Below, in pieces: positions 1 to 40,123 of a DNA stretch of 40,123 nucleotides; the first letter of the stretch is position 1, and each line of letters opens with the position of its first letter. The notes beneath the pieces are model-generated. The model was not told the origin of the DNA and searched no databases. It saw nothing but the letters and a program-made list of their open reading frames with translations. Location of the stretch: the IMG/VR virus record IMGVR_UViG_3300043427_003560, positions 1-40,123 of that record; one strand, written 5' to 3'. The position numbers were made by a program, and so were the translations under genes. Source of the DNA: a virus.

Positions 1-1676
1 AGCCTGGGGTCTGCCAACATCGGCAGATCCGGCGCCTGTGGATGCGGGATCTGCTGCAGATTGGAAATGAGCGACAGGAACGTCCCAATGCTTTGCTGGG
101 TGGCCTGCGCCATTCGGAATGGATAGCCATTAAGCATTCCGCTGCGTTCTTCGTCGGTTTTATCCGGGAAGAGGTACCGCAGTGCTTCGATGCTATTGAC
201 ACCGAGCTCCTGCAGGTTCCGTACGACAATGCTTGAGTTCAGTATATCGTCCGTGGACTCCTCAAAGACCGGTCCCATCCAGCGCCACTCGACTTTGCGG
301 TCGCCATCGGGGATGAGGCCAACGACACCCGGGGGCATCTGACGGTTCTGCACCGCTTCGCCGATGCGGGCCTCGACCTCGCTGTCATACTTGGCGCGGT
401 CATCTTGGTACTTGCGGATGGCATCCTCGAACTGCGCGGGATCCAGTTGCTCCCTGATGGGAATCGGCGGCGGCTGTAGTCCAACGGCAGCAGCAAACGA
501 GTCGCGGAAGATGCGCTCTTCGTGAAAGATGATCAGCCCCAGCAGTTTGCAGAGCCCATAGGTCAGCAGGCCACGGCACTTGCGCGCTGCGGTCGTCGCT
601 GCACGCCCATAGAGTGACTTGATCTCGTACGCTGTGGCGCCGGTGCTGATGCCCAGCTCGTCCACCCCGCCCAGGGCATTGCGCAGCTCTTCGCGGTATT
701 GACGCGCGTAAAGATTCTGGTCTCCGGAAACCGCATCGGGAGTGACGTATCCCAACCGGTCCGTCGGCTCCAGGTTGGCAATCACCCGGGGCACGCGTCC
801 GGCTGCACCACCACCGCCGCCCATCGGTGCACTGACGCGCGTGGACGGGCGATTCGCGGCATAGAAGCCAGCCTGCGAGCTGATTGTCGGCCGGAACTCA
901 TCGGCATCGCCGCTTTCAATAATGTCGCTCTTGGGACGACTCGAGTAGAACGTCGGGTTGCCGAAAAACGTAATGTTTGAGCGGATTGTCTTGACGAGGT
1001 CGTCATGAACAATGATGTGATCGCTCAACCAGTCGAACTCGCCCGTGGCATCCATTCCGGTCGAGCGCATCATGTTGAAGGCTTCGACCGCTGGAATGAA
1101 CCCCAGACTGTTTGCCAGTGTCCGTGTGCTCTGCGGCGCGTAGGTCAGCGTTGCGGCGTTCACCTCAAACGAAGGCTTTTCACTGGTGATCGACTCAAGG
1201 ATCGTGTCGCGGCGGACCTTGAGCTTCACGTACCGCAATGAGCCGCCCTCGCCCGGCATCATGGCGCCGAGTCCGAAGCTGTCCCGCACCGAGAAGCTGT
1301 AAATCAGCTCAACCTCTTCCAGCTGCCCTGCCGGGTCGTAGTACGCGCGGTAGTTATCCTTGTTGAACCACATCAGCCGGTAGGTCTCGCCCACCGGCCG
1401 GAAATACCAGAGGCCCTTGCCGTCGATCAGAAAGTCATCAATGATTCCCTCGAGGCGAGCGTCGATCTCGTTGTCGCGGATCAACGAGTTCAGAAAAATC
1501 TTGCGGAATCCGTAGGTGTCCTGCGCTGGGTAGAACTCGATGCCTTGCCGCATCATGAACATCCGCATCTGCGCGAGATGCGAGTTCACGATCATCGTGT
1601 CGGTCCCGCTGCTGCCGTCCCGGTTGCGGGCGGCCTCTAGGATGCGACGAAACCGTTCGGTCTTGGGCTGGCTCAT
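1..1676 (-). CDS. Portal protein (partial, C-terminus beyond window)
   Basis: An uninterrupted minus-strand reading frame of at least 558 codons starts at the ATG complementary to 1674-1676 and runs off the left edge. The protein starts MSQPKTERFRRILEAARNRD. It contains stretches such as YRLMWFNKDNYRAYYDPAGQ and a Gln-rich C-terminal part near the window edge (FRMAQATQQSIGTFLSLISN). This mix of charged helices and beta wing is usual for portal proteins, which form the dodecameric DNA channel at the capsid vertex. It starts 9 bases downstream of the terminase stop, and terminase-then-portal is the standard order of packaging genes. No Shine-Dalgarno sequence is seen. The product is inferred mainly from position and size; another large head protein is possible. 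Confidence 0.65.
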   Translation of the reverse strand, partial: MSQPKTERFRRILEAARNRDGSSGTDTMIVNSHLAQMRMFMMRQGIEFYPAQDTYGFRKIFLNSLIRDNEIDARLEGIIDDFLIDGKGLWYFRPVGETYRLMWFNKDNYRAYYDPAGQLEEVELIYSFSVRDSFGLGAMMPGEGGSLRYVKLKVRRDTILESITSEKPSFEVNAATLTYAPQSTRTLANSLGFIPAVEAFNMMRSTGMDATGEFDWLSDHIIVHDDLVKTIRSNITFFGNPTFYSSRPKSDIIESGDADEFRPTISSQAGFYAANRPSTRVSAPMGGGGGAAGRVPRVIANLEPTDRLGYVTPDAVSGDQNLYARQYREELRNALGGVDELGISTGATAYEIKSLYGRAATTAARKCRGLLTYGLCKLLGLIIFHEERIFRDSFAAAVGLQPPPIPIREQLDPAQFEDAIRKYQDDRAKYDSEVEARIGEAVQNRQMPPGVVGLIPDGDRKVEWRWMGPVFEESTDDILNSSIVVRNLQELGVNSIEALRYLFPDKTDEERSGMLNGYPFRMAQATQQSIGTFLSLISNLQQIPHPQAPDLPMLADPR

Positions 1677-1685
1677 TGCTCTATG

Positions 1686-3242
1686 TTAATCCCAGTCGAC
1701 TTGGGCGGATCCGCGTCGCATCAGGCCCTGCACGGTCAAATTGAGACTATCGGCGCAGTCATCATGTGGGCTATGGCCGAAGTTGACGACCTCGTCGATC
1801 ATCTGCCCGAAGTCGCGGTACTTGTTGAAGATTACCCGCTTGGTCTGGAACAGGCCCATCATCCCGCGCAGCCGTGCCAGCTTGTCACCACGGAAGCCTT
1901 TCACGGGGGATACCGTCAAGTTGTAGAGCTCCCATTCCTTCAGCAAGATCCGCTTGAGGTCGCCCTCGAAGCTCTTCTGATAGGCGACGATTTCTGGCCA
2001 GATCGTCACGGGGGAGCTGGTGGGGAAATACTGGCCGTCATCGTTGACACCGAGCAGGTTCCACTCCATCAGCAGTTCGCAGAGTGCTTCGACCTTTTCG
2101 ATGTTGCCCATCGACTTCATGCGCCGGTAATCGATGATGTAGCACTTGTCATCGACGCGACCCCCAAGCGTGAAGACCGTCCAGTCATTCCGCTCGCCAA
2201 TACCAGCAGACAGGTCGATGCCGACGCCCATCATGTCGTAGACATCGGGGACTTCGCCTCTGACAAACAGCTCGGGGCTGATTCCAAGCTCCGTCGACCG
2301 AATCGGCTGGTTGAGGTACTGATAGGAGAAAGCGACTCGGTCTTCGGACTGGAGTTTTAGTAGGTACTTCAGCGACCACTGCTCCTGCCAGTACGAACGC
2401 GGCCTGCCGTCCTCGCTGTACTGCAGCGCAGCCTGAACGATGACCTTCCAGCCCTTGCGCTCGACGAATGTCGTGGTGAACAGGTCGTCGAAATGGAAAC
2501 GGGTACCCAACGCGATCGCACGCGCCCCCTGAAACATCGTTGGCACGATAACGTTCGTCCAGTTCGCCTCCATTTCCCGGCGGATGTCGGGGTTCGCGAT
2601 GGCAGCGGCGGATTTGATCGCGTCATCTACCACGATCAGGTTGCTGCGCTTCGAGGTAATCGTACCCTTTAGGCCAGCGCAAGCCAATGTGAAAGCGTCT
2701 TCACCTCTGACGTCGATTCCTGCATGCTCCCAGTCGATGCTCCAGAGCTCGTCCGATGTCTTCGCCTTTGAGAGGCGAACCATCGGGAAAATCTCCTGGT
2801 ATTCACTTGAGAGAATCGTGTTTTTGATTGCTGCGCTCTTATTCCGTGCTACGTCAACGTTGTATGAGACATACATAATGCGCAGCAATCGTTTCTCGAT
2901 TGCATGCCTTCCAATCAGCCAGGCTATCAAGAACCCTAGGCAGGTGCTCTTGGCGCTACCCCGCGGAGCAAGAATGCACGTATTTGGACCAGCAATATCC
3001 AGCAGATACTCATTGCTCTGCCCCGTGATCAATTGCTTGTGCCACTCCTTCATATGACGAGCTGGTGGCTTGCCCATCAGCTCGCAGAAGTACGCAAAGT
3101 TCTCCCGCGCCTTAATCACATGGGGCGGGATAACCTCCGGGACGGCGATCTCGACGATGGCCTCGACCGGCGGTTTCTTGATTCCCTGAGCCGCAAGGCG
3201 CGCCGTGCGTTGGCGTGCCAGGGCGATCGATGCGCCTGCCAT
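1686..3242 (-). CDS. terL: Terminase large subunit (packaging ATPase/nuclease)
   Basis: A 518-residue protein of normal TerL length. The ATPase domain has a Walker A (APRGSAKST, residues 92-100), a Walker B (LIVVDD, 202-207) and a coupling segment GTRFHFDDL (246-254). The C-terminal RNase H-like nuclease starts around GIDLSAG (341-347, D343) and ends with HDDCADSLN (493-501), which supplies the late metal-binding aspartates. TerL docks on the portal, pumps DNA into the procapsid and cuts the concatemer. It lies 44 bases after the probable small terminase and just before the portal gene. The ATG start at 3242 gives the first in-frame Met; no Shine-Dalgarno sequence precedes it. Confidence 0.93.
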   Translation of the reverse strand: MAGASIALARQRTARLAAQGIKKPPVEAIVEIAVPEVIPPHVIKARENFAYFCELMGKPPARHMKEWHKQLITGQSNEYLLDIAGPNTCILAPRGSAKSTCLGFLIAWLIGRHAIEKRLLRIMYVSYNVDVARNKSAAIKNTILSSEYQEIFPMVRLSKAKTSDELWSIDWEHAGIDVRGEDAFTLACAGLKGTITSKRSNLIVVDDAIKSAAAIANPDIRREMEANWTNVIVPTMFQGARAIALGTRFHFDDLFTTTFVERKGWKVIVQAALQYSEDGRPRSYWQEQWSLKYLLKLQSEDRVAFSYQYLNQPIRSTELGISPELFVRGEVPDVYDMMGVGIDLSAGIGERNDWTVFTLGGRVDDKCYIIDYRRMKSMGNIEKVEALCELLMEWNLLGVNDDGQYFPTSSPVTIWPEIVAYQKSFEGDLKRILLKEWELYNLTVSPVKGFRGDKLARLRGMMGLFQTKRVIFNKYRDFGQMIDEVVNFGHSPHDDCADSLNLTVQGLMRRGSAQVDWD

Positions 3243-3286
3243 GTCGCCAATCTACCGAATCGCGCAGGCTGATTCGACGTTTTTCC

Positions 3287-3796
3287 CTACTTTTCTCCCT
3301 CAAGCTGGGCCCAGACCGATTCGAAGGCAGCTTCCAGGGCAGGGATGACCTCCTCGTTGCCGCGGAAAATGCTCCTGAGCTGCCGCATCACCGCATCGGC
3401 ACCGGACAGAACCAGGCCGCGCCGATCCGTGGAGCGTGTCATTCGCTCCACCTCGGTCAGGTGACCACGCAGCTCCTTGGACAGATGGGCGATCTTTGTC
3501 GCCGCATCGGCTGGCTTGACCAGGTCCAGCTGGACGTGCTCTCGAAGAAACGCAATGTCCTGCTCCAGTTTGCTGATCTCAGTCAGCAAGAGCTCGCGGC
3601 GATTCAGCTTGCTGTAATTCTTGCGGACCCATTTTTCGAGTGCCGTGAAGCTATCCTTGTAGCCCAGCACTCCGGCGTACAGCCAGATCTCGTACACGGA
3701 ATACGTGTGCTGAACGTAGTCCAGGAAGCCCTCTCGCTTGTCGCTGTCCAACGCGGCAAGAAAGAGCTGGATCGGGCCCTCTTCAATGACTGCCAT
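3287..3796 (-). CDS. Probable terminase small subunit
   Basis: A 169-residue, mostly helical protein. An N-terminal segment around YSVYEIWLYAGVLGYKDS could be a helix-turn-helix. It is followed by a charged coiled-coil stretch (LTEISKLEQDIAFLREHVQL) and a basic region with MTRSTDRRG. DNA-binding helices plus an oligomerisation coil, a size of 140-180 residues and a place immediately before terL fit a TerS, which recognises the packaging site and loads TerL. The ATG at 3796 overlaps the TGA of the preceding gene by one base (TGATG), so translation is probably coupled; an in-frame GTG lies one codon upstream. The assignment rests on context and predicted architecture, not on a decisive motif. 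Confidence 0.55.
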   Translation of the reverse strand: MAVIEEGPIQLFLAALDSDKREGFLDYVQHTYSVYEIWLYAGVLGYKDSFTALEKWVRKNYSKLNRRELLLTEISKLEQDIAFLREHVQLDLVKPADAATKIAHLSKELRGHLTEVERMTRSTDRRGLVLSGADAVMRQLRSIFRGNEEVIPALEAAFESVWAQLEGEK

Positions 3797-5730
3797 CACC
3801 CAAAGAACCTCGCTCCCACTCTTGCCACCTGGCCCCGGGCGTCGGCACGAGCACGCAGCAGCTGGCTGGTCCTTTCCTGCTCGTTCAGTCTTTCCTGCTC
3901 GCCTTGGGTGACGTATCCCAAGCGCGTTTGCTCGCCAGTTTCGCGGATTCCCGCCCTGTTCTCGACACCCTGCGCTGAAATGTTCAGTCGGTCTTGTTCG
4001 CCCTGGGAGCCGATACTGAGTCGCTGCTGCTCGCCCTGGGTGACGTATCCCAAGCGAGACTGTTCGCCCTGGGTCCTCGCCAGGGATCGATCTTCGACGC
4101 CCTGCGCGGAGATCCCTAGGCGCTGTTGCTGGCCCTGCGTCTCATAGCCAAGCCTGCTTTGATAGCCCTGGGTTGCGATACTCTGTCGATCTTGCTCGCC
4201 CTGCGCGGATATACTCAGTCGCTGCTGCTCACCCTGTGTGCGGGACAGGGCACGATCTTCGGTGCCTTGAGCGGAAATGCCAAGGCGCTGCTGCTCGCCT
4301 TGTGTGACATATCCCAGGCGGGACTGTTCGCCTTGGGTTGCTGCAAGAGCGCGATCCTGCGCACCCTGTGTCGTAATGCCTAGACGTTGTTGCTCGCCCT
4401 GGGTTTCCGCTAAGTAGCGATTCTGCTGCCCTTCCGCAATGTAACCGAGTCGCTGCTCTTCTCCTTGTGCCCTTGTAAGCCCAATCTGGCCCTGGTTGAC
4501 TAAGTTTTGCAGGCCGTAGGCACCGGCCTGCTGAATGTTCGCAATATTCTCGGCGCTTCTTGTCTGGAGTCCAGCGACGTCAACTGCACCCTGATTCTGC
4601 GCTTGGATGTTGGCCAAGCTTCCCTGATTGACTAAACCCTGGAGATCGTATGCGCCACGTTGCTGAATGCCTGCAATATTCTCTGCACTCCGCGTCTGCA
4701 GGCCTGTAACCTCAACAGCGCCTCGATTCTGCTCTTGGATGTTCGCGAAAGCGCCTTGATTTACAAGACTTTGGACTTCCACGGCTCCCTGCCGTTGAGT
4801 ATTCGCAATATTCTCTGCGCTTCGTGTCTGAAGTCCAGTGACATCGAATGCCCCCCGATTCTGGGCCTCGATGTTTTGGAGTGAGCCCTGGTTTACGAGT
4901 CCTTGAACGTCATAGGCGCTTTGCCGTTGAGTATTCGCAATATTCTCTGCGCTTCGTGTCTGAAGCCCAGTTGACTCAATTAAGCCCCGATTCTGCGCTT
5001 CAATATTTGCAAGTGCACCCTGATTGGTTACTCGCTGCAGATCTTGCGCGCCCTGGCTCTGAGCCTGAATATTTGCGAGCGACCCCTGGTTTGCTGTTTG
5101 CTGTAGCGAAATTGCGCCCTGCGTGGTGATTCCCGCGACCGCCTCTGCGCTTCGTGTTTGTTCGCGCGTATTTTCAAGTGCCGCTTGATTATTAACCGTG
5201 CTCAGCCTTTCCTGAATCTGCCCCTGTTGCGCGGCAATCTGCGTGTTGTAACCAAAGTCTTGCTGCTTGAGCCCGCTAATCATGTTTGCGGTACTCTGAT
5301 TCATCGCGTCGTTGTAGGCAATCGCCTGCCCCGTGCGCACAGATCCGACAGCGCTGTCAACCTGCGCCCCTACAATCTGATTCGCGATTGTCGGATTATC
5401 GCCATACTGATCAGCAAGTGTTGCGAGCTGATTGTTGCCAGCTTGCGCATACTGGCCTGAAACCGTTGCAGGAACGTAAGGCGCGCTTGCCTGCTGGTTG
5501 TTATCAACTGCTGTCTGGGCTGGCGTCGACTGCTGGGGCTGGGGCTGGGGCTGGGGCTGGACTCGTGTCAGTTGCGCGACATCCTTATCACTGTCAAGGC
5601 TTTTGATCCCAGCTCTCTGCATCGCCGCATCAACGGCGCGAACGTCATTCTCGCTGTTGAAATTCGAGATCCCCAGCGCCCCTGCGGCTTTCTGGTAGTA
5701 AGGATTATTGAGCTTCTGCTGCGTGGTCAT
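3796..5730 (-). CDS. Giant hendecad-repeat structural protein
   Basis: 644 residues. Residues 1-57 look globular and are followed by a PQ-repeat linker (QPQPQPQPQQ, about 58-67) and a Gln/Asn/Ala-rich part to about 190. From 191 to 619 the chain can be cut into about 39 consecutive 11-residue units with no gap. The first 21 units include four 44-residue super-repeats (QNRGxxxxTGL, QTRSAENIANx, QxxGAYxxQxL, VNQGxxxNIxA). The last 18 follow QGEQQRLGISA or QGEQDRxLxxT. Hendecads favour a right-handed coiled coil, so this is probably a long helical rod. A basic tail (RARADARGQVARVGARFFG) ends the protein. It sits between terS and further virion genes, which suggests a virion fibre, internal-core or measuring protein. 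I do not recognise a named family. Confidence 0.7.
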   Translation of the reverse strand: MTTQQKLNNPYYQKAAGALGISNFNSENDVRAVDAAMQRAGIKSLDSDKDVAQLTRVQPQPQPQPQQSTPAQTAVDNNQQASAPYVPATVSGQYAQAGNNQLATLADQYGDNPTIANQIVGAQVDSAVGSVRTGQAIAYNDAMNQSTANMISGLKQQDFGYNTQIAAQQGQIQERLSTVNNQAALENTREQTRSAEAVAGITTQGAISLQQTANQGSLANIQAQSQGAQDLQRVTNQGALANIEAQNRGLIESTGLQTRSAENIANTQRQSAYDVQGLVNQGSLQNIEAQNRGAFDVTGLQTRSAENIANTQRQGAVEVQSLVNQGAFANIQEQNRGAVEVTGLQTRSAENIAGIQQRGAYDLQGLVNQGSLANIQAQNQGAVDVAGLQTRSAENIANIQQAGAYGLQNLVNQGQIGLTRAQGEEQRLGYIAEGQQNRYLAETQGEQQRLGITTQGAQDRALAATQGEQSRLGYVTQGEQQRLGISAQGTEDRALSRTQGEQQRLSISAQGEQDRQSIATQGYQSRLGYETQGQQQRLGISAQGVEDRSLARTQGEQSRLGYVTQGEQQRLSIGSQGEQDRLNISAQGVENRAGIRETGEQTRLGYVTQGEQERLNEQERTSQLLRARADARGQVARVGARFFG

Positions 5731-5799
5731 GCTCGGTGCCGGTTGCTCGGGTGATGGATCTGGCTTTGTTCTTTCTGTGATGTCTGGCTTGGCACTGCG

Positions 5800-6471
5800 T
5801 CAACCTCGGAATAGTGCGGCAGCCGTCAGGCCGAGGCCAGCAATTGGCATGACAAGATTGTTCAGGAAGCCCCGAAGACCACTGTTCTGGCTTTGCTCCA
5901 TTGCCAGCAGTTGATTCCTGTAGTCAATATCCGACTTCATCGCATTCTCCTGAATGTCGAGCATTCGATTACCAATCTGGCCTCGCAGCTCTCTGTTTCC
6001 GGCTTCCATCCCCCGCTGCAGTTCGAACGCGGGGCCCATGACCTTATCGCCGTAAGTCCCGTAATTCGTGACCAGGTTCGTGCGTTCCTGCTCCGCCCTC
6101 TCCGCTTGAAGGCGGCTTTGGGAGTCGGTCAGTATTGGCAGCCGGTAACCATAGGATCTGTCCTGTATGTTTGTCCTATTCTCCAGTCCGCGAGTGGCCG
6201 CGGTTATGGCATTTGCAGTGGCTTCTGCGGTGAGTTGATTATTAGCAAGGCCTATCTGCCGAATCTCTTGCAGATTCCGCTCTAACTGCTCTTGCGGAGT
6301 CAGCGGCTTGTCCCGCTTAAGGCTTGCGGTCAGGTTGCCTTGGGCCAGGTCATATTGCTTCCTGCGCTCTGTCCCCAGGGCCGGGCGTCCGCTAAGGCCC
6401 TCTGTGATCCTTCCCAGAACTCCGTTGAGCAAGTCTACCGCCTGTTCACGAGGGCCAAATGATGCGCTCAT
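5800..6471 (-). CDS. Helical virion-associated protein with C-terminal hydrophobic segment
   Basis: 223 residues, strongly helical and rich in Gln, Arg and Glu (for example PQEQLERNLQEIRQIG and RSYGYRLPILTDSQSRLQAE). The last 25 residues contain a hydrophobic stretch (FLNNLVMPIAGLGLTAAALF) long enough to cross a membrane, and the protein ends in RG. Helical body plus C-terminal membrane-active segment is common in internal virion or ejection proteins. It lies between two other structural candidates of the minus-strand late operon. The ATG at 6471 is the first Met; the upstream 64 bases are short and non-coding. The function is inferred from context only. Confidence 0.5.
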   Translation of the reverse strand: MSASFGPREQAVDLLNGVLGRITEGLSGRPALGTERRKQYDLAQGNLTASLKRDKPLTPQEQLERNLQEIRQIGLANNQLTAEATANAITAATRGLENRTNIQDRSYGYRLPILTDSQSRLQAERAEQERTNLVTNYGTYGDKVMGPAFELQRGMEAGNRELRGQIGNRMLDIQENAMKSDIDYRNQLLAMEQSQNSGLRGFLNNLVMPIAGLGLTAAALFRG

Positions 6472-6535
6472 AGCCGACCGAATGACGCTAAATCCCTCAG
6501 GCTATCCTAGTCGATTCATTCGATGCAGCCCATCG

Positions 6536-7015
6536 TCACGAGCTGCGGGCCATTCCAGGCACATACTGATACGCCTGACTCAGATACCGTGCGTAGTCCG
6601 GGGAAGGATTACCAAGAGTTCCCAGTCCACTCACCAGGCTATTCAGGTTCTGCAGCATCGCGTTGGGGTCGACACTGGCCATCTGCGCTGGCGAGATGCC
6701 CAGCCGGCGCCCGGCAGTTCCCACCCCCTGCAGTGACCCCAGCAGTGCCAGGCTGCTTCGGCGGCGTTCCCCCTTCTGCGACTCCTTGTTCGCCCACTTG
6801 TAGTAGTCAATCTCACGCTGGGCGCGATCCGTGGCGCCCACCTGCTGCAGGGCTTCACCGGCGAGCGCAAGATTGGCAGCTTGCTTATCCCTCTCTGTCT
6901 GCTGAAGCAGGACACCGGTCTGCTGAGGGTTCAGTTCCGCCCAGTCCCGGATATTGTTTCGCGACAGCAGAGCCGCTACTGCAGCGTCAGAGTTGAACAA
7001 CGCCGCCACCTCCAA
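6536..7015 (-). CDS. Hypothetical virion-associated protein
   Basis: 159 residues, alpha-helical and rich in Ala, Gln and Leu (ERDKQAANLALAGEALQQVG), with a basic patch GERRRSS in the middle and a C-terminus ending PGMARSS. The frame overlaps the preceding gene by 29 bases. No ATG occurs near the N-terminus: the likely start is TTG at 7015, or GTG two codons later, implying translation coupled to the upstream gene. It probably belongs to the set of small Ala/Gly-rich virion proteins of this operon. I do not recognise a family. Confidence 0.5.
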   Translation of the reverse strand: MEVAALFNSDAAVAALLSRNNIRDWAELNPQQTGVLLQQTERDKQAANLALAGEALQQVGATDRAQREIDYYKWANKESQKGERRRSSLALLGSLQGVGTAGRRLGISPAQMASVDPNAMLQNLNSLVSGLGTLGNPSPDYARYLSQAYQYVPGMARSS

Positions 7016-7574
7016 GAATCGACGCGATCAACTGCTGCTGCAGGGCTGCGGAGTTCTGCTGCCCCTGGTAAGCCATCTGCATCGCAGCAGCCTGCTGGTT
7101 CCGCTGCCGCTCGAGCTCCATCATCTGCTTCGCGCGATCCACCTCGAGCTGCGATGCCAGCGAGGTCTGCTGAGCCAGAAGCGGCAACCTTTCGCGCTCG
7201 ATCTGCATCTGTTGCCTGGCCGCTTTCATCAGCGGGTCTTCGTTCTCGCCTGCGATCTGTCGCGCGCCTGCGCCCAGCGCGCTTGATCCCAGCCCAGCGC
7301 CGGCCAGGCCGCCGACGATGGCGCCCGGGCCACGCAGGTAGCGCCCGTACTGGCGCCCACCGGCAAGACCGCCCAGAGCCGCGCCGCCGAGAGCGCCGGG
7401 GACGGCACCAAGGCCGCTACCGAGGACCTCACCTGTTTTTCCCGCGAAGCTTTCGTTGTTATCGAAGATCGCGCCCAGCGCGGAAGGTAGAGCAGCGCCG
7501 AGAGCGCTCAGGCCGATTCCCCGCGCACCACCAAGGGCTGCCAATAGTGCGGCTCCAGCAAATGGTCCGGCCAT
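6987..7574 (-). CDS. Gly/Ala-zipper membrane-active virion protein
   Basis: 195 residues. The first 110 are almost entirely Gly, Ala and Leu with glycine-zipper spacing (GAALLAALGGARGIGLSALG and GALGGAALGGLAGG), typical of membrane-inserting helices. The second half is a Gln/Arg/Glu-rich amphipathic helix (MQIERERLPLLAQQ, MMELERQRNQQAAAM). This two-part plan is seen in internal virion proteins that leave the capsid and make a channel during DNA ejection, and in some tail proteins. It overlaps the downstream gene by 29 bases. The function is an inference from composition and position. Confidence 0.5.
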   Translation of the reverse strand: MAGPFAGAALLAALGGARGIGLSALGAALPSALGAIFDNNESFAGKTGEVLGSGLGAVPGALGGAALGGLAGGRQYGRYLRGPGAIVGGLAGAGLGSSALGAGARQIAGENEDPLMKAARQQMQIERERLPLLAQQTSLASQLEVDRAKQMMELERQRNQQAAAMQMAYQGQQNSAALQQQLIASILGGGGVVQL

Positions 7575-7603
7575 TAGACAACTTCTCTATCTGTCGATTC
7601 TAA

Positions 7604-7999
7604 TCAACCGAATCCACTGCCAACAGCTTTCAAGCCAGCGCCAATCAGTGGCCCGACACCGGGAATAAAGCTTGCGGCGGTTCCAGCTGCACCGAATAGT
7701 CCACCCAGGAAGCCGCCGCCCTGTCGCCTCTTCTGCGCCCGGCGCTCGGCATCAGCTTGCTGCTTCCAGCCCTCTGCGTAGGCCAATGCTTGCGCGCGTT
7801 GCCCCGCCTGCTGGATTGCGCTCCCGGCCAGTTGCGTCATGCCTTCCTGGCTGCGCTTGCGGCTGGCCTCAAGGGCATTTGTGGTTTCGTTGCCTCCAAA
7901 GACGCCATCAAAGGACTGCGCATTATTACTGAACGCGTCCATGTAGTCGTCGTCGTTGCCCCCAAAGCCGCCGCTGAACTTGCCGTAGTTGAATGCCAT
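7604..7999 (-). CDS. Gly-rich hypothetical virion protein
   Basis: 131 residues. The N-terminus is rich in Gly, Asp and Phe (FSGGFGGNDDDYMDAF), the centre is a basic amphipathic helix (EGWKQQADAERRAQKRRQ), and the C-terminus is a glycine-zipper segment (GGGFLGGLFGAAGTAASF) ending in GSGFG. It shares the helix-plus-Gly-zipper plan with its neighbours at 6987-7574 and 8002-8358, which suggests related roles in the virion. The ATG at 7999 follows two bases after the preceding gene. No family recognised. Confidence 0.5.
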   Translation of the reverse strand: MAFNYGKFSGGFGGNDDDYMDAFSNNAQSFDGVFGGNETTNALEASRKRSQEGMTQLAGSAIQQAGQRAQALAYAEGWKQQADAERRAQKRRQGGGFLGGLFGAAGTAASFIPGVGPLIGAGLKAVGSGFG

Positions 8000-8001
8000 G
8001 A

Positions 8002-8358
8002 TCAGCGCCAGCCAGAAGAGAAATCGATTCCAGAGGGCTTGTAGTCATACAGACTACCCTGCATTCCAAAGCCAGGGTTTGCGTTGCTACTGGAGCGACC
8101 GCCGCCAAACAGTCCGCCCAGGCCGCCGATCAGGCCTTGCGCTGCTCCGGCCCAATTGAATCCCGAGCCACCGCTGGTGCCGCTACCACGCCTGGATGCG
8201 TCCATCTTGCCCTTCAGCTCGGCGATGTCCGTCATACCCATATTACCAACAGTATTTCGCGCCATTTCCCAAATCGCTCGCGTATTATCGTCGCCAGATT
8301 CCTGCAACGAGCGGCCAACTTCCGGCTTGAACATATATCCGGCGAAACGAGCTGGCAT
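8002..8358 (-). CDS. Small Gly/Ser-rich hypothetical virion protein
   Basis: 118 residues. It starts MPARFAGYMFKPEVGRSLQ and has a helical region (TRAIWEMARNTVGNMGMTDI), a low-complexity Ser/Gly linker (RRGSGTSGGSGFNW), a hydrophobic Gly-rich stretch (GLIGGLGGLFGGG) and a polar end (DFSSGWR). It sits two bases before the next minus-strand gene, so the genes are probably co-translated. The Gly-rich hydrophobic segment could insert in a membrane or pack in a virion core. No named family recognised. Confidence 0.5.
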   Translation of the reverse strand: MPARFAGYMFKPEVGRSLQESGDDNTRAIWEMARNTVGNMGMTDIAELKGKMDASRRGSGTSGGSGFNWAGAAQGLIGGLGGLFGGGRSSSNANPGFGMQGSLYDYKPSGIDFSSGWR

Positions 8359-8380
8359 TCAGTTACCCCATCGAAGTCGG

Positions 8381-9655
8381 TTACGGCACCAGGACTGGCT
8401 GCTGCTCCTGCTCTACTGGCGCATTTCCCTTGAGGGCGCGCCGAAGTGATTCTAACGTCTGTCCAGCAAGCGCTGTTCCTGCCATCGAGCTGCCGCTATA
8501 GAGCAGCGCATTGCGAAGGACTTTCATCTCATTGGAGCGTTGCAGCTTGTCGTATTCGCCGTAGTCCGCCTTGTCGGCCCGCACCTGCTCGCGGAGATCA
8601 GCTGCCTTTCTCAGTTTGTTTTCCCCAATCCGCCGACCGGTCGCCATCTCCACGCCAGCCAGGTTCGCGGCTGCTTTGCGCACTCCGTAGCGACCGCCCA
8701 CGACCGCTGCCACAGCCGGGAGCACGCCGGTCAGGATTGGGATGCTCTTGCCCATGAATGTGACTTCGGGGCCCTGAATACCATCCAGCGTGGCTTTCAG
8801 TGGTAACGCGTTACCGAACAGATACTCTTTGTATTGGTCGTATTCCCGCTTGGAGACATCCGGCCTCTCCTTGACGAATTCGTCATAAGGAAGCAGACTA
8901 CCCGATCGACCCAGGATGTATCGACTGCCGAATTCTGCGAGCGGATCAGCAGTCTGTGTTGGATCTACTTCACCCGGAACCACGGCCTTATACCCAGGTT
9001 GCCTCCAGGCGTTACCGATCGCCATCGACATTCCGAGAACAGCGGGGAGAGTTGCCGCCATTCGGAGGTTCCTGTTCTTGATGAGCGGAACACCCGGGTC
9101 GTCCTTATAGTCAGCACCAGCCTTGTGCAATGCGCTGAGCATTGCAATTTGTGTTATCGCCTGTGGCGCATTCAGGAACCACCAGATATTGCGAACACCA
9201 TCGGTGGCGATATCACCAGCGATGGCGCCCGCTGCTTGCGCGGAAGCAGCACGAACACTGTCGCCAACCGGCCTTTCGGCATCTCCCAGTGGGACGCGGC
9301 CAACCTCGATCGTATTAGCGCGCAACTCGGGGCTCGCCGCCCGCGCGTCAGAGTAGGCCTTGCGCTCAGCCTGCGTCATGCCCCCGAGGGGGACTTGATT
9401 GACGAGGTTTTGGTATTTATCCGGTAGCTGCTGTTGCAGCCATTGGCCGGCACCAGTTTCACCTAGGTTGTTTGGTAGCCTCTGTCGTGCATATTGCAGA
9501 CCAGGAGAGCTATTGATGATGTCATAGACAATGTCATTCTCGTAATCCTCTCCCATCCGACGTTGCACGTCGTTCGCGTAGGCGCGCGGATTAGCACGGC
9601 CGGTGCGCGAAAAGATCTCCCACCACTGCTCGAGATTGAGATCGTTCATGCTCAC
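8381..9655 (-). CDS. Large internal-virion-type protein with several hydrophobic segments
   Basis: 424 residues. The N-terminal part (MNDLNLEQWWEIFSRTGRAN) looks globular. Three hydrophobic stretches follow: NIWWFLNAPQAITQIAMLSA, ATLPAVLGMSMAIGNAW and ILTGVLPAVAAVVGG. Between the second and third is a charged region (LPYDEFVKERPDVSKREYDQ), and a basic helix follows the last. The GTG at 9655 overlaps the TGA of the previous gene (GTGA); an ATG two codons later is an alternative start. Its size and membrane-active segments suggest an ejection or internal core protein. That is inference; an inner-membrane role during infection is also possible. Confidence 0.5.
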   Translation of the reverse strand: MSMNDLNLEQWWEIFSRTGRANPRAYANDVQRRMGEDYENDIVYDIINSSPGLQYARQRLPNNLGETGAGQWLQQQLPDKYQNLVNQVPLGGMTQAERKAYSDARAASPELRANTIEVGRVPLGDAERPVGDSVRAASAQAAGAIAGDIATDGVRNIWWFLNAPQAITQIAMLSALHKAGADYKDDPGVPLIKNRNLRMAATLPAVLGMSMAIGNAWRQPGYKAVVPGEVDPTQTADPLAEFGSRYILGRSGSLLPYDEFVKERPDVSKREYDQYKEYLFGNALPLKATLDGIQGPEVTFMGKSIPILTGVLPAVAAVVGGRYGVRKAAANLAGVEMATGRRIGENKLRKAADLREQVRADKADYGEYDKLQRSNEMKVLRNALLYSGSSMAGTALAGQTLESLRRALKGNAPVEQEQQPVLVP

Positions 9656-10173
9656 ATCAGCAGGCGCGGGTCAAACAAGGGCTGCGCAGCGAGGGCACCC
9701 AGGCCTCCGAGACCTGTGTACAGGTTGGCCGTTTCCAGGTTCTGCTGAGCCTGTTGTCGCTCCTGCTCCCGACGGTAGGCGTTTTCGTATGCGCTATTAG
9801 TGATTGGCATCGGCACAAAGTTCGCAGCCAGGCCGCCTACAGTGCCCCCGAGGCCTAGCCCAGTGTTGACAGCCTGCTGTGCGCGCTGACCGCCCATCGA
9901 CCAGCCGCGCGATCGTGCCAGTCGCCTCCCGCCGAGCCCTCCAAGAAGCTCGCCACCCAGGGATCCACCAAGGTTGAACGCCAATGCCTCAAGACCCGCA
10001 CCGGCACGCTCGCCCATCGAGGACCCCTCGGGCAGCATTCCCGCGTTGATCAGTGGAAAGATCAGTTCCGGCCCAAACCGTCCAGCCAGCTGGAGATAGT
10101 CTCCCGCGTTTTGGGGTTTGCTGAACATCTGGCCGAGCACAGCTTTAACTGCTGGGCGCATCGCGGCAAACAT
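9652..10173 (-). CDS. Gly/Leu-rich hypothetical virion protein
   Basis: 173 residues. After a short N-terminal helix (MFAAMRPAVKAVLGQMFSKP) comes a long Gly/Leu-rich stretch (FNLGGSLGGELLGGLGGRRL) and a Gln-rich amphipathic helix (RREQERQQAQQNLETANLY). The ATG at 10173 overlaps the TGA of the upstream gene by one base (TGATG), the same coupling seen at 3796. It overlaps the downstream gene start by four bases. Composition matches its neighbours, suggesting a common virion assembly. No family recognised. Confidence 0.5.
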   Translation of the reverse strand: MFAAMRPAVKAVLGQMFSKPQNAGDYLQLAGRFGPELIFPLINAGMLPEGSSMGERAGAGLEALAFNLGGSLGGELLGGLGGRRLARSRGWSMGGQRAQQAVNTGLGLGGTVGGLAANFVPMPITNSAYENAYRREQERQQAQQNLETANLYTGLGGLGALAAQPLFDPRLLM

Positions 10174-10472
10174 CACGCAAACTCCTCTGTGCTCATGGTG
10201 TCAGATTCAGCGCTGCCGACGGGTCGGAAGTTGTCAGCAAGTGTTCTCCACGTCTTGGCGCGCTTTAAGGCCTCGCTCCTGCCTTTCTGTTTGACGGGAT
10301 CTAATGAGTCACCAAATTCCCGAGCGCTAAACTGCTCTCCCTCGAACTTAGAAGGAGAGCCCTGCTGATACGCAAAATCAGTAACAGTCTCCTGTTCGTC
10401 GGCCTTTTTCTGGACCGCATACGCCAGCGACCGCGACATCGCTATTGGATCTTTCGGCAGACTGTTGGCCAA
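10173..10472 (-). CDS. Small charged hypothetical protein
   Basis: 99 residues, hydrophilic, no membrane segment. It starts at a TTG (10472, MANSLPKDP); the first ATG is eleven codons later at 10439 (MSRSLAYAVQKKADEQE). It contains charged blocks such as GRSEALKRAKTWRTLADNFR. It lies between the 1004-residue protein and the small Gly-rich gene and overlaps the latter by one base. It could be a virion protein or assembly factor; nothing in the sequence decides. Confidence 0.45.
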   Translation of the reverse strand: MANSLPKDPIAMSRSLAYAVQKKADEQETVTDFAYQQGSPSKFEGEQFSAREFGDSLDPVKQKGRSEALKRAKTWRTLADNFRPVGSAESDTMSTEEFA

Positions 10473-10543
10473 TCCCGGTCAGCGTGCTCCGTCCAGTCTA
10501 ACGGAGCTACTTGCTGATGATATTCCGGTAGAAGTTAGCCTTC

Positions 10544-13500
10544 TCAGTACCAGCCACTGCCGTAGTTAACGCGATCCCACGTCAGGCCTTCCCTGATCGG
10601 AGGATTGGCCATTCGAGCTGCAGCCTCGCGCATCTGCGCGGGCGTGCGCCCAGGCAGCTGCTCCTCTCCACGCGCGCGGACAATGCGGGGGCCTTCCGGC
10701 GTGTTGATCACCTGTTGGGTTACGGTCGGGCGGGCCGTCGCACCACCGGCGCGAATCGCCGCTTCAGCTAGCAGCTCTGCCTGCTTACGCAGCGCTCTAT
10801 CAATAGGGCCGGATTCACTCATGCTACGTCTGCCGGCAAGAGAACTTGACGAAAGCGGCTCATAGGCCCCCGCCGCGACGATCTCCGTCAGGCTTGGGCC
10901 GTAATCCACTTCATTCACCCCCCTCGGCGATTCCCCGGTTAGCCCACTCTCCTCTCGCAGCCGTGAATACGCGTTGACGTATGCGTCGGAGTCCAGATCA
11001 TTGAGATCATCTTCTGCCGTTGAGCCGCCACGGCTGTACCCTCCGAAATCCCTGGCAGCCATTTCGTCCTGCAGAGCGCGCTGGATCGGATCACGCATCT
11101 CGTCTGCCGGGTCGTAGTTCGCTTCGCCAGACTCTTCAGCTAGGCGCACTCGAGGCCGAATGCGCTCGCGGACATCGCCAAGCGGCACGACGCGCCCTGA
11201 GCGCTCGCGCTGATTCAATCCGCGCGCGAAATCCAGCACCGCTGCCAGACCCGTATAGGACGCCGGCTCGACCGCAACCTCGGGCCCCAGGCGCGACTCC
11301 CCGCCAGTCAATTCAATCAGGGCGCTTTTTACTGCATTGCGGTAATCCATGCGAACGGTCGGGCTTTCGCTCTGCTGGGCAACAATCCCCAAGACCGTAT
11401 TAGCCGCTTCGACCGGCGTGTACCCTTTGTCCCGAACCAGGCCCGCCATGAGCTCCCGGGTGACGCGCTGCGTTGAGGCGACCGGCGCCCCTTCCGCAAA
11501 TGCGGCTCCAGTTAGCTCGTTCATGACCGGATACAGATCCTGGTCTGGATCGCGTTTTGCACCAGTCATGCGGACATTGATGTCCGAATTCAGGAATGTC
11601 GGCCCAACCTCGACTTGCTGGCCAGGCAGTCTGACGAGGGGCTCGGGATTCGGTCCGGGTCGGACCGACAGTACGATCCGATCCGTTCTTCCATCCGGCC
11701 GTCTAACAAAGACCTGCGGAGCCGGATTGCTTCTCGTTGCGCCCTGTCCAGGCAGGATCATTCCCGTAGCCTGGTCTACCGCAACCATCGGATCATCTGG
11801 ACTCATCGCTCGGCCAACCAAGGCACTAAGCTGCGCCTCCACCTCCTGCGGCGCGAGGACCCGAACTCCCTCGGCATCACGCATCAGAACATCGAATTCG
11901 CCTCGTTGCTGCCGCTGCACCAGTGGTCGAACTCCCATGAGCGGGCTGAGTTGTGTCGCCGTTCCAGCGCCGGGAAGGATCTCAGCGAGGCCCTGCTTGA
12001 CAGCAGCGTTGTCTTGGTTAGTCGCGCGTCCGACACGGTACAACGCAGTATTTTGGGGCACAACGATGGGTTGCCCCAGGCTATTTCGCTTGGCGACCTC
12101 CACCTGCGTCTCTACACCTGGGTCATAGACCGGCGCCCACTCCCGTACCAGCAATGAGGGTGCGCCATCGGGGCTCATGCCCATCGCCAGACGCCTAATG
12201 TCCCCGCCGCGCTGCACATATAGCTCGGGAAGAGATGAATCACGCCCGAAGCGCCCCCCTTGCCCGATTGTAATGCGCGGATTATTGGGATCCAAGGCAG
12301 TATTGACAACGTCACTTAGTAATGCATTGGCGCGCTCTGGGTCAAGTTGCGTCAGGCTTCCGCCGTTTCCGATGCTTAGCGTGATTTTCCCTTTTTCGAG
12401 GTCCTCCAGCAGCTGATTGGCTCCATAAGGCCGCGATCCAGCCTGCACCATGAAGCCCTTGAGGGTGTTTTGCGCTTTTCCACGTGCAGGCGCCAGGACT
12501 TGCAGCTCGGATGGCGTTGCTTCACGGAATCGCCTACTACGTGCCAGCTCCTGAAGCGCCAATGCCGTGATGACTCCCGTCCGCGCGTCACCGCGAGCCT
12601 CCTGAGCCAGTTTTCCAAGCGTCGGATCTTCCTCTTTATCCCAAATTGCGGTGGCATCAGGGTCGATTGTCCGTACCTGGCCTGTTGACTCACCCGGATA
12701 GACATTGACACGGCTAATGCGGCCACGCGCGTCTGATGTCAGCAGCTCTACTGGACCATACGGGCTGATTCCACCCCATGAGCCCCCGCCTGAGGCCTGC
12801 CCTTCAATCTGCGAGGGGTCACCCGCGTAGGTTTCCCGCCTCGGGACGCCTCGCACGAAGAGCGCCGCCTCTTCCATTTCGCGGAATCGGGGGTCTTCGC
12901 GCGCGTCAGTGACCCCTTGGGCCTCAAGCGCGGCAATGACCTGATCGATTTCTTCTGCACGGATCTGCCCAAGACGCCTCCTCAGAGGCGCATCAGCTCT
13001 ACGCGGCGCGTCATTAGAACCAGTCGCAACGTTTTGAACTCTGGCCGCCATTTGCTCGAGCCTTTGGGCGTCGGCATCACTGGTTGGCACCCACCGGCCG
13101 GCCTCTTCGAGCCGATCGGTGAGAATCTGGCTGTCGCGCACGCGGACTAAGTCGGCATCGCCGCGCGAAACCGGCTCGATTCCGGCCATTTTGGCCTCAT
13201 ACCAGCGCTGAGCCCTGCCCGCCTCCTCGTCGGCAGCGACGGTAGACAGGTTTTGCACGGCACGAGCAGGACCCATTGGGGTTCCAACCCACTGCACACC
13301 GCCTTGCCTGGCTGGATCGGCCTTGAACGGAGTCACCGCAGGTGGCAGTCCGGGGATATTGACCGGTTGGTAGACCTCTCCAGCGGTATATCTCGGATCA
13401 CGAGGATCCGGCATTGCTCGCATAACGCCAGGTACGCCAAAAATCCCCGAATCGCCACTATTAGAGCGCGTATTCTGACGGTTTTCTTCTTCTCTGGCGC

Positions 13501-13558
13501 GTCGCCAGGCCTGATATTGCTCGTACGATCTGGACTTAGCCCTAGGGAATCCCGCCAT
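10544..13558 (-). CDS. 1004-residue virion protein, first gene of minus-strand operon
   Basis: The longest gene in the window. It is hydrophilic and rich in Arg, Pro and Asp, with many proline-spaced segments (AMPDPRDPRYTAGEVYQPVN near the N-terminus) and beta-rich stretches in the middle. It has no signal peptide or transmembrane helix. It lies at the start of the late minus-strand operon, just left of the divergent regulatory region. The N-terminus is basic (MAGFPRAKSRSYEQYQAWRR). Size and place suggest a large internal virion or tail protein carried into the host. I see no lysozyme, protease or polymerase motif that would name it. Confidence 0.6.
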   Translation of the reverse strand: MAGFPRAKSRSYEQYQAWRRAREEENRQNTRSNSGDSGIFGVPGVMRAMPDPRDPRYTAGEVYQPVNIPGLPPAVTPFKADPARQGGVQWVGTPMGPARAVQNLSTVAADEEAGRAQRWYEAKMAGIEPVSRGDADLVRVRDSQILTDRLEEAGRWVPTSDADAQRLEQMAARVQNVATGSNDAPRRADAPLRRRLGQIRAEEIDQVIAALEAQGVTDAREDPRFREMEEAALFVRGVPRRETYAGDPSQIEGQASGGGSWGGISPYGPVELLTSDARGRISRVNVYPGESTGQVRTIDPDATAIWDKEEDPTLGKLAQEARGDARTGVITALALQELARSRRFREATPSELQVLAPARGKAQNTLKGFMVQAGSRPYGANQLLEDLEKGKITLSIGNGGSLTQLDPERANALLSDVVNTALDPNNPRITIGQGGRFGRDSSLPELYVQRGGDIRRLAMGMSPDGAPSLLVREWAPVYDPGVETQVEVAKRNSLGQPIVVPQNTALYRVGRATNQDNAAVKQGLAEILPGAGTATQLSPLMGVRPLVQRQQRGEFDVLMRDAEGVRVLAPQEVEAQLSALVGRAMSPDDPMVAVDQATGMILPGQGATRSNPAPQVFVRRPDGRTDRIVLSVRPGPNPEPLVRLPGQQVEVGPTFLNSDINVRMTGAKRDPDQDLYPVMNELTGAAFAEGAPVASTQRVTRELMAGLVRDKGYTPVEAANTVLGIVAQQSESPTVRMDYRNAVKSALIELTGGESRLGPEVAVEPASYTGLAAVLDFARGLNQRERSGRVVPLGDVRERIRPRVRLAEESGEANYDPADEMRDPIQRALQDEMAARDFGGYSRGGSTAEDDLNDLDSDAYVNAYSRLREESGLTGESPRGVNEVDYGPSLTEIVAAGAYEPLSSSSLAGRRSMSESGPIDRALRKQAELLAEAAIRAGGATARPTVTQQVINTPEGPRIVRARGEEQLPGRTPAQMREAAARMANPPIREGLTWDRVNYGSGWY

Positions 13559-13684
13559 CCCGAACTACCAGCCTTTCATTGCGTCCACCAAGTCTAACGA
13601 AAACTATCCCGAAGCCTCCTAAATAGCCCCTTAAATCAGGCCGTTTTAGACAAGTTTGTTTCTCCCTAGGAAACGAGGCAATTC

Positions 13685-13858
13685 ATGGAGCCGGTTCCCC
13701 TGGGGCTGGGTGATTTTTCGTTGCGCCGCGCGGTAGACATCAAACACCCCCCACAAGTCGATGAGGCGTGGCAACAAAAAAAAGAACTGCGTGCTGCGCG
13801 CTGTGCCCGCGCCCCGCGCCAGCGCCGCGCATCGGAAGCGAGCGAGTGTAGCGAGTGA
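13685..13858 (+). CDS. Possible small basic protein
   Basis: 57 codons, starting MEPVPLGLGDFSLRRAVDIK and continuing into a basic helix (QQKKELRAARCARAPRQRR). A GAGGCAA sequence eight bases before the ATG could act as a weak ribosome-binding site. The second half overlaps the AGCGAG repeats, so its coding character is doubtful. It would be the first rightward gene. The opposite strand also has an open frame here. Confidence 0.3.
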   Translation: MEPVPLGLGDFSLRRAVDIKHPPQVDEAWQQKKELRAARCARAPRQRRASEASECSE

Positions 13859-13936
13859 TAGCAACGAGAGATAGCACGCGACTCTGTAGCGCGCGCGTCT
13901 TCAGTAGCACAGTGTATTGCAGCAGCAAGAGCGTAC

Positions 13937-13944
13937 GCGATCGC
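13937..13944. repeat. HIP1-type octamer GCGATCGC
   Basis: The palindrome GCGATCGC occurs here and also at 2512-2519, 30755-30762 and 35083-35090 (there extended to GGCGATCGCC). This octamer is highly over-represented in many cyanobacterial genomes. Four copies in 40 kb of GC-rich DNA is only a mild excess over chance, so it is a weak host hint. Confidence 0.4.
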
Positions 13945-14257
13945 TTGAGATCCGCTGCAGCAACTGCTATCTCGCGCGCATTCGTTATCACACGCCTCAG
14001 GCTTGGGTGTTACTAACGCTGCAGATGATGCGTTCGCTACTCCGTTGCTTCTAACGCAATCTGCTGTTACTTTCTCGCGCGCCTATCGCTTGCATTTGCT
14101 CTCTCAAGACGCGCGCACTCGCGACGCTTTCGGGGGCAAATCTCATGCGCCTTGATGCACTAATCCCTGTGACTTAGGCGCTTACCTTCATATCATAGCA
14201 CCGTTTTATAGCGTCGATGGGTTCCCCTCTGCACGCACATTTCTTTGGGATCGCTCG

Positions 14258-14277
14258 TGCAACTCAGCAGCTGTGCA
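14258..14277 (+). promoter_or_regulatory. TGCA-box leader motif, copy 1
   Basis: TGCAACTCAGCAGCTGTGCA, followed by a pyrimidine-rich leader (GCTCTCTGCTCCGTTGCTTT, then CTCTTTCACC) and a CCGGGCTCAGCCCGG hairpin directly before the ATG at 14338. The same motif recurs before many plus-strand genes. Here it is the most upstream copy and does not follow a terminator. Confidence 0.65.
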
Positions 14278-14337
14278 CTTGTGCTCTCTGCTCCGTTGCT
14301 TTGTGCTCTTTCACCCCGGGCTCAGCCCGGTAGCACC

Positions 14338-14604
14338 ATGAGCGAAGGTCAAGTCAGCCTCCTGCTCCGTCGCCTCGGGCTTTACGCGCGCCGCGACATC
14401 AACCTCGGCCAGGACGGCCGCGTCCTTGGCGGGCGGATCGATCCGTACGCCGAGACCCTCTATCAGCAGGCTTATATCCTGCACGACGACGTTCTTGAGC
14501 GTCGGCCTCTCTCCTCCTTCGAGGAGAAGTTCCTGGCCCATTGCCAGGACTACATCTCCCGGCACCGGGAGGCAATACGTGAGCTCGAGCGTCAGTTCGC
14601 TTGA
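14338..14604 (+). CDS. Small hypothetical protein, first gene of the plus-strand region
   Basis: 88 residues, helical and charged (MSEGQVSLLLRRLGLYARRD, then LSSFEEKFLAHCQDYISRHR). The ATG at 14338 lies just after a seven-base-arm palindrome (14317-14331) and the CTCTTTCACC leader, so the start region is probably structured in the mRNA. An open frame continues upstream to 14245 but runs through the leader motif and is unlikely to be translated. A terminator follows at 14611-14641, so this gene may be a single transcription unit. No family recognised. Confidence 0.6.
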   Translation: MSEGQVSLLLRRLGLYARRDINLGQDGRVLGGRIDPYAETLYQQAYILHDDVLERRPLSSFEEKFLAHCQDYISRHREAIRELERQFA

Positions 14605-14610
14605 GCACTT

Positions 14611-14641
14611 GCCCTCACTCGCACAGCGGGTGGGGGCTTTT
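14611..14641 (+). terminator. Rho-independent terminator
   Basis: An 11-base-pair stem (14611-14621 with 14627-14637, two G-T wobbles) and a 5-base loop, followed by a T run. It lies seven bases after the stop at 14604, directly before TGCA-box copy 2. Confidence 0.8.
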
Positions 14642-14645
14642 CTAT

Positions 14646-14665
14646 TGCAACTCTTCAGCGGTGCA
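14646..14665 (+). promoter_or_regulatory. TGCA-box leader motif, copy 2
   Basis: TGCAACTCTTCAGCGGTGCA, four bases after the T tract of the preceding terminator and 18 bases before the ATG at 14684. A GCCTGCTTCG leader remnant follows. Confidence 0.65.
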
Positions 14666-14683
14666 CTCGCGCCGCCTGCTTCG

Positions 14684-14899
14684 ATGCGCTCTTTCTTCAT
14701 CAACCCGTTCACTGCTATCGGCTTCGGGATTGGCGTGAGCTTTGGCCTCATCGCCCTTACTCAGATCGCCACGGCCCAACTCAGCGCTGCCGCACTTCGA
14801 CAGTGCGCGCTGCGCGACTGGCCCGCCCACAAGGATGCCGCCATGTCCGCATGGTGCGGCGAGTTCAAGACCACCTACGCCATTCACGGCCGCTACTGA
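14684..14899 (+). CDS. Small single-pass membrane protein
   Basis: 71 residues. Residues 5-30 form a hydrophobic segment (NPFTAIGFGIGVSFGLIALT), followed by a short polar tail with two Cys and a conserved-looking WPAHKDAAMSAWC stretch. It could be an uncleaved membrane anchor or a signal peptide (a possible cut lies near ATA-QLSA). The ATG at 14684 follows the TGCA-box leader. A terminator follows the stop, making this another one-gene unit. The role is unknown; small early membrane proteins in phages often act in exclusion or host takeover. Confidence 0.55.
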   Translation: MRSFFINPFTAIGFGIGVSFGLIALTQIATAQLSAAALRQCALRDWPAHKDAAMSAWCGEFKTTYAIHGRY

Positions 14900-14905
14900 T
14901 ACCCA

Positions 14906-14937
14906 CCCCTGCTCGGCTCCTGCTGGGCAGGGGTTTT
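14906..14937 (+). terminator. Rho-independent terminator
   Basis: CCCCTGC (14906-14912) pairs with GCAGGGG (14927-14933), followed by TTTT. It lies between the stop at 14899 and a degenerate TGCA-box. Confidence 0.8.
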
Positions 14938-14941
14938 CTGC

Positions 14942-14961
14942 TGCACCTCATCAGCAGATCA
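14942..14961 (+). promoter_or_regulatory. TGCA-box leader motif, copy 3 (degenerate)
   Basis: TGCACCTCATCAGCAGATCA; the left arm is kept but the right arm reads GATCA instead of GTGCA. The last A is the first base of the start codon at 14961. Confidence 0.5.
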
Positions 14962-15167
14962 TGTCTATCTGTCCTGCCTTGCAGCTGCGGCTTGAGGCCG
15001 TCGACACTTTCGGCCGTCCGGCCGACATGAGCCAATTCGAGGAGCCCCATCTCCAGCGACTCATGTGCCAAGCCGCCGACCTCGTCCGCCAAGACGGCCC
15101 CGATGCCGACATGGCTGAGGCCGTCTTCGACGCCATCAATATCGAACTCGGTCGTCGCGGCTACTGA
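14961..15167 (+). CDS. Small acidic helical protein
   Basis: 68 residues starting MSICPALQLRLEAVDTFGRP, acidic and helical (ADLVRQDGPDADMAEAVFDA). The start codon directly joins the degenerate TGCA-box. It is bounded by terminators on both sides, so it is probably a one-gene unit. No recognisable family; a small host-interacting protein is possible. Confidence 0.6.
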   Translation: MSICPALQLRLEAVDTFGRPADMSQFEEPHLQRLMCQAADLVRQDGPDADMAEAVFDAINIELGRRGY

Positions 15168-15174
15168 GTCCCTA

Positions 15175-15205
15175 CCCCACTCGGCTCCGGCTGGGTGGGG
15201 TTTTT
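15175..15205 (+). terminator. Rho-independent terminator
   Basis: CCCCACTC (15175-15182) pairs with GGGTGGGG (15193-15200, one wobble), followed by five T. It ends five bases before TGCA-box copy 4. Confidence 0.85.
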
Positions 15206-15209
15206 CTAT

Positions 15210-15229
15210 TGCAACTCTGCAGCTGTGCA
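15210..15229 (+). promoter_or_regulatory. TGCA-box leader motif, copy 4
   Basis: TGCAACTCTGCAGCTGTGCA, followed by the long leader (CTTGTGCTCACTGCTGCGTT, then CTCTTTCACC) nearly identical to copy 1. A CCCGG/CCGGG hairpin sits before the ATG at 15291, as at copy 1. Confidence 0.7.
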
Positions 15230-15290
15230 CTTGTGCTCACTGCTGCGTTGCTTCGTGCTCTTTCACCCCGGCACACCACCGGGCAGCACC

Positions 15291-15887
15291 ATGACCACGA
15301 CCACCAAGGCCCAGCTCGAAGCCCGCATCGCCGAGCTCGAAGCCATTCTCTCGGCACCCGCTGCCGAGGCGTCCCCTCTCCAGCGCCGCAAGGCCAACGC
15401 CGACTCCACAACAGTCGGCATCATCACCGGGGTCTACCCGGTCCAGCGGCGCGACAACTCCGTCGTTGACGGCGGCTTTCGCGTCCGCGTCCGCATCGGC
15501 GCGCAAGTCAACTTCGGCACTGCCGAGGAACCTCAGCGCCGCCGGGTGCCGGTGGAAACGGTGTACTTCACCGTTTGGGACGAACCCAACAACATGGCCG
15601 GCACCCAGATCCGGCAGCTCATGGACACCTGCGACTGGGCCTGTGTCCGCCTGTTCTGGGAATACTCCGGCAATCCCCGGAGCGTCCAGACCAAGGAGCT
15701 GACCAACCCCAACACCGGGCGGGTCTACCGCGAAACCTCCTTCGCGTACGCGCCCGATAAGCGCGTCTTTGCCTTCGACCTGCTCAGCAAGGGAGGTCAG
15801 CCCCAGGCGCCAGCCGAGGACCTGAGCCTCCCGCCCATCCCGCACCGTGAGCCCGAGCCCCTCGATGAGGGCGACATCCCGTTCTGA
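15291..15887 (+). CDS. OB-like protein with SSB-type acidic tip
   Basis: 198 residues. An N-terminal coiled coil (KAQLEARIAELEAILSAPAA) is followed by a beta-rich central domain (TTVGIITGVYPVQRRDNSVV, later VPVETVYFTVWDE) compatible with an OB fold. The C-terminus PLDEGDIPF closely matches the DDDIPF acidic tip with which SSB proteins recruit replication and repair enzymes. I therefore read it as a candidate ssDNA-binding or replication accessory protein, in addition to the clearer SSB at 33128. The ATG at 15291 lies after the TGCA-box leader and a short hairpin. The fold assignment is inference; the tip is seen directly. Confidence 0.5.
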   Translation: MTTTTKAQLEARIAELEAILSAPAAEASPLQRRKANADSTTVGIITGVYPVQRRDNSVVDGGFRVRVRIGAQVNFGTAEEPQRRRVPVETVYFTVWDEPNNMAGTQIRQLMDTCDWACVRLFWEYSGNPRSVQTKELTNPNTGRVYRETSFAYAPDKRVFAFDLLSKGGQPQAPAEDLSLPPIPHREPEPLDEGDIPF

Positions 15888-15909
15888 CCCGGCGCGGCCT
15901 CTGATTCCT

Positions 15910-15939
15910 GCCCCATCTGCGCAAGCGGGTGGGGCTTTT
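15910..15939 (+). terminator. Rho-independent terminator
   Basis: GCCCCATCTGC (15910-15920) pairs with GCGGGTGGGGC (15925-15935) with wobbles, followed by TTTT. It separates the OB-like gene from TGCA-box copy 5. Confidence 0.8.
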
Positions 15940-15943
15940 CTCT

Positions 15944-15963
15944 TGCACCTCTTCAGCTGTGCA
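15944..15963 (+). promoter_or_regulatory. TGCA-box leader motif, copy 5
   Basis: TGCACCTCTTCAGCTGTGCA, a best-consensus copy, which can fold with a TGCAC/GTGCA stem. CTTTGCTTCGTTT and the ATG at 15991 follow. Confidence 0.7.
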
Positions 15964-15990
15964 CTTCAGTCCTTTGCTTCGTTTAGAACA

Positions 15991-16452
15991 ATGTCTTTCT
16001 CCTCATTTCCACCTGCAGACCCCCTCCTGCAGGGCCTGGCCATTCTGCAGCGCAAGGCCAGCGCCATCACCATGGCCGACGTTCAGCGCACAGCGCGGCA
16101 GGCCATGGCTATCACCCTCGCCGTGATCGCTTTCATCGGCGGGGTCCTCATCGCCCTTGGCAAACGCAGCCACCAAATGCTCAAGGGCGTCATCATCCTT
16201 CTGCGCATCGCCGCAGATCTCCTTGAACAGCTCGACGACCAGATCGAGCAACTCATCCTTGATAACCAACCGGTGGCGTCAACTCCAGGCGCCACCACCA
16301 CAGAGGCCGCGCCCATTCCTCAGCATCCCCTCGCCCAGCTGGCCGAAGACCTCATGTCCAACACGACTGAAGAACTTCGCGCCATCACTCGGACCAGGCG
16401 CAAGCGGTCCAAGCGCGCAATGGTCGAGGGCTTTGTTGCTATGCCCGTATGA
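15991..16452 (+). CDS. Single-pass membrane protein with basic C-terminus
   Basis: 153 residues. A soluble N-terminal helix (DPLLQGLAILQRKASAITMA) is followed by a transmembrane segment around residues 40-57 (AITLAVIAFIGGVLIALG), an amphipathic leucine-rich helix (LRIAADLLEQLDDQIEQLIL) and a basic end (RTRRKRSKRA). The ATG at 15991 follows TGCA-box copy 5. The stop overlaps the next start (ATGA). A membrane-anchored early protein; the function is not evident. Confidence 0.6.
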   Translation: MSFSSFPPADPLLQGLAILQRKASAITMADVQRTARQAMAITLAVIAFIGGVLIALGKRSHQMLKGVIILLRIAADLLEQLDDQIEQLILDNQPVASTPGATTTEAAPIPQHPLAQLAEDLMSNTTEELRAITRTRRKRSKRAMVEGFVAMPV

Positions 16453-16610
16453 CGGCATCATTATCCCGTGTCGACACCGCGTTGGTGGTCCTCGACGACC
16501 GCAATGCTCCGCCCGGGCTGCTCGAGTCCTGGGCGGACTACCACGACTACTGCCTGGCCCTCGAATTCGGGCCTGAACCACCCCTCACGGAGACCCCAAT
16601 GCAGCACTGA
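16449..16610 (+). CDS. Small protein translationally coupled to the membrane protein
   Basis: 53 residues starting MTASLSRVDTALVVLDDRNA, acidic and rich in Asp, Tyr and Pro (LESWADYHDYCLALEFGPEP). The ATG overlaps the preceding TGA in an ATGA arrangement, and a terminator follows the stop by five bases, so the frame is bounded exactly like a real gene. No family recognised. Confidence 0.55.
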   Translation: MTASLSRVDTALVVLDDRNAPPGLLESWADYHDYCLALEFGPEPPLTETPMQH

Positions 16611-16615
16611 CATCC

Positions 16616-16650
16616 AGCCCCGGCCGCCACTATGCGCGTCGGGGCTTTTT
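16616..16650 (+). terminator. Terminator between convergent genes
   Basis: AGCCCCG (16616-16622) pairs with CGGGGCT (16640-16646), followed by a T run to 16650. It lies between a plus-strand gene and the end of the minus-strand island. A truncated TGCA-box (TGTCACCTCTGTGCA, 16653-16667) follows although no plus-strand gene starts there. Confidence 0.75.
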
Positions 16651-16667
16651 CATGTCACCTCTGTGCA

Positions 16668-16868
16668 CTATGCGCCGAACGTCACCTCTGGCTGCATCGA
16701 TCCCAGCAGCGTATAGTTCGGCTCACTGTTCTCCGGCGCCATGGGATTAGACATCAGGCTCTGAGACCAGGCTCTATTCAGCAGCCTGGTCTTGATCCTC
16801 GGATCGCTCAGGCCTTCTCGGATGTCCAGTCCCATGCGCTCACCCGCCAGCAGGATTGGCTCATCCAT
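16668..16868 (-). CDS. Minus-strand island gene 3, hypothetical
   Basis: 66 residues starting MDEPILLAGERMGLDIREGL, with PRIKTRLLNRAWSQSLMSNP and a C-terminus PEVTFGA. It is last in a three-gene overlapping minus-strand set and overlaps the upstream gene's stop by eight bases. It ends next to the terminator of the convergent plus-strand unit. No family recognised; by strand it may be expressed with the late virion genes. Confidence 0.5.
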   Translation of the reverse strand: MDEPILLAGERMGLDIREGLSDPRIKTRLLNRAWSQSLMSNPMAPENSEPNYTLLGSMQPEVTFGA

Positions 16869-17082
16869 AGTCAGCCTCCAGCTCGCATATGCGCTGAATC
16901 CCCAGGCGCCATTCCGACAGACGGCACAGGAACACGGCCTCCTCGGCCATCACGTAATACGACGTCCCTGTCTTGCCGGCTTCTTCCAAACTCATCAATA
17001 CCTGCTCCCATAACCCACACTCCCAGCGCGGCGGGGTCTGCACGGCATCAGACCAGCTCCTGGTCTCGCTTGACGGCTGCAT
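16861..17082 (-). CDS. Minus-strand island gene 2, hypothetical
   Basis: 73 residues starting MQPSSETRSWSDAVQTPPRW, with a helical core (GTSYYVMAEEAVFLCRLSEW) and an acidic end (ICELEADYG). It overlaps gene 1 of the island by 35 bases and gene 3 by 8 bases. The length, composition and tight overlaps favour a real gene. The function is unknown. Confidence 0.5.
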   Translation of the reverse strand: MQPSSETRSWSDAVQTPPRWECGLWEQVLMSLEEAGKTGTSYYVMAEEAVFLCRLSEWRLGIQRICELEADYG

Positions 17083-17518
17083 CCTGGCCCTGCGCCAGGT
17101 ATTGCGTCAGGGCAAACAGCCCCTGACCTGCAGCTGTCAGGCCCATTGTCAGGCCACCGCCCATCGCTGCATACAGACCGGCCTGGCCAACCCGAGCCTT
17201 CGCGCCGGTATTGCCCAGGATGCTCTCTGCTCGCACCCGCAGCCCAGGCTTCTGGGCGTAGGTGTCTTCAAACAGTTGACGCAGCTGGGCATCTCCCATG
17301 CCGGTCATATCAAATTGCCCGCCCGCCTGGTAATCGCTCAGATCCCGACCGGTCCGACCTGCCAGGGCCTTCGCCACCCCATCGAGATCCGCGCCCTGGC
17401 CAGTCGCCCTGCCAACCATCTCATCGGCATAGCTCTTCTGTCCACGAGCCATGGTCTCGGCAGCGCGCTGCTGCCAGAAGCCACGCACTCGGTCATCAAC
17501 ATTCCCAAGCCACTGCAT
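17048..17518 (-). CDS. Minus-strand island gene 1, virion-like hypothetical protein
   Basis: 156 residues, helical, with a Gly/Met-rich hydrophobic stretch (AAMGGGLTMGLTAAGQGLFA) and a Gln/Asp-rich C-terminus. It resembles the Gly-rich minus-strand virion proteins at 6-10 kb in composition. It starts with ATG at 17518, with no clear Shine-Dalgarno sequence. The island interrupts the plus-strand early region, which suggests a moron-like insertion or a displaced late gene set. Confidence 0.55.
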   Translation of the reverse strand: MQWLGNVDDRVRGFWQQRAAETMARGQKSYADEMVGRATGQGADLDGVAKALAGRTGRDLSDYQAGGQFDMTGMGDAQLRQLFEDTYAQKPGLRVRAESILGNTGAKARVGQAGLYAAMGGGLTMGLTAAGQGLFALTQYLAQGQDAAVKRDQELV

Positions 17519-17583
17519 GACGGACTGGTGCCTTTAGGCGTATTCAGTTCCTTCATTCTAGTGGTGTTTTGTTGTTGGCCCTT

Positions 17584-17595
17584 TGCAACTGTGCA
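17584..17595 (+). promoter_or_regulatory. TGCA-box leader motif, copy 6 (shortened)
   Basis: TGCAACTGTGCA: both arms are kept but eight central bases are missing. The conserved leader GCTTTCTGCTTCGTTGTTTT and CTCTTTCACC follow, immediately before the ATG at 17631. Confidence 0.6.
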
Positions 17596-17630
17596 CTTGG
17601 GCTTTCTGCTTCGTTGTTTTCTCTTTCACC

Positions 17631-18059
17631 ATGGATCTCAATCTCGGCCCCATCTCCCTGCGTCTCTACTCCGGCAAGGATCGCGGTAAGAACTGGACTC
17701 ACCTGGAGGCCGCCTGGGTGTCCAACCGCAATGGCGGCAAGGCTCGCCGTGAAACCGCCGTTGCGGCCAGCTTCAAGTCCGAACATCTGCTCGAGATGGC
17801 TGGCAAGGACAACCCCGCCGACACCTTCACCTGCCCCGATGCCGGCACGGTCTACTACGGCAAGATCGTCCAGACTCCCACCGGGGTCTACGCGATCTCA
17901 GCGGCCGACGTGTACACCAAGTCTCTGTACACCAAGGCCGTTAAGCAAGGCCTGACCGATGCCGAGTCCGCCACCGCCAAGATCGCACCCGCCGAACCCG
18001 TGACTGCCGCTCCCAGCGGCAACGGCAAGGCACCTGATCTCGTGGCTGCCGCAGCCTGA
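17631..18059 (+). CDS. Hypothetical cytosolic protein
   Basis: 142 residues starting MDLNLGPISLRLYSGKDRGK. The first 105 residues look like a compact beta-rich domain (THLEAAWVSNRNGGKARRET, ADTFTCPDAGTVYYGKIVQT). The tail is Ala/Pro-rich (PVTAAPSGNGKAPDLVAAAA). The ATG follows CTCTTTCACC directly, without the hairpin seen at 14338 and 15291. A terminator follows. No family recognised; a DNA-binding or regulatory protein is possible. Confidence 0.6.
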   Translation: MDLNLGPISLRLYSGKDRGKNWTHLEAAWVSNRNGGKARRETAVAASFKSEHLLEMAGKDNPADTFTCPDAGTVYYGKIVQTPTGVYAISAADVYTKSLYTKAVKQGLTDAESATAKIAPAEPVTAAPSGNGKAPDLVAAAA

Positions 18060-18078
18060 CCTACCTGCTCCGGCTCAC

Positions 18079-18110
18079 GCCCTGGCGCGCACCCCGCGTG
18101 CCGGGGCTTT
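18079..18110 (+). terminator. Rho-independent terminator
   Basis: GCCCTGGCGCGC (18079-18090) pairs with GCGTGCCGGGGC (18096-18107, two wobbles) around ACCCC; TTTCTTCT follows. Confidence 0.75.
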
Positions 18111-18127
18111 CTTCTGCCTGCTTTGTC

Positions 18128-18304
18128 ATGAAACGTCAATCTCACTTCGCTGCCGGCGTAGCCGCCATCCTTCTGGCCCTGCCGGCACCCTCCCTCGCCC
18201 AGAACGCCTGCTATCAGGTCGTTGCTTACATCGCCCCCAATCCCATGCGCTGCCAGGAGGTCGGCCGTGACTTCATGGGCCGTCCGATCTGGCTTTGCTG
18301 TTGA
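18128..18304 (+). CDS. Small secreted Cys-containing peptide
   Basis: 58 residues. A basic N-terminus (MKRQSHF) precedes a hydrophobic core (AAGVAAILLALPAP) and a type-I cleavage site after SLA, leaving a mature peptide of about 33 residues starting QNACYQVV. The mature part has four Cys, ending in LCC. It would be exported to the periplasm and could be disulphide-bonded there. It sits just after a terminator. Small exported phage proteins can block superinfection or modify the envelope; here the function is unknown. Confidence 0.6.
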   Translation: MKRQSHFAAGVAAILLALPAPSLAQNACYQVVAYIAPNPMRCQEVGRDFMGRPIWLCC

Positions 18305-18385
18305 CCGTGCGGCCGCTTTGCTGCCCGCCACGTCTTCCACTGCTAGGCGATACGCACTATGCTGCGCCCGCCACGTCGTACGGCC

Positions 18386-18601
18386 ATGCCCCATGACTCC
18401 AACTACGACTACCGGCTTGCGCCACTCCATCGCCTCCGCGATGCGACGGCTGATCTCCTTGATCGAGCCGAAGCGGCGCTCTCCCGGCGCGACGGATCCC
18501 AAACCCCTGAGTCCGTTGCCGCCATCCGACGGCAACTGGAGTCCTTTGACCAGAGGCTCCAGTCCTCACGACGGACGCTTCTTCGTTCGTCGCACCGTTA
18601 A
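18386..18601 (+). CDS. Possible small helical protein, overlapping frame A
   Basis: 71 residues from the ATG at 18386 (MPHDSNYDYRLAPLHRLRDA); an in-frame ATG at 18359 would add nine residues. The frame is amphipathic and looks coding (ATADLLDRAEAALSRRDGSQ, RQLESFDQRLQSSRR). It overlaps a second open frame starting seven bases later, so only one may be real over most of this stretch, or one protein may end where the second domain begins. Confidence 0.45.
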   Translation: MPHDSNYDYRLAPLHRLRDATADLLDRAEAALSRRDGSQTPESVAAIRRQLESFDQRLQSSRRTLLRSSHR

Positions 18602-18779
18602 CCGCTCTGGCTTCACCCTCTATCTCCATGACTCCTTCCGTGGCAGCACCTGGTACGCAACGTTCCCGTCCTTCAGGGAACGGCAGCGCTACATCGACTC
18701 TCTCCGCACACTCCTCCCCAACATCTCTTACCCACCCGCCCCAGCAGTCACCATCTCTTCCGGTCGCCCCGTCCAATGA
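18393..18779 (+). CDS. Hypothetical protein, overlapping frame B
   Basis: 128 residues from the ATG at 18393. Residues 60-110 look clearly coding (GRFFVRRTVNRSGFTLYLHD, YATFPSFRERQRYIDSLRTL), while the first 55 are low complexity and overlap frame A. A shorter product starting at a non-ATG codon near 18545 is plausible. The end overlaps the N-terminal extension of the Gp157-family gene. Confidence 0.45.
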   Translation: MTPTTTTGLRHSIASAMRRLISLIEPKRRSPGATDPKPLSPLPPSDGNWSPLTRGSSPHDGRFFVRRTVNRSGFTLYLHDSFRGSTWYATFPSFRERQRYIDSLRTLLPNISYPPAPAVTISSGRPVQ

Positions 18780-19323
18780 CGGCGCGTCGTCTCTGTACGC
18801 CCTGGGTATCCAGGCGCAGGACATCGCATCCGAGATCGCCCTGGCGGCCGAACTCCTGGCAACGGATGACCCCGATCAGGAATCCTCTGCTGTTCGCCTC
18901 ATCGAACAGCACCTCGGCGCCCAGGAGCACACCGCTGGACTCATCACCAGCAAGGCCGACAACATCTGCCGCTATCGCGATCACCTGATCGCCATGGCTG
19001 ATTTCCGCAAGGAGCAAGCCAAGCGGCTCAAGGAATTGGCCGACGCTGACTACAAACGCGCCCAGTCCCTGCAGGACTACATGATGAAAGTCCTGACCAC
19101 CCTATACCCGGAGCAGGGCAAGTTCTCGCTCCCCACTCACGAGCTGCGTTCCCGCCGCTCCTCTGGCGTCGTCATCGAGGACGAATCCGCACTGCCGGAT
19201 GAGTTCCTCATCTCCAAGACCACATACCAGCCCGACAAGGCCGCCATCAAGGAGGCCATCAAGGCGGGCGCTTCCATTCCTGGCGCTCACATCGAAGAGC
19301 GCATCTCCTGGTCTATCAACTAA
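18628..19323 (+). CDS. Gp157-family phage protein
   Basis: 231 residues from ATG 18628. The first ~45 are Ser/Pro-rich and overlap the upstream frame. The conserved part starts at about residue 50 (SNDGASSLYALGIQAQDIAS). It has a long helical coil (YRDHLIAMADFRKEQAKRLK, YKRAQSLQDYMMKVL), a beta segment (GKFSLPTHELRSRRSSGVVI) and the family ending LPDEFLISKTTYQPDKAAIK...AIKAGASIPGAHIEER. That order matches the siphovirus Gp157 family (Pfam Sipho_Gp157), found near recombination or SSB genes in many phages and once linked to phage-resistance phenotypes. Its biochemical role is not established. Confidence 0.8.
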   Translation: MTPSVAAPGTQRSRPSGNGSATSTLSAHSSPTSLTHPPQQSPSLPVAPSNDGASSLYALGIQAQDIASEIALAAELLATDDPDQESSAVRLIEQHLGAQEHTAGLITSKADNICRYRDHLIAMADFRKEQAKRLKELADADYKRAQSLQDYMMKVLTTLYPEQGKFSLPTHELRSRRSSGVVIEDESALPDEFLISKTTYQPDKAAIKEAIKAGASIPGAHIEERISWSIN

Positions 19324-19328
19324 TCGCC

Positions 19329-19547
19329 ATGCTCACTGCCACCCCCGCTCTCGCTGTCTCCTTCGACAGCTTCTACCTGACCAAGAACCGCACCGCCGAA
19401 TTGATGTTCAACTTCGGCGGCTCCTTCGCTCAGGGCCTCGCTTTGGCTTTGCGCCATGCCGATCGCGACAACTCCCGTCGCATCTACGAGGCCTTCCCTG
19501 AGCTCCTGACTCCCTATTCACCCGGGGGCAAGTTCCACCCCGCGTGA
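19329..19547 (+). CDS. Small hypothetical protein
   Basis: 72 residues starting MLTATPALAVSFDSFYLTKN, with a helical centre (GGSFAQGLALALRHADRDNS) and a short polar end. The ATG at 19329 is five bases after the Gp157 stop. The stop overlaps the GTG of the next frame (GTGA). No family recognised. Confidence 0.55.
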   Translation: MLTATPALAVSFDSFYLTKNRTAELMFNFGGSFAQGLALALRHADRDNSRRIYEAFPELLTPYSPGGKFHPA

Positions 19548-20110
19548 ACCTACAGCCACCCCGGCTCGACTTCTGGCTCAGCCAGTCACCGTCGGGCCGG
19601 GTTTATCTCACTCCGCAGTCCCGACGAGCACACCACGCACTCGACAACCTCAGTGATCCCCCCAACCTTTATCGCCGTGTCGGGACTGCTCTCTGCCTTG
19701 ACTGTCAGACCGCTGACTTTCTGGTCAAGACTCTTCGCTCTTTTCACTACATCGTTCGATGGCCCCAAGAATCATCACCTCTGAACCCCGGCCGTCAATA
19801 CGCCACCCCAAGTGGCACTACTGCTACTACAACGCCAAAACACAGGCCGGCCGCGATTGCGTCGCGGTCATCCCTAATTCCCTCATCGGTGTCGTCCGAC
19901 GTGGCTTCGCCTTCGACGACGAGACCGATCTCTACTGGAACGAGGACATCAAGGCCACGGTTCTCACCGTGGACTTTGACGCTCCGCCACAGGACGATCC
20001 TGCTCAGCCTCCTAACAGGGACACCGGCTGGGCAGATCCTGACACTGCGGCTTCCATCGGCACCGCCGATCCCGCCGCACTCAGGCAATATGCCGCCTCC
20101 CAGGGGCTGA
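19544..20110 (+). CDS. Hypothetical protein, C-terminal half overlapping next gene
   Basis: 188 codons from a GTG that overlaps the previous TGA. Roughly the first 75 residues look coding (LDFWLSQSPSGRVYLTPQSR, GTALCLDCQTADFLVKTLRS, FHYIVRW). The rest is Ser/Thr/Pro-rich and runs 352 bases over the next gene in another frame, as an out-of-frame shadow would. The true protein may be read to the end, or a frameshift may have removed its natural stop. Confidence 0.4.
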   Translation: MNLQPPRLDFWLSQSPSGRVYLTPQSRRAHHALDNLSDPPNLYRRVGTALCLDCQTADFLVKTLRSFHYIVRWPQESSPLNPGRQYATPSGTTATTTPKHRPAAIASRSSLIPSSVSSDVASPSTTRPISTGTRTSRPRFSPWTLTLRHRTILLSLLTGTPAGQILTLRLPSAPPIPPHSGNMPPPRG

Positions 20111-20319
20111 TCCCCGAGCCGCCGTCCCTGGATCCTGCGCTGGAGCACATCCTTGAGCAGCTTTGCTTGGCATACACCTATGCCAGCAAACGCCTCGGTT
20201 GCCGTGAGCAGCCGCGCGCCATGGAGATCCAGAAACTTCTCGTTACGGCTGCGATCCCATGGATCAAAGCCACTGGCGTCAAGCTTTCCGATGACGAGGA
20301 ACGCGCCATGTCCTTCTAG
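19759..20319 (+). CDS. Hypothetical protein
   Basis: 186 residues starting MAPRIITSEPRPSIRHPKWH. The N-terminal half is beta-rich with aromatic residues (WHYCYYNAKTQAGRDCVAVI, FAFDDETDLYWNEDIKATVL). A Pro/Asp linker follows and then a helical C-terminus (LEHILEQLCLAYTYASKRLG, IPWIKATGVKLSDDEERAM). The ATG follows a pyrimidine-rich leader. No named family recognised. Its frame is a better coding candidate than the overlapping upstream frame. Confidence 0.6.
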   Translation: MAPRIITSEPRPSIRHPKWHYCYYNAKTQAGRDCVAVIPNSLIGVVRRGFAFDDETDLYWNEDIKATVLTVDFDAPPQDDPAQPPNRDTGWADPDTAASIGTADPAALRQYAASQGLIPEPPSLDPALEHILEQLCLAYTYASKRLGCREQPRAMEIQKLLVTAAIPWIKATGVKLSDDEERAMSF

Positions 20320-20327
20320 TTCCTCCT

Positions 20328-20552
20328 GTGACCTCCAATCCCCTGCTACGTCGGGATCCAATGCTCAAGCTCGCCGTCAGTCTCGGTTTCGAGATCAGGC
20401 CCGGGCGCAAGCATTGGCACGCCACCCACCCAAACGGCGGCCACACAACCATTCCGTTTGGCCGCAAGCGCAACTCACGCGCTGAACGCAACATCACCGC
20501 ATCCATCAGACGAGCTCTACTCCAGGGCTCGTCCGGCTTTCCCACCAGTTAA
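20328..20552 (+). CDS. HicA-like small protein
   Basis: 74 residues from GTG 20328, or 63 from ATG 20361 (MLKLAVSLGFEIRPGRKHWH). The core fits the HicA/YcfA dsRBD-like fold: a helix with RRDPMLKLAVSLGF, a strand with the catalytic-type His in GRKHWHATHPNGGHTTIPFG, and a C-terminal helix (NITASIRRALLQ). HicA toxins are ribosome-associated mRNA interferases. No HicB-like partner is seen next to it; the neighbours are a hypothetical gene and the Ubl gene. It may be an orphan or a regulator. Confidence 0.5.
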   Translation: MTSNPLLRRDPMLKLAVSLGFEIRPGRKHWHATHPNGGHTTIPFGRKRNSRAERNITASIRRALLQGSSGFPTS

Positions 20553-20640
20553 CCCATGACCCAAATACTTCTCCCGGTGCGCGCACCGCCCGGGAACTCC
20601 TGCGCTCACCTCCTTTCCATCTCTTCTTTCATACTTATCC

Positions 20641-20931
20641 ATGGGCTTCTTCAACTTCGGCACCAACAACACCAACACCGCTACCGCTGCCACCACCGAG
20701 CGCAAACCGGTGATCCTCCAGCTCAACGAGGAGCAGATCACCATCTCTCCGGCCGAGGCCGAGGGCAAGAGCGTCGCTGAACTCTTCAGCCTCTACGCCG
20801 ACGATCTCGGCGACACCGATCGCATCAGTCGCTTCGTGGCTGCTGGGCAAATCGTCGGTGGCGACACCGTCATCGAGCTCGGAACCGTGTACCGAGGCGC
20901 CATCACCTCCGAGACAAAAGGTCTCGGCTGA
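20641..20931 (+). CDS. Ubiquitin-like (beta-grasp) protein candidate
   Basis: 96 residues. A flexible Asn/Thr-rich N-terminus (NFGTNNTNTATAATTE) precedes a ~75-residue core with beta-grasp order: strands KPVILQLNEEQITISP, helix KSVAELFSLYADDLG, then RISRFVAAGQIVGGDTVIEL and VYRGAITSETKGLG. The C-terminus ends in Gly with a flexible tail, as expected for a ThiS/MoaD/ubiquitin-like modifier activated by an E1. It has no residues beyond the final Gly, so no maturation cut would be needed. It is first in a run with JAB, E2-like and E1-like genes. The fold is inferred; the identity is strongly supported by context and resembles PRTRC protein C. Confidence 0.6.
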   Translation: MGFFNFGTNNTNTATAATTERKPVILQLNEEQITISPAEAEGKSVAELFSLYADDLGDTDRISRFVAAGQIVGGDTVIELGTVYRGAITSETKGLG

Positions 20932-20943
20932 CCTTCTCTCCCT

Positions 20944-20967
20944 GGGCTCAGCAGCGCTGGGCCCTTT
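20944..20967 (+). terminator. Hairpin with T tract between Ubl and JAB genes
   Basis: GGGCTCAGC (20944-20952) pairs with GCTGGGCCC (20956-20964, one wobble) around AGC; TTTCTCTTTCAC follows and runs to the JAB start at 20984. It may attenuate transcription so that the modifier is made in excess over the enzymes. It may also act as a leader element. Confidence 0.65.
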
Positions 20968-20983
20968 CTCTTTCACATCACCC

Positions 20984-22054
20984 ATGACCGAATTCATCCG
21001 TACACCACGTAACGGGTGCTTCCAGGTCCGGACCAACGCATGGGGCTCCTTTCTAAGCCCCATCCCGGATCCTGACGCCCACGCCGATCTGGAAGACGGC
21101 GCCCTCGAGCGCTTCGAGCTCAATTCCAATATCAGCAAGATCCCTGCCGACCTCTGGTCACGCTGGATCAAGCTGTGTTTTCATTTCGCCCACCTCAAGC
21201 AGGGCGATCTCGAGGTGTCATGCAGACTGCTGCGCAAGGAAGACGACCGCTCCACGTGGCGCATCCTTGTGCCTCGCCAGGAGGTCAGCGGTGCCAGCGT
21301 TCGCATCGACACCTTCGATTCCTCCATCGACATCGAAACCGGCGAACTGATCGAGACCTACCCGCCACAGGGCTGGGTTCCTGCTGGCAGCTCCCACTCC
21401 CATAACTCCATGCCACTGGCCAAGTTCAGCAGCATCGACGACGCGAGCGAACTGGGCTGCCCTGGGCTGCACATCGTCATTTCCCACGTCTCGATCCTCA
21501 AGAACACCTACGTCCCTACCGCATCCGTCACCGCCAACCATCGGCGCTTCTACCTCGACGATGCCGCCGATGTCATTGACCTCACCCCCGCTGACACCAC
21601 ATTCCATCCCTCCGTCCTGACCATCATCGAGCCCGAACGGACTCGCTGGTCCTACGGCACCCATTACGGAGATGCCTGGCTGCCTGGTCATCTCAGCCGG
21701 GAAGAGGCCGCTGTCTACGGCTCTACCACCAGCAGCCTGAAACCAGGCTCCTCGACGCGTTCTCACTCGCTGGATTGCTTCGATCACCTCGACGACTTTG
21801 GCGTCTCCCCCGATGAGCTCCTCAATGAGTCTTTGCTTTACTTCTCTGAAGCATTAGAGGAGATCCGCGCCATCTGCTACAAGCACGGCATCGACTTCAT
21901 GCGCGCCCATTCGAAAGTCATGGACGCTGTCAATTTCACATTTGACTCAGAAGACCCCATCTGGTACTCCGATGACCTCACTGATCTCGCCGCAGACACC
22001 ACCTCCGGTCCTGATTCACCCGCTCCCGTCGCACTACCTGCTGGCCAGTGGTAG
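20984..22054 (+). CDS. JAB/JAMM metalloprotease (deubiquitinase-like)
   Basis: 356 residues. The JAMM zinc motif is intact: HSH at 138-140, then S149 and D152 (HxH-x8-SxxD, seen as HSHNSMPLAKFSSIDD), with candidate catalytic Glu at E77 (DLEVSCRLLRKED) and the strand WRILVPRQEVSGASV between them. This is the JAB/MPN+ isopeptidase core found in PRTRC protein A and in bacterial Ubl-removing enzymes. Residues about 190-356 form an extra region without a recognised motif. The ATG at 20984 follows a terminator-like hairpin and the CTCTTTCAC leader. It would remove or process the Ubl encoded just upstream. The C-terminal coding region overlaps the E2-like gene by 83 bases. Confidence 0.8.
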   Translation: MTEFIRTPRNGCFQVRTNAWGSFLSPIPDPDAHADLEDGALERFELNSNISKIPADLWSRWIKLCFHFAHLKQGDLEVSCRLLRKEDDRSTWRILVPRQEVSGASVRIDTFDSSIDIETGELIETYPPQGWVPAGSSHSHNSMPLAKFSSIDDASELGCPGLHIVISHVSILKNTYVPTASVTANHRRFYLDDAADVIDLTPADTTFHPSVLTIIEPERTRWSYGTHYGDAWLPGHLSREEAAVYGSTTSSLKPGSSTRSHSLDCFDHLDDFGVSPDELLNESLLYFSEALEEIRAICYKHGIDFMRAHSKVMDAVNFTFDSEDPIWYSDDLTDLAADTTSGPDSPAPVALPAGQW

Positions 22055-23045
22055 CCGGCACGTCGAGGTGATTGGCGCCGTGGCTCGCCACTGCATCCGC
22101 CTCACCGCCTGGATGCCCGACCGCTGGGGCCTTTGCGAGTTCGCCGATCTCGATTCCGAGGATGCCGAGGAGCGCTGGATCGAGGAAAACTGCAATGGCT
22201 GTAAATACAACTTCGACACATACGACGAGGAGTCGTCCATCAATCTCGACGGCATCCACGACGATGACAGCAACCAAGCTGTCTTGGTGCGCTACGAATC
22301 CTGCTGCCCATACGGGCGCGGAGAAGGATTTGACTGCGTTCCCTTCCCCTGCCCCGCTGGCCGCTACGGACCGGACTCGAGCTACTACTCCGAATATGAC
22401 GGCCCTATGCCGCCCATGGCCTACAGCGTCGACCTCAATCCATTCACTGGTCGCGCGCATTACTCATACGCCTGGATGCAGGCTTGCTTTCCCTCTAATC
22501 TCCTCAATCCCAGACTGACTCGCATCTATCAGTCGATCAATACATTCGATGACCACAGGGTCTGCTGGGGCGAAGAGAACAGCACACCGGAATCCCTGCC
22601 CGCTGTCGTCGCCACCTACTGCGATGCCAGGGCCAACGCCGACCTCTTGCAACCTGAGAGCTTCAGCCAGTACCGCACCATGGTCCGCAAGGATCCGCCG
22701 ATCACGGCCCCAGCTGGCATCGCCATCGGCCCTGGCTACGACGCCGCATTGCTGGTTTCCGCTCAGCACCATCGCACCGCCTATCTACTTCTGCGCGCTT
22801 CTGGCGTGCCGGCCAATGACGGACACATCGTGGCCGGACTCAGGCACCACGACGCCAACAGTGTCAAGGGTTTCGCTACCGATCCCGACACTGATGGCAA
22901 CTATTGGTTCTTCACCCTCGACCCCACCGGCTACGTAGACGGCTCCCAAGCACTCCTCCTCGGCCAACTCTCTACCTCCACCACCACGGCATGTACATCG
23001 ACAGCACCCTCGTCATCGGCGCTGGCGGCTCCGGCGGCCAGTTGA
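21972..23045 (+). CDS. E2-like conjugation protein candidate (Cys-rich)
   Basis: 357 residues from ATG 21972 (an upstream ATG at 21942 would add ten). It contains a Cys-rich region (CNGC at 74-77, CCPYGRGEGFDCVPFPC at 111-127) that may bind zinc. An aromatic and Pro-rich part (YSVDLNPFTGRAHYSYAWMQ) is followed by HRVCWGEE, with C198 as candidate catalytic Cys placed as in Prok-E2 proteins (short motif with C-W/L-G). The last ~20 residues are encoded in the overlap with the E1 gene and are Ser/Thr-rich. Its role as E2 is inferred from position between JAB and E1 and from this motif; the fold is not proven. Confidence 0.5.
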   Translation: MTSLISPQTPPPVLIHPLPSHYLLASGSRHVEVIGAVARHCIRLTAWMPDRWGLCEFADLDSEDAEERWIEENCNGCKYNFDTYDEESSINLDGIHDDDSNQAVLVRYESCCPYGRGEGFDCVPFPCPAGRYGPDSSYYSEYDGPMPPMAYSVDLNPFTGRAHYSYAWMQACFPSNLLNPRLTRIYQSINTFDDHRVCWGEENSTPESLPAVVATYCDARANADLLQPESFSQYRTMVRKDPPITAPAGIAIGPGYDAALLVSAQHHRTAYLLLRASGVPANDGHIVAGLRHHDANSVKGFATDPDTDGNYWFFTLDPTGYVDGSQALLLGQLSTSTTTACTSTAPSSSALAAPAAS

Positions 23046-23701
23046 TTCCCTCGCTCGCCCGCCTACTTGCCTACCACCCCAACGCATCCTCCTCTGTCCT
23101 CATTGCCGATGGGGACAGCTTCGAGGCGCACAATCAAGAACGGCAACTCTGCGGCGCCGGGCAGATCGGCCGCAACAAGGCCGACGTCCTGGCTGAATAC
23201 TGCCGTGACATCGGTCTGACCCAGGTCACCAGTCTTGCTGACTTCCTGGACCGCCCCGCGATTCGCCGCTTAACGCAGCACGCCACCTGCCCCCTCGTCG
23301 TCACCACTGTTGACAACGACGCCACCCGTGCTGCCGTCATTGAGGTCCTTGAGAAGCGGGCTGACAGCAACTGGCTGCACGTCACCACCGGCAATGCCGA
23401 CAACTCCGACGGCCAATCCCGCATCTCTACCTCCACTCACTGGCATGGCGTCATCGCTGGCCAACCGGTTGGCATCTCACCCGCTCTGCTCTTTCCGAAT
23501 ATCGCTACCCCGTCTGACGCCATTCCCGCGCACGGCTCCTGCGCTCTCGCTGCTCCATCGGCTCCGCAGCTCATCAGCGCCAACGCACTCAGCGCTGTCA
23601 TGGCTCTGCTCGTGATCCAGAACCTGCTGGACGGACGCCTGGATTCCGTCACCAACTCGGCCTTCGCTAACGGCCGTTCCTTCAAGCTCACCCTTTCTTG
23701 A
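22991..23701 (+). CDS. ThiF/E1-type adenylyltransferase
   Basis: 236 residues, a minimal single-domain E1/ThiF protein. It has a Rossmann nucleotide loop GAGGSGG (residues 10-16), the acidic strand IADGDSFEAHNQERQ (D40, D42, N48, R51, Q52), the ATP-site Lys in GRNKADVLA (K63), and VDND (D108). C184 in HGSCALAAPSAPQLISAN sits where ThiF/E1 proteins carry the reactive Cys. It would adenylate the C-terminal Gly of the Ubl and pass it to a Cys. It starts at ATG 22991, overlapping the E2-like gene by 55 bases. Length and motifs match PRTRC-type ThiF proteins. Confidence 0.85.
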   Translation: MYIDSTLVIGAGGSGGQLIPSLARLLAYHPNASSSVLIADGDSFEAHNQERQLCGAGQIGRNKADVLAEYCRDIGLTQVTSLADFLDRPAIRRLTQHATCPLVVTTVDNDATRAAVIEVLEKRADSNWLHVTTGNADNSDGQSRISTSTHWHGVIAGQPVGISPALLFPNIATPSDAIPAHGSCALAAPSAPQLISANALSAVMALLVIQNLLDGRLDSVTNSAFANGRSFKLTLS

Positions 23702-23706
23702 TTCCC

Positions 23707-24282
23707 ATGACCGCTACCGTCACCGTCACCGACAACACCGTCAAAGTCGACGACCTTATCTTCAAGCTCGACTCCCTCGTCACCGCCTACGATGAGGTGC
23801 TGTCCATGGCGAAGCAGCAGCTCGAGCAGTTCTCCATCAGCGATGACGACTGGGCGCGTATCTATGAGCGCCTGTCGCGTCGCATCGATTACTTCGACCT
23901 TGGCGACTCCCTCAAGAGGAGCCTTCTTACTGGCCTCCAATGGATGGAGAACAATCCCGACAGTGCCAACGACTCGTCCTCTGACTCCGACGTTGTTTTC
24001 ACCAGGGCTCTGATCGGCCGCCTCAGGTACGAGCTTATGGCGGCCGTTAAGGATCACATCGTCTCAGAGGCCATCCGCTGCGAGATTGCCCGTATTCGCA
24101 ACGATCTCCGCAATGAACTTCGGGACTTTGCTCGCAACGCAGCCGGGGAAGCCGTCGGCGCCCTTGTTCGCGATCAAACGCGCACTGCCGAGCGCCAACG
24201 TGAACTCATCCGTGAGCTGCTCGAAAGCACCTTCGGCAATGAACTCAAGACGATGATTCGTGAAGCGTCAAGCCAATCCTGA
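23707..24282 (+). CDS. Helical hypothetical protein downstream of E1
   Basis: 191 residues. A short beta-rich start (MTATVTVTDNTVKVDDLIFK) is followed by long helices (AYDEVLSMAKQQLEQFSISD, CEIARIRNDLRNELRDFARN, ERQRELIRELLESTFGNELK), probably a coiled coil. It starts five bases after the E1 stop, so it belongs to the same operon and may be a partner or target of the Ubl system. No motif found. It overlaps the next gene by 23 bases. Confidence 0.55.
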   Translation: MTATVTVTDNTVKVDDLIFKLDSLVTAYDEVLSMAKQQLEQFSISDDDWARIYERLSRRIDYFDLGDSLKRSLLTGLQWMENNPDSANDSSSDSDVVFTRALIGRLRYELMAAVKDHIVSEAIRCEIARIRNDLRNELRDFARNAAGEAVGALVRDQTRTAERQRELIRELLESTFGNELKTMIREASSQS

Positions 24283-24493
24283 TTCGCCCGAAGGCGATCT
24301 CTACCTCACCCGCATCCGACGTGCCGCCGGCTGGTATCACACCTCAGCCGGCTGGCTATCGCATGACAGTACCCCTGAGCAGCAATGGCTCGATCAGGGG
24401 TTCCCCCTGCCGGAGGATCCGATCTACGGCCAGTGGTATCGCCGTCACTACAACGTTCTCGTCGGACCCTTCGTTGGCGTCCAGACCGTGTAA
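24260..24493 (+). CDS. Small hypothetical protein, GTG start
   Basis: 77 residues starting at GTG 24260 (reads MKRQANPDSPEGDLYLTRIR). Aromatic-rich and compact (AAGWYHTSAGWLSHDSTPEQ, YGQWYRRHYNVLVGPF). The GTG overlaps the preceding gene by 23 bases. No family recognised. Confidence 0.5.
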   Translation: MKRQANPDSPEGDLYLTRIRRAAGWYHTSAGWLSHDSTPEQQWLDQGFPLPEDPIYGQWYRRHYNVLVGPFVGVQTV

Positions 24494-24515
24494 TCAGCAT
24501 CTACCTATTCCTGCC

Positions 24516-24821
24516 ATGCCCAAGCAACCCGACAGCTCCACATCGCTCCCTGCCACAGTCATTCCCGACGACCTGCAGGGCCGTATTGCCGCCTTCCTGT
24601 TTGAAGGCGCCCATGGCGATGAGCTGCAGTTGACCAAGTCTGGTCGGCTGAAGATCGTCGTCGAAGCCCAGCTCGTGGCCGATGGGCACAGCTTTCCTGT
24701 GCGGCAGCTCGCCAGCACCAATTGGCCACGTGGTGAATCCCTGGCTCAGAGGCTCCACGCTTACGCGCAGACCTGGTCCTCCAGGATCGGCGATGAACTC
24801 GCTATCGCTAATCAGCCATGA
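24516..24821 (+). CDS. Small hypothetical protein
   Basis: 101 residues starting MPKQPDSSTSLPATVIPDDL. A polar N-terminus precedes a beta-rich core (HGDELQLTKSGRLKIVVEAQ) and a helix (ESLAQRLHAYAQTWSSRIGD). It starts 22 bases after the previous gene. The stop overlaps the next ATG (ATGA). No family recognised. Confidence 0.5.
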   Translation: MPKQPDSSTSLPATVIPDDLQGRIAAFLFEGAHGDELQLTKSGRLKIVVEAQLVADGHSFPVRQLASTNWPRGESLAQRLHAYAQTWSSRIGDELAIANQP

Positions 24822-25093
24822 GATGCTCGCATTGCGGCCAAGCGATCAGCAAGGAGGGATCAGGCAGTATCTTTCCTGAAATCTACAACTTTCTTGTCAA
24901 GCATGAGCGAATGCCGATCGTGCTTCCCACCATTGAGGAGATGGGCAAGTATCCGGGTGGATATGCCTTTGTTAAAAGGATTCATTCACTTGGTGGTCTA
25001 AGAAGGTTCAGGCCTGAGTACACGGAATACGCGGCCCTCAGGTACACGGCTGATATCAAAGCCGCATCTAGCACCCCCGCAGAGTTGCCTTGA
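24818..25093 (+). CDS. Small protein with N-terminal CxxC, lower GC
   Basis: 91 residues. MRCSHCGQ carries a CxxC; the rest is helical with Gly turns (IYNFLVKHERMPIVLPTIEE, GGYAFVKRIHSLGGLRRFRP), loosely like the repeats that accompany HNH/homing endonucleases. The stretch is more AT-rich than its neighbours, which suggests a recent transfer. It overlaps the Dps-like gene on the other strand by 26 bases. Function uncertain. Confidence 0.45.
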   Translation: MRCSHCGQAISKEGSGSIFPEIYNFLVKHERMPIVLPTIEEMGKYPGGYAFVKRIHSLGGLRRFRPEYTEYAALRYTADIKAASSTPAELP

Positions 25094-25571
25094 GGAACCA
25101 CGCTGCTTTGTTGGCTGCAGCAACTAGCTCAGCCATGTAATTCTGCACGTCGATGGCTCGCGCCTCGCCGGCCATCGCTTCAATGGCAGTGGCCTTCTCG
25201 ACCAACCCATCGAGATTCATCAGGTACGTCATCAGCATCTGCATGCCGTCATAGCTCGCGCAGTTCTCAAAGTCACGCACTGACTCTTTGAGACCGCAGC
25301 TGCACATCGGCATGAAGTTGTCCAGCGCCCGCACGTATTCCGCCACCTCGTCGAACTCGGCGAGGTGCGCCTCGTACTGGCTCTTCAGGAATTCGTGGAC
25401 CGAGAAGAAATTATCGCCCTCGTAATTCAGATGCACCAGATGCGCCTGCGTCTCCAGTTCCTTCAGGAAGCCCGCCAGTTCAATCAGCTCGCGGACCAAC
25501 CCACCCGGCTGCTGTGACGGCGCAGGCTCACCTGTCATCAATCCCTGGCCAGCCGGCATGACCGCGTACAT
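25068..25571 (-). CDS. dps: Dps/ferritin-like protein
   Basis: 167 residues from ATG 25571 (a GTG at 25586 and ATGs at 25559 and 25538 are alternatives). The conserved block HLVHLNYEGDNFFSVHEFLK...AEFDEVAEYVRAL carries the Dps ferroxidase pattern: two His (in VHLNYEG and SVHEF) and Asp/Glu in EFDEVAEYV. A CSC motif follows, and then two more helices, giving the four-helix fold. Dps proteins form 12-mers that oxidise and store iron and may bind DNA, protecting against peroxide. It is the only minus-strand gene in this stretch and lacks an evident operon, like a moron. The C-terminal helical part is less conserved. Confidence 0.8.
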   Translation of the reverse strand: MYAVMPAGQGLMTGEPAPSQQPGGLVRELIELAGFLKELETQAHLVHLNYEGDNFFSVHEFLKSQYEAHLAEFDEVAEYVRALDNFMPMCSCGLKESVRDFENCASYDGMQMLMTYLMNLDGLVEKATAIEAMAGEARAIDVQNYMAELVAAANKAAWFLKATLRGC

Positions 25572-25604
25572 GCAGTTCTTTCGCACTGCATTTCATCCTA
25601 CCCA

Positions 25605-25632
25605 GCCTCGGCAGAACTGCCGGGGCTTTTTT
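25605..25632 (+). terminator. Strong rho-independent terminator
   Basis: GCCTCGGCAG (25605-25614) pairs with CTGCCGGGGC (25617-25626) around AA; six T follow. It faces rightward, upstream of the next TGCA-box. No plus-strand gene ends nearby other than 25093, so it may end transcripts coming through the Dps antisense region. Confidence 0.85.
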
Positions 25633-25635
25633 GTG

Positions 25636-25653
25636 TGCATTGCCAGCAGTGCA
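25636..25653 (+). promoter_or_regulatory. TGCA-box leader motif, copy 7
   Basis: TGCATTGCCAGCAGTGCA (18 bases, two shorter in the centre), followed by CTTTTGCTCTCTGCTTCGTT and the ATG at 25675. It begins four bases after a T tract. Confidence 0.6.
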
Positions 25654-25674
25654 CTTTTGCTCTCTGCTTCGTTT

Positions 25675-26274
25675 ATGGATCACACACCGCCACTTGCAAC
25701 ACTCGACGCGCCCTTCGATCCACTCGAAGCCGCGCTCGTGCCCGCCCCCAGGCAGGAGACCTTCTGGTTCGGCATCGACCAGCAGGGTCGCCTCTATGCG
25801 TACGGCGAGTCGTACGGCACGCCTCGTCGTGTCATCGAGGAAGCCACCGGCCTGGCTTTTCATGCCCTGCTCGATTGCCAGATCAGCGAGCGCGCCGGTC
25901 GCGAATACCTCGAGCTGCGCTTGCTCAGCCCAGTTCCCAACTGCACTTTCGTCCTGGCGCTCCCATGCCAGGGCTCCATCAAGGGAGACGGCTCCGTTTC
26001 CACCCAGTGGTCGGTCCGTTCTCTGATGGGCGCATTGTGTGAAGCGGCCTACCGGCTGCCCGACACAGCTGGCATACTGACCGCCAGGCGCGGCACTGGT
26101 GGAGCCTCAGGACTCAAGGCAAATTTCATTGACCTCTTCCTGGCCAACAGCGAGCAACCGGACTCCCCGATTCGCCAGGTCTTCGCTGATGCCATCGACG
26201 GTGACCGCAACTCGCTTGAGATCGCCGTCAACCAGGTCCGCCGCGCCCTGGACCTTCTTCCCCAATTCCCATGA
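25675..26274 (+). CDS. Hypothetical protein, first gene of DUF932 operon
   Basis: 199 residues starting MDHTPPLATLDAPFDPLEAA. An N-terminal beta-rich domain (ETFWFGIDQQGRLYAYGESY, REYLELRLLSPVPNCTFVLA) precedes a helical half (QWSVRSLMGALCEAAYRLPD, SGLKANFIDLFLANSEQPDS). It starts directly after the TGCTTCGTTT leader and overlaps the next ATG (ATGA). With the next two genes it forms a translationally coupled trio ending in the DUF932 gene. No named family recognised. Confidence 0.6.
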   Translation: MDHTPPLATLDAPFDPLEAALVPAPRQETFWFGIDQQGRLYAYGESYGTPRRVIEEATGLAFHALLDCQISERAGREYLELRLLSPVPNCTFVLALPCQGSIKGDGSVSTQWSVRSLMGALCEAAYRLPDTAGILTARRGTGGASGLKANFIDLFLANSEQPDSPIRQVFADAIDGDRNSLEIAVNQVRRALDLLPQFP

Positions 26275-26846
26275 GTGACATCCCCGATGCCGTTTCACCC
26301 GACCTGCTGCGATCCCTGCTCAAGCAGGACGACGCACCCGTCAGCAAGCTACTGCCCGAGCTCAATTTCGGGGATCGCTTTGGTGGGCCCTGCGACCTGC
26401 AGTTCGTCGTCAGCACGCTGATCGCCAAATCATCCAATGGCGTCAACCTCGTCCAGCTCATGATGACCGCGCTGCATCTCCTCTCAGAGATCGAGGCGCA
26501 GCTGAAGAGCCAACACGACCAGATGGCAGCTGGTGACGGGAGTTTTGCCTCCCTCAGTGCGGACGAGCGCGAGGTGCTTGTCCGTGTCGCTGATCGCAAT
26601 CACGGCTTTGTCCGCTCCTCTGTTCTGTCCCTTGAGCAGACGCTGGACACGTTTGCGCCAATCAGCAGTCAGCTCCGCATCCAGGAGCTGCTCAAACGGG
26701 GCACCGTCACCCCTGATGCCCGCATGCCTCTTGCGGAACTCCGCTCCATCCTCCTGGTCTCCGACGAGATCCTCGACTCACTCGAGATCAGCCGCGATGC
26801 CATGACGGCCTACCTCGCTAAATCCGAATCCATCAACACACCATGA
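26271..26846 (+). CDS. Hypothetical helical protein, second gene of DUF932 operon
   Basis: 191 residues, mostly helical (PDLLRSLLKQDDAPVSKLLP, VVSTLIAKSSNGVNLVQLMM, SEIEAQLKSQHDQMAAGDGS). ATGA overlaps join it to both neighbours, so the three proteins are probably made together and may form a complex. No catalytic motif visible. Confidence 0.6.
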   Translation: MSDIPDAVSPDLLRSLLKQDDAPVSKLLPELNFGDRFGGPCDLQFVVSTLIAKSSNGVNLVQLMMTALHLLSEIEAQLKSQHDQMAAGDGSFASLSADEREVLVRVADRNHGFVRSSVLSLEQTLDTFAPISSQLRIQELLKRGTVTPDARMPLAELRSILLVSDEILDSLEISRDAMTAYLAKSESINTP

Positions 26847-27895
26847 CCATCACACCAGCCACCGCCCCCGCCGCATCCACCAGCAAACTGACCGCTGCGG
26901 ACCGCAAACTCTTCCGCGGCACAGCAGCCGAGGTGCATGACTGGATGGACAACGAGGCCATCCTCCGCTCCATCGGCTGCAACTTCCAGGTCGAGCGCCA
27001 TCCCGCCCAGGTCTGCGATCGCACCTACCCCGACTGCCAGCTCTGGCTGCGCAGTGACAACCGTAACTACCTCGGCGCTTTCGGCAATCGCCGCCAAGTC
27101 ATCCAGCCTGCCAGTTTCGTTGACTTCTTCCGCTCCTTCTGTGCTGCCAGCGAGAAGCGCATCAGCCTCGATCTCGTCGGCACCCTCGACGGGGGCCGCA
27201 CGTTCTACATGGCTAGCAAGCTCAGCGGCAATAACCACGCCCTGCTCGATTCCACGATCGGCGGCGGCTACGGCGTCGGCGGCGGCCTGGACATTTCGCG
27301 CCAGGGCAGCAGTGCCTACATGGACAAACTCGACCGCACCGACTCGTGGCTGGTCGTCACCGATTACTACGGCGAATCTCTCTCGCCCAAGGCGGTGATC
27401 TTCAACAATGAGCTCGTCTGCTCCAACGGACTGTCCATCAAGGTCACCGACCAGCAGGTCAAGCTGACCCACCGCATCGTCCAGTCCTACGACGAGATCG
27501 CACAGGTCCTCGGCAAGGCGATCCAGCAAAGCGCCGCCTACAGCCGCATGAAGGATCGCATGCTCGAGATCCCCGTTTCCCATACCGAAGCGCGCAATGC
27601 CATCCGCGCCTTCTTCCGCGACCCCGACGGCCAGAGCCAGACGGTCAAGCGCCTGCAGCACATCTATGACTACGACCTGATCGGCGGCGATCTACCCACC
27701 CGGCAGGGCAATCTCTGGCGCCTCGCATCTGCGGTCACCCAGTACACCAGCCACGAGCGTGTTGGCGAGTCCGCCGGCTCCGGTGGTCGCACGCTGCGCT
27801 CTCAGCTCGAAGGCGCCAGGGCCCGCACGAACCAGCGCTTCCTGGCCTACCTGGAAGAGCAATTCGCTCCCAATGCCGAATTGGCGCTGGCCTGA
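26843..27895 (+). CDS. DUF932-family phage/plasmid protein
   Basis: 350 residues with the layout of the DUF932 family (phage/plasmid-like TIGR03299-type proteins): N-terminal segment with RNYLGAFGNRRQVIQPASFV, a beta core (RISLDLVGTLDGGRTFYMAS, DSWLVVTDYYGESLSPKAVI), the signature NNELVCSNGLSIKVTDQQVK and a helical C-terminus (LEGARARTNQRFLAYLEEQF). The family is common on phages and plasmids and its role is not established; DNA-related functions are suspected. Coupled to the two genes before it. A terminator follows. Confidence 0.8.
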   Translation: MTITPATAPAASTSKLTAADRKLFRGTAAEVHDWMDNEAILRSIGCNFQVERHPAQVCDRTYPDCQLWLRSDNRNYLGAFGNRRQVIQPASFVDFFRSFCAASEKRISLDLVGTLDGGRTFYMASKLSGNNHALLDSTIGGGYGVGGGLDISRQGSSAYMDKLDRTDSWLVVTDYYGESLSPKAVIFNNELVCSNGLSIKVTDQQVKLTHRIVQSYDEIAQVLGKAIQQSAAYSRMKDRMLEIPVSHTEARNAIRAFFRDPDGQSQTVKRLQHIYDYDLIGGDLPTRQGNLWRLASAVTQYTSHERVGESAGSGGRTLRSQLEGARARTNQRFLAYLEEQFAPNAELALA

Positions 27896-27905
27896 TCTCG
27901 CTCAT

Positions 27906-27927
27906 GGGCCACAGCCTGTGGCCCTTT
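27906..27927 (+). terminator. Rho-independent terminator with CTCTTTCAC leader
   Basis: GGGCCACA (27906-27913) pairs with TGTGGCCC (27917-27924) around GCC, followed by TTTCTCTTTCAC and then the next ATG at 27947. The same hairpin-leader fusion as before the JAB gene. Confidence 0.75.
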
Positions 27928-27946
27928 CTCTTTCACGCTTTCATCC

Positions 27947-28144
27947 ATGACCCTCACCCTGGACGACATCACCCCCGATCAGCGCGATTACTTCCAGCGC
28001 TGGGCCCAAGAACTGAAGACCACCCCAGAGGAACTGCTTTCCCAATTCCGACGCGACCCCTGGGAGAAGGACGCCATCACCGGTCCGCTCCCCCATTGCG
28101 GACTCTTTGGTCTGATGGAGTCCGACGCTCGCTGCCGTACATGA
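27947..28144 (+). CDS. Small hypothetical protein
   Basis: 65 residues starting MTLTLDDITPDQRDYFQRWA, helical and charged (QELKTTPEELLSQFRRDPWE). It follows a terminator-leader element and overlaps the next ATG (ATGA). No family recognised. Confidence 0.55.
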   Translation: MTLTLDDITPDQRDYFQRWAQELKTTPEELLSQFRRDPWEKDAITGPLPHCGLFGLMESDARCRT

Positions 28145-28332
28145 AGCCTGCTATTCACTACACCGACTGCCACATCCGCGCCTATTGCCGCTATGTCCGC
28201 ACAACCTCCGCATCGGCCGTTGTCAACGGTCCCCAAACCCTCCCCTTCCGTGACTGGTTCCACGATGAATACCAGGTCCTTCCCGGTGACTACGTCGGCA
28301 TCAACCGCTTGCCGGGCGTGCCGTCGACGTAG
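28141..28332 (+). CDS. Small hypothetical protein
   Basis: 63 residues starting MKPAIHYTDCHIRAYCRYVR, with a beta-like second half (FRDWFHDEYQVLPGDYVGIN). The ATG overlaps the previous TGA. Two Cys near the N-terminus. No family recognised. Confidence 0.5.
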   Translation: MKPAIHYTDCHIRAYCRYVRTTSASAVVNGPQTLPFRDWFHDEYQVLPGDYVGINRLPGVPST

Positions 28333-28375
28333 GGCCCGTCGCTCAACCTCACTGGCTTGGCTGTACCTGCTACTC

Positions 28376-28480
28376 ATGGCCGGTTCGATTGCCTCACTAT
28401 TTACCGCAGTGCAATATGTGCTGCCTGCTCCTTCACCCACCGAAATTCGCTACCCCGATGGCTCCGGCGTCGGGGCTTAA
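28376..28480 (+). CDS. Possible small membrane peptide ending in a terminator hairpin
   Basis: 34 codons from ATG 28376 (MAGSIASLFTAVQYVLPAPS), hydrophobic at the start; the open frame continues upstream with LAWLYLLL, so a longer start is possible. The last codons (PDGSGVGA) lie in the terminator stem at 28453-28475. It could equally be untranslated. Confidence 0.3.
   Translation: MAGSIASLFTAVQYVLPAPSPTEIRYPDGSGVGA
28453..28479 (+). terminator. Terminator overlapping a possible reading-frame end
   Basis: CCCCGA (28453-28458) pairs with TCGGGG (28470-28475), followed by CTTAA, a short T tract. The upstream frame reads through the stem and stops at the TAA. Confidence 0.6.
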
Positions 28481-28537
28481 CTCAAGTCCCGCTCTGTCTC
28501 AGTGCAATCTATTCATCCCACCAACACCCGAATCCCA

Positions 28538-28993
28538 ATGACTCAGGAAATCACCTATTACCAAGCCGTCGCGCCCAATGGTCTGCGCATTATGGGCACA
28601 ATCGATCCGGTACTATGCCTGGACTATGCCGATTTCTATTCGCGTTTTAACAACACCTGGATCCCTCAATATCATCACCACCATAAGCTCTTCCGGGACT
28701 GGGCGGGTTCCAATGCGTCTAACTCAGGGCTCGTACTGATTGATGAAGAAGAAAATCAGTGGAACGAAAATCAAGTCACATTTTCGCCGCTTGAGACTCC
28801 GCCTTCACCTTCGATCGGTATTTGGCACATGCAGACCGAATACGGATTTTTTGGCGAGCGGCCCAGCTATCCAGTAACAATCTGGCAACGTGAAGTCGCC
28901 AGTGGCAAGACACGCCTCGGCTACTGGGAGTGGGCCACGATACAGCCTGAGCCCGGCACTTCCTGCCCCGATGGCTCCGGTATCGGGGCTTGA
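28538..28993 (+). CDS. Hypothetical protein, AT-richer
   Basis: 151 residues starting MTQEITYYQAVAPNGLRIMG, aromatic-rich, with a His cluster (IPQYHHHHKLFRDW). Codon use is more AT-rich than most neighbours, suggesting a separate origin. The last residues (CPDGSGIGA) are encoded within the terminator stem at 28965-28989, as in the short ORF before it. No family recognised. Confidence 0.55.
   Translation: MTQEITYYQAVAPNGLRIMGTIDPVLCLDYADFYSRFNNTWIPQYHHHHKLFRDWAGSNASNSGLVLIDEEENQWNENQVTFSPLETPPSPSIGIWHMQTEYGFFGERPSYPVTIWQREVASGKTRLGYWEWATIQPEPGTSCPDGSGIGA
28965..28991 (+). terminator. Terminator embedded in gene end
   Basis: GCCCCGAT (28965-28972) pairs with ATCGGGGC (28982-28989); the stop TGA (28991-28993) follows directly. 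Sequence and stop position closely mirror the hairpin at 28453-28475. Confidence 0.65.
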
Positions 28994-29044
28994 CTCTCAC
29001 AATTACCGCCCTCTTTCACAAATCTCTCTTTCACTTCACTCATC

Positions 29045-29215
29045 ATGTCTAATTCCTTTACTAATCAAGGCTCGCTGCGTCTGACCGCCACCCTCCCCCG
29101 GGCGCTTCACTCGAATCTGATTCGACGCGCCGACTACGAGGGTCGCTCGCTTTCCAACCTGGTCGCCTACCTGCTCGAATCTTCCATGGAAGGCTACGAG
29201 CAATACCGTCGCTGA
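29045..29215 (+). CDS. Ribbon-helix-helix (Arc/CopG-like) regulator
   Basis: 56 residues. The pattern GSLRLTATLPRALHSNLIRR (strand plus helix A) and ADYEGRSLSNLVAYLLES (turn and helix B) fits the RHH fold, which dimerises and inserts the paired strand in the DNA major groove. Such small proteins are typical phage repressors or plasmid antitoxins. The ATG at 29045 follows a CTCTTTCAC leader. A candidate binder of the TGCA-box or other operators in this genome; that link is speculation. Confidence 0.75.
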   Translation: MSNSFTNQGSLRLTATLPRALHSNLIRRADYEGRSLSNLVAYLLESSMEGYEQYRR

Positions 29216-29228
29216 CATTGTCTTCACC

Positions 29229-29260
29229 GGCCGGCTCGCTTTTGCGGGTCGGCCTTTTTT
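29229..29260 (+). terminator. Strong rho-independent terminator
   Basis: GGCCGGCTCGC (29229-29239) pairs with GCGGGTCGGCC (29244-29254, two wobbles), loop TTTT, followed by six T. Nearly the same hairpin recurs at 30005-30030. Confidence 0.85.
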
Positions 29261-29262
29261 CA

Positions 29263-29282
29263 TGCACCTTTTCAGCCGTGCA
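29263..29282 (+). promoter_or_regulatory. TGCA-box leader motif, copy 8
   Basis: TGCACCTTTTCAGCCGTGCA, whose last A is the first base of the ATG at 29282. The motif here is itself the 5' end of the start codon, leaving no room for a separate Shine-Dalgarno sequence. Confidence 0.7.
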
Positions 29283-29533
29283 TGTACCCGCGACCAGCAT
29301 CAGTCATTGTTCGCCTAACGCCAAGTCAGGCCGAAGTTCTCTATTTTGAGCTTCTTGGCCTCATCAGCTTTTACGGCGAAGCAACATCTCCAGATCTCGG
29401 CGACGACTCCGAAACCGCCCTGCGACTGGCCATCGCTCAGCTCGACGCCGGACTCACACGCGCCGCCGCCCTCGGGGAACTGCAACTGCAGCAGCTTCGC
29501 GCCATCACCTCCGCCACCAAGGGGGTGTCCTGA
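29282..29533 (+). CDS. Small hypothetical helical protein
   Basis: 83 residues starting MYPRPASVIVRLTPSQAEVL. A short strand is followed by helices (VLYFELLGLISFYGEATSPD, LRLAIAQLDAGLTRAAALGE, QLQQLRAITSATKGV). The start is fixed by its direct joining to TGCA-box copy 8. No family recognised. The 130 bases after it hold no convincing gene. Confidence 0.55.
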   Translation: MYPRPASVIVRLTPSQAEVLYFELLGLISFYGEATSPDLGDDSETALRLAIAQLDAGLTRAAALGELQLQQLRAITSATKGVS

Positions 29534-29662
29534 TGTCACTTCCACTGCTCATGTTAGACCGGCAAGCCATCCCGCCTGCTTCACAGTAAGCCGACCCCGC
29601 TGGAACCCTTACTCACACCGGCGCCAGCCGATTAATGACAATCCCACTACCGCTGTTCCGCA

Positions 29663-29938
29663 ATGGCGCATGAACCTGCTTACTATTTTGCCTTTGTTGG
29701 CTACATCCCATTCTTATGGGAGGGCTTCGATGTTGTCACTGCCCCACACCCGCTAACACGCGGGGAAGCAGAGCAATGGTTTCGCCAGAATCTTGTCGAC
29801 ACCGCTCTTTCCGGCTTCACGGAGGGCGAGATTCGAGCTGCTAACAATGAATGTAATTCATCTCGTCCACTGACCGATCTCGTTATTGTTGACACAATCC
29901 TTCAATCCGACTCTCCAATTCATTTCTCTGGGCTGTAA
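29663..29938 (+). CDS. Hypothetical protein, AT-richer
   Basis: 91 residues starting MAHEPAYYFAFVGYIPFLWE, with aromatic beta-like stretches then GEAEQWFRQNLVDTALSGFT and a polar end. Codon use is somewhat AT-rich compared with the flanking genes, as in the gene at 28538. No family recognised. Confidence 0.5.
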   Translation: MAHEPAYYFAFVGYIPFLWEGFDVVTAPHPLTRGEAEQWFRQNLVDTALSGFTEGEIRAANNECNSSRPLTDLVIVDTILQSDSPIHFSGL

Positions 29939-30004
29939 ATCGCGGCCACTCACATCATCCACTCCGTCCGGCACCAGCAGGTGAATGTTGACATCTTTCT
30001 TCTT

Positions 30005-30033
30005 GGCCGGCTCGCATTTGCGGGTCGGCCTTT
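30005..30033 (+). terminator. Rho-independent terminator
   Basis: GGCCGGCTCGC (30005-30015) pairs with GCGGGTCGGCC (30020-30030), loop ATTT, then TTT. Near-identical to the hairpin at 29229-29254, so the whole terminator-plus-box unit looks duplicated. Confidence 0.8.
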
Positions 30034-30038
30034 CCTCA

Positions 30039-30058
30039 TGCACCACATCAGCTGTGCA
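30039..30058 (+). promoter_or_regulatory. TGCA-box leader motif, copy 9
   Basis: TGCACCACATCAGCTGTGCA, directly joined to the ATG at 30058, as copy 8 is at 29282. Confidence 0.7.
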
Positions 30059-30834
30059 TGTCTTTATCTGACACCCTGCTCAAGTTCGGCCACGGCAACG
30101 CCAAGCTGCCGAACACCACCATGACATTTGCCATTCCGGCTGGTCACACCTGCCCTGGCGCACTTCACTGCCTATCCAAGGCTGACCCTGGCACCGGCAA
30201 AATCCAGGACGGGCCGTACACCATCTTCCGCTGCTCGGCCGCCAGTGAGGAGACGCGTACTGCAGTTCGCAATGCCCGCTGGCATAACTTCCGCTTACTG
30301 GCTGGGCTCGACACGCCAGAGACTGTCGACCTGATCGAGATCTCCCTGCGCGCTCAGGTCCGTACCTATACCGAACGCGTCCGCTGGTTCACGTCGGGCG
30401 ACTGCTGGAGCACCACGCTCCGCAACGCCCTGATCCAGATCGGTCGCCGTCATCCGGAGATCCTCTTCTATCTCTATTCCAAGAACCTGCCCATCTGGCT
30501 CGAAGACGGTCGGCCCCTACCCCTGCCGGACAACCTCCTGCTGACCGCCTGTTGGGGTGGACGCTATGACTTCCTCCTGCAGGAAGGCATCTTTCCGCGC
30601 ACTGCTCGAGTCGTCGACACCTACGAGGAGGCTGCCGACCTGGACCTGCCGATCGACTACGACGATCGCCTGGCCTATTCCCGTACCCCCATCCACTTCG
30701 CGCACCTGGTTCACGGCACCCAGCCGTCAGGATCCAAAGCCGGGCGGGCCATCAGCGATCGCCGCAAGCGCGGCCTCTTCTCTGGTTACTCCGCCGGCAA
30801 GCGCCACCTGCCGTCGGTCCCCGTCGCACCGTGA
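30058..30834 (+). CDS. GP88-family phage protein
   Basis: 258 residues. The N-terminal half has the signature layout GNAKLPNTTMTFAIPAGHTC PGALHCLSKADPGTGKIQDG PYTIFRCSAASEE (Cys at about 32, 38 and 59), then RNARWHNFRLL. I recognise this as the phage Gene-product-88 family (Pfam GP88), which lacks a firmly known function; the Cys spacing could bind a metal or cluster. The C-terminal part is basic (SDRRKRGLFSGY). The ATG joins TGCA-box copy 9. The GTG of the next gene overlaps its stop (GTGA). Confidence 0.65.
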   Translation: MSLSDTLLKFGHGNAKLPNTTMTFAIPAGHTCPGALHCLSKADPGTGKIQDGPYTIFRCSAASEETRTAVRNARWHNFRLLAGLDTPETVDLIEISLRAQVRTYTERVRWFTSGDCWSTTLRNALIQIGRRHPEILFYLYSKNLPIWLEDGRPLPLPDNLLLTACWGGRYDFLLQEGIFPRTARVVDTYEEAADLDLPIDYDDRLAYSRTPIHFAHLVHGTQPSGSKAGRAISDRRKRGLFSGYSAGKRHLPSVPVAP

Positions 30835-31055
30835 TCAACGAGCTGCACCTCCATCGCAGTGAGCTCCTGGGTTACGCCGCCTGCCTCTATCACGAGGCGG
30901 GCGGTATCGAGCTCGGATTGCACTCACCGACCCGCATCCTTAACCAGCGCACCGGCCGGAACTGGACAGCCGCCCAGTGGTACGCCCTGCTGGAGCCCCA
31001 CTACGAGCGCATGATCAATCCAACTGGCCCGATGAGCACGGTACATTTCCCGTAA
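30831..31055 (+). CDS. Small hypothetical protein, GTG start
   Basis: 74 residues starting MINELHLHRSELLGYAACLY (GTG start coupled to the GP88-family stop). Helical, with LLEPHYERMINPTGPMSTVH at the end. No family recognised. Confidence 0.5.
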   Translation: MINELHLHRSELLGYAACLYHEAGGIELGLHSPTRILNQRTGRNWTAAQWYALLEPHYERMINPTGPMSTVHFP

Positions 31056-31068
31056 CGCTGCTTGCCCA

Positions 31069-31419
31069 ATGCTTCCTGAGTTCGCCCAGCAACTGGAGAT
31101 CAACGTCCACTCTGGTGCTACACCGGATCATGACGAGATCCACGCCACCATTCGTAGCGAAATGAAGGACTGCGACATCCATGCCTGGTTTGATGTCTTT
31201 GAGCGCGTGCTTTGTGCCGCTGGCTTCCACGAGGAATCCATCATGAAAGGAGCCTGCAAGCTCGCCTTCAATGAGTTCCGATCACCCGACAAGATGCGAC
31301 GCGTCGCTACGGAGTACGACCTCACCCTCAACGAGCACCTGCCTGACTACCCATTCAGCGGGCCGGTGACAACACCTCTTGCTGGGGTGACCAGCATCAC
31401 GCCCTTGCACGACAACTGA
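31069..31419 (+). CDS. Hypothetical acidic protein
   Basis: 116 residues starting MLPEFAQQLEINVHSGATPD; helical centre (MKDCDIHAWFDVFERVLCAA, RSPDKMRRVATEYDLTLNEH) and a Thr/Pro-rich end. It starts 13 bases after the previous gene. No family recognised. Confidence 0.5.
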   Translation: MLPEFAQQLEINVHSGATPDHDEIHATIRSEMKDCDIHAWFDVFERVLCAAGFHEESIMKGACKLAFNEFRSPDKMRRVATEYDLTLNEHLPDYPFSGPVTTPLAGVTSITPLHDN

Positions 31420-31452
31420 TCCCCGCCGACTGGAACCGCCGCCTTGCAAGCC

Positions 31453-31653
31453 ATGCCCAAGTCAAAGCCACTGTTCGCCCAGCTGCAGACACAGCTGGAC
31501 CATCACTGCAAGACCCCCGTCGCTCCCGCAGCCGTCTCGGATCTACTGGTGACTGTTGCTCTGCATCTGACCAGCGATCATCCCCACGCCGCTCGGAACC
31601 TCATGCTTGAAGCAGAGGTCGCCCAGCACGCCGATCCCGACCTACTCCTCTGA
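31453..31653 (+). CDS. Small hypothetical protein
   Basis: 66 residues from ATG 31453 (MPKSKPLFAQLQTQLDHHCK); an in-frame TTG lies three codons upstream. Helical. Its end overlaps the convergent minus-strand gene by 12 bases. No family recognised. Confidence 0.5.
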   Translation: MPKSKPLFAQLQTQLDHHCKTPVAPAAVSDLLVTVALHLTSDHPHAARNLMLEAEVAQHADPDLLL

Positions 31654-31884
31654 TTGCTCACGCCGGCTGACATAACGCCCACGGCTATCGCGCTTCAGCC
31701 GTGGGCGATTCGATCGGCTCGCCGGTTCACGGCGCTGCAGCTCATACGGGAACAGTTCACTGGCCATATGCAGCAGCAACTGCAGCAGGCTGTTGTCGCG
31801 CGCTTTTGACAACCCGATCAGTTCCGACGCGATAAACAGCCCGAAGCCGATCAGCGCTTCTGTGTTGTCAATCGGTAGCTGCAT
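31642..31884 (-). CDS. Small minus-strand hypothetical protein
   Basis: 80 residues starting MQLPIDNTEALIGFGLFIAS; a helical, partly hydrophobic N-terminal half (SLLQLLLHMASELFPYELQR) and a strongly basic C-terminus (RLKRDSRGRYVSRREQSEE) that could bind nucleic acid. It is convergent with the plus-strand gene. No family recognised. Confidence 0.5.
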   Translation of the reverse strand: MQLPIDNTEALIGFGLFIASELIGLSKARDNSLLQLLLHMASELFPYELQRREPASRSNRPRLKRDSRGRYVSRREQSEE

Positions 31885-31914
31885 GACTTTCCTTCCGTGG
31901 CTCCACGATAGCGA

Positions 31915-32088
31915 TCACGCGCTGATCTCTTTCGGGATAAACTCCACTTCGCGCCCACCATCTCGGTGCGCAATGGTCAGTGTTACCCCAAACGGCTCCA
32001 GCGTCATGGCCACTCCCATGACGTCGTCCTCTGCCATCAGCTCCTGACGCCGCTCGTAGGCCCGGTCCATTACAGCAATGTCGTCCAT
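31915..32088 (-). CDS. Small minus-strand hypothetical protein
   Basis: 57 residues from ATG 32088 (MDDIAVMDRAYERRQELMAE); a TTG at 32139 would add 17. Short helix, then beta-like GVTLTIAHRDGGREVEFIPK. It is 30 bases upstream of the other minus-strand gene, so the two form a pair. No family recognised. Confidence 0.45.
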   Translation of the reverse strand: MDDIAVMDRAYERRQELMAEDDVMGVAMTLEPFGVTLTIAHRDGGREVEFIPKEISA

Positions 32089-32189
32089 CGCTGGCGCGCA
32101 GTGGTCCAGTATCAGCCTAGGGCCTCTGTCTTGACCCAATGCCTGCCGTGCCGCGCACTTCCTAGCCTGGACCGTCTGCCGTCTCTCCC

Positions 32190-32384
32190 ATGGAACGCCG
32201 TCGTGCCGTCATGATCAACACAGTGACCGGTGAACCCATCGACCCGGCCTGGCGGCCCATGCTCGCTATTGATGAATTGCCGGAAGCCAATGCCCTGATG
32301 GCGCGCAACCGGCTCCATTTCACCTGGCGCTGGATCCCCGCAACGCAGGAGATTCAGGGCTGCGTTGTCCTTGCCTCCAGCTGA
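32190..32384 (+). CDS. Small hypothetical protein
   Basis: 64 residues starting MERRRAVMINTVTGEPIDPA, with LHFTWRWIPATQEIQGCVVL near the end. It is adjacent to the clamp-like gene. An in-frame ATG also lies 7 codons in. No family recognised. Confidence 0.45.
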   Translation: MERRRAVMINTVTGEPIDPAWRPMLAIDELPEANALMARNRLHFTWRWIPATQEIQGCVVLASS

Positions 32385-32385
32385 G

Positions 32386-32997
32386 ATGCTGCAATTCAAC
32401 TCCGCGCTTCTGGCTCTCGCTGGCTTGTTTGTTGGCCAGTACGCCCCCTACCAGGCCATCCACGTCCGGCCCCACGCCGGCGGGGTCCTTGTGGCCAGCA
32501 CCAACCAGGGGCACGTCAGCTTCCTGGGCTACGACAGCCAGGGGACCGCTGATGAACGCTGCAATCTCATTGCCAGCGACAAGCTGCTGGCCGCCTGCAC
32601 CGGCATCAAATCCGCTGAGCGCGATATTGTCATTGACGGTCCCAGCGCGCGGGTCACCACGTACCGCAAGACGGCCGACAACGAGATCAAGGAGTTCCCC
32701 ATCCTGTACTCCTCCCTGGAGTTCCCGCCCCTCGAGGCGGCCATCGCGGCTTGCATTGACCGCTGGTCAGCCACTCCCGCAATCAGCGCCACCGCCGGCC
32801 GCTACGCCGCCCCGTTCCTGACCAAGGCCCTTAAGGCCGCTGCCGGCTGTAGTGATTCCATCGCTCTGTCGGCCTTCGACGGCGGGCCGCTACGCATCCA
32901 ATGCCAGGGGCTCGACATGCTCATCCTCGTCATGCCGCAAGCCGCCGAACCGGTTCCGCCACTGCCGGACTGGGTCTGCTCGTTCGCTCAGTCCTGA
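32386..32997 (+). CDS. Beta-clamp-like protein candidate
   Basis: 203 residues from ATG 32386. It reads like one or two clamp-type domains: helix MLQFNSALLALAGLFVGQYA, strands HVRPHAGGVLVASTNQGHVS, the stretch NLIASDKLLAACTGIKSAER that resembles the vpa-xxL-xxa helix of DnaN, and VIDGPSARVTTYRKTADNEI. It is much shorter than DnaN (about 370), like single-chain phage clamps. It precedes the SSB gene. The assignment is tentative and should be checked by structure prediction. Confidence 0.35.
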   Translation: MLQFNSALLALAGLFVGQYAPYQAIHVRPHAGGVLVASTNQGHVSFLGYDSQGTADERCNLIASDKLLAACTGIKSAERDIVIDGPSARVTTYRKTADNEIKEFPILYSSLEFPPLEAAIAACIDRWSATPAISATAGRYAAPFLTKALKAAAGCSDSIALSAFDGGPLRIQCQGLDMLILVMPQAAEPVPPLPDWVCSFAQS

Positions 32998-33068
32998 AAC
33001 CTCCTCTGCACACGGGAGCGGCCCGGAGCACCAGCCCCGGTTCACGCTCTCTTAAGGATTGGCCTCTT

Positions 33069-33086
33069 GCCTGGTGCTTGCCAGGC
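33069..33086 (+). promoter_or_regulatory. Leader hairpin before ssb
   Basis: GCCTGG (33069-33074) and CCAGGC (33081-33086) form a stem with a TGCTTG loop in the 130-base gap before the SSB start at 33128. No T tract follows, so a leader or regulatory hairpin is more likely than a terminator. Confidence 0.35.
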
Positions 33087-33127
33087 CTTGCAGAGCCGTT
33101 AGCCTGGCGTGCGCCAAGCAACCTCGT

Positions 33128-33784
33128 ATGTCCACAGCCACGCTCATTGTGGCCTTGGCAGCACCACCGACTCCGATTCAGATCGGTGGTAAGGAGGCAC
33201 TGGAAGCTTTTGCCGCCACCATCGGCAGAGACCCTTCCACTGTCGTCCTGCAATGCCATACCGGCTCCAACGCAGCCGGTGCGCTTGCAGCCAAGCAGGC
33301 CAATCAACTGCTCATCGTCTCCGGCGATCTCACCCTGGGCGAGTCCGGCAATCTGCCGCTGCTCTATACCCGGGTGGTCTGCGATGCCCACACCGATCAG
33401 TACCTCAATGAAGTGAACATCGTCGGCCGCCTAGCCGGAGAGCCCAAGGTCACAGAATCCGCCAAGTCCTGTTCTCGGACCGTGGCTGTTAATCGCTACT
33501 CCGGTGGCGAGGAGCAGACCGACTGGTTCAAGGTCCGCGCCTACGGATTCGCCATGGACAAGCTCGCCGAAGCCCCCAAGGGCGCGCTGGTGTCCGTCTC
33601 CGGCGTCCTCGATCAGCGCACCAACCGGGAAGGCAAGCCCTATCCCGAAATCAAGGCGCGCCTCATCAAGGTCCACGGCAAACCCAAAGGCGGCGCCTCC
33701 GCCTCAGATCCCTCTGCTGGCAAGGCTGCTGGCTACAGCAACGAGGACTTTACTTCCCCGGAAATGCCCTGGGACTGGTCCTGA
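33128..33784 (+). CDS. ssb: Single-stranded DNA-binding protein
   Basis: 218 residues from ATG 33128. The OB-fold SSB block is clear at residues ~97-182: LNEVNIVGRLAGEPKVTESA, SRTVAVNRYSGGEEQTDWFK, VRAYGFAMDKLAEAPKGALV, SVSGVLDQRTNREGKPYPEI. An N-terminal ~95-residue region (ATLIVALAAPPTPIQIGGKE, LLIVSGDLTL) looks like a degenerate second OB domain. The end PEMPWDWS replaces the usual acidic DDDIPF tip. SSB coats single-stranded DNA in replication and recombination. A second SSB-like tip is found in the protein at 15291, so this phage may have two. Confidence 0.88.
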   Translation: MSTATLIVALAAPPTPIQIGGKEALEAFAATIGRDPSTVVLQCHTGSNAAGALAAKQANQLLIVSGDLTLGESGNLPLLYTRVVCDAHTDQYLNEVNIVGRLAGEPKVTESAKSCSRTVAVNRYSGGEEQTDWFKVRAYGFAMDKLAEAPKGALVSVSGVLDQRTNREGKPYPEIKARLIKVHGKPKGGASASDPSAGKAAGYSNEDFTSPEMPWDWS

Positions 33785-33821
33785 TTCCCGCAACCAATCC
33801 AAACACCACTAACACGAACAG

Positions 33822-34526
33822 ATGGGCTTCCTGCCTGACAACTACCGACCCGCAGCTGGTAATTCCCAATCCAACAGCAACGACGACAAGAAATCCCGCT
33901 ACTTCGAAACCAAGCAACTTGCTGACGGCGCCTCCACGACGTTCCGGCTCTGCGGTCTCCATGACACGGGACACGTCATCGCGGGCTGGCAATACTTCAC
34001 CGAATCCGGTCGCCCCCGTCGCTTCCCGTCGTACCCCGAAAACTATCTCGACGACATCGGCCTGACCTACGACGGCAAGGTCAAAGGCACCGGGGAGAAG
34101 GACAAGCCGAAGTATTTCCTGTCCTTCGTCGGATACTCCAAGGAAGCCGAGGACTTCCTGGTCTACACGTTCACACGTCGCGACCTGCGTGAACAGCTGG
34201 AAGAGACGCTCGCCATGGAGGACTACCGCACCCTGCCCAGCGGCCTGGCGAACTTCTACCTGACCCTCAAGCGCAAGGGCAAGGAGATCGACACCACCTA
34301 CACGCTGATCCCCACCCTCAAAGCCCCGACCAAAGCGGACGAGAAGGCCTGGGCCGACGTCGCTGACTCGATCTGGCTGCCGGCCCTGTTCGTCGGCGGT
34401 GATCCGTTTGCCGGGAAGCCAGCCGGCGCGGAACCCAGTGGTCTCCCGCCGACCTACCGCGACGCTCTCGGCGCGGACCACGAAATCGCGACCGAACCCG
34501 AAGCGATGCCTGCCACAGGCTGGTGA
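33822..34526 (+). CDS. Hypothetical, possibly DNA-binding accessory protein
   Basis: 234 residues starting MGFLPDNYRPAAGNSQSNSN. Soluble and beta-rich (STTFRLCGLHDTGHVIAGWQ, KPKYFLSFVGYSKEAEDFLV), with a helical middle and an acidic tail ending ATGW. It starts with no Shine-Dalgarno sequence, 37 bases after ssb, which suggests co-transcription and a replication-related role. The N-terminal sequence is reminiscent of phage ssDNA-binding proteins of the FLPxNY type, but I cannot confirm this. Confidence 0.5.
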   Translation: MGFLPDNYRPAAGNSQSNSNDDKKSRYFETKQLADGASTTFRLCGLHDTGHVIAGWQYFTESGRPRRFPSYPENYLDDIGLTYDGKVKGTGEKDKPKYFLSFVGYSKEAEDFLVYTFTRRDLREQLEETLAMEDYRTLPSGLANFYLTLKRKGKEIDTTYTLIPTLKAPTKADEKAWADVADSIWLPALFVGGDPFAGKPAGAEPSGLPPTYRDALGADHEIATEPEAMPATGW

Positions 34527-34542
34527 TTCGCTGACACCCATT

Positions 34543-34573
34543 GCGGCGCCTGGGATCTACCGGGTGCCGCTTT
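34543..34573 (+). terminator. Terminator-like hairpin
   Basis: GCGGCGCC (34543-34550) pairs with GGTGCCGC (34563-34570, one wobble) around a 12-base loop; TTT follows. It lies after the ssb operon. Confidence 0.6.
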
Positions 34574-34670
34574 CCTGTACGCGGATTCCGGCTGCATGCC
34601 GTTTATTCATTTCCTGCATAAAGCGCCAATCCGCGCCAATCCGCACTACGCGGGTTCTTGAACACATGTA

Positions 34671-34955
34671 CTATGCGTCGCTGTTTGGATTTTCGCTTAA
34701 TGCTTTCATCAGTTTCTCCGACGCCTCCGCACTCCACGGCTGTCCCGACAGGTTCCTAGCCGCCTCCCTGGCCAGGTAGCGCATTGCTGATGGGTACATC
34801 ACCAGCACCTGATGCGCCATCTGCCGGCAAAGCGTTCTCAGCTCTGCTTCACCTGTTTCATCCAGCTGCTTCAGGAACTTACCCAGCCGCACCTGCTCTC
34901 CCACGGTCGGCTCCAACCCGTTATCCTGCGCACGCTCTGGGTGGCGTTCCTCCAT
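34671..34955 (-). CDS. NblA-like or cyanobacterial small helical protein candidate
   Basis: 94 residues on the minus strand. The core GEQVRLGKFLKQLDETGEAE LRTLCRQMAHQVLVMYPSAM RYLAREAARNL can be laid over NblA, whose helices run EQxxxLxxF...ELxxQxMxxxxxMxxxL. NblA triggers phycobilisome degradation and is known from some cyanophages. The fit is only partial, and other short cyanobacterial phage families have the same pattern. It is an isolated minus-strand gene, consistent with a host-takeover factor. The match supports a cyanobacterial host but is not proof. Confidence 0.4.
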   Translation of the reverse strand: MEERHPERAQDNGLEPTVGEQVRLGKFLKQLDETGEAELRTLCRQMAHQVLVMYPSAMRYLAREAARNLSGQPWSAEASEKLMKALSENPNSDA

Positions 34956-35012
34956 GCCCTGGCAGACGTTTTGTTCACCTTACCCGGTTTGCGCTGTCCG
35001 CAGCCGCGCGTC

Positions 35013-35198
35013 ATGACCCCTCTCCCACCCGGCTCAACTCCGTTCCTCTCGACGCCAGCTCTGGACATCTTCTTGATTCCAGGCGATCGCCCGCAAGACG
35101 AAATGGACTCGCTTGTACGGCTTGGCGTGCTCTCGTCCTACCGCTACGTTGATGCCCATCCCCAGCCCGCCTTCATCGGCCTCCGCGCCCGATCCTGA
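35013..35198 (+). CDS. Small hypothetical protein
   Basis: 61 residues from ATG 35013 (MTPLPPGSTPFLSTPALDIF, then LVRLGVLSSYRYVDAHPQPA); the open frame extends upstream to 34812 but overlaps the minus-strand gene. GGCGATCGCC lies in it at 35082-35091. The end overlaps the next gene by 47 bases. Confidence 0.4.
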   Translation: MTPLPPGSTPFLSTPALDIFLIPGDRPQDEMDSLVRLGVLSSYRYVDAHPQPAFIGLRARS

Positions 35199-35379
35199 CA
35201 TCCTCGCCGCACTTGCTGAAGCCTCAACCAAAGAGGACGTCAGGCAGGTGATCTCCCGGTACGACGGTGATGCCGTTAATCACGCCTGGCGTCACCTGTC
35301 ACCGGTTCAGCAAGCCGCTCTCCGCCTCGTGCGTTTCACCAATGGACGTATCTTCCATGAGCTCGACAACACCGACTGA
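35152..35379 (+). CDS. Small hypothetical protein
   Basis: 75 residues starting MPIPSPPSSASAPDPDILAA, a Pro/Ser linker then a helical core (STKEDVRQVISRYDGDAVNH, WRHLSPVQQAALRLVRFTNG). Its end overlaps the next start by 23 bases. No family recognised. Confidence 0.5.
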   Translation: MPIPSPPSSASAPDPDILAALAEASTKEDVRQVISRYDGDAVNHAWRHLSPVQQAALRLVRFTNGRIFHELDNTD

Positions 35380-35788
35380 CAACCTCACGCTCTTTGAGGT
35401 CAGCAGGCTCCAGCTCGCTGAGCAGCAGCAGACCAATCGCCTTCTGGCACAGGTCATCCACGGCCAGGTCACGCTGGCCAAGGCGGTGGAGGACCTTATC
35501 TACCTCCTCAACGGCTTTACGTCCGGTGGCGCCAGCTTCTCCGGCTACGCAATCGATCCCATGACCACGGCCTACCTGGCGGTGATCGGTCCAGCCATTG
35601 CCTCGCGACTGGCAACACAAGGGGCTGAGCTGCCGGAACTAATGAAAGGCAGTGCACTCCTGGCACGGCAACTGCTCGAGGAGCTAGCCGCTTACCGCAG
35701 TGAACGCTCTGCCATTGATTACGTCGAGGAACAGGCTGAACTCATTACCGATCCCTGGAGACAGCAGGGGCAGGGAGATACCGAATGA
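35357..35788 (+). CDS. Hypothetical helical protein
   Basis: 143 residues starting MSSTTPTDNLTLFEVSRLQL, helical throughout (QTNRLLAQVIHGQVTLAKAV, LLARQLLEELAAYRSERSAI). Overlaps the next start (ATGA). No family recognised. Confidence 0.5.
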   Translation: MSSTTPTDNLTLFEVSRLQLAEQQQTNRLLAQVIHGQVTLAKAVEDLIYLLNGFTSGGASFSGYAIDPMTTAYLAVIGPAIASRLATQGAELPELMKGSALLARQLLEELAAYRSERSAIDYVEEQAELITDPWRQQGQGDTE

Positions 35789-36345
35789 CACCACAAACGA
35801 ATTCACGAATCGCCATGAATACTGATTTCAAAGCGCTGTGTGACGAGCTGGCCAACACGCTGGAGCGCGCACAGAAGGCGCTCCGCTTTGAAGGCGGCTG
35901 TAGCGACGCGACAGACAGCAAACGCCGCGCCCTGATCGACCGCGCCCGCGCCGCCCTGGCCGCTGAGGCGGAGCCCGCGCCACCGGTTACGGGGGAGGTG
36001 GCTGAGTTGGTGGCTGCGCTCCGTACTGATGCCGAATGCGTCGAGGTTGAACACTACGCCCTGTGCAACATGACCGCTGATCAGATGAGCCGCGCCGCCG
36101 ACCTGCTGGAGCAGCGCCACCCCGCGCCCGTGCCGGTTAGTGAGCGGTTGCCGAGCCTTGCCGAGATTTCTGCTTGGGTTGATAAGTGTCGCCAAAATCC
36201 CCAAGAGAATCGATGGTGCAAGCGAGTTGACCATCACGACGTAATTGCGATTGCCAGAGCTGCTTTGCATGACTGGACCGCCACTGCCCTGCCGCTGCCT
36301 GCGGGGGAGGTACAGCCACGACCACCCCCAACCGCCCGCCGATGA
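35785..36345 (+). CDS. Hypothetical protein with DUF551-like C-terminus
   Basis: 186 residues; start at 35785 (ATGA overlap) or ATG 35815 (MNTDFKALCDELANTLERAQ). The first half is helical and Ala-rich. The segment VPVSERLPSLAEISAWVDKC and the end TALPLPAGEV match the W-x-LP-L ending of DUF551-like small phage proteins. The ALPLPAGEV tail recurs at 37602-37847, which suggests duplicated modules. First of a run of small, coupled genes. Confidence 0.5.
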   Translation: MTPQTNSRIAMNTDFKALCDELANTLERAQKALRFEGGCSDATDSKRRALIDRARAALAAEAEPAPPVTGEVAELVAALRTDAECVEVEHYALCNMTADQMSRAADLLEQRHPAPVPVSERLPSLAEISAWVDKCRQNPQENRWCKRVDHHDVIAIARAALHDWTATALPLPAGEVQPRPPPTARR

Positions 36346-36590
36346 GCTCTGCCACCTGCGCCATGGTCGCCGCCTTCGACGCCCGATACGAACTGTGCGG
36401 CCCGTTTGACGACAACTGGCAGGAGCTGTGCCTGGCGGCTGCGCTGCGGGCATTGGCCGACCACCAGACACCAGCCTGGGACGGTGGTCCGCTGTGCCAC
36501 TGGCGCCCCGACGAGCGCACCCGCCAGGAGCTGCGGAATATCGCCGCAGAGCTGGAGGGCGCCGACCAATCCACAAGTTCTACACACTAA
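36342..36590 (+). CDS. Small paralogous protein, copy A
   Basis: 82 residues starting MSSATCAMVAAFDARYELCG. It shares AFDARYELCGPFDDNWQELC, then LADHQ and HWRPDERTRQELRNIA with the gene at 38514, and the DNA is also near-identical over about 200 bases. Helical, soluble. Its function is unknown. The ATG overlaps the previous stop (ATGA). Confidence 0.6.
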   Translation: MSSATCAMVAAFDARYELCGPFDDNWQELCLAAALRALADHQTPAWDGGPLCHWRPDERTRQELRNIAAELEGADQSTSSTH

Positions 36591-36605
36591 TCAAGAGGAC
36601 CAACC

Positions 36606-36932
36606 ATGACCAAAGCAGCCAACAATCGCCAGACTGAAACCGCTAGCCGTGAATTGAATCGCGCCATTGAAGGCATTGCCGATGCTTGGCGGCAGCACTG
36701 TCCCTATCCCGACTGGGAGCAGGAGCAAGAATGGCGTCGTGCGAATCCTAGCCCCAGAGAGCGGCACGGCTTGCTTGAAAAAGAAGTCCGTGAGGTCTGG
36801 CGTCAAGAGGCGGATGCACTGCTGCTGCAGATCAGGATGGGCGAAATCAGTTCTGAGGACTGCTATGCCCGCCTTAAGGAACTGCTGGATCGGATGCAGG
36901 ATCAGCGCCTGTCTTATCTGAAAACCCTTTAA
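36606..36932 (+). CDS. Hypothetical charged helical protein with Shine-Dalgarno
   Basis: 108 residues starting MTKAANNRQTETASRELNRA. Highly charged, helical (ERHGLLEKEVREVWRQEADA, RLKELLDRMQDQRLSYLKTL). One of the few genes with a recognisable SD (AAGAGGA about 8 bases before the ATG). No family recognised. Confidence 0.55.
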   Translation: MTKAANNRQTETASRELNRAIEGIADAWRQHCPYPDWEQEQEWRRANPSPRERHGLLEKEVREVWRQEADALLLQIRMGEISSEDCYARLKELLDRMQDQRLSYLKTL

Positions 36933-36956
36933 CTAGACAAGAACACTAATGGCTAG

Positions 36957-37064
36957 TACCGCAAACATGCCCCTGCGCAGTTCTTGCATGAGTCGGGCTT
37001 CACCGATGCCAGTGGCAACTGGCTACCGCACTTTCAACCGCTGGAGGAAATCACTGATGACTGA
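36957..37064 (+). pseudogene. Possible remnant of a gene lacking a start
   Basis: This frame reads YRKHAPAQFLHESGFTDASG then NWLPHFQPLEEITDD and stop, and looks coding (Trp, Phe, Pro placement), but is preceded directly by TAG and has no start codon. It may be the 3' end of a deleted gene. It overlaps the start of the next gene by eight bases. Confidence 0.3.
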
Positions 37065-37311
37065 CTCCTTCGATCGCCCGCCGCTGTGGGAGGTGATGTA
37101 CCACGCCTTCTGGAGGTGCCCTAGAGAGAACTGGCGCCTGTCGGGCGCCTACATGATCCGCGCCCTGCGGGATTGGCTGGTACCTGAACCAGAGGAGCCG
37201 GGTTTCACTGCCACCGATGAGGCATTCGCCATCTGGGAGGAACGCAAGGCTCTCCGCATACTGCTAACCGCCGAAGCTGACCGCGCCGAGAAAGGGGAGG
37301 TGGGGGCATGA
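37057..37311 (+). CDS. Small paralogous protein, family B copy 1
   Basis: 84 residues starting MTDSFDRPPLWEVMYHAFWR. It shares the layout MTDxxxRPPLW, then ALRDWLVPE and a helical end (RKALRILLTAEADRAEKGE) with the protein at 37966-38214. A GGAGGA ribosome-binding site lies eight bases before the ATG. The family reminds me of small Synechococcus-phage proteins of unknown function. Confidence 0.6.
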   Translation: MTDSFDRPPLWEVMYHAFWRCPRENWRLSGAYMIRALRDWLVPEPEEPGFTATDEAFAIWEERKALRILLTAEADRAEKGEVGA

Positions 37312-37526
37312 CTGACGCCATCACAGCCATCCGCGCTGCGATCGACGCTGAGTACGCCCGCAGTCCCGCCCCGCCATCCACGGATGACTTTGCAGCGGCT
37401 GTGCTGCGGGCCGTGGCGGATCAGGTGGTGCCGCCGTGCAGCACGCGATCTGATCGCGGCACGCAGCGCATGATGATCCGCCACGAACTCCTCGCCATCG
37501 CCGCCGAGCTGGAGGGCAGTGGCTGA
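37308..37526 (+). CDS. Small paralogous protein, family C copy 1
   Basis: 72 residues starting MTDAITAIRAAIDAEYARSP. The block ALRAVADQVVPP...ELLAIAAELEG recurs in the protein at 38207-38521. ATGA overlap with the previous gene. Helical, function unknown. Confidence 0.6.
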   Translation: MTDAITAIRAAIDAEYARSPAPPSTDDFAAAVLRAVADQVVPPCSTRSDRGTQRMMIRHELLAIAAELEGSG

Positions 37527-37596
37527 GCCCTGCCCCGCCACCCTCGCCATCGTTGATGCCTTCAACGACCGCTACGGCCACCACACACGAAACTGA
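37519..37596 (+). pseudogene. Truncated third copy of the copy-A family
   Basis: A 25-codon frame from GTG 37519 reads PCPATLAIVDAFNDRYG then HHTRN and stops. It aligns with the N-termini of the genes at 36342 and 38514 (PATSAIVGAFDARYELCG) but ends before the conserved core. It looks like a decayed or recombined copy. Confidence 0.5.
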
Positions 37597-37601
37597 ATCC
37601 A

Positions 37602-37847
37602 ATGATTGATTTGCTGCCATGGTCAACAGAACCAAATGTCTCGGGCCGTTATCTATGCTTACGCGATGGCGTCTTCACCTTGTACGACATTGACTATTAC
37701 ACCGATCCACAGATGGGCATTTCTCAATGGGATGCCACGGAGGTTTGCAGCGGCACTAGGGCTGGGTGGAGTGTTGCCAGTCTGCAGCCTGCTCATTGGC
37801 TGCTAGTGAGCGCCCTGCCGCTGCCTGCGGGCGAGGTGCAGCCATGA
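37602..37847 (+). CDS. DUF551-like small protein
   Basis: 81 residues starting MIDLLPWSTEPNVSGRYLCL. The order W-x-P-SGRYL-DG, a central aspartate/tyrosine run and the final PAHWLLVSALPLPAGEVQP matches DUF551-like phage proteins. The ATG at 37602 follows the truncated copy after six bases. The next gene overlaps by ATGA. Confidence 0.55.
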   Translation: MIDLLPWSTEPNVSGRYLCLRDGVFTLYDIDYYTDPQMGISQWDATEVCSGTRAGWSVASLQPAHWLLVSALPLPAGEVQP

Positions 37848-37969
37848 CCTGGCCTATCTGGATTGACTCCAACGGCGGCAGCATTGGCCGCTTCCACTGG
37901 ATCAACACCGACAGCCGCCGGACTGCCAGCAGCTGGACCTTCTGGGGTGACTGGTGGTGGGGACGATGA
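37844..37969 (+). CDS. Tiny Trp-rich protein
   Basis: 41 residues, MTWPIWIDSNGGSIGRFHWI then TASSWTFWGDWWWGR, with 7 Trp. ATGA overlaps at both ends. Very Trp-rich and short; its coupling to genes on both sides argues that it is real. Function unknown. Confidence 0.5.
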   Translation: MTWPIWIDSNGGSIGRFHWINTDSRRTASSWTFWGDWWWGR

Positions 37970-38214
37970 CTGACACCCCCAACCGCCCGCCGCTGTGGTG
38001 GGCAATGCAAGGCGCCTACTTCGAGGGCCGCAACCCCGGCCTCAACGACCGCCACGGCTACGCCGCCGAGATCCGCGCCTTGCGGGACTGGTTGGTGCCG
38101 GAGGAGGAGCCACCAACAGCGGATGACCGCCTAGCCCGTGACTGGACTGTCAGGATGCGCCTCCGCGACCTGCTCACCGAACAGGCCGAGATTGCGGAGA
38201 GGGGTGATGGCTGA
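37966..38214 (+). CDS. Small paralogous protein, family B copy 2
   Basis: 82 residues starting MTDTPNRPPLWWAMQGAYFE, paralogous to 37057-37311: ALRDWLVPEEEPPTADDRLA and RLRDLLTEQAEIAERGDG are shared in layout. ATGA overlap at the start, next gene starts inside its last codons. Confidence 0.6.
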   Translation: MTDTPNRPPLWWAMQGAYFEGRNPGLNDRHGYAAEIRALRDWLVPEEEPPTADDRLARDWTVRMRLRDLLTEQAEIAERGDG

Positions 38215-38521
38215 CCTCTCACCTGCCGCGCAGGCGGTAAGTCGTGATCTTGCTCAAATCATGCAAGAGCTGAGCAAATACTGCCGAGTCAGCATTTCTG
38301 CTACGGACGCAGTGCCGATCACGCTTGAAACAACTGACGCCTCACTACAGGCCGGAATTAACGCTTTGTGTGCCGCCGCCCTGCGTGCTGCTGTGGATCA
38401 GGTGGTGCCGCCTGAGCAGAAGACACCTTGGGGATCAATAGTCCAAGCACATGCGGCAGAACTCAGGATCCGTAATGAATTTCTCGCCATCGCCGCCGAG
38501 CTGGAGGGCGCCAATGCCTGA
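38207..38521 (+). CDS. Small paralogous protein, family C copy 2
   Basis: 104 residues starting MADLSPAAQAVSRDLAQIMQ. The second half (LRAAVDQVVPPEQKTPWGSI, LRIRNEFLAIAAELEGANA) is related to 37308-37526. Overlaps the next gene by eight bases. Confidence 0.6.
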   Translation: MADLSPAAQAVSRDLAQIMQELSKYCRVSISATDAVPITLETTDASLQAGINALCAAALRAAVDQVVPPEQKTPWGSIVQAHAAELRIRNEFLAIAAELEGANA

Positions 38522-38762
38522 CCACTCCCCCGCCACCAGCGCCATCGTTGGCGCCTTCGACGCCCGCTACGAACTGTGCGGCCCGTTTGACGACAACTGG
38601 CAGGAGCTGTGCCTGGCGGCTGCGTTCCGCGTCCTGGCCGACCACCAGAGCCCCGAGTGGGATGGCGGCCCGCTGTACCACTGGCGCCCCGACGAGCGCA
38701 CCAGGCAGGAGCTGCGCAACATCGCGGAGGAGCTTGAATCTCTCCCCGATCCACAAGGCTAA
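38514..38762 (+). CDS. Small paralogous protein, copy A2
   Basis: 82 residues starting MPDHSPATSAIVGAFDARYE. Near-duplicate of 36342-36590 at DNA level over about 200 bases (GCCTTCGACGCCCG onward). Function unknown. The repetition of families A, B and C in both halves of the 36.3-38.8 kb region suggests an ancestral segment duplication followed by loss. Confidence 0.65.
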   Translation: MPDHSPATSAIVGAFDARYELCGPFDDNWQELCLAAAFRVLADHQSPEWDGGPLYHWRPDERTRQELRNIAEELESLPDPQG

Positions 38763-38786
38763 ATCTCTACAACCACCTCCAATTAC

Positions 38787-38960
38787 ATGCCTGCCATACG
38801 CCAATGGCTTGCCACCATAGAAGACGAGCCTCGTCGTACTCGTGACATCATCGTCCCGGCCCATAGCGCTTGGTCGGCGGCCTGGCTTTGCAGGCATCTC
38901 CATCCAGGCGTACGGATTACCATGATCCGGCCAGCGCGTCACCTCCAAGCCAACTCCTAA
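38787..38960 (+). CDS. Small hypothetical protein
   Basis: 57 residues starting MPAIRQWLATIEDEPRRTRD, then IIVPAHSAWSAAWLCRHLHP. It ends with TAA inside the left arm of a 12-base inverted repeat, so the repeat may act as its terminator. It starts 24 bases after the previous gene. Confidence 0.5.
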   Translation: MPAIRQWLATIEDEPRRTRDIIVPAHSAWSAAWLCRHLHPGVRITMIRPARHLQANS

Positions 38961-38980
38961 TTTCCTCCAAATTAGGAGTT
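38952..38980. repeat. Perfect 12-base inverted repeat
   Basis: AACTCCTAATTT (38952-38963) and AAATTAGGAGTT (38969-38980) flank CCTCC. The TAA stop of the preceding small gene lies within the left arm. A second hairpin, CGAGCC-CCTC-GGCTCG (38993-39008), follows immediately before the tRNA-like element. Possible terminator, operator or att-related site. Confidence 0.6.
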
Positions 38981-39011
38981 AGACTGCTTCCTCGAGCCCC
39001 TCGGCTCGTCC

Positions 39012-39081
39012 GGGTCGGTAGCCCAAGGAGAGGCAGCCAGGACAACTGGAACTCAGTGCTGGTTCAAATCCAGCCCGACCC
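39012..39081 (+). tRNA. tRNA-like element with irregular anticodon arm
   Basis: GGGTCGG (39012-39018) pairs perfectly with CCGACCC (39075-39081), and GCTGG-TTCAAAT-CCAGC (39058-39074) is a canonical T arm including the TTC loop. A D-like arm GCC...GGC fits at 39021-39034. The region where the anticodon arm belongs (about 39035-39057) has the right length but no five-base-pair stem with a seven-base loop; only CCAG-GACAA-CTGG pairs. The element is therefore a degenerate tRNA, a tRNA mimic or an att-derived tRNA fragment. Confidence 0.5.
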
Positions 39082-39224
39082 CTTCCTCAGATTCTGACCT
39101 GATTCAGGCGCGGCGATTTGCATCACAACGTTGCGGTGGCTCTTCAGCGCCGGCTTGAGCTAGGTATTCCCTGGGTTCCCGCCCTCTTGTCTTCGTTACA
39201 TTATGAATCAGCGGCTGCAGCTGA

Positions 39225-39986
39225 TTGTCAGAAGCCACGCGCTACGAACTCAATGGCACCCGCTACTACCGCGCTGGCGACGACCCCAACAAGGCCTATC
39301 CGTCCGTCACGGCTATCCTGAGCCGAACCTCCACGGAAGCCAGTAAGAAGGCGCTGCTCACCTGGAACCTCAACAACCCCGGCGGCCGTGAAGCAGCGGC
39401 TGCCCGGGGTACTGCGGTGCACGCTGCCTGTGAGGCCTACATCCGTGGGCTACCCATCGACATCGCTGATGACTACCGGCCCTACTGGAACGGCCTGGCG
39501 AAGCACCTCGACAAGTTCGACTACTTCATCTGGTCCGAGAAGCCACTCCGACCTGAGTGGAAGTTCTGTACCGGCGAGGATGGCATATCTCGCATTTGGT
39601 CCCATCAGTACGGTTACGCGGGTTGCCCAGACCTAGTCGGGGTCCGCAACGGCACCAATATCCTGCTGGACTTCAAGACTTCCGTCGGCCCCTACGCCCG
39701 CTACTACCCTAAGGACACCGATCGCTCCCTGTTCGGCGGCTGGTCCAAGTTCCGCAAGTGCTCCATCCAGCTGGCTGCCTACGCGATTGCCTGCAAGGAG
39801 ACCCTGGGTGTGACCATCGACGCCGCACAGATCCTGGTCTCAACCCCCGAGACCGATCAGAGCTTTTACTTACTGGGCGACGACCTCGAGCACTACCGTC
39901 ACAAGTGGCTCGTCAAGGTCCGCCAGTTCTACGACACCCTCGACCAGGAGGGCTCGGCAGAGGAGCGGCAGCTGGTGGTGGCGTGA
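39225..39986 (+). CDS. PD-(D/E)XK exonuclease (RecB/Cas4-like)
   Basis: 253 residues from TTG 39225 (in-frame stops directly upstream rule out an ATG). Motifs: YPSVTAILSRTS near the N-terminus, GTAVHAACEAYI (His of motif I), the PD-(D/E)XK core GCPDLVGVRNGTNILLDFKT S (PD and DxK spaced as in Cas4/RecB), and QLAAYAIACKE (motif with Q-xxx-Y). It would bind divalent metal and degrade DNA ends in recombination. It starts 140 bases after the tRNA-like element. The stop adjoins the next gene on the other strand. Confidence 0.8.
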   Translation: MSEATRYELNGTRYYRAGDDPNKAYPSVTAILSRTSTEASKKALLTWNLNNPGGREAAAARGTAVHAACEAYIRGLPIDIADDYRPYWNGLAKHLDKFDYFIWSEKPLRPEWKFCTGEDGISRIWSHQYGYAGCPDLVGVRNGTNILLDFKTSVGPYARYYPKDTDRSLFGGWSKFRKCSIQLAAYAIACKETLGVTIDAAQILVSTPETDQSFYLLGDDLEHYRHKWLVKVRQFYDTLDQEGSAEERQLVVA

Positions 39987-40123
39987 TTAGCTGATCACAC
40001 CGAGCAACTGAGCTCCAAGCAGGGCGCCCAACCAGAGCCAGCTCCAGTTACAGGACCAGTACCCTGGCGTGGTCTTGTCCTTCTTTTCGTCGCAGTTGTG
40101 GCGGCTCTTGAAGTTCTCGCGCC
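39987..40123 (-). CDS. Partial small membrane protein (N-terminus beyond window)
   Basis: The minus-strand frame reads RENFKSRHNCDEKKDKTTPG, then YWSCNWSWLWLGALLGAQLL and GVIS, and stops at TTA 39987. A charged part is followed by a C-terminal hydrophobic segment. It continues off the right edge, and its strand differs from the exonuclease. Function unknown. Confidence 0.45.
   Translation of the reverse strand, partial: RENFKSRHNCDEKKDKTTPGYWSCNWSWLWLGALLGAQLLGVIS

Follow-up and report, generated by a model that had tools for sequence, protein, structure and literature searches.

In phages related to Synechococcus phage S-EIV1, a widespread lineage, the gene directly before TerS encodes a real core protein that is under selection and had so far not been annotated. 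It contains an array of 11-residue repeats (hendecads), and between relatives its length changes nearly always by whole repeats. Below we describe the array in one long member, follow the family through related loci and weigh what such a protein may do.

Source DNA and phage lineage

We analysed a virus record of 40,123 bases (hereafter the window), which is a fragment of an S-EIV1-like genome. The TerL of the window is 54% identical to that of S-EIV1, the next annotated phages being near 24%, and the gene order TerS-TerL-portal is common to the window, its relatives and S-EIV1, placing all of them in one S-EIV1-like lineage. TerLs 72-83% identical to the window's were found at 23 IMG/VR loci, and a wider TerL profile search yielded at least 540 related contigs in IMG/VR. 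S-EIV1 is given as a short-tailed phage (PMC7156551).

Several observations were made in passing. The contigs L060-L069, all with TerL relatives, are binned into MAGs of Euryarchaeota, Bacteroidetes, Acidimicrobiales and others, and these assignments are probably binning noise. The TerL of S-EIV1 (L001:19905-22445, KJ410740.1) appears to carry an intein-like insertion (CLVGDTMV...HNFIANGFNVLNC) that the window TerL lacks; inside the insertion, in another frame, lies a 319-residue ORF (L001:20488-21447) that is HNH endonuclease-like. Elsewhere in the window, ARAGORN reported a tRNA-Cys with the unusual anticodon ACA at 39012-39082, and the plus-strand genes at 22904-23701, 26843-27895 and 30058-30834 contain ThiF, DUF932 and GP88 domains.

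Table 1. Features of the terminase region of the window and of the hendecad-array protein, in order of position.
Feature	Position	Strand	Basis or remarks
Portal-like gene	1..1666	-	Position, and resemblance to the long gene that follows TerL in relatives; continues past the window end
Terminase large subunit (TerL)	1686..3242	-	phrog_38, E 2e-72
TerS-like gene	3287..3799	-	Named by position and conservation beside TerL in all relatives
Hendecad-array protein	3796..5730	-	644 aa, coordinates include the stop codon; directly 5' of TerS
Conserved C-terminal cap, residues 628-644	3799..3849	-	RADARGQVARVGARFFG; in relatives RADARGAIRSQGARFYG; invariant alignment columns
Array section B, residues 422-619	3874..4467	-	18 hendecads of QGEQQRLGISA type
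Array section A, residues 191-421	4468..5160	-	21 hendecads; 44-residue super-repeats, hydrophobic period 3.66
Family core, residues 86-176	5203..5475	-	Alignments; in relatives ...NTGLAIAYNDAFLGSLGNYQ...LMGxEGAIARDL
N-terminal small helical domain, residues 1-56	5563..5730	-	AlphaFold2 pLDDT about 76-94, and alignment
Helical cassette protein, hydrophobic C-terminus	5800..6471	-	223 aa; upstream neighbour of the array gene
Cassette protein with glycine zipper and Gln-rich helix	6987..7574	-	195 aa; Gly-zipper_Omp in 1/14 members only

A gap-free array of old, constrained copies

An earlier note on this DNA, made from the sequence alone, had placed the ORF at 3796-5730 on the minus strand and had divided residues 191-619 into 39 contiguous hendecads, first as 44-residue super-repeats and then as QGEQQRLGISA-type units. 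Our analysis agrees on the ORF, its 644 residues and the two-part layout. The 39 hendecads follow one another without an indel, and self-identity was 0.318 at lag 11 and 0.494 at lag 44, far above the maximum of about 0.15 in composition-preserving shuffles (n=2000); lag 7 stayed at background level. The super-repeats of section A are composed of the unit types VNQGSLANIQA, QNRGAVDVTGL, QTRSAENIANT and QRQGAYDLQGL, and TRF detected a period of 132 at 4673-4971 within this section. In section B, position 2 is Gly and position 6 is Arg in all units (18/18). The window array is devoid of Lys, Pro, Cys, His and Trp and contains 12-16% Gly. The hendecad phase runs on beyond residues 191-619, and 463 residues, or 42×11+1, separate residue 165 from the conserved RADARG end (residue 628). 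The N-terminal domain is shorter or missing in the alignments of several relatives.

Among the three 44-residue copies of section A that are closest to one another, pN was 0.15-0.19 and pS 0.57-0.84, and in section B four different codons are used for the invariant Gly and five for the invariant Arg. With the protein conserved and synonymous sites near saturation, the copies must be old and individually constrained. Their synonymous divergence led us to reject an assembly artefact or recent slippage as the origin of the array. An artefact is further disfavoured because long arrays recur almost unchanged in contigs of separate samples (353 residues in L041/L042; 822 residues in L117/L119).

The family before TerS

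All relatives examined have, immediately 5' of TerS, a gene for a protein with hendecads, the conserved core and the C-terminal cap, or for a clade-specific equivalent with other flanks. The window protein belongs to this family by its core, its 11-residue array, its cap and its position. Lag 11 was the best internal repeat in 92 of the 103 distinct orthologues compared with 11/103 after shuffling. A lag-11 identity of at least 0.25 was reached by 91/103 orthologues and two shuffled sequences, as well as by 65 of 901 further ORFs in these loci; the majority of the 65 were marginal, low-complexity proteins elsewhere. With the motif applied here, a few family members had no clear hendecads.

Complete members of the 103-orthologue set range from 146 to 1233 residues. 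In the longest (L124:1473-5174), about 89 units follow one another in phase, and they are of a different type, rich in Asn and Gln (QLNAQNRGQLQ, QINAQGNQQFR). In S-EIV1 the orthologue is AHV82216.1, a protein of 82 residues annotated as hypothetical. It has the same position directly before TerS as the window gene but a minimal length, with about two units (ESGAQERETIG KGATEQRTSAE), and its C-terminal end resembles that of L054/L055. A 292-residue gene (L001:17383-18258) was rejected as the S-EIV1 orthologue, since it is AHV82216.1 that stands directly before TerS.

Length changes in whole units

In the window's clade, the distance from the core to RADARG took the values 45, 56, 67, 78, 89, 111, 144 and, in the window, 463, and was 1 mod 11 in 27 of 29 distinct sequences. 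In a distant clade, the distance from a conserved FA motif to the C-terminus varied from 71 to 984 residues and was 5 mod 11 in 10/17 distinct sequences. The nominal p values of 3e-25 and 4.5e-6 for these two counts ignore relatedness and are only a guide.

Large differences were found between close relatives. The pairs L017/L018, L010/L011 and L072/L075, at 99% TerL identity, are exactly one unit apart; L047/L074 (98.6%) differ by 7.00 units and L105/L135 (87.9%) by 47.00 units. The nearest relatives of the window by TerL (82%) measure 56 to 111 residues where the window has 463, and across all relatives the number of units runs from about 2 to about 90. The suggestion of the earlier note that the protein could be a length-setting element is strengthened by this wide variation in whole steps. 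Tandem duplication alone suffices to generate whole-unit steps, but it leaves unexplained why other indels are rare over long times. The protein might be a molecular ruler: by gain or loss of array units, the phages would adjust a helical DNA-delivery or virion structure one hendecad at a time (three turns, about 1.65 nm) across a range of about 2 to 90 units, with the angular register of its ends kept; we consider this conceivable, though rather unlikely.

Predicted structure and hydrophobic pattern

An AlphaFold2 model of the window protein, built with 23 homologues, was all-helical, with a confident N-terminal domain and helices at residues 113-277, 299-370, 385-475 and 494-643. Confidence dropped below 60 around residues 270-390 and 470-500, and pLDDT in section B was about 80-89 from residue 510 onward. 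In the short homologue L010, one continuous helix (97-230) was predicted to pass through the hendecads. The models of both proteins support the long helical rod that had been proposed, and a helical protein rather than disorder or beta structure is what AlphaFold2 returned, with low confidence in parts. The proposed rod length of 64 nm is calculated correctly for a helix without interruptions, but the model of section A contains breaks at low confidence.

The hydrophobic residues of section A peak at a period of 3.66, which is 11/3, with nothing at 3.5. Section B has its strongest peak at 5.5, the second harmonic. Here Leu7 and Ile/Tyr9 lie about 164 degrees apart on a helix; between them, Q1, Q4, Q5 and G8 face one side and G2, E3 and R6 the other. 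The first 11/3 harmonic amounted to 0.158 in section A and to 0.016-0.079 in section B and relatives, and the consensus units of three clades behave like section B. That the hydrophobic residues of section B and the family unit are so far apart is hard to reconcile with a simple two- to four-stranded core. The right-handed coiled coil claimed earlier for the whole array thus has to be narrowed: as judged from residue patterns, a classical core of this kind is supported for section A only, and in section B and the family unit the first harmonic is nearly absent. Tetrabrachion is a hendecad right-handed coiled coil, and coiled coils of its type share the 11/3 periodicity with section A, whereas section B and the family unit differ from them in having hydrophobic residues on two opposite sides and 12-16% Gly. 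It is a reasonable reading of the sequence that section B would be a helix with neighbours on both sides, as in a tube, sheet or bundle. Tested against permuted positions, no single set gave a significant second harmonic, which describes this two-sided pattern (p 0.10-0.21; 0.10-0.13 for the consensus units of the three clades). By eye, we recognised no transmembrane segment in the array protein.

Gene neighbourhood

The start codon of TerS overlaps the stop codon of the array gene (TGATG) in the window, and the two also overlap in relatives. The T7 ejection genes occupy a different gene position from that of the array gene. Neither the TerS-like nor the portal-like gene had a family match. 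The array gene closes an upstream cassette of genes for small proteins with glycine zippers, hydrophobic C-termini and Gln-rich helices. The cassette proteins tested gave no informative PHROG or Pfam match, and profiles of the cassette neighbours found only weak matches in the PDB. In two relatives, cassette proteins weakly match PHROG 'virion structural protein' families. A tail-fibre-type, chaperone-like C-terminal domain is present in full on a small glycine-zipper cassette protein (L059:503-1186) and in part on the cassette proteins L007:2656-3126 and L025:6047-6574; the window gene at 7604-7999 does not carry it. Where the neighbours had been described as terminase and ejection-type genes, the terminase part stands, with TerL framed by the TerS-like and portal-like genes; the term ejection-type has no family match behind it and reflects the glycine-zipper and hydrophobic character of the cassette.

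Searches for known families

The array protein had no match in PHROGs or Pfam, including the Pfam leucine-rich repeats and ejection families, no Foldseek match with E<=0.001 in PDB and BFVD, and no match to known ejection proteins among the PDB sequences. Tblastn searches of 50,697 phage records with the 644-residue protein, the short homologue, two distant homologues and a consensus array revealed nothing relevant, although the BLAST low-complexity filter may hide arrays. With phmmer, residues 216-389 matched 4r58, a protein of 22-residue leucine-rich repeats (E 5.7e-6).

Discussion

We tentatively propose that the array protein is a putative internal virion protein that is ejected, and that its helix lines or braces a DNA-delivery conduit, a proposal made by analogy with the systems discussed below. 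During infection, several copies would exit the capsid of the short-tailed phage and assemble, one beside another, as part of a helical conduit or alongside it, and through this conduit the DNA would cross the cell envelope. Neighbouring copies would contact each other through L7 and I/Y9, the hydrophobic positions on opposite sides of the helix, and the passage would be lined by the Gln-rich face (positions 1, 4 and 5), much as the phiX174 H tube is lined by amide side chains. As each unit would add three helical turns (about 1.65 nm), the number of units would set the length of the conduit. The proposal draws on the glycine-zipper cassette, the short tail of S-EIV1, the amide-rich face and the parallels with phiX174 H and the T7 tunnel. 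The conserved position with the TerS overlap, the lag-11 repeats, the whole-unit lengths, the selection on the copies and the predicted helices also speak for it.

The H protein of phiX174, a decameric DNA-translocating tube (PDB 4JPP), resembles the array protein in its hendecads and its Gln-richness: the Gln-rich tube begins with consecutive hendecads (QKEIAEMQNET), and its lumen is lined with amide and guanidinium groups, N, Q or R making up 18 of the 23 residues that point inward (PMC7354561). However, H has only three hendecads followed by heptads, against 39 hendecads in the window protein, and belongs to a different kind of phage, a microvirus; for the window array, the inward faces are those that we infer. 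Homology to H was rejected, as the register-specific position score was not significant (p=0.31) and a profile search of PDB sequences found no H chain. Podophages eject proteins that build a periplasmic tunnel, and T7 gp15 with gp16-N makes one, according to the part of PMC8954989 drawn on here. The same part of that source presents gp14/gp15/gp16, the DNA ejectosome, as helical proteins of a short-tailed phage, as here, and describes no hendecad array in them, unlike in the array protein; they have no family match to it.

Other findings weaken the conduit proposal. A straight helix would give rods of about 3 to 150 nm, and a conduit spanning one periplasm should not vary so much. No match to H or to ejection proteins emerged from PHROGs, Pfam, PDB or BFVD, a Gly content of 12-16% is high for a stable helix, the two-sided hydrophobic pattern was not significant and no transmembrane segment was recognised by eye. 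Given a length range far beyond the need of one periplasm, an external fibre and a packaging accessory stay serious rivals.

An external fibre, whisker or spike stalk would be bound to the particle by its N-terminus and consist of a hendecad coiled-coil shaft, variable in length as in many fibres, and a small C-terminal cap. This would account for the wide length variation between close relatives, and the 11/3 periodicity of section A is that expected of a hendecad coiled coil; the L059 cassette gene with its tail-fibre-type domain points the same way. However, the most conserved part of the protein is its C-terminal tip of only about 17-20 residues, contrary to what a receptor-binding tip would show. 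In the family-type unit the hydrophobic residues do not form one core stripe, and PHROGs and Pfam revealed no chaperone or receptor domain in the array protein. We regard a fibre as possible but doubtful.

Alternatively, the protein could be an assembly or packaging accessory made together with TerS, such as an internal rod or scaffold-like partner for head, portal or motor, with the array length tuned to the particle. Over >100 loci its place immediately 5' of TerS is maximally conserved, and in the window and relatives its stop codon overlaps the TerS start codon. Overlapping codons are common in phage operons, however, and a change of up to 47 units at 88% TerL identity is faster than that of head or motor proteins, which makes an accessory of this kind unlikely.

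Perilipin 4 (Plin4) forms a giant 3-11 helix from many 11-mers without indels, of low hydrophobicity and rich in Thr, Gln and Gly (PMC5889406). The indel-free 11-mers over hundreds of residues, the weak hydrophobicity and the abundance of Thr, Gln and Gly in the array protein recall it, and a giant amphipathic helix of this type might coat or cross a host or viral membrane. Lipid binding, however, needs one hydrophobic face. Section B has no such face, the first harmonic being 0.016-0.079 there and in relatives and 0.158 in section A, and the array of this phage gene contains Arg instead of Lys. We consider a membrane helix improbable. A non-helical solenoid with 22- or 11-residue coils, of the leucine-rich-repeat or beta type, is more improbable still: the 4r58 match and a Leu7/Ile9 alternation that could suit a strand are in its favour, but AlphaFold2 predicts helix in section A, section B and the short homologue, the match reflects a common 22-residue spacing in low-identity repeats, and a section B-type repeat profile finds no such structure. 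Slippage changes tandem repeats by whole units whatever their structure, but functionless low-complexity filler or a metagenome assembly artefact is hardly credible for a gene that is present in all relatives, whose copies are conserved in protein and near saturation at synonymous sites and whose long arrays recur nearly identical across samples.

Helical virion-type proteins with 11-residue repeats have precedents; new are the range, the register and the speed of the change in unit number. S-EIV1-like phages are common in lakes and oceans, as their at least 540 TerL relatives in IMG/VR attest, and to our knowledge their virions have hardly been studied. A core gene that varies in length by a factor of about ten or more between close relatives, in 11-residue steps, amounts to a natural length-variation experiment, and pairs of phages that are 1, 7 or 47 units apart let one ask which physical dimension follows the number of units. 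If the array protein does form or brace a conduit, the principle of the H tube would then apply to a tailed dsDNA phage as well, and a modular design rule for helical tubes would follow.

Follow-up and report, generated by a model that had tools for sequence, protein, structure and literature searches.

Ubiquitin-like (Ubl) protein conjugation serves bacteria as an antiviral weapon. A function was predicted for PRTRC-type E1-E2-JAB sets in 2006 and, to our knowledge, is still unsettled. These sets (operon type 6d of Iyer et al. 2006, PMC1779556; NCBIfam TIGR03734–TIGR03738) bring together a Ubl, a JAB, an E2-like protein, an E1-like protein and an alpha-helical protein. In the anti-phage system BilABCD, a single operon encodes Ubl, E2, JAB and E1: BilD pairs an inactive with an active adenylation domain (IAD and AAD), BilB carries a CEHH motif and BilA contains two Ubl domains (PMC11354881). 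In contrast to this bacterial antiviral use, the predicted complete sets with intact active-site residues that we describe here sit in viruses.

The stretch of DNA that we analysed (the window) is a 40,123-base virus record in which a cassette of four plus-strand genes in a row occupies positions 20641–23701. A sequence-only reading had proposed a consecutive set of overlapping or adjacent genes here, and all four open reading frames are present at these coordinates, with overlaps of 83 nt between the JAB and E2 genes and 55 nt between the E2 and E1 genes. Third-position G+C is 0.73–0.80 in all four cassette genes and similar in neighbouring phage genes. The features of the locus are as follows.

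20641..20931, + strand: Ubl, 96 aa, predicted beta-grasp; conserved SETK-G94 near the C-terminus, followed by a putatively removable LG tail
20984..22054, + strand: JAB/JAMM metallopeptidase, PRTRC-A-like, 356 aa; E77, H138, H140, S149 and D152
21972..23045, + strand: E2-like protein, 357 aa; E2 core with C198 and N190, four-Cys insert and conserved C-terminal domain
22991..23701, + strand: E1-like ThiF adenylyltransferase, 236 aa; ATP-site residues and candidate catalytic C184
23704..24282, + strand: probable fifth component, a helical protein with N-terminal motif NTVKVDDLIFKLDSLVTAY; same-frame ATG at 23707
20553..25067, no strand: variable accessory slot containing the cassette, flanked by a HicA-like ORF and a Dps-like ferritin gene

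IMG/VR scans with single E1, JAB or E2 sequences found nothing, as these patterns were too specific, whereas alignment-based scans worked. A JAB-motif scan returned 21 contigs (L087–L107) with a JAB 40–63% identical to that of the window, plus 3 weaker ones. The same gene order, a search for which had been suggested from the sequence, recurs in about 16 IMG/VR viral contigs (several are near-duplicates, leaving about 12 distinct), and the four-gene set is therefore not a product of chance.

Two of the enzymes, the E1 and the JAB, are certain by sequence. All E1, JAB and E2 scores against independent profiles quoted here come from builds that excluded the window sequences. The E1, a single adenylation domain of 236 aa, exceeded the family cut-off of Pfam ThiF (1.5e-9) and scored 1.9e-36 against a profile built from E1s of PRTRC sets and phages. 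Its GxGGxG motif, D40/D42, N48, R51, Q52, K63, D108 and C184 are invariant across 18 alignment rows, bearing out the earlier claim of a ThiF/E1 with all ATP-site motifs. The top NCBIfam family was PRTRC_ThiF (8.6e-14) at 51.4 bits, under the curated cut-off of 144.75, and PADLOC E1-E2 profiles matched the protein weakly. By itself, the JAB had no Pfam match; it scored 1.5e-13 against a profile built without the window sequence, and its relatives matched NCBIfam PRTRC_A at 2–3e-5. The complete HxH-x8-SxxD signature noted from the sequence belongs to a full JAMM set (E77, H138, H140, S149 and D152) that is kept in every relative not cut at those positions.

The third protein, read from the sequence as a Cys-rich candidate E2, likely has an E2 fold. 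As a single sequence it matched no database family, Prok-E2_D included, and scored weakly (0.13) against an independent profile. Across 12 E2 sequences, C198-W199 and N190 are invariant, as are C74, C77, C112 and C127, which probably form a metal-binding insert. N190 sits eight residues before C198, the same spacing as in PRTRC-B proteins, and N222 and D224 are also conserved after the CWG, where there is no conserved His. Comparing the family profile with the PRTRC/phage Prok-E2_D set gave an E-value of 6.4e-6 over the N...CWG...N-D segment (0.4–0.8 for unrelated control profiles), and a divergent member, on contig L105, matched PRTRC_B at 0.0033. The AlphaFold2 model (pLDDT 66, with a loop at the active site below 50) had no Foldseek match in the PDB or among viral structures, and the E2 identity therefore rests on profile similarity to PRTRC-B/Prok-E2_D. 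The proposal thus stood on its conserved Cys and Asn residues and its profile comparison, and found no counterpart among solved structures.

The small Ubl candidate models as a beta-grasp fold. Its AlphaFold2 model, built from an alignment, has the beta-grasp order with a mean pLDDT of 77 (84–89 in the core), and its top Foldseek matches in the PDB were SUMO, ATG8/GABARAP, TGS, MoaD, NEDD8 and designed ubiquitins; E-values were weak (best 6.8e-3), and nearly all of the top 50 were beta-grasp proteins. The lone sequence matched no database family. Among its relatives, two matched Pfam ThiS (best 0.0062) and one Ub-Mut7C (0.0038), all weakly, and neither the window Ubl nor its 12 relatives matched Prok_Ub (PRTRC-C), for which the profile comparison gave 0.07. 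S90, E91, K93 and G94 are invariant in the 13-sequence alignment, in which 7 sequences stop exactly at KG and the others add one or two residues (LG, RH, VY, F or S); such a variable tail of 0–2 residues is the pattern expected of a processed precursor. The window protein ends in SETKG-LG, and the two-residue LG tail is absent from most relatives. The model thus bears out the sequence-only reading of a small beta-grasp Ubl, which needs correcting on its Gly end: since the alignment conserves KG with variable tails, the functional glycine would be G94, not the terminal G96. We also considered kinship of this Ubl with the TKG-type Ubls of large phages and dropped it when sequence fitting gave no support.

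A fifth gene, at 23704–24282, probably belongs to the cassette. Homologues of its product stand directly 3' of E1 in contigs L087, L089, L090 and L100, and a 110-aa gene 3' of E1 in large-phage contigs carries the same N-terminal motif, recognized by profile–profile comparison at 7.5e-6 over 30 residues (controls 0.4–0.7). Its composition suggests that the protein is helical; the alpha-helical protein of operon type 6d (PMC1779556) is a counterpart in kind, not a demonstrated relative.

Taken at the sequence level, the parts general to Ubl conjugation (an E1, an E2 with a catalytic Cys, a Gly-ended Ubl and a processing peptidase) are all found here, and the ubiquitin-like gene set of a tag, a trimming or removing enzyme and two attaching enzymes is complete in this virus. 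Profiles, conserved residues and recurring order thus uphold the four identities and their phage location as first read, with the E2 lacking a structural match.

Which described system does this cassette resemble most? Its Ubl, JAB, E2-like, E1-like and probable helical components are of the kinds found in PRTRC; the best family of its E1 is PRTRC_ThiF, the relatives of its JAB match PRTRC_A and its E2 family, though not the single sequence, resembles PRTRC_B/Prok-E2_D by profile comparison. However, the window proteins score under every curated PRTRC cut-off, the Ubl is nearer to ThiS/Ub-Mut7C than to Prok_Ub, and the order is Ubl-JAB-E2-E1-helical, as opposed to C-F-B-A-ThiF on a Hydrogenophaga plasmid. 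The window E2 is also larger, with its four-Cys insert and C-terminal domain, and the set is phage-borne. PRTRC ParB (TIGR03734) had no match in the window, which is a fragment, or in 23 related virus records, whereas a control plasmid scored 619.6 bits; this agrees with the earlier observation that no PRTRC ParB gene is in sight. With no ParB, another Ubl, another gene order and sub-cut-off scores, the predicted cassette is not canonical PRTRC.

Nor, on its predicted domain architecture, is it Bil. Although Bil also joins Ubl, E2, JAB and E1 in a single operon, three of the proteins differ in architecture: the window E1 has one adenylation domain rather than IAD plus AAD, its E2 belongs to a CWG family without the CEHH motif that follows the catalytic Cys in BilB, and its Ubl is a single domain of 96 aa rather than two. 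CBASS Cap2/Cap3 and 6A-MBL E1-E2-JAB sets share the E1 adenylation domain, with weak matches, but the window E1 and E2 are separate proteins, and we recognized no CD-NTase or metallo-beta-lactamase gene within the cassette.

The window TerL shares 54.5% identity with its counterpart in Synechococcus phage S-EIV1 and about 80% with the TerLs of 23 IMG/VR contigs, and gene order and a neighbouring structural protein are common to the window and its S-EIV1-like relatives. By these genomic markers the carrier is an S-EIV1-like cyanophage of a Synechococcus phage lineage and probably infects cyanobacteria. Using tblastn, we found no E1 in S-EIV1 or the 23 related contigs (two of 82 and 85 kb included), and family profiles detected none of the four cassette genes in the examined sequence of these relatives, which are mostly short contigs. 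In syntenic relatives the same slot measures 775, 2303, 2370 or 3193 bp and holds other small ORFs and no cassette, while in the cassette-bearing S-EIV1-like contigs L087, L090 and L099 the cassette lies elsewhere within the same early region. It is an accessory early-region module, shared among cyanophages and subject to gain and loss.

This sharing extends beyond S-EIV1-like phages. Cassette-bearing contigs of 72, 161, 224, 258 and 284 kb carry a terminase of another type (phrog_2); that of the 258-kb contig is 72% identical to the terminase of the T4-like cyanophage Synechococcus phage Bellamy, and the 72-, 161- and 284-kb contigs have terminases 57–92% identical to that of the 258-kb contig. 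By this terminase assignment, the cassette is also present in T4-like cyanophage contigs of up to 284 kb. S-EIV1-like and T4-like cyanophage E1s formed one clade with a support of 99, inside which the two phage types were mostly separate, in a tree made with a quick method and with some fragments put in the T4-like group by E1 alone. An old transfer, with later descent and loss, would account for this pattern. Among 84,980 bacterial and archaeal genomes scanned, only remote JABs were found, from Bacillota (30–38% identical), and a plasmid search found none. As far as these limited searches reach, the branch appears to be virus-specific, and its occurrence in cyanophage lineages that are unrelated suggests that the cassette has been selected for.

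A complete cassette in a phage had been put forward as an unusual find, and as a claim of a one-off this part of the reading did not hold. In about 56 contigs from our two IMG/VR scans we found a PRTRC-A-like JAB, in most cases adjoining E1 and E2. One of these scans turned up 34 contigs classed as viral that carry E2-JAB-E1 sets; many span 100–188 kb, and a few probably represent integrated elements instead of phages. Whole or partial sets of this kind also occur in isolates, namely Salmonella phage Arash, Bacillus phage vB_BauM_KLEB27-3 and Vibrio phage D69, so that carriage of a cassette by a phage is not unique to the window. These large-phage sets are likewise phage-borne and draw on the same three enzyme families, but differ in their order, in their Ubls, which have RTGTKG or RTGTKG-like C-termini and often come as tandem pairs (KLEB27-3 included), and in their E1s, from which the window E1 is separated as a different clade. 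In the open literature, to which we restricted the search, we found no paper on phage-borne PRTRC or Ubl cassettes. Given that other viruses of cyanobacteria, unrelated to this one, also carry related sets, protein tagging looks like a recurring phage tool.

We consider it highly probable that these four genes give a cyanophage a self-contained, reversible system for protein conjugation, in which the helical gene probably takes part; this judgement covers the biochemistry and not its purpose. The components, conserved catalytic residues and KG terminus are established for the predicted proteins. From them we infer thioester transfer, linkage type and target along the following route. The JAB would trim the Ubl precursor after K93-G94, releasing the LG tail of the window protein, and/or later remove the tag. 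With ATP, the E1 would adenylate Gly94 and then take the Ubl onto C184, from where it would pass to C198 of the E2, which would attach it to a target. In large phages, where tandem Ubls are joined through GTKG, a peptidase would be needed.

We weighed this conjugation system against a sulphur-carrier route, in which a ThiS/MoaD-like Ubl is matured by the JAB and thiocarboxylated by the E1 for biosynthesis or tRNA modification, and the third protein is no E2. The weak ThiS and Ub-Mut7C matches among Ubl relatives and the similarity of the single-domain 236-aa E1 to ThiF/MoeB would suit such a route, but the E1 is nearer to PRTRC_ThiF, the third protein combines invariant Cys198 and Asn190 with a Prok-E2_D profile match, and no sulphur-transfer gene was recognized among the recurrent neighbours of the cassette; we regard it as very unlikely. 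PRTRC-like maintenance of a plasmid-like replicon is so improbable that we set it aside: PRTRC ThiF, A and B are the nearest named families of the E1, JAB and E2, but ParB went unmatched in the window and its 23 related virus records with a positive control plasmid, and both gene order and Ubl depart from PRTRC.

As to what the conjugation system is for, we judge that it more likely acts on proteins of the host or of rival phages than on an essential component of its own phage's virion, since the module is accessory, early-region, patchy and common to unrelated cyanophages. Modification of the phage's own structural proteins at assembly draws on Arash, whose E1, JAB and E2 homologues (gp246–gp248) were among 116 proteins detected by mass spectrometry of phage particles (PMC10585845). 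However, some of those 116 proteins may have been carried over from infected cells, and the data show expression of the three enzymes, not incorporation; moreover, the window cassette lies in the early region, distant from the genes for structural proteins, and close relatives that share its virion genes do without the cassette. A virion role is thus unlikely. Distinctly unlikely, too, is a cassette that merely blocks host Ubl immunity of the Bil or CBASS Cap2/Cap3 types, for instance through a competing Ubl or de-tagging by the JAB. The early location, accessory slot, patchy presence and weak PADLOC E1-E2 matches would all accord with it, but a Ubl or a JAB alone would then suffice, and the fact that all relatives keep complete E1 and E2 active sites favours active conjugation. 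Our leading guess, a tentative one, is instead that the system serves in conflict with co-infecting phages or in taking over host functions. A virus-specific Ubl conjugation system, exchanged between S-EIV1-like and T4-like lineages, may then tag host or rival-phage proteins during infection, a picture we hold no more firmly than the purpose itself. If true, this would be a viral weapon made of parts used by bacterial Ubl immunity. With related sets or parts of them in the cultivable phages Arash and KLEB27-3, the function of PRTRC-type sets becomes testable.

Near the E2-JAB-E1 genes of five phage sequences, ubiquitin-like proteins (Ubls) occur in tandem, with GVKG or GTKG at their junction:

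L003 (Bacillus phage KLEB27-3), 3-449, tandem Ubl
L079, 4202-4627, tandem Ubl
L067, 4317-4739, tandem Ubl
L058, 4333-4722, tandem Ubl
L065, 4267-4707, tandem Ubl

These are polyubiquitin-like proteins encoded by phages. A Ubl of Salmonella phage Arash (L007) overlaps an annotated gene:

L007, 107-307, Ubl of 66 aa with C-terminal RRTGTKG
L007, 102-320, annotated gp251

This Ubl lies in a frame other than that of gp251. The published annotation of Arash seems to lack the Ubl of its E2-JAB-E1 set.

Two contigs carry sets that are possible intermediates linking the two phage cassette types: L103 (370 kb), with two Ubl-like genes and the order E2-JAB-E1, and L105 (216 kb), with two E2-like genes. 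In two other contigs, the JAB gene is in two pieces, possibly reflecting an inserted element or a frameshift:

L102, 5845-7092, JAB pieces with another ORF between
L106, 5731-8477, JAB pieces with a 301-aa ORF between

Family F9, which looks like a GIY-YIG homing endonuclease, recurs beside the cassette in large-phage contigs (L091, L095, L101 and L102) and may help it to move. In the window, the variable slot bearing the cassette is bordered by two genes:

20328-20552, HicA-like small ORF (recognized by eye), kept in syntenic relatives
25068-25586, minus strand, homologue of the S-EIV1 (Synechococcus phage) DNA-binding ferritin-like (Dps) protein gene
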